A stretch of 28,579 nt of DNA from a virus. Of this stretch, positions 1-28,579 are shown one piece after another. The notes under the pieces are model-generated. The model made no database searches and was not told where the DNA came from. It saw nothing but the letters and a program-made list of their open reading frames with translations. The position numbers were made by a program, and so were the translations under genes. The stretch's first letter is position 1. Each line of letters opens with the position of its first letter. The stretch lies in the IMG/VR virus record IMGVR_UViG_3300030429_000009, positions 1-28,579 of that record, one strand, 5' to 3'.

Positions 1-98
1 GCCGCCTCGTCTGCCTTTTCATAGATCTCGGTCAGATCGCCGTTGAGGTCGTCAAGCGTAGCAATACCGCTCGTGGGCGTCACTTGGGGTGCAGCCAT
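1..98 (-). CDS. Partial tail-end protein of unknown function (N-terminus only)
   Basis: The first 32 codons of a minus-strand gene are present and the rest runs off the left edge. The ATG at 98 is preceded by AAGGAGAAG at a good distance. The visible residues begin MAAPQVTPTSG and continue with an acidic stretch (LDDLNGDLTEIYEKADEA) that could start a helix. It follows the fibre-like gene in the same direction, so it probably belongs to the end of the tail operon (fibre, fibre chaperone or a lysis-region gene). I do not recognise the family. Confidence 0.6.
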   Translation of the reverse strand, partial: MAAPQVTPTSGIATLDDLNGDLTEIYEKADEA

Positions 99-128
99 CG
101 TCTTCTCCTTTTCGGGGGTATGTGAGTG

Positions 129-653
129 TTAGGCTTTCCAGCGCCCGGAGGCGCGCAGGATGACAACCACGCTGTCAGCGTTGGCGTCTGAGGTGTTGCG
201 ATAGGCTGTGATGCCAGTCATCTGACTGACGCCTCGCGCAAGGTGACTGGTGGACATGAGGCGTCTGATCTGAGCAACAGAGGTTGTGGTTTCCGGTGTC
301 ATCCGCACGTTTGGCACGGCGTGAAACGCGAGCGGATATGTCCAGGTTGCAGAGGTTGTGCGGTAGGGATCGGCATAAGTGCCCGCCCCCGCCGCCACTA
401 TAGAGCCGAGGTCAATCTCGTGAAAGCACTCCAGCCGCCCATCAGGGTATTTGTAATAGGTGCCGTTGGCATTGCTGCCCCTCTCGACCTCGCCAACCCA
501 CGCGGCCCCTGTATCGCGATAGAACAGCCCGTCCGCTGTCAGGTAAACGATGCGCCCCACCACACCAGCGGCAGGCAGGCTCGCGACGTTCTCGACGCGC
601 AGATTCAGGATCTGATTGCCGCGCATGTCGATGGGTGTCTGAAATCTCTGCAT
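129..653 (-). CDS. Tail fibre / receptor-binding-like protein
   Basis: A 174-residue protein encoded just after the J-like gene, whose TGA overlaps its ATG by one base. The N-terminus (MQRFQTPIDMRGNQILNL, then a segment on visualising a 'display' of attributes ending in YRDTGAAWVG) resembles the repeat units that open many phage fibre proteins. The segment SNANGTYYKYPDGRLECFHE at about residues 60-79 is typical of fibre C-terminal modules in siphoviruses of Gram-negative bacteria. Role inferred: a virion tip or side-fibre component contacting the cell surface. It is short for a fibre, so it may be an accessory tip protein. The position downstream of the host-specificity gene supports the call. 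Confidence 0.65.
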   Translation of the reverse strand: MQRFQTPIDMRGNQILNLRVENVASLPAAGVVGRIVYLTADGLFYRDTGAAWVGEVERGSNANGTYYKYPDGRLECFHEIDLGSIVAAGAGTYADPYRTTSATWTYPLAFHAVPNVRMTPETTTSVAQIRRLMSTSHLARGVSQMTGITAYRNTSDANADSVVVILRASGRWKA

Positions 654-2722
654 CAGCTCAGCACCACAGAACCGGCCACCGCCTCGGAGAAGGTCAGCGT
701 GGTTACGTTGTCGGTATGCGCCTCAGCCGGCACGTTCACGATGCCGTCACCGTCGATCACCGATCCCACCAGCGCGCGCCTTCCGAAATTATGCGTGATC
801 ACCCATTCGGTCTGTGCCGTGGGCTGCTCGAACACCAACCGCCCGGTCGCAGAACCAGCCGGGGCCGTGACCACATTGGACAAGCCGGGCTCCGATTCCG
901 TCAGCCCCTGCGCCGTGACGCGGATCTGATAGTCAGACCCCGGCACGGCATTGTTGAGAACGCCAGAAAGCGCATTGTCCGGGTCAATCGTGCCGCCGCT
1001 GATCCATGCGCCACCGTCCTGCGCATAGCTCCATGAGTAGCTGTCGGGCGCACCCTCAAGCGGCGGCTCGAAAACAAAGGTGATCTGCGTCACGCTGGAA
1101 TCGCGAGCATTGATCGTCACGGCAGAGGCCACGACATTCTCGGGCGGGTTGACCGCTGGCGGATTGTCCGCGACCGCGCCATCCCGAATTGGGGCCTCTT
1201 CGTCGAGCGGATCGTGGGCATAGATCGCCGCACTCGTTTCCCGCAGCGTCATCGGGGTTTCAAAGGCCAAGCGCCCGAACGGGTCTTCAAGGAAATTGGC
1301 CGGGGCTGCGGACTCGACGCGATACTCCCGGTTGCGCGCGCCGCCTCCGGTGAAGTTCACGGCCACGGTCGCACCGGGCAACAGGTCAATCGCAGCCGGT
1401 GGGAACGTCGCCTCCAATGTCATCTGTGCCGCCGCCCGCCGCGCCTCGATCCGCGCGATCCGCTGCACCTGCGGCCAATAGGGGCACATCGAGACCACGA
1501 ATTCCTCTGCCTCATCCTGCCCCGGTGTCCAGCCGCGCCCCTCGACCGGCACAACCGGCAGATCACCATCCTCGTATGATTGATCCGGGTCCGGATAGAT
1601 CGGGCGCAGCGCCTTGGGCACGTCGCGGAAATTGGCCTTGGGCGTCACCGTGATCGGGCGGCCCTGCATTGCCTCGGTCAGCGTGGCCGAGGGGGCATAG
1701 TATTTGCCAGAGACATACCCAAGCCGTCCGCCCACGCGGCGAAACTGCCCAGCCCCGGCGCGCGCCATGGGCTGCAACTGATCCATCAGCTCCTGCCGCG
1801 ACCAGACAATCATGCCGCCCACGCGGTAAGCTGCCTCGAACGATCCATCGCCGCGCTCGCGCAATTCATCCGCCACATCTGCGGCCTCGATAAAGTCATC
1901 GAGCCTGATCTCATCGAGGCGATAGGCCGCAACCGGATTAGTCCGCACGGCATCGAGCGCGCAAAGGCCCTGATTGTCGTTATAGAGCCAAGTCGTCGGA
2001 CCGTCGGGGTCCTGCGCCAGATCACGCGGGTCCCATACCTTGGACCAATCCATTTTCACATCGCACTGGATATCCGGGTAGTTGGGCCACTTGGTGGCTG
2101 CGTTCTTGATGTTGCCGCGCACATAGCGAAACCAGAGAATCGTCCAGCCCTTACCTGCGTCCGAAGGCCAGAACTTGGCCGGATCGGTCGAGGTCACGTC
2201 GCCGAACTCGGTCATCAACTGGTCGGGCGGCGCAGTCTGATCACCAAGGCCCAGCCAGAAGTTCACAAAGCCGAAGTCCAAAGTCACCCCCGCAAGGGTA
2301 GAGGTCGCCGCAAGATCAATCGTCGCCCCCGGACCGGTGAAGTCGAAGAGATCGCCGGTCAGCACCAGTTCCCGGTTGTCGAGCCAGATGGTGATATTCG
2401 TGCCCGCAGAGGGCCGGGTTTGCAGCAGGTAGAACCCATACTGGTGTTCATCGCGCACAAAGTCGCCCGGCGCACGCAGGCCCGGCACGCGGGTATGACC
2501 ATAGACAGTCCGCTTGGCAGGCTGCGACGAAATGCGCTTGGCCTCTTGGCGCACGTCCGAGGGCTTGGTTTGCCCCAAAGCACCAGTTACCAAGCCACCA
2601 ACAAGGCTGAAAGCGAGGCCTGCGATCAGTTGCGTTGCCGCCGCAGCGATAGCAGTTGCCGTCGCGGTCGTGGCCCCTGCCCCTGCGATGGCAAGGAAGA
2701 TCGCGCTCTCTAGAAAGCCCAT
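653..2722 (-). CDS. Host-specificity protein J-like tail tip protein with Fn3 domain
   Basis: At 689 residues this is the large tail-tip protein expected at the end of a siphovirus tail operon. Residues 5-50 are a glycine- and alanine-rich hydrophobic stretch, as in J-like proteins of alphaproteobacterial phages. The middle carries the tail hub/baseplate-like region. Residues about 530-625 read as a fibronectin type III domain (starting PPENVVASAVTINA, with the YSWSYAQDGG and YQIRVTAQ strands). It overlaps the upstream peptidase gene by 13 bases. The protein would sit at the tail tip and define host contact. It is shorter than lambda J (over 1,100 residues), and the small fibre-like gene after it may supply the missing distal part. 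Confidence 0.8.
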   Translation of the reverse strand: MGFLESAIFLAIAGAGATTATATAIAAAATQLIAGLAFSLVGGLVTGALGQTKPSDVRQEAKRISSQPAKRTVYGHTRVPGLRAPGDFVRDEHQYGFYLLQTRPSAGTNITIWLDNRELVLTGDLFDFTGPGATIDLAATSTLAGVTLDFGFVNFWLGLGDQTAPPDQLMTEFGDVTSTDPAKFWPSDAGKGWTILWFRYVRGNIKNAATKWPNYPDIQCDVKMDWSKVWDPRDLAQDPDGPTTWLYNDNQGLCALDAVRTNPVAAYRLDEIRLDDFIEAADVADELRERGDGSFEAAYRVGGMIVWSRQELMDQLQPMARAGAGQFRRVGGRLGYVSGKYYAPSATLTEAMQGRPITVTPKANFRDVPKALRPIYPDPDQSYEDGDLPVVPVEGRGWTPGQDEAEEFVVSMCPYWPQVQRIARIEARRAAAQMTLEATFPPAAIDLLPGATVAVNFTGGGARNREYRVESAAPANFLEDPFGRLAFETPMTLRETSAAIYAHDPLDEEAPIRDGAVADNPPAVNPPENVVASAVTINARDSSVTQITFVFEPPLEGAPDSYSWSYAQDGGAWISGGTIDPDNALSGVLNNAVPGSDYQIRVTAQGLTESEPGLSNVVTAPAGSATGRLVFEQPTAQTEWVITHNFGRRALVGSVIDGDGIVNVPAEAHTDNVTTLTFSEAVAGSVVLS

Positions 2723-3093
2723 GCCGCCCTCACCTCACTCACAATGCAGTAGCTGTCGCCAGCGGCCTTGCCGACCCATTGACCGCCCTCAAGGGGCAGC
2801 ACCAGCGCGCGACCATGCTCAAGGCGTGCCAGACCAAGCGCATCAGGCGACCACGCATCCACGCGCCGCATACCCGCCTCAGTGCAGAGCCGGTCCCACA
2901 TGGGCAGCCACCCACCGGCCCCCAGAATGATCCGCTCCGCGCCTGCGTCGTCGTCATAGGTTCCGCGATACCGGGTCAGCGGATCGACGCCAAAGCGCTC
3001 AAGAATGTGATCACAGGCCAGCGTGCAGCAATCCGCCACGCCGCGCACGAACGGCACCCCAAAGAGCGCGTCAGCCTCATCCCATGTCACCAT
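2710..3093 (-). CDS. DUF6950 / NlpC-P60-like tail-associated peptidase
   Basis: A 127-residue protein starting at the ATG at 3093 (MVTWDEADALFG), which overlaps the TGA of the upstream gene by seven bases. The motif D21-C22-C23 followed by a helix (TLACDHIL) and then GVDPLTRYRGTY resembles the catalytic-cysteine region of small NlpC/P60-like proteins found next to J-like genes, often labelled DUF6950. These are thought to cut peptidoglycan peptides during DNA entry and are carried by the tail tip. The place between a DUF2163-like gene and J matches both lambda-like and gene-transfer-agent tail operons. A longer upstream extension of the same frame overlaps the previous gene and was not used. 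Confidence 0.7.
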   Translation of the reverse strand: MVTWDEADALFGVPFVRGVADCCTLACDHILERFGVDPLTRYRGTYDDDAGAERIILGAGGWLPMWDRLCTEAGMRRVDAWSPDALGLARLEHGRALVLPLEGGQWVGKAAGDSYCIVSEVRAAWAF

Positions 3094-3680
3094 TTGACAG
3101 GCCCGCTCCGCCGCGTGGCGGCGGACTCGAAGAGCCGCCCGATAGTATCGCCCGGATAGGCATCGGCTTGGCTTTGCGCCGTGACGATCACATTGGCGCT
3201 CGACCGCTGATCCTTGCCGCCGCGCAAGGAAATCTCCAGCCGCCGCGAGGTCCGGTTGTCGATGTCGCGAAAGCCGTCCATCGTGCCCCGGAACATCTCG
3301 ACCGCCGCGCCGATCAGCACATTGCCCGCCCGCTCGGTCGTGGCCCCGAAATGCACCTTGACCTCGCGCGCCGTGGTATCTGCCGCCAAGACATACTCGT
3401 CGTGATCGACGCCCGATTGCTCGAACCACTCGACCTGGTAATCCACCGCAAGCTGGCCCGCGAATTCGGCCAGACCCTCGGTCTCTTCGGGCAACTGCAA
3501 CTGAAACGCGCTTGCCCCGATCCCGGTATATGTCGTGCCGCCGATCACAAGGTTGCCATAGCCGGTGTGGACATGCGCGGGATCTCCGGGCCAATCCACA
3601 TCGAGCAGGATCACCGGAAAAAACCCGCCCGCCAGCTCGTCAAGGAAATCGGCATGCAGGCCGCGCAGGTTCACGTCCAT
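3087..3680 (-). CDS. Tail-tip assembly protein (DUF2163/gpL-like position)
   Basis: A 197-residue protein in the slot between the distal-tail-like protein and the peptidase. It begins MDVNLRGLHADFLDELAGG and has a beta-rich core with LLDVDWPGDPAHVHTGYGNL, then TTYTGIGA. That opening (film of 'local coordinate' phrases followed by a tail-hub-like fold) is typical of the DUF2163-like proteins that precede the NlpC/P60 gene in alphaproteobacterial phages and gene transfer agents. A role in building the tail tip is inferred from order rather than from a diagnostic motif. The start is the ATG at 3680, ten bases inside the preceding gene. Confidence 0.6.
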   Translation of the reverse strand: MDVNLRGLHADFLDELAGGFFPVILLDVDWPGDPAHVHTGYGNLVIGGTTYTGIGASAFQLQLPEETEGLAEFAGQLAVDYQVEWFEQSGVDHDEYVLAADTTAREVKVHFGATTERAGNVLIGAAVEMFRGTMDGFRDIDNRTSRRLEISLRGGKDQRSSANVIVTAQSQADAYPGDTIGRLFESAATRRSGPVKW

Positions 3681-4417
3681 GGGTCGAATTCCTCGGATGC
3701 GCCGTATTCAGCCGGTAGCACCTCGATCAGATTGAGAGCATAGAACCAGTTGCCGCTCACGGTCTGCTCCGCGCTCGGGAACGGGCCATCCAAGGCGAAC
3801 ACGCGGCTTTCGAAATCGCCGATACTGATCGTGCCAGCTGGCAACGGGCCATTGAGCCGGATCACCGCCACGCCAGAGGCATCGGAGAACGCCTCAGTTA
3901 CCGCCGTGGCAACCGTGCTTTCGCCATCGGCCTCATAGGACCGGATGAAATCAGAGGGCCGCGCGACACGCCGGTTTGGCGGCAAGCCGGTGACTGTGAT
4001 GATGTCAAACGATTTGGCGTCTGTGCCGGGCGTGCCGGTGTAGACTGCCGACTGAAACCATTGCAGCGGGCTGCCACCGCTCTCCCAATCCAAGGGTGCG
4101 GCCCCATCCACCCAATCAATCGGTGAGTTCCGCAACGCGCCCTGTGTGATATCCCCAAGACGCCAATTAATCGGCGGGCTTTTGACGCGCACCAGATCGA
4201 CGCCATAGCGCATCTGCTCCGCGAGCATCAGCATATAGCCTGCGCCTGCCCCGTCATTGCCCAAGGCAGACACAACAAACGACGCGCTCACCCGCACCGC
4301 ACCGAACGCGCTGGAAATTCGCTCGCCGCTGAAGAAGCTGCGCCCCTCTTGCACTTCGCCGCGCTTTTCCCAACGGGCCGCGACATATCGAACGGGGGGA
4401 AATGCTATGATTTTCAT
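3671..4417 (-). CDS. Distal tail protein-like (DUF2460-position) tail protein
   Basis: A 248-residue protein directly after the tape measure gene, with ATGA overlap at 4417. The N-terminal 90 residues (MKIIAFPPVRYVAARWEKRG, then SGERISSAFGAVRVSAS) look like the beta-sandwich of a distal tail or tail-hub component. The central region carries repeated IDWV/LDWES/LQWF tryptophan segments. The C-terminal half (about 120-248) has AVTEAFSDASGVAVIRLNGP, which resembles a baseplate-attached domain. In siphovirus order the first gene after the tape measure usually encodes the distal tail protein that caps the tube, and this is the basis of the call. The family is not certain. Confidence 0.55.
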   Translation of the reverse strand: MKIIAFPPVRYVAARWEKRGEVQEGRSFFSGERISSAFGAVRVSASFVVSALGNDGAGAGYMLMLAEQMRYGVDLVRVKSPPINWRLGDITQGALRNSPIDWVDGAAPLDWESGGSPLQWFQSAVYTGTPGTDAKSFDIITVTGLPPNRRVARPSDFIRSYEADGESTVATAVTEAFSDASGVAVIRLNGPLPAGTISIGDFESRVFALDGPFPSAEQTVSGNWFYALNLIEVLPAEYGASEEFDPWT

Positions 4418-6909
4418 CGGCGCTGCCCAATCGGAATCTCGCGCGCCTGTTGATAGGTTGCTTTGACCGACTTCTTGACTATTTGCGGCGTTGAACTCGC
4501 CACCACCCGCCCCGCCTGATCCCGCACATATGCGCCTAGAGCGCCGGTGCTTTGATCCATGGTGACGGTCACGTCGAGCTTGGTGGCGGCAGACGCGCCG
4601 CCCTGCATCATGCGGGCCGTGTCCGCCCCTGACGTGACCCGCGCGGGGCCGCGCACAAGCGTGCCGTTTACAAACTCGTCACGCTTCTCTGCCGCGATGC
4701 CGAACTGACCGGCGGGGATCATGCCGCCAGTGTCGAAGAAGCCTGCGAATATCTCGGAAATCCCTGACCCTTTAAAGAGCGAACTGGCAATGCCGCTGAT
4801 GCCGCTCGACAAAAGCTGCTGACCGAGTTGCTTGAACACATCCCCGATGCTGCCAGCCCCGGTGACGATCCCGGCCACCATGTCGCCGAACTTGTCGGCG
4901 GTCTGTTGGCTTTGGTTCTCAAGCGCCTTGAGCGCCTTTTCCGCGTCGGTCAGCCCTTCCGCCGCTTGGGACGCTGCGCCGCCTGATCCGCCCGCATCCT
5001 TGAGCTTTTTCGTGATAACATCCAAGGCATCGCCAGCAGCCTCAACCGGCGGCACAGTCTTTGCCGTAGCTGCGCCGACTTCCCGCGCTGCGACTTCACG
5101 GTCTCGCATGGCCTGCGCCAACGCCTGCTCTTGGATGCGCAAATCCTTGAGAGCCATTGCGGCCCTGTTCATGCGAGCCTCAGATTCCCCAAGAAGCAAA
5201 GCGCTCTCGGGGTCATCTGTTGCGATATTGCCGCGCTGAGCCTCAATCGCGGCAAAGGACTCTACCATAGCCCGGCGCTTGGCCAGTTCCGCCCGCGCAG
5301 CTTCAAAGGCGCTGGAAGCCAGCTTGACGTTGTTGTTGGCCAAAGCGATCACCGCAGCGCTTGCCTTTGGCTCTCCAGCAACAAATGCGTCAAGCTCACC
5401 CATCAGCGCAGCCGTGCCTGCCGCTGCATCATACGCAGCGTCTTCCGCCTCGCCTGCATTGTCACGGAAGGCAAAGAACGCCGCCGCCGCTGCGCCCAAG
5501 AGGCCGAACACGATTCCGATAGGGCCGCCAAGTGCGATCAGAGCCAACCGAAGCCCTGCCACGGCCCCTGTCATGATCGTTGCGCCAGTCGTAGCCAGCG
5601 ACATGCCGCCCACCATTGTTGCGATTGCTGCGATTATTGCCGGGATCTGCGTAGACGCCAGCCCGGCCAGCACAATGCCGATGGCGTCCATGTTCTGGGC
5701 CACGAACACACCAGCCGCCGCTGCTGCCTCCATTGCCGGAACCACAACCGCCAACAGCGCATTGCCAAGGCTCAGCGCCAAATTCTGCGCCGCCGCCGTC
5801 GCCCTGTTCCATCGCTCGTCAAGGCTTGCAGCCATCTTCTGATAGGCCGCGTCCGTCGCCCCCGCCTTCTCTCCCATGTCGGCCATGATCTGCGAAAACG
5901 TTTCGCCCGCACCGCCCGCAAAGGCCAGAGCAGCACCCAAGGCCTCAACCGATCCGAACAGCTCCGCCATAACGGCTTCGTTGCCGCCAGTCGCTGTCAT
6001 CACATCGTTCAGGAAGCCCTCAAGACCCTTGGCTTTCAGCGCCTGCACGTCGAACGACAGGCCAAGCGCCGCCGCTGCATCCGTCGCCCCCTTGGTGGGC
6101 GCAATGATAGAGGCCAGCACTTGCCGCAGCCCGGTCGTAGCCATGGACGTTGAAAGTCCTTGCGTCGTGAGCGCTGCAATGCCCGCTGTGACTTCATCGA
6201 ACGACACGCCTGCCGCCGAAGCGATGGGAACGATTTGCCCAAGGCTCCCCGACAACTCGCCAATGGTCGTTTTACCTGCCCGCATAGCCACGAACATGGC
6301 ATCCGAAGCCTGCGCCGCCGAAAGCACATCAGGGCCGTAGGCGTTGACTGCTGTTGTGAGCGCATCAACCGCCGTGGTTACGTCTGTGACGCCGCCAATG
6401 GCAAGCCGGTTAGCCGTATCGAGCAGGGCGGCCGCTTCCTCAACCCCACCCGCGCCTGCGGAAATGGCCTGATAGAACGCTTTGACCTGAGATTGCGCGT
6501 CCGTCCCATATGCAACAGCCAAGGCCCGCGCGGACTCGCTCAGCATCTCAAGCTGTTCCGGCGTGCCCTCGATCAGCGTTGATGTCTCGGAAATCGCAGC
6601 GTTGAACCCGCGCGCCATAGTGACCGCAGCGCCTGCCGCTTGAATCGTTGCATAGCCCGCCGCCATTGCGGCAAGGCCTCTGGCGGCGCTGATCGCAAGG
6701 CTGCGAACGGAGTCCATAGCACTGGCGCTCTCGCGCAAGGGTCGGGAGGCTTGGTTCGCACTCTCGCCGAGCTTTATGAACCTGCCATCGACACCCCGGA
6801 TTCTTTCCTCAGTCTTGCCACCCGCGACAGTCACTTTGCCAAGCTCGGTCTGCGCCTGCTTTAGCTGTGTGGTGTCAGCCGCCAAGACGAGCCTTGCGAA
6901 ATCAGTCAT
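4414..6909 (-). CDS. Tail tape measure protein
   Basis: At 831 residues this is the longest coding region in the window. The opening MTDFARLVLAADTTQLKQA is the usual start of tape measure proteins. Residues 90-330 match the TP901-type core (for example QVKAFYQAISAGAGGVEEAA and VDALTTAVNAYG). Residues about 370-490 are strongly hydrophobic with several possible membrane spans, as expected of the part that is thought to be ejected into the host membrane. The C-terminus (GGMIPAGQFGIAAEKRDEF) is a common ending of this family. The protein sets tail length; 831 residues would predict a tail of about 120 nm at 1.5 angstrom per residue. It follows the chaperone pair, as in lambda. Confidence 0.92.
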   Translation of the reverse strand: MTDFARLVLAADTTQLKQAQTELGKVTVAGGKTEERIRGVDGRFIKLGESANQASRPLRESASAMDSVRSLAISAARGLAAMAAGYATIQAAGAAVTMARGFNAAISETSTLIEGTPEQLEMLSESARALAVAYGTDAQSQVKAFYQAISAGAGGVEEAAALLDTANRLAIGGVTDVTTAVDALTTAVNAYGPDVLSAAQASDAMFVAMRAGKTTIGELSGSLGQIVPIASAAGVSFDEVTAGIAALTTQGLSTSMATTGLRQVLASIIAPTKGATDAAAALGLSFDVQALKAKGLEGFLNDVMTATGGNEAVMAELFGSVEALGAALAFAGGAGETFSQIMADMGEKAGATDAAYQKMAASLDERWNRATAAAQNLALSLGNALLAVVVPAMEAAAAAGVFVAQNMDAIGIVLAGLASTQIPAIIAAIATMVGGMSLATTGATIMTGAVAGLRLALIALGGPIGIVFGLLGAAAAAFFAFRDNAGEAEDAAYDAAAGTAALMGELDAFVAGEPKASAAVIALANNNVKLASSAFEAARAELAKRRAMVESFAAIEAQRGNIATDDPESALLLGESEARMNRAAMALKDLRIQEQALAQAMRDREVAAREVGAATAKTVPPVEAAGDALDVITKKLKDAGGSGGAASQAAEGLTDAEKALKALENQSQQTADKFGDMVAGIVTGAGSIGDVFKQLGQQLLSSGISGIASSLFKGSGISEIFAGFFDTGGMIPAGQFGIAAEKRDEFVNGTLVRGPARVTSGADTARMMQGGASAATKLDVTVTMDQSTGALGAYVRDQAGRVVASSTPQIVKKSVKATYQQAREIPIGQRR

Positions 6910-6920
6910 TCACGCCACCC

Positions 6921-7265
6921 TTATTCCTGACCATCCCAAGGCTCTTTCGAGAGTGGATGGGTGAGCGCCAATCCGTTAAGATAGGCCCGAGACATGCGAT
7001 TGAGGATGAACATTTCATCCCGGCTGAACCCGTTGATGCGCCCAAAGGATTCGATTTCGGACCAACGCAGCGGGGCAAGCCCATCTGTGATGCCAGCCTC
7101 TTCCCAAGCGCCCCAAAGCCGATTCAGGCCACCCAAAGGCGGCAACTCGAGAGAGCCGCCAGCCTCCTTGATTTGATCACCCCGGCTTTGGTTTGTGCCG
7201 TCAATCCGGGCGTGGTAATACCCGAGTTGCCGCGCCGCCAGCGTCAGCCGGTCGGCGCACTCGTA
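6921..7265 (-). CDS. Tail assembly chaperone, -1 frame extension (gpT-like part)
   Basis: A 114-codon open frame that has no good start of its own and lies -1 to the end of the upstream chaperone gene. Reading from the TTTTT run it gives YECADRLTLAARQLGYYHAR and continues to WDGQE before the stop at 6921. Coding-like sequence extends upstream of the only in-frame TTG (7145), which has a Shine-Dalgarno sequence 17 bases away, too far to be convincing. This is what is seen when a lambda G/GT-type frameshift fuses two frames. The fusion would be 267 residues, made in small amounts, and would recruit the tape measure protein and the tube subunits during assembly. Confidence 0.7.
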   Translation of the reverse strand, partial: YECADRLTLAARQLGYYHARIDGTNQSRGDQIKEAGGSLELPPLGGLNRLWGAWEEAGITDGLAPLRWSEIESFGRINGFSRDEMFILNRMSRAYLNGLALTHPLSKEPWDGQE

Positions 7266-7723
7266 AAAAGCGCGCCTTCATCCGAGGCGCGCTTGAAAAT
7301 CACCGTCATGAACGAGGGGTGATTGAGAGCCGTGAGCACGTTGGCCGTGGTGCATTCCACCGGGGCCTCGCCTTCTTTGATAACGATATTGCGCCAGTCC
7401 ATCACAGTGGCGATCAGCAAGTCGCGCAAGTGCGCCTCTCGGGCCTTGGCATTCTGCGACATAAGCCCCGCCTGATCGCTCTCAGAGGCCCGCAAAAGCC
7501 TCATGGCGTGCAGTTCCTCAGCGCGCGCGCGTGCATCGAGGCAAGCCTTGACGCGGGGGGCACGATTGCCAAGCACCAGAACCTCGCAGGGCTTGTCCGT
7601 TTCCTCGGTGGTGATCGTGTTGCCTTCGGCCAGATAGAGCGGCAGGCCAGTGGCCGGGTGCGGCAGGTGCAGCCAAGAGCCGGTTTCGTGCCGGTCCTGT
7701 GCGGTCAGTTGCGAAAAGTCCAT
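7244..7723 (-). CDS. Tail assembly chaperone (gpG-like)
   Basis: A 159-residue protein between the tail tube and tape measure genes, where lambda-like phages encode the G chaperone. The ATG at 7723 is chosen because GAGG lies seven bases upstream; a TTG two codons earlier is possible. The N-terminus (MDFSQLTAQDRHETGSWLHL) is followed by a beta-rich small domain and a helical region. The frame stops just after CTTTTTACG, where a -1 shift opens a second long frame. The protein is expected to coat the tape measure during tail assembly and to leave before the virion is finished. Confidence 0.75.
   Translation of the reverse strand: MDFSQLTAQDRHETGSWLHLPHPATGLPLYLAEGNTITTEETDKPCEVLVLGNRAPRVKACLDARARAEELHAMRLLRASESDQAGLMSQNAKAREAHLRDLLIATVMDWRNIVIKEGEAPVECTTANVLTALNHPSFMTVIFKRASDEGALFTSAPTG
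7265..7270 (-). other. Candidate programmed -1 frameshift site (CTTTTT)
   Basis: In the zero frame the codons are GCG CTT TTT ACG. A TTT codon in the P site can slip back one base onto TTT and then read TAC. The -1 frame is closed by a TGA only about ten bases upstream of the run, so the shift must occur in a window of about 36 bases, and this homopolymer is the only slippery sequence in it. It is not a classical X XXY YYZ heptamer, because the CTT codon re-pairs poorly. Confidence 0.55.
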
Positions 7724-7752
7724 TCTCAATCCTCGGGATAGGGGGATAGTTC

Positions 7753-7788
7753 GGGCCGGGCGCTGCTATCCCATCAGCAACCCGGCCC
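7753..7788 (-). other. Strong stem-loop between tail tube and chaperone genes
   Basis: The arms GGGCCGGG and CCCGGCCC pair over eight bases and an inner GCTG/CAGC adds four more, with a nine-base loop. No T-run follows, so it is not a typical terminator. It could stabilise or delimit the tail tube mRNA, since tube subunits are needed in large excess over chaperone. Confidence 0.5.
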
Positions 7789-7807
7789 CCGACTGGTGAG
7801 AGCCGGA

Positions 7808-8311
7808 TTAGGCGACGGTCGGGTGAACGTCGTTGACAGTCGGCGCGTTCTGACGGAACGACACCGTGAACCCCTCGTGCGTGGTCGTGTCGCCTTGGTT
7901 TTCGGTGTAGCTGTGGGAAAAGCCCTGAGCGTACTGCACCGGGTCGCCAGTGACCGCGATAGGACCATCGCCGGAATCCACACCCGAGCCGGTCAGGATC
8001 ATGATCGACAGATACCCCTGCCCATCGTCGGACTGTTCGCGCAGATCAATCTGCCCCGGATCGCTCGGAACCATCCGAAACGACATCGAGCTTTCGACGC
8101 CAGAGCCTGCGCCCTTGCCTGCGCTGGTGAACCCCGTCGCCAAGTCCGGAATGTCAATCGCGGCATGTGTGATGCCAAGCTGCGGCAGAACCTGCACGCC
8201 CTTGGCTTGAACCCAATCCAGCGCCTCAAACCCCGCCTTGTCGTTGGTAGCGGGCAGCGCCTGTGCCACCCACAGGGTCTTCCCGATATTGTTCCTCGTC
8301 TGTGCCATCAT
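7808..8311 (-). CDS. Major tail (tube) protein
   Basis: A 167-residue protein in the tail tube position, directly upstream of the chaperone genes. It starts MMAQTRNNIGKTLWVAQALP, and phrases such as GFEALDWVQAKGVQVLPQLG and ESSMSFRMVPSDPGQ are typical of the tube subunits of lambda-like tails, which form stacked hexameric rings. Either of two adjacent ATGs may be used; AAAGGGG lies just before. A terminator-like hairpin immediately precedes the gene and a stem-loop follows it, so its mRNA level may be set separately from its neighbours. Confidence 0.8.
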   Translation of the reverse strand: MMAQTRNNIGKTLWVAQALPATNDKAGFEALDWVQAKGVQVLPQLGITHAAIDIPDLATGFTSAGKGAGSGVESSMSFRMVPSDPGQIDLREQSDDGQGYLSIMILTGSGVDSGDGPIAVTGDPVQYAQGFSHSYTENQGDTTTHEGFTVSFRQNAPTVNDVHPTVA

Positions 8312-8327
8312 TTGCCCTTTCGGCCAT

Positions 8328-8352
8328 AAAAAAAGGCCCGCGATTGCGAGCC
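8328..8352 (-). terminator. Intrinsic terminator inside the late operon
   Basis: On the minus strand GGCTCGC pairs with GCGGGCC (seven pairs, one G-U) around an AATC loop, followed by seven T. It lies just before the tail tube gene, in the middle of an operon that should be read through, so it may attenuate transcription or require antitermination. Confidence 0.75.
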
Positions 8353-8403
8353 GGTTTCAGGAGTGCGCGCTGTTCAGCGGATGCCAGCCCGCGCGCGGGG
8401 CAA

Positions 8404-8580
8404 TTACTTTTTGTCTGCGCCGCTCTCCGGCTGCGTCACACGCTCCCAGCCCAAGGCCAGCCACGCATCTACGTCAGCCACCAGAGGCCGCGCTGTGGCC
8501 CCTTGCGCCGCGCCTTGCGTGCGGCCCGTCGCGATAAGATCGACGCGCTCCGCCAACTTGGCGGTCCGGTTCTTTGCCAT
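8404..8580 (-). CDS. Small tail-region protein, hypothetical
   Basis: A 58-residue protein starting at the ATG at 8580 (MAKNRTAKLAERVDLIATGR). AAGGAG lies nine bases upstream, which decides this start over a longer version. It is basic at the N-terminus and ends in GWERVTQPESGADKK. It lies between the tail terminator and tail tube genes, and a terminator hairpin follows it. I do not recognise the family; a role in head-tail or tail assembly is suggested only by position. Confidence 0.65.
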   Translation of the reverse strand: MAKNRTAKLAERVDLIATGRTQGAAQGATARPLVADVDAWLALGWERVTQPESGADKK

Positions 8581-8582
8581 GG

Positions 8583-8987
8583 TCAAGACTCCTTCAGCGC
8601 CCGGTATGTGATCCGCACCGGAATCCGCCACGACACAGCGTCGGGAAAGCCTTGCAAAACCTCGGGCGGTTGCATGATTGTGATCTCGCCGCCGGTCACG
8701 GCCAGCCGCAAGCCCATCGGGAAGTGTTCCGCCACATCGTCGGCCAGCCTTTCCGCCGCAACGGTGAATTCATCCAGTTCCGAGACCACCGTCACAAGAT
8801 ATTGCCCGTTGCTGATAGCAAAATCACCGGCAACGGTCGGGTCTGTTCGGCTGCCCCGCACTACCTGCGGAAAGAGGTAGGGCATGGCAGGCGTTATCTT
8901 GTGGTTCGGCCATGCAATCGGCGGCAAGGGGAACATATCGCCAAGGTGAGCGCCAAGAGCGATCGAGATATCGGATTCCCTGATCAT
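8583..8987 (-). CDS. Tail terminator protein (gpU / DUF4128-like)
   Basis: A 134-residue protein two genes before the tail tube gene, the usual place for the terminator that stops tail growth and docks the tail to the head. It begins MIRESDISIALGAHLGDMFP, followed by PYLFPQVVRGSRTDPTVAG and the long helix FTVAAERLADDVAEHF, then a strand pair ending WRIPVRITYRAL. This mix of strands with one long helix fits DUF4128/gpU-like proteins. GAGG precedes the ATG by eight bases, and the start overlaps the TGA of the preceding gene. Confidence 0.7.
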   Translation of the reverse strand: MIRESDISIALGAHLGDMFPLPPIAWPNHKITPAMPYLFPQVVRGSRTDPTVAGDFAISNGQYLVTVVSELDEFTVAAERLADDVAEHFPMGLRLAVTGGEITIMQPPEVLQGFPDAVSWRIPVRITYRALKES

Positions 8988-9403
8988 CGGCGCAACCTCT
9001 TGACGTTCTTTTCAACAAACTCGCTGAACCGTTCCGCGTTCCGGCTGACAAAGAAGCGCCCCGGCACCTGCGTTCCGTTCTCTGCGGTGAAGCCAACCTC
9101 CATCGGCATGGCGTGCGGCGCAGTCCATGTGAACCGCTGCACGCCGCCGATTTCCATCCCCGCAATGGCCACGACATAGGCGTCCTTGCCCGACGCTCCA
9201 TCAACCTCGAGGCTGTTGATCAGCTCGGCCTCGGCCACTGGAATCTTGCCTTCAACAAAGCCCGATCCGCCAGCGGTGATGCCCTGCTGCGGGGTCTGCG
9301 CCCCCTCCATGACGTCCTGCACCGATTCCGAGGCGACAAACTGCATTTCCTTGGTCAACAGCGCCTCGATATCCTTGAGTTGCGCCGCAAAAGTCTTGAC
9401 CAT
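8984..9403 (-). CDS. Head-tail connector (HK97 gp10-like)
   Basis: A 139-residue protein starting at the ATG at 9403 (MVKTFAAQLKDIEALLTKEM), which overlaps the TGA of the minor head gene. An N-terminal helix (residues 1-30), a beta-rich middle (VEGKIPVAEAELINSL, GKDAYVVAIAGMEIGG) and a basic C-terminal helix ending KNVKRLRR match the small neck proteins of the HK97 gp10 family. These join the head to the tail terminator ring. The tail terminator gene follows, which supports the call. An upstream in-frame extension overlaps the minor head gene and lacks a better ribosome site. Confidence 0.65.
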   Translation of the reverse strand: MVKTFAAQLKDIEALLTKEMQFVASESVQDVMEGAQTPQQGITAGGSGFVEGKIPVAEAELINSLEVDGASGKDAYVVAIAGMEIGGVQRFTWTAPHAMPMEVGFTAENGTQVPGRFFVSRNAERFSEFVEKNVKRLRR

Positions 9404-10398
9404 CAGTCCCGCCTCAACCTGACCCGGTAAACCGCAATGCACTTGCAGAACGCCGAATGCTTGGCCCCGCCACGCTGATCGTGCGGGTGTGACATGCTGG
9501 CATCGGCAAAAACGAAATCCTCGTCAAAGTCGATCACGGTGCCATCCATGGCGCTGTGATCTGGCCTGTTGTTCTCTTGTGGGCTTTTCTGCCAGCGCTT
9601 CGTCACGGCCTCTACATCGGCCCGGTCGCGCACCTGGCGCATGGCCTCAGAGCGCCCCGCCGCCTGAGCCGTGAAGGTCTCGTTCTGCGCGATCAGCCGC
9701 CCCCGATGGGCAAGCATGCGGTCCTTATAGCGTCCCGTTATCTGGTCAATCTCGGCCTGCGTCAGAGCCTTGCCGCTCTTCATCGCCCGCCTGACCTTCG
9801 CGTCAAACCTCTTGTCCCTCAGCTTGCGGGTAAAGTAGTTCCCATCGAGATTGGTTAGCTCCGACCGGGCGCTTATGGCATAGTCTGTCTGCTCTGCGGT
9901 CAGCCCTAGAATGCCGCCACGACGCTGCCCGCCAATCATCTGCCCGGTGATCTCACGCGCAACGGCTCGCGTGCCCCGGTTTTCCTGCAACCCCGCCACC
10001 AGTGCCTTGCGCGTGGCGTTCAGGCTGTCCTCTACGATCCCCTGCACCAGCGTAGCGCTATGCTCTGCCAACCAAGCCTGCGCCCGAGGATGCAGCCCGT
10101 CGAACGCGAACACGCCCGCTATCGTCGCGGGCAGGATAGGTGCCACCAGATCGGCCCCGGCAACATAGGCGCTGCGCACCGCGTCGGTCAGCGGGAAAAG
10201 CGCCGCCTGATTGAGCCGCAAGAGTTGCACCGCACGCTCAATGTCGCGGGCGTCTAGAGCGGCGATGAGTGCGCCTTGGTCGACACTGCCCCGCGCCCGC
10301 TGAATGGCCTCCTGGAACGCCTTGCGAATGCGCGGGTCATAGGTTCTCAGCAGCGCCTCCACTTGGCGGCGCTGGTCCGGCGTCGGTTTGCGGCCCAT
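9403..10398 (-). CDS. Minor head protein (Mu F / SPP1 gp7-like)
   Basis: A 331-residue, helix-rich basic protein. The C-terminal region (about 225-331) holds the recognisable part: AQNETFTAQAAGRSEAMRQ, KRWQKSPQENNRPDHSAMDG, and an ending with CKCIAVYRVRLRRD, which is the usual pattern of the phage Mu F-like head morphogenesis domain (PF04233). These minor head proteins attach to the portal and help DNA delivery. Here the gene lies after the connector genes rather than directly after the portal, which is a less common place. The ATG at 10398 follows the TGA of a small gene by a base or two. Confidence 0.75.
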   Translation of the reverse strand: MGRKPTPDQRRQVEALLRTYDPRIRKAFQEAIQRARGSVDQGALIAALDARDIERAVQLLRLNQAALFPLTDAVRSAYVAGADLVAPILPATIAGVFAFDGLHPRAQAWLAEHSATLVQGIVEDSLNATRKALVAGLQENRGTRAVAREITGQMIGGQRRGGILGLTAEQTDYAISARSELTNLDGNYFTRKLRDKRFDAKVRRAMKSGKALTQAEIDQITGRYKDRMLAHRGRLIAQNETFTAQAAGRSEAMRQVRDRADVEAVTKRWQKSPQENNRPDHSAMDGTVIDFDEDFVFADASMSHPHDQRGGAKHSAFCKCIAVYRVRLRRD

Positions 10399-10399
10399 G

Positions 10400-10573
10400 T
10401 CAGCCCCTGTTAGATTGTCCAGCCATCCATGCGGCGCGCATCAGCGCATCGCCCGCGGCGAAAAACTCTGGCGGCAATGACGCCACAAGAAGAGCCGAAG
10501 CCAGATCCCCACGCTCGACGTGCCAGACAATCGCAAACGCTTGGTAGGGGCTAGGATTCAAGTTCGACCTCAT
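10400..10573 (-). CDS. Small connector-region protein, hypothetical
   Basis: A 57-codon open frame filling the gap between the head-closure-like gene and the minor head gene. The ATG at 10573 lies inside the end of the upstream gene; an internal TTG four codons later has GAGG six bases upstream and may be the real start. The protein reads MRSNLNPSPYQAFAIVWHVE, then ALLVASLPPEFFAAGDALMR, and ends AAWMAGQSNRG. It is helical and has good third-position GC. Its TGA lies right before the next ATG, so it fits the tight operon. The function is unknown. Confidence 0.6.
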   Translation of the reverse strand: MRSNLNPSPYQAFAIVWHVERGDLASALLVASLPPEFFAAGDALMRAAWMAGQSNRG

Positions 10574-10916
10574 AGAGCAGATCCACTCCGCCCGGCGCCA
10601 GCGGCATGATGACCTGAATTACATGGTCCACACCGCGAACCGTGATCACGTCTTTCTTCTGCGGCACCACGCCCGTTGCAGCGATGGTCAGCACCCGCGC
10701 TTGACGTGTGACCAACCCCCCCGGAGCATACCGATCTTTGATGCCGTCGTCTATCACCGTGACGGTAAACGGGACCGGCGACGGGACCGGCACAAAGCCA
10801 ACCTCCTCGGGTGATTGCGGCCCGCCCGTTCCGGGGCGCGTGATCGTCGCGGAAAAGCCTACCTCAGCGATGCCCGCCGCCACCTCTGCGGCTATGGCCG
10901 TCCAGTTCTCGGCCAT
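10551..10916 (-). CDS. Head closure / connector protein, putative
   Basis: A 121-residue protein in the connector cluster. It starts MAENWTAIAAEVAAGIAEVG and has a beta-rich core (PVPFTVTVIDDGIKDRY, ARVLTIAATGVV, KKDVITVRGVDHVIQVIM) that ends DLLYEVELES. The repeated strands resemble an SH3- or stopper-like fold as found in head completion proteins that close the portal channel. No diagnostic motif is visible, so the role rests on gene order between the adaptor and the neck protein. Start and stop overlap its neighbours by one to a few bases. Confidence 0.6.
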   Translation of the reverse strand: MAENWTAIAAEVAAGIAEVGFSATITRPGTGGPQSPEEVGFVPVPSPVPFTVTVIDDGIKDRYAPGGLVTRQARVLTIAATGVVPQKKDVITVRGVDHVIQVIMPLAPGGVDLLYEVELES

Positions 10917-11311
10917 CAGACCACACTAACCGCTGGCATGCCCCAACGGGTCAGAGGCACCAATAGCGCCTCAATCGCCGGGGACGTGGGCAGCATGTCA
11001 TCAGCATCACCCTTGCCAGACGTGACCGGCGTCCACTTGATGCTGCCCACTCCGGTCAGCACCTTGACCTGCGACGGCGTAAAGGTCGTGGCCCAGAAAC
11101 CCGGCGTGGTCAGTTCAAACGCAGCGGCGATATAAGTCGCCTCCTCAACCTCGGGCGCGGTGTCGTCGTAATCTGCCAGAAAGCGCATGACATAGCGTGT
11201 GCGGATATAGTCGGACGCCCGCACCAGCGCCTGTGTCGAGGTTGCCTCGTTGGGCACCGTCAGCCCGCGCAGGGCCGCGTATGTGGTCCAATCCGCGAGG
11301 GTGCCGTACAT
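10916..11311 (-). CDS. Head-tail adaptor (DnaT-like family)
   Basis: A 131-residue protein beginning MYGTLADWTTYAALRGLTVP. The pattern of an N-terminal helix, then LVRASDYIRTRYVMRFLADY, then EEATYIAAAFELTTPGFWA, is typical of the phage proteins called 'DnaT-like ssDNA binding' (PF20557), which are in fact head-tail adaptors that bind under the portal. It lies after the small protein that follows the capsid gene and before the closure-like protein, the expected place for the adaptor. Confidence 0.7.
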   Translation of the reverse strand: MYGTLADWTTYAALRGLTVPNEATSTQALVRASDYIRTRYVMRFLADYDDTAPEVEEATYIAAAFELTTPGFWATTFTPSQVKVLTGVGSIKWTPVTSGKGDADDMLPTSPAIEALLVPLTRWGMPAVSVV

Positions 11312-11313
11312 GA

Positions 11314-11517
11314 TCAGTCAGCCTTTGCCTTAGGCTTGGATGCGGCCTTTACGGGGCCGTCCTCGACCAGATCGCCGCTCACCAGCCAAGCCTTGACGAC
11401 GGGGGATGCCTTGAGCGCCGTCAAGTCGTCGTTCTCAATCTCCAGCGACCCGCCCGCCGGAACCACAACATCAGGCGAAAGGCCCAAGTCGCTCTTGGTC
11501 GTGTTCGTGATTTTCAT
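11314..11517 (-). CDS. Small protein after the major capsid gene, hypothetical
   Basis: A 67-residue protein starting MKITNTTKSDLGLSPDVVVP, with GAGGAG-like sequence about ten bases upstream. Residues 1-35 look like two or three beta strands with a DLGLSPDVVVPAGGSLEIE pattern seen in small head-fibre or cement-type proteins. The C-terminus is a charged, lysine- and alanine-rich tail (KAASKPKAKAD). It could decorate the capsid or be a linker protein, but I cannot assign it. A perfect GC-rich hairpin separates it from the capsid gene. Confidence 0.65.
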   Translation of the reverse strand: MKITNTTKSDLGLSPDVVVPAGGSLEIENDDLTALKASPVVKAWLVSGDLVEDGPVKAASKPKAKAD

Positions 11518-11544
11518 GGTCTCTACTCCTCTGGGATGCTTTGG

Positions 11545-11567
11545 AAAGGGGCGGCGCGAGCCGCCCC
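11545..11567 (-). terminator. GC-rich hairpin after the major capsid gene (weak terminator)
   Basis: GGGGCGGC and GCCGCCCC form a perfect eight-base stem with a TCGC loop, followed only by TTT. The stem is very stable but the T-run is short, so it may protect the capsid mRNA end or cause partial termination. Confidence 0.55.
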
Positions 11568-11580
11568 TCGAAAAGCACCC

Positions 11581-12531
11581 TTAGATTCCGTCGCCGTAGC
11601 TGACGGCCTTGGGCAGTCGCACATCAAGACCACCAAGGCGGAACATGCCAGGCACGGTGAACTGGAAGCCCTCAATCTGCACCGGGAAAAACCGATGAAC
11701 CATTGGGATATGCAGCTTGAGCACGTCCGGAGCACGACGGTAGGCGATCATGCGCGCCGTGCTGCCTGCGCCCTTGGTGAGCAGGCCACGCTTGCCACGG
11801 ATCATCAACGGCTGGCCTGTCTGCGCCGTATAGACATTCGCACGCTGGATAAATTCCAGAATGGTCATGTTCGTGTCGGTCAGGCGGGTAGACGCGATGT
11901 AGTTGAACCGCTCAGTCGGCAGGATCAGCGTATCGGCAAGCTCGGTTTCCTTGGTGGCAGTCACGATGCCAGTCAGGAGCGCATTCACGTCACGGATGAT
12001 CTGATCCGGTGACTTGGTTGCCCAAGTGGTCGCGGAGCCAGTCCCGTCCGCAGCGACCGAGGCCGCAGGAACGCCGGTGTAGGCATAAAGCCCCTCGAAT
12101 CCCTTGTCGGAATCCCCATTCAGCGCCACGCCATAGACCATTTCCTCATAGGCGCGGCGCGCAATGCGTGCCTTCTCACCATCCAAAGAAATGCCCAACA
12201 GGCGAGCCTGATTGACTTCCTCATAGCCATAGCCGTAGCCAATGCCAGCGGAGTGAACAGCGGTTTCATGCTGGTTCATCTGCGTGCCGACGACAGGGAA
12301 GTCCTTGCCGTTGCCGTTGAGCCAAGCCGCCTTGCCCGCACCGTCCATCGAGTAGTAGGTGACGGACTTCGAGAACTCGCCCGCGCTGGTATCGACCGGC
12401 ACAAGCTCGGCGTAATTCAGCTCGGGATACTTGAAGCGATAGACCTCGGCCTCGATGTGGCTGGTCTGTTTGACTGCGAAGCCCAAGGACGCCTGCATTG
12501 CGTCGTTGAACTGCTTTGTGGTCATGTTCAT
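11581..12531 (-). CDS. Major capsid protein (DUF2184-like, HK97 fold expected)
   Basis: A 316-residue protein preceded by GGAGG seven bases before its ATG, one of the best ribosome sites in the window, as expected for the most abundant virion protein. The sequence (residues 20-60 ESEV-type strand with YRFKYPELNYAELVPVDTSA, YGYGYEEVNQARLLG, and the ending GMFRLGGLDVRLPKAVSYGD) matches the DUF2184 family of capsid proteins. There is no delta-domain-like N-terminal extension, in keeping with a separate scaffold upstream. It follows the protease-scaffold and decoration genes. A stem-loop follows the gene. Confidence 0.85.
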   Translation of the reverse strand: MNMTTKQFNDAMQASLGFAVKQTSHIEAEVYRFKYPELNYAELVPVDTSAGEFSKSVTYYSMDGAGKAAWLNGNGKDFPVVGTQMNQHETAVHSAGIGYGYGYEEVNQARLLGISLDGEKARIARRAYEEMVYGVALNGDSDKGFEGLYAYTGVPAASVAADGTGSATTWATKSPDQIIRDVNALLTGIVTATKETELADTLILPTERFNYIASTRLTDTNMTILEFIQRANVYTAQTGQPLMIRGKRGLLTKGAGSTARMIAYRRAPDVLKLHIPMVHRFFPVQIEGFQFTVPGMFRLGGLDVRLPKAVSYGDGI

Positions 12532-12543
12532 TTGTCAGCCTCC

Positions 12544-13026
12544 TTAGCTGGCACCGGCCACAGCCGGAACGTCGAGATCGACGCGGATTGCGGCAAGAGC
12601 GCCATTGGCCGCGCTGGTTTCCCAGCGGCAACCGGCCAGCCGGAGCGAGCCATTGGTGCCAGCGTCGGCATTCGAGAACGTGCCGTCAGACACGCGAACC
12701 CAGACGGGATCACCAGCAGCAACGCCGCCCGCATCCGTCACCGTGACCCAGATCACGCCCTTGCGCATCAGCAAAGCCGATTCCCCGGCGGCAAAGGTGT
12801 CTGCTGTCGCAGACTGGTCGCGAACGGTGATGCCAATCACGGCATCGGTGGACGCGGCAACCTCGTCACACTCTTTGTCCGCGGTGCCCTGAATGACAGG
12901 CACGCCAAAGCCGATGCCGCCCGTGGTCTCAACCTCACGGCTGATAAGGACGTTCGGCTCGCCATTGGCGATCATCCCGACATAGGCCGCAGCCATGTTG
13001 TCGAGGTAGGTCGATTGAACAGCCAT
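12544..13026 (-). CDS. Capsid decoration / structural cement protein
   Basis: A 160-residue protein between the protease-scaffold and capsid genes. It starts MAVQSTYLDNMAAAYVGMIA and is beta-rich and glycine/alanine-rich (GVPVIQGTADKECDEVAAST, then GITVRDQSATADTFAAGESA, then WVRVSDGTFSNADAG). Such proteins in this position (DUF2190-like or 'structural cement Gp24') bind the outside of the capsid lattice and brace it against DNA pressure. GGAGG lies seven bases before the ATG, inside the end of the upstream gene, so strong expression is expected. Confidence 0.7.
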   Translation of the reverse strand: MAVQSTYLDNMAAAYVGMIANGEPNVLISREVETTGGIGFGVPVIQGTADKECDEVAASTDAVIGITVRDQSATADTFAAGESALLMRKGVIWVTVTDAGGVAAGDPVWVRVSDGTFSNADAGTNGSLRLAGCRWETSAANGALAAIRVDLDVPAVAGAS

Positions 13027-13028
13027 TC

Positions 13029-13586
13029 TCAGGCCTCCTTTTTCACGGGCTCACCGCGATATGCGGTTTGCAGGTTGATCAGGCTTTCGGCATAGGCCTT
13101 GTCCGCCACGGTCATGCCGTCATGCGATACCACGCCGCGCGAAATGGCATCCGCAACCGGGTCAGCCTTGGCTGCATCCTCGGCCAAGATGTCAAAGCGC
13201 GCGTCGATATACGCCTCGGACTTGCCAGTGACCGCTTCATCGCCCAGCTTGGCGACCACGACGGCCTTGCGCAGCGCCGCGTCAGTCATGCCGGTGGGTT
13301 TCACCTCATCGGTGATTTTTGCGGCCTTGGTCTCAAGGGCCACGCGATCTGCGACCAGCTTTGCCTTGTCCTCGTCGCTGAGAATTTTGCCCTCAAGCTC
13401 CTTGATCTTGGCGTCCTTGGTGGCGATCTCCTTGTCCTTCGCCGCGATGGCGTCGGCGTGGATCTTGGCTGCGTCGGTTACAGCCTTGGCCTGATCGGCC
13501 TTGAACTGCTCGATGATGGCTGCGTCAGCGACCGCGACTTGCGCGGCCTTGTCACCCAGCACCACCGTCTTGAGAGCGTCAGACAT
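13029..13586 (-). CDS. Nested in-frame scaffold protein (internal start)
   Basis: An internal ATG at codon 226 of the protease-scaffold gene is preceded by AAGGAG with a six-base spacer (AAAAAGGAGACTGAA before ATG). Translation from there gives a 185-residue protein beginning MSDALKTVVLGDKAAQVAVA that holds the whole coiled-coil region and none of the protease. This is the layout of lambda C/Nu3, in which the scaffold is made separately from the same frame. It would be made in excess, assemble with the capsid protein, and then be cleaved out. The ribosome site is seen; production of the short form is inferred. Confidence 0.65.
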   Translation of the reverse strand: MSDALKTVVLGDKAAQVAVADAAIIEQFKADQAKAVTDAAKIHADAIAAKDKEIATKDAKIKELEGKILSDEDKAKLVADRVALETKAAKITDEVKPTGMTDAALRKAVVVAKLGDEAVTGKSEAYIDARFDILAEDAAKADPVADAISRGVVSHDGMTVADKAYAESLINLQTAYRGEPVKKEA

Positions 13587-14261
13587 TTCAGTCTCCTTTT
13601 TCCTGCTCTTTTCGGGGTAGATCGGGGCCGCGCCCCATTTGGCCGCACCGTCACCAATGCGGAACTCGTCGCCAGCGCGCCCTGCGGGCACGACAGCAAT
13701 ATGGTCGATATAGATATCACGCTGAATTGCGTCGTATGGCGTTCCATCCTCGGTGACGCCGGGAGTGCGATCAATCTTGGCCACATACCCCGCCGATAGC
13801 TGTCTCGCCGTGCCCGATTCCAGCTTGTCCACAAGCGATTTGGCCGAAACGGTCAGGTCGATCTGAACCGCCTCCCCATCGCGCTGCACGCCCATGACGG
13901 TGCCACGAGCAAAGGAATCCCAATTGTCCGCAGTGACGCGTTCACCGGGGTGGCCGTCAGTGATCGGCTTGCCCTTGTAACTGGCCAGCGAGTCCATGCG
14001 CATGACCTCATCAAGCGGGCGATAGACCGCAACGCGCTCCTTTTCCGGCCAATCCATTTCGTCGCCAGTGTAGATTTGAATGCCAGTGCGCGCCGCCTTT
14101 ACCCGCCCAGCCAGATAGCCATCCTTGTGACGCTTGACGCCGGTCAGTGCGCTGGCGTCGATTACCTCTGTGAAGGCAACGCGCCCCGTGCGGTCCTGAT
14201 CGGCGATGGCTACGTCTGCGGCGATCTGCTCTCCATCCTCGGCAATGCGACGGTCGGTCAT
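13029..14261 (-). CDS. Prohead protease-scaffold fusion (DUF2213)
   Basis: A 410-residue protein made of two parts. Residues about 20-210 are a DUF2213-type prohead protease region, with FTEVIDASALTGVKRHKDGY, YKGKPITDGHPGERV and the conserved QLSAGY and YIDHIAVVPAGRAG segments, which hold the likely catalytic serine and histidine. Residues about 226-410 are charged and alanine-rich with a coiled coil (about 255-310, repeated KDKEIATKDAKIKEL), as in scaffolding proteins. The protease would mature the prohead and remove the scaffold. An internal ATG with a strong ribosome site at the junction probably makes the scaffold alone. The ATG at 14261 overlaps the portal stop. Confidence 0.8.
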   Translation of the reverse strand: MTDRRIAEDGEQIAADVAIADQDRTGRVAFTEVIDASALTGVKRHKDGYLAGRVKAARTGIQIYTGDEMDWPEKERVAVYRPLDEVMRMDSLASYKGKPITDGHPGERVTADNWDSFARGTVMGVQRDGEAVQIDLTVSAKSLVDKLESGTARQLSAGYVAKIDRTPGVTEDGTPYDAIQRDIYIDHIAVVPAGRAGDEFRIGDGAAKWGAAPIYPEKSRKKETEMSDALKTVVLGDKAAQVAVADAAIIEQFKADQAKAVTDAAKIHADAIAAKDKEIATKDAKIKELEGKILSDEDKAKLVADRVALETKAAKITDEVKPTGMTDAALRKAVVVAKLGDEAVTGKSEAYIDARFDILAEDAAKADPVADAISRGVVSHDGMTVADKAYAESLINLQTAYRGEPVKKEA

Positions 14262-16093
14262 TGTTCCGTTACCCCCTCATGCCACTTTTCGTTGATGGCC
14301 TCGAATATCTCTGGCCCGAGAAGGATTCGGCCCTTGTAAGGCTCGATGTCCGCAAGATCCGGTGCGTCTGGATCGTATGAAATCGTGATGTGCGGTTGAT
14401 ACTCGGGATGATCCCAAGTCGCCCCTTGGCGCTTCATTTCCTCGTGCCGCCATGAAAGCTCCGATGAATTGAACAACAACACGCGCGCCTCGCCGAATTG
14501 CTCCATCAGGCGCGCACCACCGGGGGCGATTTCAGGGTTTTCCCGCCATGTCTCACCCATCTTCATCCAGTCGACAGGGGTGCGGCTGAACATAACGGTG
14601 ACGTGCATGTCGTCAGCGGGCAGCGTCGTTTTGAAGCCCTGCCCCTTCGCCCAAGCAATAATCTCATCCGCATTCAGCACGTCACGTCGAACATAGAGTG
14701 TGCGGGGCGCGGCATCTGCGACCTGTGACGCATCGCCCTCTTGCCCGTCTGGCAACAGACCACGCTCGACCGTGTCAAGGCTGTCGTCGCTCTCAAACGG
14801 GAATTCCTCGGCGTATCCCTCAAGGCCGGGGAAAGCGCCGCTTTCAGTCAGGGCATTGACCAAAGCCTTACCCGCCGCTTCCTCAGAGACAGCGCCCATT
14901 TCGGCGGCAATCTTCATTGTCTCGGCGGCGACCTTGCCCGTATCTGCACGCTCTTTCGCCGTGGGCTGCCAAAGCGATCGCCACGTGTAATGCAGATCGG
15001 CGGGACGCTCGTTCAAGGCAGACCAGATCACGCACTCGTCCAGAACCGACATAGCGGGCTGCATGCGTAGGGTCTGCTCGACCTTCACCTTGTCGTAGTA
15101 GGCTCGCGTGTCACTTGCGCCGGTTGCGTTCAGCCCGCCGGGGCTGATCATGAAATACAGCGTCATGGGGATGCCAACGGCAGCACTGGCAAGCTGCATG
15201 AAACGATCCAGAATGTCCGGCAACCCCCCAAAGCTCGCGGATTTGCTGGCGTATTCCTCCAGCGCGTCCAGCATCAGCGTGCCATTGATCCCCTTTGCGG
15301 TCGCGGCTAGAGTCAGCCGGCGCAAGACCTCCTGTTCGTATGCCGTCCCTCGCTTTTGCAGGTTGGACATGAGATCGGGGATCTTCACCACATCAACCTT
15401 CGCCTCATAAGTCAGCGAATTGACATTGGTGGCCAGCTCGTCAACGCGGCGCAGCGCATCCAGCATCCCCGGCAAAACAGACCGGCCCCAGCCGTCCGCA
15501 GTCGTCTTGCTCTTAATGTCCCCCAGCGGCGCAATGCCGTGAAAAATCACCAGCCGCGAGGGGTGAATATCAAGCGGCAAACCCTCTGCCGTTTTGACCG
15601 ACCAGAATTTGGGCTTACCAAATCCTTCTTGGCGCGGGTCTCGCTCAATCTCTCGCGCGCTCATTTCGTCGCGCGAAAGCACCGTTAAGTATTTCAGCCC
15701 GCCAATGGTCAGGCGCTTAGGGTCCAGCGGCTTCGACGGGTCTGCATCGCCAGTGCCGATCAGAATAGCCGCGCCGCCATAAAGCCGCGCCAAGCGTCTC
15801 GCCTCGAAAACCTTTGCCTTGAGCCCGAGCCGCATTTCCTCGGTCTCGATTGCGCTGATGTCAACCGCTTCGGCCTGCCACTCGCGCCACTCACGGCAGG
15901 AATCCTCTGCGGGCATGTCAATCGCCCGCTGGATCATCGAAGACGCCTCGTAAGCCTCCAAAATATCTATATGGCTCATCGCCACACTGGCGTAATGCGC
16001 TTGCCCGCCCTTGTCGCGCGCCGTGCCCATGCCAGACACAAGATTCAGCAGCCCGTCGTTGATCGGCTGGATTTTGTCTTGCGTCTTTGTCAT
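14258..16093 (-). CDS. Portal protein (DUF1073) fused to Acb1-like 2H phosphoesterase
   Basis: A 611-residue protein next to the large terminase. Residues 1 to about 430 are a DUF1073-type portal: MIQRAIDMPAEDSCREWREW, LYGGAAILIGTGDADPSKPL, the PLGDIKSKTTADGWGRSVLP region and GIPMTLYFMISPGGLNATGA are typical. The portal is the dodecameric DNA gate at one vertex. An acidic linker (about 431-461) leads to a 150-residue C-terminal domain with two H-x-T motifs (H497/T499 and H568/T570), the signature of 2H phosphoesterases and of the phage anti-CBASS nuclease Acb1. The gene starts at the ATG at 16093 and overlaps the terminase stop. The portal call is sure; the anti-CBASS role is an inference. 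Confidence 0.88.
   Translation of the reverse strand: MTKTQDKIQPINDGLLNLVSGMGTARDKGGQAHYASVAMSHIDILEAYEASSMIQRAIDMPAEDSCREWREWQAEAVDISAIETEEMRLGLKAKVFEARRLARLYGGAAILIGTGDADPSKPLDPKRLTIGGLKYLTVLSRDEMSAREIERDPRQEGFGKPKFWSVKTAEGLPLDIHPSRLVIFHGIAPLGDIKSKTTADGWGRSVLPGMLDALRRVDELATNVNSLTYEAKVDVVKIPDLMSNLQKRGTAYEQEVLRRLTLAATAKGINGTLMLDALEEYASKSASFGGLPDILDRFMQLASAAVGIPMTLYFMISPGGLNATGASDTRAYYDKVKVEQTLRMQPAMSVLDECVIWSALNERPADLHYTWRSLWQPTAKERADTGKVAAETMKIAAEMGAVSEEAAGKALVNALTESGAFPGLEGYAEEFPFESDDSLDTVERGLLPDGQEGDASQVADAAPRTLYVRRDVLNADEIIAWAKGQGFKTTLPADDMHVTVMFSRTPVDWMKMGETWRENPEIAPGGARLMEQFGEARVLLFNSSELSWRHEEMKRQGATWDHPEYQPHITISYDPDAPDLADIEPYKGRILLGPEIFEAINEKWHEGVTEQ
14261..14710 (-). other. Acb1-like 2H phosphoesterase domain of the portal gene
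   Basis: Codons 462-611 of the portal gene. The domain opens RTLYVRRDVLNADEIIAWAK and has HVT (497-499) and HIT (568-570) motifs 71 residues apart; T4 Acb1 is about the same size with its catalytic histidines about 69 apart (from memory). Acb1 cuts the cyclic oligonucleotides used by CBASS immunity. No in-frame ATG with a ribosome site lies before the domain, so it seems to be made only as part of the portal protein, unless released by proteolysis. Confidence 0.7.
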
Positions 16094-17427
16094 CAGAGGG
16101 CACCTGTCAGGCTGTAATTGTGTCCGAGGAGCATCAAATCAGTGAGCGCCCATACCAGCGCGTCGGCTCTGTCCGGCGATCCTTCACCGATAAAGCCAGC
16201 AGCAGTGAAGTTGCACATTTGATCCTCCAGATCGGGAAACTCCCCGACGTGGTGAACTCTACCCTGCTCGTATAGGGCGCTGATCGGTTCTGCCCTGACC
16301 GCCTTGCCACGGCTTGCGACCACCTCAGAAAAAGCGGCGGTTCTGTCTGCTGTGGCGACTGTGAATCGCACCATGTCACCACCATAGTTGCGCTCTCCGA
16401 TGATCCGGTCGGCCTCAAACCTGTGGTAAAGATCAACGGCGCGCCTGCCCCATCCTTCTGGCGACATCTGGCAAGTCCCATCGTGCAGAACGTAGCCCTG
16501 ACCATCCACGCCAAGGCCAGCCACGACGATCCCGATATCATCGCCGCCGCCATCGCCACGCGTGCCGGACGGGTCAACCGACACCACAATCCGCTGCATT
16601 TCTGGGGCGCTGGCAACGCGCAGGCTGTCAATGCCCGGCATAACCTTGCCGTCAGGGGCTTTCCGATCCTCCTGCGCCCAGAGCGCACCATTGATGTCGC
16701 TGGCCCACTCACCGGCCTCGAACCGGAGGCGCTTGGCTGCTGACATGGACGCCAGAACGTCAAAGTACTCTGGCGGCAGGTTATCGGCATTGTCCGCCGG
16801 GTTGACTTGCATCTCCACGTAGTCTTCGGGCTTTGCCAGCGCCTCTTTCGTGCCCGGCTTCATCTTGGCCCGGAACATCTGGTAGGACCAATGCAGCTTT
16901 GAGGGCGGGTTGCAGTCGAAGTATGCCTTGAGCGACAAGTACTGTCGCCCGGTGGTCTGCGCTATCTCGGGTGCCAGCTCGCACTTTTGAGCCAGGCGCG
17001 ACATTGCCGTCTCGACAGACCCCCACGGTATCTGACTGCTCTCGTTGAAATAGAGCGTGGCGTATTCTTGCCCAAGGATCTTCTCAACACGTTCCTTGTC
17101 GTCTAGGCCAGCAATCCAGATTTCAGAGTCGTTCGGCAGCTCGATGTAGAAGTCTGTCTTGTCGAACCTGACCCGGAGTGACGGGAAACACAGGCTCAAG
17201 ACCTTTGGCAGCGTATCAGACCAAACCGAGGTCTTGGCGTGATTGAACCGAAACCGAAATATCACATGCCTCGATCCGGGGGAGTTGATTGCCCTTTGGA
17301 TCAGCGCCCGGATCAGCAGGAAGGTTTTGCCCGATCGAGAGCCACCGCGCAGCATGACGTTGCGCGCTGGTCCTGCCAGTAGCCGGTTAGCCTCCCTCTG
17401 CTTGGGCGTAAGTTGTGCGATTGCCAT
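16093..17427 (-). CDS. terL: Terminase large subunit
   Basis: A 444-residue ATP-driven packaging motor with nuclease. The Walker A motif GGSRSGKT is at residues 28-35 and the Walker B-like ATLYFNES at 123-130, with asparagine before the catalytic glutamate, as in other PBSX-type terminases. The nuclease domain starts with VSVDPSGTRGDGGGDDIGIV (first acidic residue about 283), continues with IGERNYGGDMVRFTVA and ends with RADALVWALTDL, whose aspartate is the last metal ligand. It would cut concatemeric DNA and pump it through the portal, whose gene follows with a three-base overlap. The start is the ATG at 17427 just after the small subunit stop. Confidence 0.93.
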   Translation of the reverse strand: MAIAQLTPKQREANRLLAGPARNVMLRGGSRSGKTFLLIRALIQRAINSPGSRHVIFRFRFNHAKTSVWSDTLPKVLSLCFPSLRVRFDKTDFYIELPNDSEIWIAGLDDKERVEKILGQEYATLYFNESSQIPWGSVETAMSRLAQKCELAPEIAQTTGRQYLSLKAYFDCNPPSKLHWSYQMFRAKMKPGTKEALAKPEDYVEMQVNPADNADNLPPEYFDVLASMSAAKRLRFEAGEWASDINGALWAQEDRKAPDGKVMPGIDSLRVASAPEMQRIVVSVDPSGTRGDGGGDDIGIVVAGLGVDGQGYVLHDGTCQMSPEGWGRRAVDLYHRFEADRIIGERNYGGDMVRFTVATADRTAAFSEVVASRGKAVRAEPISALYEQGRVHHVGEFPDLEDQMCNFTAAGFIGEGSPDRADALVWALTDLMLLGHNYSLTGAL

Positions 17428-17430
17428 GGG

Positions 17431-17961
17431 TCACAGTTCTGCGTCCTCTGGGCTGACCGTGAGTGCTATGGCTCCAGTGTTGTGGACCTGCTCACGGAAT
17501 GCCTGCACGTTCACATGTTTGCCGATCAGCTCAATGCGCTTGATCCGGTCTGACAGCTTGATCTTGACCGTCTGGCCCATCTTGACGCCTTCAACTTCGA
17601 TCTCCTGCACATCGAGACCAGCGACAAGACCCTGACGCCAGATCAAGGGCCAATCCTTGATCGGCCTGATTGCGCCTGCATCATCGAGGATATCGGCAAG
17701 GTCTGCCGTGGCCTCATCGGCGAGTCGGTGTAGAACCCAATCGGCGTCGATTTCCGTCCGCTGTGCCCTCTTTGCCTGCGCAGCCTGCACGGCCTCGAAG
17801 ACGTGCAGCTTCACCTTACCATTGCTTACCCACTGGTATGCCTTGGAGGCGGCTGTGGTGGCGCTGTATCCAGCCCTCAGTGCGGCTTGCTTTGGGTCCA
17901 GATCAATGAGGTATTCCGCAACAAAGCGGGCCTCTCTGGCATCTAGCTTCTTGGGTGCCAT
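17431..17961 (-). CDS. terS: Terminase small subunit
   Basis: A 176-residue protein before the large subunit. Residues 1-55 (MAPKKLDAREARFVAEYLID, then NPKQ-type helix LDPKQAALRAGYSATTAASK) are the helix-turn-helix DNA-binding region of the Terminase_2 family (PF03592). The middle is helical and probably forms the ring oligomer. The C-terminal part (ISDRIKRIELIGKHVNV-type sequence) binds the large subunit in relatives. It would recognise the packaging site. It is the first gene after the putative late promoter and its terminator, with AAGGA ten bases before the ATG. Confidence 0.88.
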   Translation of the reverse strand: MAPKKLDAREARFVAEYLIDLDPKQAALRAGYSATTAASKAYQWVSNGKVKLHVFEAVQAAQAKRAQRTEIDADWVLHRLADEATADLADILDDAGAIRPIKDWPLIWRQGLVAGLDVQEIEVEGVKMGQTVKIKLSDRIKRIELIGKHVNVQAFREQVHNTGAIALTVSPEDAEL

Positions 17962-17994
17962 GAGTGACGTTCCTTACTGGCCCCCCCGCCAATG

Positions 17995-18025
17995 AAAAAG
18001 CGCCCGAACCTGAGAGGCTAGGCGC
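17995..18025 (-). terminator. Intrinsic terminator before the terminase genes (tR'-like)
   Basis: On the minus strand GCGCC...GGGCGC closes a long imperfect hairpin (inner CCT/AGG pairs, CTC loop) followed by five T. It lies between the promoter at 18068-18096 and terS, so transcripts would stop after about 65 bases unless antiterminated, as at lambda tR'. Confidence 0.75.
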
Positions 18026-18067
18026 TGTGGTGCGGTGCTTTGGTGGCAAGCCCGCGCGATAATATGG

Positions 18068-18096
18068 TCTATACGCGAATAAGACTTATGCGTCAA
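18068..18096 (-). promoter_or_regulatory. Putative late promoter (PR'-like), minus strand
   Basis: TTGACG (18096-18091), a 17-base spacer and TATAGA (18073-18068) form a good sigma70-type promoter reading towards the terminase genes. The -35 box overlaps the TGA of the upstream regulator gene. The spacer holds a perfect inverted repeat, ATAAG-T-CTTAT, which could be a protein-binding site. The start of transcription would be near 18061. Confidence 0.7.
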
Positions 18097-18689
18097 GATA
18101 TCCTGTTCGCCAATCGCTCAAGCGCATCATGTAGATGCCGCCTGCCCTTGTCGTGGTTCATGCCGCGATACTGGCGCAGGCGTCCTATCGCTTGGCCCTC
18201 ACAGGCAACGGTGAGCAATATGCGGTGATCCTCGGCGGGGATATGGCGTGTGATGCCGATGAGGGCGCTCATGCGGTCGATCTGAATAGCGACCGCTGCA
18301 TCCGGCTTGGGGCTGCTGTCCACCCGCTCCTTTGACCAATCGTTGCCCTGCCCTTGCTCTGTGCGCTGCCATGCGTCACGCAGTGCGGATGCAGCGTTAA
18401 AGCCCCGCTTGGTGATCCAGCCCCGGCGATGATAGACGTCGAGCATGTCGTAGAACACCCGGCGCTTGACCCCGTTAGGGTTGCGATGCTTGACCTCTCC
18501 GTTGTCAGGATCAACCTCGGGGTCTACACCCTCCTCCACCCGGCTTTCCCGTGCGCGGTTGGCCGGTCCATCTGCGCCCATGTCCCAAGGTGATGCGTTC
18601 AAACTGACCAGCGCGCGCGGCTGTGCCTTCGGGTTGGTGCCGTTTTTCAGTTTCGTCCGCCTTCTGCTCTTGCTTGCCATGTGGATCAC
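18093..18689 (-). CDS. DUF6456-like protein, putative late regulator / antiterminator
   Basis: A 198-residue basic protein. The N-terminal 30 residues are a lysine/arginine-rich tail (MIHMASKSRRRTKLKNGTNP). The C-terminal part (about 85-195), with YDMLDVYHRRGWITKRGFNA, then a helical region and GQAIGRLRQYRGMNHDKGRR, looks like the DNA-binding DUF6456 domain known from alphaproteobacteria. It lies immediately before a promoter and terminator that control the terminase operon, the place of the lambda Q gene. A role as antiterminator or late activator is inferred from this. The GTG at 18689 overlaps the previous stop; an ATG three codons in (18680) is possible. Confidence 0.65.
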   Translation of the reverse strand: MIHMASKSRRRTKLKNGTNPKAQPRALVSLNASPWDMGADGPANRARESRVEEGVDPEVDPDNGEVKHRNPNGVKRRVFYDMLDVYHRRGWITKRGFNAASALRDAWQRTEQGQGNDWSKERVDSSPKPDAAVAIQIDRMSALIGITRHIPAEDHRILLTVACEGQAIGRLRQYRGMNHDKGRRHLHDALERLANRIS

Positions 18690-18895
18690 TTGCCCCTCTT
18701 GCCATATTGCCTATCGGCCTCGTTAATGATTGCCTGTCGTGTCCAGTCGTCGCGGACCTGCTCCGGGTCGATCACCGCCAGCCCGTGCTTGTGCCACGCC
18801 TCTGCGCAGGCGTCGTGATTGCGCTGCTTGGCCTCTACCCCGGTGGGGGCGGGGCCGTGGGCGCGGTGGTAGATGCTGGAGACACCGCGGCTCAT
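18686..18895 (-). CDS. Small basic protein, hypothetical
   Basis: A 69-residue protein starting at the ATG at 18895, which overlaps the methyltransferase stop (ATGA). It reads MSRGVSSIYHRAHGPAPTGV and has a histidine- and charge-rich middle (AKQRNHDACAEAWHKHGLAV), then DPEQVRDDWTRQAIINEADR near the end. A longer frame starts further upstream but lies inside the methyltransferase gene. The last part is helical and strongly charged, as in small DNA-associated phage proteins. I do not recognise the family. It is co-translated with the putative late regulator. Confidence 0.65.
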   Translation of the reverse strand: MSRGVSSIYHRAHGPAPTGVEAKQRNHDACAEAWHKHGLAVIDPEQVRDDWTRQAIINEADRQYGKRGK

Positions 18896-19452
18896 GCCAT
18901 CACCCCGATCTGGTCGCCCATCACGTCCCACCCTGCGCGCAATTCTCGGCTGAATAGTTCGATCCGGCGAGCGTTTGGTATCAGCGCCTCAGCCGCGGCG
19001 AATGCCTCGTCGGGCTTGCGGGAGTGCTCGCGTACCGGGCCCTCAATGACAGAGCGCACATTGCGGGCGCATTTTGGCTGCCCGATGGTCCCGATTAGGA
19101 ACGGTTCGCCCGCGCAGCGCAAAACGTACCCGGTACCGAAAGCCTGCTTGCCGTTGACCGTTTTCTTGGACCAGTGACCGGCGGTTTTGAAGGTGAAGCC
19201 CCATGCCACCATGACCTCGATCGCTTGCGGCAGCATCGGGTTTGTGGCCCAAAGCCAGAGAAGGCAGTCAGGCGCAGCGAGATCCGCCACCCTAAGCTCT
19301 TTAATCCAGTCCAACGGCGTGCAGTCGTATTGCGCCTTGGCGTTCTTCGCTTCTCCTGCCGTCGACCAGTTATCGAACGACCAAGGCGGGTCGGCCATGA
19401 TCAAGTCATACCGGAACAGCGGCACCTCTTGGATGGATCTGTAGGCGCTCAC
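18892..19452 (-). CDS. MT-A70 family adenine DNA methyltransferase
   Basis: A 186-residue protein with DPPW at residues 21-24 (YDLIMADPPWSFDNW), the catalytic motif of MT-A70-type N6-adenine methyltransferases. Further family features are LLWLWATNPMLPQAIEVMVA, WGFTFKTAGHWSKK and the end VREHSRKPDEAFAAAEALIP, a usual family ending. Phage enzymes of this type methylate adenine in the phage DNA and may protect it from restriction; the target site cannot be told from sequence. The GTG at 19452 overlaps the previous stop by two bases. It is about as short as other phage members. Confidence 0.87.
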   Translation of the reverse strand: MSAYRSIQEVPLFRYDLIMADPPWSFDNWSTAGEAKNAKAQYDCTPLDWIKELRVADLAAPDCLLWLWATNPMLPQAIEVMVAWGFTFKTAGHWSKKTVNGKQAFGTGYVLRCAGEPFLIGTIGQPKCARNVRSVIEGPVREHSRKPDEAFAAAEALIPNARRIELFSRELRAGWDVMGDQIGVMA

Positions 19453-19628
19453 GTGTCATGCTCCACACTTCCGGGCCGAGTCATGGGCGCTGCCAACATG
19501 GCCTCAGTGACGGTTTCCGTGGCCCATCCCTCAGCAATGAGACCGGCGCGGATGGCGCTCTCTGGCGCTCCGCCTTGGCGCATGCGATTGACCTTGCCTC
19601 GGAGGGTGGCGATTTGATCAATGATCAT
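19449..19628 (-). CDS. Small hypothetical protein before the methyltransferase
   Basis: A 59-residue protein with overlaps on both sides: its ATG overlaps the previous stop (ATGA) and its TGA overlaps the methyltransferase GTG. It reads MIIDQIATLRGKVNRMRQGG, then IRAGLIAEGWATETVTEAML, and ends PGSVEHDT. It looks like a short helical protein, perhaps DNA-binding or a regulator of the neighbouring enzyme. Function unknown. Confidence 0.7.
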   Translation of the reverse strand: MIIDQIATLRGKVNRMRQGGAPESAIRAGLIAEGWATETVTEAMLAAPMTRPGSVEHDT

Positions 19629-19906
19629 GCTGACACCTCATCAACTGGGGCGATAAAGCTGGAATGAATCCACATGCGCCAATTATCCGGCGACGTTTTT
19701 GCGGCACCAAGGCTGTCCCATTCCACCAAGAGCGTGCCTTCGCCAGCATCGCGCGCCGCCATCGGCACTTCGATGATGGTGCCCTGACGTGGCAGAGCCA
19801 TCTTGTCGGCCCACGCTGATCCGTGCCGAACCCATGAATGCTCAGGAAGGTTGCGCACTCGCCCGCCCACCTTCCATTTTTCCGCCTGCCCTATCTCTAC
19901 ATTCAT
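19625..19906 (-). CDS. Hypothetical protein (small beta-rich domain)
   Basis: A 93-residue protein starting MNVEIGQAEKWKVGGRVRNL. It has short hydrophobic strands (GTIIEVPMAARDAGEGTLLV, EWDSLGAAKTSPDNWRMWIH), which suggests a small barrel, perhaps SH3-like (valine/glycine turns and tryptophans). It is followed by the small 59-residue gene with an ATGA overlap. AAGAGAG-type purines precede the ATG. I do not recognise the family. Function unknown. Confidence 0.65.
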   Translation of the reverse strand: MNVEIGQAEKWKVGGRVRNLPEHSWVRHGSAWADKMALPRQGTIIEVPMAARDAGEGTLLVEWDSLGAAKTSPDNWRMWIHSSFIAPVDEVSA

Positions 19907-20111
19907 AACTGTCTCTCTTATCTCTCACCCCGGAGGGGGGTGGGGTTGAAGGTATAGGACGACAAGCCCCGGCATTTCTGCCCGGCTTGTCCCGATACCC
20001 TCGCGATCTTGCCTGACACTGCCAAGCCGCCGCTTTGGTCGATCTGGTGGCCGCTGCCTGCCCCAAATCGTTGACCGCTACTTTTCGGCACTTCTGCAAC
20101 TGTGCCGGGGA

Positions 20112-20246
20112 TCACGCTTCGGTCTTTCGGACTGCGCTTTGCCTTCGATCCCGCCCCATGGTAGGCTTTCCCTGCTGGTGCCACGGTCTGTCACAACCCA
20201 CCTTCCAGCATGGCCCCGCGTTGCTCTGGCGCGCGGGGTCGCCCAT
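20112..20246 (-). CDS. Small ORF with zinc-finger-like motif, uncertain
   Basis: A 44-codon frame with an excellent ribosome site (AAGGAGGG seven bases before the ATG at 20246). The protein reads MGDPARQSNAGPCWKVGCDR and then PWHQQGKPTMGRDRR. The C-x4-C and nearby histidine look like the start of the C..C.RP...G..C..H finger often found beside HNH enzymes, but the second half of that finger is missing. It lies in the 342-base stretch 19907-20249 in which no other gene is convincing; the remaining bases 19907-20111 show nothing I can name. It may be a real small gene or a gene remnant. Confidence 0.4.
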   Translation of the reverse strand: MGDPARQSNAGPCWKVGCDRPWHQQGKPTMGRDRRQSAVRKTEA

Positions 20247-20249
20247 TTC

Positions 20250-20648
20250 TCAACCCTCCTTGGCCGTCATGGCCTTGATGAAATCGGCCTGTTGCCGCGC
20301 CGTGAAGCTGCGCCAGAGGGCCATGAATATCCGCTTGCGCGCCTGCTCCGCGAAGGTGGCACGCTCGATCCGGCGCAGCCCTGCCCCCACGTAGGCCTCC
20401 AATTCAACCGGCGTGGCGATGTCAGCCCAGAACCGTGCATCGTCGCGGACGCCTGCGAACCCGTCCAAGGGGGGCGAACCAGCCCCCACGGTCTCGAGCA
20501 TCCCGCACAGCGCCTCGCCAAGCATCCTCTGGCCTTCGGGCATTCGCTCAGCCGCCGCGACAGCAGCCATCAGTGCCCGCTGGCACGCAGCCCATGTGGC
20601 GGCATCCTGCGCGCTGACCGGCGAGGATATGGGGCGCTGAACCGTCAT
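20250..20648 (-). CDS. Hypothetical protein after the helicase
   Basis: A 132-residue, alanine- and arginine-rich helical protein starting MTVQRPISSPVSAQDAATWA, with the ATG overlapping the helicase stop (ATGA). The first half (about 20-80) is helical with AAERMPEGQRMLGEALCGML, then GFAGVRDDARFWADIATPVE follows. The second half is basic (YVGAGLRRIERATFAEQARK). No transmembrane segment or catalytic motif is visible. It may act with the helicase in replication, but only the tight linkage supports this. Confidence 0.65.
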   Translation of the reverse strand: MTVQRPISSPVSAQDAATWAACQRALMAAVAAAERMPEGQRMLGEALCGMLETVGAGSPPLDGFAGVRDDARFWADIATPVELEAYVGAGLRRIERATFAEQARKRIFMALWRSFTARQQADFIKAMTAKEG

Positions 20649-22210
20649 GCCGCCCCCCGATTGTTGTTCTTGCGGAAACGCTCTGTCTCACGCTGTGCGA
20701 GCGCATAAGCCGCCATATCTGGAGCCACGGGACGCGGTGCGTCGAACCAACCAAAGGGCAGCTTGGCGCTTGGATACACGCCGCGCCAGATGCCATAGGC
20801 CCACTTGCGGGCGTGTTCCTCGCCCTTGCGGCTGCGTTCCATGGTGAAGGCCAGACAGCCCTCCCATACCTTGCGTGGCTCCTTGAGAACCTCAGCCCTC
20901 AGACCGGCGCGCGGTTGCATTGCGTCCGGCATGCTGAATTCATGCATCTCGCCTTCGACCGCATGGATTCCTGATCGTGCAGCGCGCTCCCATCCGCAGG
21001 CGGTGCATGTCGGCCCGCGCATGCCCCCGCTGCACTCCGGGCAAACGACCTTTTCGCGAACCTGTTCGTTGCGCTCGCGGGCCTTGCTGTCCTGCTTGGT
21101 GGATGCGTCCAGTTCACCGGCGCCGTTTTCCCAGACGTCGAACATATCCAGCGCGAACCGCTCGATATTGCCGCTGTGATCGAGCCAAAGAGCCATATCC
21201 TTGTCAGGGTGGATGCGCATTACGCGCCCGATCTCCTGCATGTGACTGGACAGGCTCTTGCGGTAGGGCTTGCAAGATATGCCGCATTTAACATCGGGAA
21301 CGTCGAACCCTTTTGTGAGAACACCGCATGAGACCAGCCCATGAATGGCGCTGTCGGCACGGCGGAACTCTTCGATCTTGGCGGCGCGTTCCTCGTCGCT
21401 CTTGTCCAGGTATGATACCTGCTGGAAATTAAACCCGGCGGAGGCAAACGCCGCGCAGAGTTCGCGCCCATGCTCCACCGTGGGGCTGAAAACGATTGTC
21501 TTGACCGGCCCGCCAAAATGCTGCTGCGTCTTGTCCACCCATTCGGCCACAACATCGCCAATGATCTGAATGCCCGCCGTTGTGGCGCTTGCGTCGGAAA
21601 ATTCCCCGTAGCTGTTCAGCCCGAGTTCCGCGTCCTGCGGGGACTTGGCCACGTAGATTTTCGGCTCAATCAGGTGCCCGCCATTGATCAGCTGGCGCGT
21701 CGGGATGACGTTCACCACGCCTTCCCAAAATTCGCCCATGCCCTTCGTGAAAGGCGTTGCCGTGAGCCCCACAACCACCGCGTCGGGATTGCTGCGGATA
21801 TAGTCCAGCGTCGAGCGATATTGCGCATGACATTCGTCATAGACGATCAGATCAGGGCGGCGTGGCAATGACCTGCGCGCAAGGGTCTGGATGCTGCAAA
21901 CCTGCACATTTTCGCGCGGCATGTATCGGTCGTTGATCCCTTGCACTACGCCATGCGGGATGCCGTAATTGTCCATGGTTTCGCTGGTCTGGTTCACCAG
22001 TGCCACACGATCGACAAGAAATAGCGCGTAGCTGCCTTTGCGGTTCGCCTCTTTCAACAGGCTTGCCGCCATAACGGTCTTGCCCGCCCCAGTGCCGGCG
22101 CAAAGAATTTGCTTCTTTTTCCCGGCGCGCACGCCGTTGCGCAGGCCCTCGATTGCCTCGGCCTGATAGTCGCGCAACTGGATTTCTTTCGGTGGGGTGA
22201 AATTCAGCAT
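20645..22210 (-). CDS. SF2 DEAD/DEAH-type helicase with zinc ribbon
   Basis: A 521-residue superfamily 2 helicase. A Q-type motif near residue 13 (RDYQAEAIEGL) is followed by the Walker A motif GTGAGKT (39-45), DECH (125-128) and TATPF (150-154). The second RecA domain has SCGVLTKGFDVPD and the arginine-finger motif QEIGRVMRIH. A zinc ribbon (CPECSGG...CTACG, about residues 388-405) follows, then a C-terminal region. It probably unwinds DNA in phage replication or recombination. GGAGG lies ten bases before the ATG. It overlaps the 86-residue gene by seven bases. Confidence 0.92.
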   Translation of the reverse strand: MLNFTPPKEIQLRDYQAEAIEGLRNGVRAGKKKQILCAGTGAGKTVMAASLLKEANRKGSYALFLVDRVALVNQTSETMDNYGIPHGVVQGINDRYMPRENVQVCSIQTLARRSLPRRPDLIVYDECHAQYRSTLDYIRSNPDAVVVGLTATPFTKGMGEFWEGVVNVIPTRQLINGGHLIEPKIYVAKSPQDAELGLNSYGEFSDASATTAGIQIIGDVVAEWVDKTQQHFGGPVKTIVFSPTVEHGRELCAAFASAGFNFQQVSYLDKSDEERAAKIEEFRRADSAIHGLVSCGVLTKGFDVPDVKCGISCKPYRKSLSSHMQEIGRVMRIHPDKDMALWLDHSGNIERFALDMFDVWENGAGELDASTKQDSKARERNEQVREKVVCPECSGGMRGPTCTACGWERAARSGIHAVEGEMHEFSMPDAMQPRAGLRAEVLKEPRKVWEGCLAFTMERSRKGEEHARKWAYGIWRGVYPSAKLPFGWFDAPRPVAPDMAAYALAQRETERFRKNNNRGAA

Positions 22211-22464
22211 CTTGCCGTGACCTCCCTGTAAGCCTCGCGCTCTGCGGTTGCCCGGTCCTGCCCGCCATCAAATTCGCGGAGGGCGGCGCGTTCCGACCAG
22301 TCGCCGACTTGGGGGAAAACCTCCTCATGCACCGCCGCGCGAACCTCAGGCTTTTTCAGCCACGCCAGCGCGTCCGGTGACAGGCGGCCGGGGCGCAGAG
22401 ACATGCGCCACTCGTCGCGGATCACATCGCCACCATGGGCCCGGATTCTGGCGAGGATGGACAT
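22204..22464 (-). CDS. Small hypothetical protein upstream of the helicase
   Basis: An 86-residue protein starting MSILARIRAHGGDVIRDEWR, with an ATG overlapping the previous stop. It is basic in the first half and acidic in the second (VHEEVFPQVGDWSERAALRE), with no membrane segment. It is co-translated with the helicase. I do not recognise it; it may be a helicase partner. Confidence 0.65.
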   Translation of the reverse strand: MSILARIRAHGGDVIRDEWRMSLRPGRLSPDALAWLKKPEVRAAVHEEVFPQVGDWSERAALREFDGGQDRATAEREAYREVTARC

Positions 22465-23384
22465 CAGTAGGCCACCCCGATCTTTTCCAGTTCATCGACC
22501 CGCTTTTTCAGGGCGTGGACCTGACGGTGATAAGCGTCCCGATCCTCGAGCGCCTTCCACTTGGCGTTGGCCTCGTTTTTCACTGCGGCTTGCAGGCGAC
22601 GGATGACCTCGGTCTTGTCGTCGCCAGTGAGTTCCTTCAATTCCCGCTTGAGGTCTGCAATGAGACTGGTCTGAGATTTCGTCCGCTTGCGCAGATCATC
22701 GACGTCAGAGCGCAGCCCTATCCAATCATCCTCTTGAGCCTCTGGTGTGAGAGACCGGAATTCGCGGCGCAGCTTGGCGTGCGGATCGGGCGCGGCCTCT
22801 TGTTCAGGTGCCGGGCCTTCACAGGCTGCGGGCTTATCACCCTCTTCGACCGTTTCCCCCGTATCGCTAGGGTCAGCCGTCCGCCCGGCTGATAGCCTAC
22901 TCGAACCGTCCGGCGCGTAGCCTTCGCGCCCAATAGCGCCATCTTCGCGATTGGTTCTTTCGCTCGGGATTTCTTCGACCTGTGCAGCCTTGCGTTCCTC
23001 TGCCGCCTGCCGCTGTTCTTCGGCGAACCGCTCCGCCTCGCGTTCGGCCTCGATCTCTTTCCACTTGGAATGAATACCCCGGATCGTGCGCGGGTTGCCG
23101 CGCTGCCGGGCCTCCTCGAATTGATCCGCGTTGGCGGCTGCCCACATGGCGGCGGCGCGGTCATGATCGTGCATCCCCTCCGCCAACTTGGCGGAGCACA
23201 TCCACTGCCCGAACTCTCGATCACCGGGGAAAAGCGCGCGCGCTTCGTTCATTGCGTGCCCTATCGCAAGCCATCCACCGATGGTGAATTCCTCGCCCTT
23301 TTCGACATTTTGCCGCCCCTTGCGGACTTCCTCCGCCAGCACGTCCAGACGGTATGACCGCTCGTTATGTCCGAGTTTACTCAT
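22464..23384 (-). CDS. DUF3102-like replication-region protein
   Basis: A 306-residue protein starting at the ATG at 23384 (MSKLGHNERSYRLDVLAEEV), overlapping the RusA stop. Residues about 30-100 (IGGWLAIGHAMNEARALFPG, REFGQWMCSAKLAEGMHDHD, RAAAMWAAANADQFEEA) follow the pattern of the DUF3102 and ParB-like phage/plasmid proteins. A highly charged linker (about 105-220) follows, and the end is a long coiled coil (about 220-306: LRKRTKSQTSLIADLKREL and similar). Role unknown; DNA-associated or replication-related by neighbourhood. A longer start upstream lies in the RusA gene. Confidence 0.6.
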   Translation of the reverse strand: MSKLGHNERSYRLDVLAEEVRKGRQNVEKGEEFTIGGWLAIGHAMNEARALFPGDREFGQWMCSAKLAEGMHDHDRAAAMWAAANADQFEEARQRGNPRTIRGIHSKWKEIEAEREAERFAEEQRQAAEERKAAQVEEIPSERTNREDGAIGREGYAPDGSSRLSAGRTADPSDTGETVEEGDKPAACEGPAPEQEAAPDPHAKLRREFRSLTPEAQEDDWIGLRSDVDDLRKRTKSQTSLIADLKRELKELTGDDKTEVIRRLQAAVKNEANAKWKALEDRDAYHRQVHALKKRVDELEKIGVAY

Positions 23385-23788
23385 GCGACCTGCCCCTTGA
23401 CCATTTCCCGAGCCAAATCCCCGATGGCCTTCCACTTGTCGGCCTGCGTCGCATGCACAACGACCGCGCCATTCTTCACGACCGGGCCTTTTCGCAGAGT
23501 GAAAGACCAGCCCGCGTCATCGACGCCCGCCGCTTGGGCAATCCCGTCCAGATGCGCCTTGATCGAGGCCAAGAGATTGTCGAGGTCACGACGACCTTCT
23601 GTTGGCGGGAAAAATTCGATGACCAAATGAGCATCTGCGGGAATGGCTGCGCGAACCCTCCGGGCCTCCGCAAAGCCCTCGAGCTTCGCAGCTTGTCGGC
23701 TTGCAGTTGCTGAGCGCCGGTCTGTGCGGTTGTTCGGCCAAAGCGCTTTCGCTGGCCAGCCAAGGCGTATGAAAAACTCGGGCCCCAT
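23381..23788 (-). CDS. rusA: RusA-family Holliday junction resolvase
   Basis: A 135-residue protein starting at the ATG at 23788, with GGAGG five bases upstream; it overlaps the SSB stop by one base. The metal-site region DLDNLLASIKAHLDGI (68-83) supplies D68 and D70, N71 and K77, and a further aspartate pair (90-91) follows. These match the arrangement of E. coli RusA (D70, D72, K76, D91 from memory). The N-terminus FFIRLGWPAKALWPNNRT is also usual. The dimer would cut Holliday junctions or branched replication intermediates before packaging. It works next to SSB and the helicase. Confidence 0.88.
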   Translation of the reverse strand: MGPEFFIRLGWPAKALWPNNRTDRRSATASRQAAKLEGFAEARRVRAAIPADAHLVIEFFPPTEGRRDLDNLLASIKAHLDGIAQAAGVDDAGWSFTLRKGPVVKNGAVVVHATQADKWKAIGDLAREMVKGQVA

Positions 23789-24291
23789 CACATCCTCCAT
23801 TCCGGAGCGAACGGAATCTCATCGTCCATGTCGCGGCTGGATGGGCGTCCGCCGCCGCCATATGATCCTTGATCCGGCCCCGGCGACTGGTCATAGCCAC
23901 CCTGCCCCCCTCCATTGTCTGAACCGCTGCCTGAGTTGCCCTTGGCCCCGTCCAGCATCACCAGAGACGCGTCAAAGCCTTGGAGCACGATCTCTGTGCT
24001 GTATTTGTCCTGTCCCGACTGATCCTGCCATTTGCGGGTTTGCAGCTTGCCCTCGATATAGACCTTGGAGCCTTTGCGCAGATACTGCTCGGCCACGCGC
24101 ACCAGACCTTCGGAGAAGACGGCCACGGCGTGCCATTCCGTCCGCTCGCGGCGTTCACCCGTGTTTTTGTCTTTCCATGTCTCAGACGTGGCGATGCGAA
24201 GGTTGCAGACCTTGCCGCCGTTCTGAAAGGTCCGGACCTCGGGGTCGCGGCCCAGATTGCCGAGAATGATTACCTTGTTGACACCAGCCAC
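23788..24291 (-). CDS. ssb: Single-stranded DNA-binding protein
   Basis: A 167-residue SSB starting with GTG (24291), seven bases after GGGAGG. Residues 1-110 form the OB fold ([60 protein letters not shown]). A glycine-rich linker follows. The acidic tip DDEIPF (156-161) is present but is not at the very end: the chain goes on for six residues (APEWRM). The end motif binds partner proteins in relatives. It coats single-stranded DNA during phage replication and recombination, and lies beside RusA. Confidence 0.94.
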
Positions 24292-24477
24292 CTATCGGCC
24301 TCCCTGTGATTCCAAGCGGGCCAAGGCTTTGTCCAGCCGGTCCCGAATGCTTTGCGTTGTTGTTGATGTCGTCGCGCCCGCTGGCACTGGATGCAGGGCC
24401 ACGCGCAGGGCGTGAACCTCGTCCATGGGGATGCGGATCACGGCGTAATCGCCGTCGCGCGTTATGGAGCCGGTCAT
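24292..24477 (-). CDS. Small hypothetical protein before SSB
   Basis: A 61-residue protein starting MTGSITRDGDYAVIRIPMDE at 24477, with AGGAGGG close upstream. Residues 5-30 look like two beta strands and a turn. The C-terminal part (TTQSIRDRLDKALARLESQG) is a helix. It overlaps the previous stop (ATGA) and its TAG is directly followed by the SSB GTG. Function unknown. Confidence 0.65.
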   Translation of the reverse strand: MTGSITRDGDYAVIRIPMDEVHALRVALHPVPAGATTSTTTQSIRDRLDKALARLESQGGR

Positions 24478-24851
24478 GCCGCCCTCCTGTGAAGGTCGAG
24501 CGCGGGCAATTGCATCGCCAGCGGTAGGGCGGTAGCAGTCGGCGCTGCGGCCTTCACTGCACTACTGAGCGCCGCGCTCGGAGCGATGCTGTCTGCCCTG
24601 CGCCCTTCCGGGTGGCAGCCGCCATCCGCGCGGGATGGACGGACAAACTCCAGACAGCACCGCTCAGAAAGCGGTTTAGAATGTCGGCCCGTCTGGTGGG
24701 CCATCCCCGCGTCCCGGCCTTTGGTGTCTATGATCAGGGAAGCGTCCCCACACGTGCCACCAGTCAGGCCGGATTTTGCTTTCAACGCTTTCGCGTCAGG
24801 GAGGTGGACAGTCTCGCGCTGGACCGCCCATTCATGCACGTGGTAATTCAT
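24474..24851 (-). CDS. Hypothetical protein in the replication module
   Basis: A 125-residue protein starting at the ATG at 24851 (MNYHVHEWAVQRETVHLPDA), overlapping the previous stop. It has four cysteines (G-G-T-C, RCCLEF, GGCHP) that could bind metal, and an alanine-rich C-terminus (LSSAVKAAAPTATALPLAMQ). The codon pattern is less regular than that of its neighbours, and the last half is of low complexity. The gene is kept because of the ATGA overlaps on both sides. No family recognised. Confidence 0.5.
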   Translation of the reverse strand: MNYHVHEWAVQRETVHLPDAKALKAKSGLTGGTCGDASLIIDTKGRDAGMAHQTGRHSKPLSERCCLEFVRPSRADGGCHPEGRRADSIAPSAALSSAVKAAAPTATALPLAMQLPALDLHRRAA

Positions 24852-25321
24852 GCGCCCAGCCCCCATGATGCGCGGGCGCGGGCGTTCTCTGCTCTCGCCA
24901 CCTCATACATTGTGAGAGCCTTTGGTTCAGGCTTAGAGGTGCAGGCTGGCCGCTCCGGAGGTCGCCCCCGTTTTTTGGCTGGGGTAAAAACGATCCCTTC
25001 CTTCTTCGCCTTGTGTGAGAGGTAAGTGCGATTGCAGGATAAGGCTTCTGCGGCCTCAGCAAGTGTCATGCCCTTGGATGAGAGCCTGCGCATCGCCTCT
25101 GGCGAAACCCGACCAGACCCTCGGACGCCGATGGGCAATTTAAAGCCGCACCCGTCCGCGATACGGCGCAACTCACAACGGGAAATTCCCGCAGCGCCTG
25201 CCATGCCGCTCTGAGTTGAAAATCTGTCAGCCAAGGATTGGAGCCACAATCGACGCATTTGAGACTTCACTGCCTTTTCCCTTACGAGGAAATCAGACCA
25301 TTTTGCGGGGCTGCCAGTCAC
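24848..25321 (-). CDS. Putative helix-turn-helix DNA-binding protein
   Basis: A 157-residue basic protein starting with GTG at 25321, which has GGAGG seven bases upstream and overlaps the previous stop (GTGA). Residues about 30-75 (ADRFSTQSGMAGAAGISRCE) and about 85-115 (GMTLAEAAEALSCNRTYLSH) look like two helix-turn-helix segments. An AT-hook-like basic stretch (KKRGRPPERP) follows. It probably binds DNA, either as a replication initiator or as a regulator. The place in the early operon fits both; I cannot choose between them. Confidence 0.6.
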   Translation of the reverse strand: MTGSPAKWSDFLVREKAVKSQMRRLWLQSLADRFSTQSGMAGAAGISRCELRRIADGCGFKLPIGVRGSGRVSPEAMRRLSSKGMTLAEAAEALSCNRTYLSHKAKKEGIVFTPAKKRGRPPERPACTSKPEPKALTMYEVARAENARARASWGLGA

Positions 25322-25752
25322 TTACCCACCTCCAGCGCTGACCGCGCCCGGCGCAGCGCCTCTATGGCCTCGTCAATTTCGGTGATGGCCTGTGCCGTGT
25401 CCCGGTCGGCCTGCGACTGCTGAGCCGCGAGAATGGCGTTGACCGCTTCCCCTGCCTCTTTTGAAATCGCGCCGGCATGGAGAAGCATGGACCCCCGCGC
25501 CGTGGCGGCGTCTGGGTTGAGCCGCCGCGCCATGAGCCGCGTGACGGGGTGGCGCCCGCTGGCATCCTCCAGCGCGATCACGTCATCCACCGGCCAGCCG
25601 TGAAGGCCAGAGAGCCGCTTGGACAGCGTGCCCTTGCTGACGCTCTGACCGGTGCGGGCGTTGATGGTTTCCGCCGCGGCGTCGAGACAGCCATACTGAC
25701 CGTCGATCAGCGCTGACATTTGGGAATTGAGCAGGCGGCGCAGGTCAGCCAT
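25318..25752 (-). CDS. CII-like phage regulatory protein, putative
   Basis: A 144-residue protein starting at the ATG at 25752, six bases after GAGG. Residues about 8-60 (NSQMSALIDGQYGCLDAAAE, ARTGQSVSKGTLSKRLSG) look like a helix-turn-helix in the style of small phage regulators. The C-terminal part (about 90-144) is a helix rich in acidic residues, perhaps for oligomerisation. It is the second gene of the leftward early operon, after the Cro-like gene, where CII-type activators are often found. The regulator role is an inference. Confidence 0.6.
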   Translation of the reverse strand: MADLRRLLNSQMSALIDGQYGCLDAAAETINARTGQSVSKGTLSKRLSGLHGWPVDDVIALEDASGRHPVTRLMARRLNPDAATARGSMLLHAGAISKEAGEAVNAILAAQQSQADRDTAQAITEIDEAIEALRRARSALEVGK

Positions 25753-25821
25753 TGGCAACCTCGTTTCCTTGGAGGAAAGGCCGATCTGGCGCAGCGTGCC
25801 GATATGGGACAGAACACGGCA

Positions 25822-26076
25822 TCACGCAGCGCCTCTTTCGGTCGAAGCGCAATTGGCCTCGATCTCGTCAGACGTGCTTGGGGCCGGAATGAATCCAAAC
25901 AGGCTTTCAGGGCACTCGATCCCTGCATCAGCACACATCGAGGAAATGACCGCGTACCATCTGGCGGGAAACTTTCCGTCAGACACAGCGTTTCCAATCG
26001 CGGCCTTGCTCACTCGCAAAGCCTCAATCATGTTCTTGCGCCCGAGGGTGTCACATATGTCTGAAATGTTTCTCAT
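25822..26076 (-). CDS. Cro-like repressor
   Basis: An 84-residue protein starting at the ATG at 26076 (MRNISDICDTLGRKNMIEAL). A helix-turn-helix follows at about residues 15-40 (ALRVSKAAIGNAVSDGKFPA, WYAVISSMC). It is the first gene on the leftward operon. An ATG at 26094 lies inside the -10 box of its promoter, so only the ATG at 26076 can be used; it would leave a 5' leader of only about seven bases. It should bind the operators nearby and shut off the repressor gene, as Cro does in lambda. The C-terminus is loose and acidic. Confidence 0.75.
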   Translation of the reverse strand: MRNISDICDTLGRKNMIEALRVSKAAIGNAVSDGKFPARWYAVISSMCADAGIECPESLFGFIPAPSTSDEIEANCASTERGAA

Positions 26077-26088
26077 AGCTAAAACGTA

Positions 26089-26105
26089 GTACATATTTCA
26101 TGTAC
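26089..26105. promoter_or_regulatory. Operator 1: GTACATATTTCATGTAC
   Basis: A perfect inverted repeat with six-base arms and a five-base spacer. It covers the -10 box of the leftward cro-like promoter, so a bound repressor would block it. It belongs to a set of four in this region. Confidence 0.85.
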
Positions 26106-26118
26106 CCGCAAGCATCAA
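26090..26118 (-). promoter_or_regulatory. Leftward early promoter (PR-like) for the Cro-like gene
   Basis: TTGATG (26118-26113), a 17-base spacer and TATGTA (26095-26090) on the minus strand. Transcription would begin near 26083, just before the ATG at 26076. Operator 1 overlaps the -10 box. Confidence 0.7.
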
Positions 26119-26129
26119 AAAATAGATAC

Positions 26130-26146
26130 GTTCACTTTCCGTGTAC
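26130..26146. promoter_or_regulatory. Operator 2: GTTCACTTTCCGTGTAC
   Basis: An inverted repeat with one mismatch (GTTCAC, TTTCC, GTGTAC). Its centre is 41 bases from operator 1, just upstream of the cI-like start at 26166. It may let the repressor control its own gene. Confidence 0.8.
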
Positions 26147-26165
26147 CCTAGGGCAAACTCTGCAC

Positions 26166-26498
26166 ATGGATCACGAGGATAAAAGACGGCTAGCTCGGAC
26201 CGGTGACGCCAGCAAAGGCGCATCGGCAATTAGGTTGCGTGCCGCTCGATCGGTTAGCGGCTTGAGCCAAGAGGCTCTTGGAGAGGCGGGCGGCGTTAAA
26301 AAGGCAGCTATAAGCAATTCCGAAAAAGGCTTGGCCTATCCTACGCGGTCAGTTTTGATCTTTCTGCATCGCGAGTTCAGAATTGATCTGAATTTTATGA
26401 TTCATGGTGATTTTGCTCAGCTACCTGGTGACGTTCAGGACCGCCTTTTTGACGCATTATCAGCCTTAGAGAGTGAATCGGATCAAGTAAGTAATTGA
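26166..26498 (+). CDS. CI-like repressor, short form without peptidase domain
   Basis: A 110-residue protein starting at the ATG at 26166; an earlier in-frame ATG at 26100 lies in operator 1 and gives an unlikely N-terminus. Residues about 18-75 are an XRE-type helix-turn-helix (IRLRAARSVSGLSQEALGEA, then VKKAAISNSEKGLAYPTRSV). The rest (about 76-110) is a short helix pair, perhaps for dimerisation. The S24 self-cleavage domain of lambda CI is absent. It is the only plus-strand gene facing the Cro-like gene, so it is the best candidate for the lysogeny repressor acting at the four operators. The ribosome site is weak. Confidence 0.75.
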   Translation: MDHEDKRRLARTGDASKGASAIRLRAARSVSGLSQEALGEAGGVKKAAISNSEKGLAYPTRSVLIFLHREFRIDLNFMIHGDFAQLPGDVQDRLFDALSALESESDQVSN

Positions 26499-26572
26499 GG
26501 TTTACACCGATGCGCCGAAGTCGAGAGCAGGACCAATACATTATTGATGAAAACATCTAACCACCCCCAATT

Positions 26573-26587
26573 GTTCTGTATTTGTTC
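26573..26587 (+). promoter_or_regulatory. LexA-box-like motif (GTTC-N7-GTTC)
   Basis: GTTC, seven bases (TGTATTT), GTTC in the intergenic region between the cI-like gene and the secreted-protein gene. This is the alphaproteobacterial LexA-binding motif. It lies about 105 bases before the ATG at 26693. Binding was not tested, and such a motif is expected about once by chance in a window of this size. Confidence 0.55.
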
Positions 26588-26692
26588 TAAAACTTACGCA
26601 GCGAGATGGATGCGCGTCAACAGTTTCGGTCGGTGCTCGCTGTGGATAACGAGATAACTGATTGAGCGCATGAGAAAGAAAGGGTGAGACTA

Positions 26693-27049
26693 ATGCAATT
26701 CAGGGCAACTCTATTCTGCTTGGTCCTTTTCGGGGCAGGCCAAGCCTCGGCGAGCTGCGCCGAGATCGGCGACGAACAATTGCGGCTGAAATGCTACGAC
26801 GCTGTTGCCCAAGGCGCGGGAAGCTCGTGCAAGATGGAAGATTTCACTTATTCCGACTACGGGTCAGGGTTGAAAGTGTCGGGGTCCATGACCTGCCCCA
26901 AGGGCCGCATGGATTATCGCCTCTATGACGGCGACGGCAATCTGCTCGTTTCGGGGTTCACCTACTTTCAGGGCTATGCGCTTCAAATCCTTGAGCGCGT
27001 ACCCGCGCCCAGCGAATTGAACATCAAGTATTCAGTCGAACAGAACTGA
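26693..27049 (+). CDS. Small secreted protein with signal peptide
   Basis: A 118-residue protein starting at the ATG at 26693. The N-terminus (MQFRATLFCLVLFGAGQASA) is a signal peptide with likely cleavage after ASA. The mature part has SCAEIGDEQLRLKCYDAVAQ, the C...RL.CYD pattern found in many small periplasmic proteins, and ends in beta-rich sequence (YRLYDGDGNLLVSGFTYFQG). Four cysteines could form disulfides. It lies between the repressor and the rightward promoter, transcribed with the repressor, so it is probably expressed in lysogens: a moron-type gene. It may affect the host envelope or superinfection; this is not shown. Confidence 0.65.
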   Translation: MQFRATLFCLVLFGAGQASASCAEIGDEQLRLKCYDAVAQGAGSSCKMEDFTYSDYGSGLKVSGSMTCPKGRMDYRLYDGDGNLLVSGFTYFQGYALQILERVPAPSELNIKYSVEQN

Positions 27050-27110
27050 CCAAGGCGATCTGGAAGGGCGGTAGGGTATGAACGCAGCCGCAAACATAAA
27101 GGAGTTACCA

Positions 27111-27419
27111 ATGCCTGATCAGAACGACACTTTTCGATTGCTCAGCATGCGCCAACCCCAAATCGAGCGTGTCCCCGCAAACGCCCGCCTTGAAACACCG
27201 GCTCACTATGTTCTCCGCCTCGACGCCAACTTTGACATGCAGATCGAGGCGGAAACGATGGGCGATACAAGCTGCCTTGAGCTTAAAATGAAACTTCCCG
27301 CGCCCGTCGATACACCTCCTTTACAGCGTCTTGAACAAATTGCTGACGAAGCGTTTGCAGACGCACTTCAAGCCATTGCATCTGAGCTTCGGAAAAGGGC
27401 GCAATCGCGCCTCCCGTAA
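27111..27419 (+). CDS. Hypothetical protein, second gene of the plus-strand cassette
   Basis: A 102-residue protein starting at the ATG at 27111, with AAAGGAG six bases upstream, so an earlier in-frame ATG at 27078 was not chosen. It reads MPDQNDTFRLLSMRQPQIER, then a beta-rich centre (HYVLRLDANFDMQIEAETMG) and a helical end (QRLEQIADEAFADALQAIAS). It follows the secreted-protein gene by 61 bases and an intrinsic terminator follows. Its last 45 codons overlap a gene on the other strand. No known family. An anti-repressor or other induction factor is possible from position and size, without direct support. Confidence 0.6.
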   Translation: MPDQNDTFRLLSMRQPQIERVPANARLETPAHYVLRLDANFDMQIEAETMGDTSCLELKMKLPAPVDTPPLQRLEQIADEAFADALQAIASELRKRAQSRLP

Positions 27420-27465
27420 GGTCCGCCGCGACCAAACCCGGCGCGGCCTGTTCTTTCTCATCCAT
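27283..27465 (-). CDS. Small hypothetical protein opposing the preceding gene
   Basis: A 60-residue protein starting at the ATG at 27465, eight bases after GGAGG on the minus strand. It reads MDEKEQAAPGLVAADLTGGA and has a coiled-coil-like helix (MQWLEVRLQTLRQQFVQDAV, KEVYRRAREVSF). The 3' ends of this gene and of the plus-strand gene share 137 bases. Both look coding, and both have good ribosome sites. The longer frame to 27684 has a poor N-terminal part and was not used. Function unknown. Confidence 0.5.
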   Translation of the reverse strand: MDEKEQAAPGLVAADLTGGAIAPFSEAQMQWLEVRLQTLRQQFVQDAVKEVYRRAREVSF

Positions 27466-27480
27466 TCTCAACACCTCCTG

Positions 27481-27504
27481 CCCCGCCATCGAGCGGGGCT
27501 TTTT
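27481..27504 (+). terminator. Intrinsic terminator of the cI-side cassette
   Basis: CCCCGC, a CATCGA loop, GCGGGG and then CTTTTT. It lies 61 bases after the stop of the plus-strand gene at 27419 and before the rightward promoter, so it isolates the lysogenic transcript from the early operon. Confidence 0.85.
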
Positions 27505-27511
27505 CATGCCG

Positions 27512-27526
27512 TCAGCACATTGCTGA
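27512..27526. repeat. Short inverted repeat TCAGCA-CAT-TGCTGA
   Basis: A perfect six-base inverted repeat with a three-base centre, just after the terminator. It does not match the four operators. It could be a site for another regulator or just a small hairpin. Confidence 0.4.
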
Positions 27527-27570
27527 TGGGGTGAGTATAGCAGAGTGAGTCGCGCTCGAATATAACGCAC

Positions 27571-27587
27571 GTTCATTTTACATGTAC
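27571..27587. promoter_or_regulatory. Operator 3: GTTCATTTTACATGTAC
   Basis: An inverted repeat with one mismatch and a five-base spacer, 31 bases (centre to centre) before operator 4 and upstream of the -35 box of the rightward promoter. It contains the perfect palindrome TACATGTA. Confidence 0.75.
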
Positions 27588-27595
27588 TTTCTTTC

Positions 27596-27624
27596 TTGAC
27601 GGTACATCTTTTGTGTACTAACGT
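27596..27624 (+). promoter_or_regulatory. Rightward early promoter (PL-like)
   Basis: TTGACG (27596-27601), a 17-base spacer that is operator 4, and TAACGT (27619-27624). It should drive the small genes and the ERF gene. The -10 box is weak (three matches of six), but the -35 box is good, and the operator fills the spacer exactly. Confidence 0.65.
27602..27618. promoter_or_regulatory. Operator 4: GTACATCTTTTGTGTAC
   Basis: An inverted repeat with one mismatch and the same five-base spacer. It lies exactly between the -35 and -10 boxes of the rightward promoter, so repressor binding would block RNA polymerase. Confidence 0.85.
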
Positions 27625-27682
27625 TCTCCCATACCGCCGAAGACGCTCAGGCAGATCGCGGACCGCAAATAGGGAGACCGAC

Positions 27683-27853
27683 ATGACCGACCTTCACAAA
27701 TCCCTCAAGGCGCTGAACGCCGCTGCCTATGTGGCAACCCGCTCTGCATCGGCGGCGGGTGATGCGACCCTTTATCACCGCCTCCGCGACTTGGCGTTCG
27801 AGACCGACAAGATGGTCGACGCCAGTGCTCCGGCTGTTCAGGTGGCATCGTGA
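27683..27853 (+). CDS. Small early protein, hypothetical
   Basis: A 56-residue protein starting at the ATG at 27683, with GGGAG six bases upstream. It reads MTDLHKSLKALNAAAYVATR and then a helical middle (GDATLYHRLRDLAFETDKMV). It is the first gene after the rightward promoter, about 60 bases downstream of the -10 box. It is a short helical protein, such as are often found in phage early operons. Its function is unknown. Confidence 0.65.
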   Translation: MTDLHKSLKALNAAAYVATRSASAAGDATLYHRLRDLAFETDKMVDASAPAVQVAS

Positions 27854-28014
27854 GCCTGCGCGAAGACAACGCCAACGCTGCCCGAGTCCCACCCGGCCAG
27901 TGGGATGCGTACCTCAGCGGCGAGTACCGCCTGCCGCCCGAGGCTTCACCGACTGACCGCAGCGCGCAACCCGGCCTCAATACATACGACTGGCTTGGAA
28001 AGCGGGGGGACTGA
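27850..28014 (+). CDS. Small hypothetical early protein
   Basis: A 54-residue protein starting with GTG at 27850, overlapping the previous stop (GTGA). It reads MSLREDNANAARVPPGQWDA, then YLSGEYRLPPEASPTDRSAQ, and ends in YDWLGKRGD. It is rich in charged and aromatic residues and is probably unstructured in part. It is followed within one base by the ERF gene. I do not recognise the family. Confidence 0.6.
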   Translation: MSLREDNANAARVPPGQWDAYLSGEYRLPPEASPTDRSAQPGLNTYDWLGKRGD

Positions 28015-28015
28015 C

Positions 28016-28579
28016 ATGACCGAAGTTACCAAGATTGAACACGGCGAGCTGGCGCACCACGCGCCTGCCGATCCGATGGTGTCGATGATCGAGCGCCTTG
28101 TGCTCAATCCCGATGCCGATCTGGACAAGCTGGAGCGCATGCTTGCCATGAAAGAGCGCATGGACGAACAGCGCGCCCGCATTTCCTTTGCCCGCGCACT
28201 GTCTCAGGCTCGCGCCGAAATCCCGCCGATCATCAAGGACGCCACGGTTGATTTCACCAGCCAGAAGGGCCGCACCCATTACCAGCATGAGACTCTGGCG
28301 GGCATTGCCAAGGCTATCGACCCGATCTTGGCGCGCTATGGCATTTCCTACCGCTTTCGCACCGATCAAGGCAACGGCGGGGTGCGCGTCACCTGCATCG
28401 TGCAGCACAGCGACGGGCACGCCGAAGAAACCACGCTGACAGGTGCGCCTGACCAGTCCGGCAGCAAGAACGGATTTCAGGCCGTGGGCAGCGCCGTGAC
28501 CTATTTGCAGCGCTACACGCTCAAGGCCGCTCTTGGCCTGTCCGCAGAGGTTGACGACGACGCGCAGGCGGCAACGCCC
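28016..28579 (+). CDS. ERF-family single-strand annealing protein (partial)
   Basis: The first 188 codons of an ERF-family recombinase (PF04404), cut by the window edge. The region 45-175 is characteristic: MDEQRARISFARALSQARAE, IPPIIKDATVDFTSQKGRTH and GSKNGFQAVGSAVTYLQRYT are hallmark stretches of ERF proteins. These bind single strands and anneal homologous DNA in phage recombination, for example to circularise the genome. It starts with ATG at 28016 and comes in the rightward operon, together with the two small genes, under repressor control. The C-terminal tail is missing here. Confidence 0.92.
   Translation, partial: MTEVTKIEHGELAHHAPADPMVSMIERLVLNPDADLDKLERMLAMKERMDEQRARISFARALSQARAEIPPIIKDATVDFTSQKGRTHYQHETLAGIAKAIDPILARYGISYRFRTDQGNGGVRVTCIVQHSDGHAEETTLTGAPDQSGSKNGFQAVGSAVTYLQRYTLKAALGLSAEVDDDAQAATP

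Follow-up and report, generated by a model that had tools for sequence, protein, structure and literature searches.

The portal gene of the virus studied here encodes a portal protein that ends in a domain of the Acb1 family. The same domain occurs on portals of the Mu and HK97 types and on head proteases of the DUF2213, Peptidase_S78 and XkdF types, and this recurrence on several partner families is our main new result. Sequence, predicted structure and analogy with known systems together suggest that the domain is probably an active Acb1, made late in infection, tied to head assembly and destroying the messengers of the CBASS defence in the producing cell.

Where does the domain lie? The initial annotation placed a 611-residue portal protein with an additional C-terminal domain at 14258–16093, without giving a strand. 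It is present there, on the minus strand. The fusion gene and its neighbours in the window, which is the whole 28,579-base IMG/VR virus record, are as follows.

14258..16093, minus strand: portal–Acb1 fusion protein, 611 aa (ORF list, profile matches and alignment of relatives)
14912..15967, minus strand: portal domain (Phage_portal_3/DUF1073), residues 43–394 (Pfam, 3.4e-95; Foldseek top match Pam3 portal 8hds)
14714..14794, minus strand: disordered linker, residues 434–460 (full-length model, pLDDT <50)
14702..14716, minus strand: junction motif D-A-A-P-R, residues 460–464 (alignment of DUF1073-portal fusions)
14276..14704, minus strand: Acb1 domain, residues 464–606 (PF23474, 2e-43; model pLDDT 93.5; top PDB matches 7t26/7t27)
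14597..14605, minus strand: first HxT motif, H497-V-T499, equivalent to T4 Acb1 H44/T46 (alignment in T4 numbering)
14384..14392, minus strand: second HxT motif, H568-I-T570, equivalent to T4 Acb1 H113/T115 (alignment in T4 numbering)
16093..17427, minus strand: upstream ORF read as terminase large subunit (TerL), overlapping the portal start by 1 base (position, and relatives with TerL before the portal)
13029..14261, minus strand: DUF2213 protein at the position of the head maturation protease, its ATG overlapping the portal stop (Pfam PF09979, 3.4e-46)

Residues 43–394 match Phage_portal_3 (PF06381) with an E-value of 3.4e-95, the portal part scores 231 bits against TIGR01555 (cut-off 196), and the portal of Pam3 (8hds) is the best Foldseek match to its fold. 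PHROG 146 also matches the portal part, in a match that extends over both the portal and the Acb1 parts. The reading frame is unbroken across the two, as it is in 110 distinct relatives. The portal gene overlaps both of its neighbours, its ATG with the stop of the putative TerL ORF and its own stop with the ATG of the DUF2213 gene; in phage Silvergun, the gene at the DUF2213 position is annotated as the head maturation protease. This overlapping order of TerL, portal and protease makes it plausible that, as had been proposed, the domain is synthesized late and in bulk with the head genes. We also considered whether a free Acb1 might be made from an internal start. A start preceded by a Shine–Dalgarno sequence is absent at the domain boundary in the window and was found in only 7 of 144 relatives, and we rejected this as a general rule.

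Is the C-terminal domain truly an Acb1? Residues 464–606 match the Acb1 profile PF23474 with an E-value of 2e-43 and 148 bits against a curated cut-off of 27, so that the match is not a chance one. The fold predicted by AlphaFold2 with 50 relatives has a pLDDT of 93.5. In a Foldseek search with this model the first two ranks are taken by Acb1 of Erwinia phage FBB1, apo and product-bound (7t26 and 7t27; E ~4e-8, TM 0.70–0.79), followed by Acb1 of Burkholderia phage BCSR5 and E. coli LigT. The two HxT motifs, their histidines 71 residues apart, lie exactly where the initial annotation had put them. When aligned with a T4-type Acb1, H497, T499, H568 and T570 correspond to H44, T46, H113 and T115 in T4 numbering. 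Among 40 full-length relatives the first three of these residues are invariant and T570 is nearly so. Across all architectures, 134 distinct domains comprise 110 with HT/HT, 20 with HT/HS, two that are truncated and two that are substituted, so that 130 of 132 complete domains keep a full catalytic tetrad, a figure partly biased by the presence of the histidine motifs in several of the search patterns. We conclude that the identity of the domain as a true Acb1-family 2H phosphoesterase, as first proposed, is well supported by profile, fold and catalytic residues.

How widespread is this arrangement? Fusions of Acb1 to a DUF1073 portal number 110 distinct ORFs across all loci. They account for 63 of the 66 first relatives in viral contigs and occur in cultured phages, among them phiPSA1, Pam3, RHEph04, Erebus and HMSP1-Susan. 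By Pfam, Acb1 is also C-terminal on 11 distinct Mu-type portals (Portal_Mu; loci L063, L138, L162, L163, L185, L193, L196–L199 and L201) and on three HK97-type portals (Phage_portal PF04860; L147, L152 and L170). On the head proteases it is N-terminal: on three DUF2213 proteins (L158, L171 and L172), on one Peptidase_S78 prohead protease (L164) and on four XkdF-type proteases (L064, L066, L175 and L189), the protease match of L064 being below the Pfam cut-off. A free acb1 gene stands beside the portal gene, in the same operon, in Edwardsiella phage ZHS, Synechococcus phage Yong-M3-232 and L173. A simple account of these architectures is that an acb1 gene came to sit amid the genes for portal and protease and became fused to one or the other. 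A tree of 95 rows, many of its forks weak, requires at least eight changes among the portal-fused, protease-fused and free states. In all 110 relatives the Acb1 part is more identical than the portal part; since the relatives were fetched by their Acb1 part, this comparison is biased, and we did not use it as evidence.

Four portals with 44–47% identity in the portal part, those of Kintu, Silvergun, RHph_N28_2 and the Ak57 prophage of S. meliloti, have no Acb1 domain and stop at 436–490 residues, and we found no other Acb1 in these four records. Acb1 is thus an accessory module, absent from close relatives of the same portal. In HMM sampling, a match over the cut-off was present in 2 of 385 alphaproteobacterial genomes and in 14 of 249 genomes of one alphaproteobacterial family; within the latter, unbiased sample, 14 of 15 such matches were in ORFs of at least 600 residues.

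If the domain is an accessory, what might it be for? We predict a cyclic-oligonucleotide phosphodiesterase, made within the portal protein late in infection, that would cleave 3′3′-cGAMP-like or cyclic trinucleotide messengers of CBASS. Nine further Acb1 homologues are active on 3′3′-cGAMP and cAAA (Hobbs et al., PMC9117128), and in another system the prohead protease of phage Bas13 has been reported, as cited in PMC12409349, to interact with and trigger a CBASS sensor. That one enzyme domain recurs on portals of three families and on head proteases of three more suggests that evasion of CBASS is tied to head assembly, and by analogy with Bas13 the choice of prohead proteases and portals as partners would fit evasion at that stage. 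The benefit would come while and where heads are being built in the producing cell, a stage at which the prohead protease and other head proteins can trigger CBASS. Fusion to the portal or protease would set the dose, the timing and a location near the portal vertex or core of the procapsid, and the maturation protease may cut the tether. More tentatively, and with something short of even confidence, we suggest that phages have repeatedly wired a predicted anti-CBASS nuclease into the procapsid core, through portal C-termini and protease N-termini, coupling evasion to head maturation and possibly to delivery by the virion. The enzyme would then be synthesized and positioned, and perhaps set free, at the very site where assembling heads set off CBASS.

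What becomes of the domain in the virion? The tether, residues 434–460, is disordered in the full-length model (pLDDT <50). Just before the Acb1 domain, the DUF1073-portal fusions keep D in 100, A in 97 and P in 99 of 101 sequences, the rest of the linker being unconserved. The Mu-portal fusions have a different conserved stretch, S-F-A-A-x-D-P, at the same place; neither stretch is found in the protease fusions, and the junction D-A is not conserved in the protease and HK97-portal fusions. One reading of the junction motif, from its conservation, is that it is a possible processing site. In the virion structure of the Pam3 portal (8hds), 442 of 621 residues are modelled and the Acb1 part is not among them; the Pam3 portal is absent from the best 50 Foldseek matches when the Acb1 domain is the query. 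From these two results, the domain in the mature virion is either mobile or gone. The last 124 residues of the Mu portal are likewise missing from its virion structure, and their cleavage during head assembly has been proposed (PMC11915804). The suggestion that each virion carries 12 active copies of the enzyme is thus not supported by either portal.

Could the domain instead be a cargo? On this account the portal or protease would serve as an address label: Acb1 would be carried into the procapsid, freed by the maturation protease, kept within the head and ejected with the DNA so as to guard the next host early in infection, in the manner of the P1 Dar and T4 internal proteins. Prohead proteases and the C-termini of portals do face the procapsid interior, and the C-terminal barrel of the E217 portal projects into the head (PMC10329688). 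The D-A-x-P at the end of the DUF1073-portal linker and the S-F-A-A-x-D-P of the Mu portals could be the cutting sites, Mu gp29 is thought to lose its C-terminus during head assembly (PMC11915804), the Acb1 part is missing from the Pam3 virion model, and in phage P1 the prohead protease processes DarA, which is co-ejected (PMC12810830). On the other hand, a domain that is cut off could equally be degraded or lost. We looked in the window for a protease-site motif common to the capsid, DUF2213 or decoration-like proteins and did not find one; DAxP is in none of the window's capsid protein, DUF2213 protein and 160-residue decoration-like protein. We consider delivery as cargo unlikely. After DNA ejection the empty capsid stays outside the cell and keeps its portal, and for this reason an uncut portal-borne enzyme would act in the producing cell and not in the next one.

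Does the active site speak for the same substrates as those of T4 Acb1? The equivalent of Y12 is present in the window, with tyrosine in 164 of 175 rows of that column, and the equivalent of W147 is present in the window and in most relatives. At the equivalent of the adenine-contacting E141 the window has glutamate, as do only some 60% of the fusions to DUF1073 portals. At the position of W74, the base-stacking residue of T4, the window has glutamate and most of the family an acidic residue (E or D); the position of F107 is histidine in the window. The kept tetrad leaves the catalytic centre intact, the replaced W74 and variable E141 make for a partly altered base pocket, and the substrate range of the fused domains, judged from these residues, may differ from that of T4 Acb1. 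Might the reaction then be another one altogether, such as RNA 2′,3′-cyclic phosphate or 2′-5′ linkage chemistry, a reaction on another nucleotide signal, or else nucleotide sensing in packaging? LigT is among the Foldseek matches, the W74 and E141 positions have changed, and the domain constantly accompanies head genes. However, the Acb1 structures outrank LigT (4e-8 against 2e-5), Y12 and W147 are largely kept, and the domain is missing from many related portals. We regard a different reaction as improbable.

Do genomes with Acb1 also carry CBASS? A cyclase scored over the cut-off in 11 of 50 Acb1-carrying genomes, compared with 14 of 385 class-wide. In a family-matched sample a cyclase was present in 3 of 14 fusion genomes and in 28 of 235 others, without clear excess. 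Since the class-wide excess is not clear after matching, we dropped co-occurrence with CBASS as support. A two-gene CBASS lies within one prophage (L180:6231–7852, on the contig of L157, Mesorhizobium sp. YIM 152430). It consists of a SMODS cyclase (PDLC00814, 1.7e-112) and a 2TM effector (3.4e-59), abuts TerL in the opposite orientation, and lies some 1.6 kb from the start of that prophage's own portal–Acb1 gene. No further copies of its cyclase were found in viral contigs. Such proximity might mean that the portal-linked Acb1 keeps a prophage-borne CBASS from aborting the prophage's own lytic cycle. But this is a single case, and wherever else a genome has both Acb1 and a cyclase, the genes are separated by hundreds of kilobases or sit on separate contigs; as an explanation of the fusions we think it very unlikely.

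That the domain is a dead remnant or an annotation artefact, as the rare losses in L098 (R at the first histidine) and L175 (N at the second) might suggest, is largely refuted by the preservation of the tetrad in all but two of the 132 complete distinct domains, the continuous frame in 110 distinct relatives and the confidently predicted fold (pLDDT 93.5), and hardly merits credence.

How does the proposed late-made, head-linked Acb1 compare with known systems? The Pam3 portal of the Pseudanabaena phage, about 40% identical to that of the window, has the same two-domain architecture over its whole length (E 1e-138), with HVT and HIS motifs; the passages on the portal in the Pam3 genome paper do not mention an enzyme domain. 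The T4 internal proteins are anti-defence proteins packaged in the head and ejected with the DNA. Acb1 of T4 (57B) and of FBB1 (7t26/7t27; PMC9117128) shares with the window the 2H fold, the HxT/HxT motifs and the equivalents of Y12, E141 and W147, while W74 of T4 is not conserved and E141 is variable in the fusion family. It is a stand-alone protein, active in T4 from about 15 min (PMC9117128), whereas the Acb1 of the window is a predicted enzyme that forms a domain of a head protein. The Dar proteins of P1 (PMC12810830) link anti-defence to head assembly and to processing by the prohead protease, as the Acb1 fusions may do. However, the Dar and T4 internal proteins are separate internal proteins directed against restriction, whereas the Acb1 fusions place a predicted nucleotide-degrading domain on the portal itself.

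An earlier description has Acb1 as rare and confined to particular groups of phages (PMC11722364). In our data the domain recurs as a module of head operons, with six partner families, and its carriers are phages and prophages whose hosts are many alphaproteobacteria and some gammaproteobacteria. If the fused domains are active, immune evasion would be tied to the phase of infection in which head proteins seem to be sensed by CBASS, a link between evasion and head assembly that point mutants could test directly. A counter-defence enzyme would also lie hidden under the labels DUF1073, portal, prohead protein and prohead protease. The initial annotation had expected such fusions to be concealed in databases, and they are indeed present as ‘DUF1073’ or ‘portal protein’ entries; in E. 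coli RefSeq, DUF1073 portals are labelled plainly ‘DUF1073 domain-containing protein’. The Acb1 part of the fusions is already detectable by Pfam, and in some databases DUF1073 has already been renamed after Acb1. As far as our literature search reached, most subscription papers lying outside the searchable text, the fusions are undescribed, and the main text of Hobbs et al. (PMC9117128) nowhere uses the word ‘portal’.

Three stand-alone Acb1 proteins (L073:2989–3441, L074:2116–2715 and L068:2019–2435) carry the public labels ‘prohead protease’ or ‘phage prohead protein’, and Pfam finds only Acb1/2H models in them; the ‘prohead’ label was probably carried over from Acb1–protease fusions. The DUF1073-portal fusion L098, with arginine in place of its first catalytic histidine, offers a naturally occurring candidate for an inactive enzyme. 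In L175:5320–8481, an ORF of 1054 residues joins a NUDIX domain, an Acb1 domain (second histidine replaced by N) and an XkdF-type protease. A single ORF at L155:5827–6888 encodes an Acb1 domain and, after it, a Gp49-like (HigB toxin-like) domain, and the 2699-residue ORF at L183:2343–10439 has Acb1, at residues 889–1031, as its one named domain.
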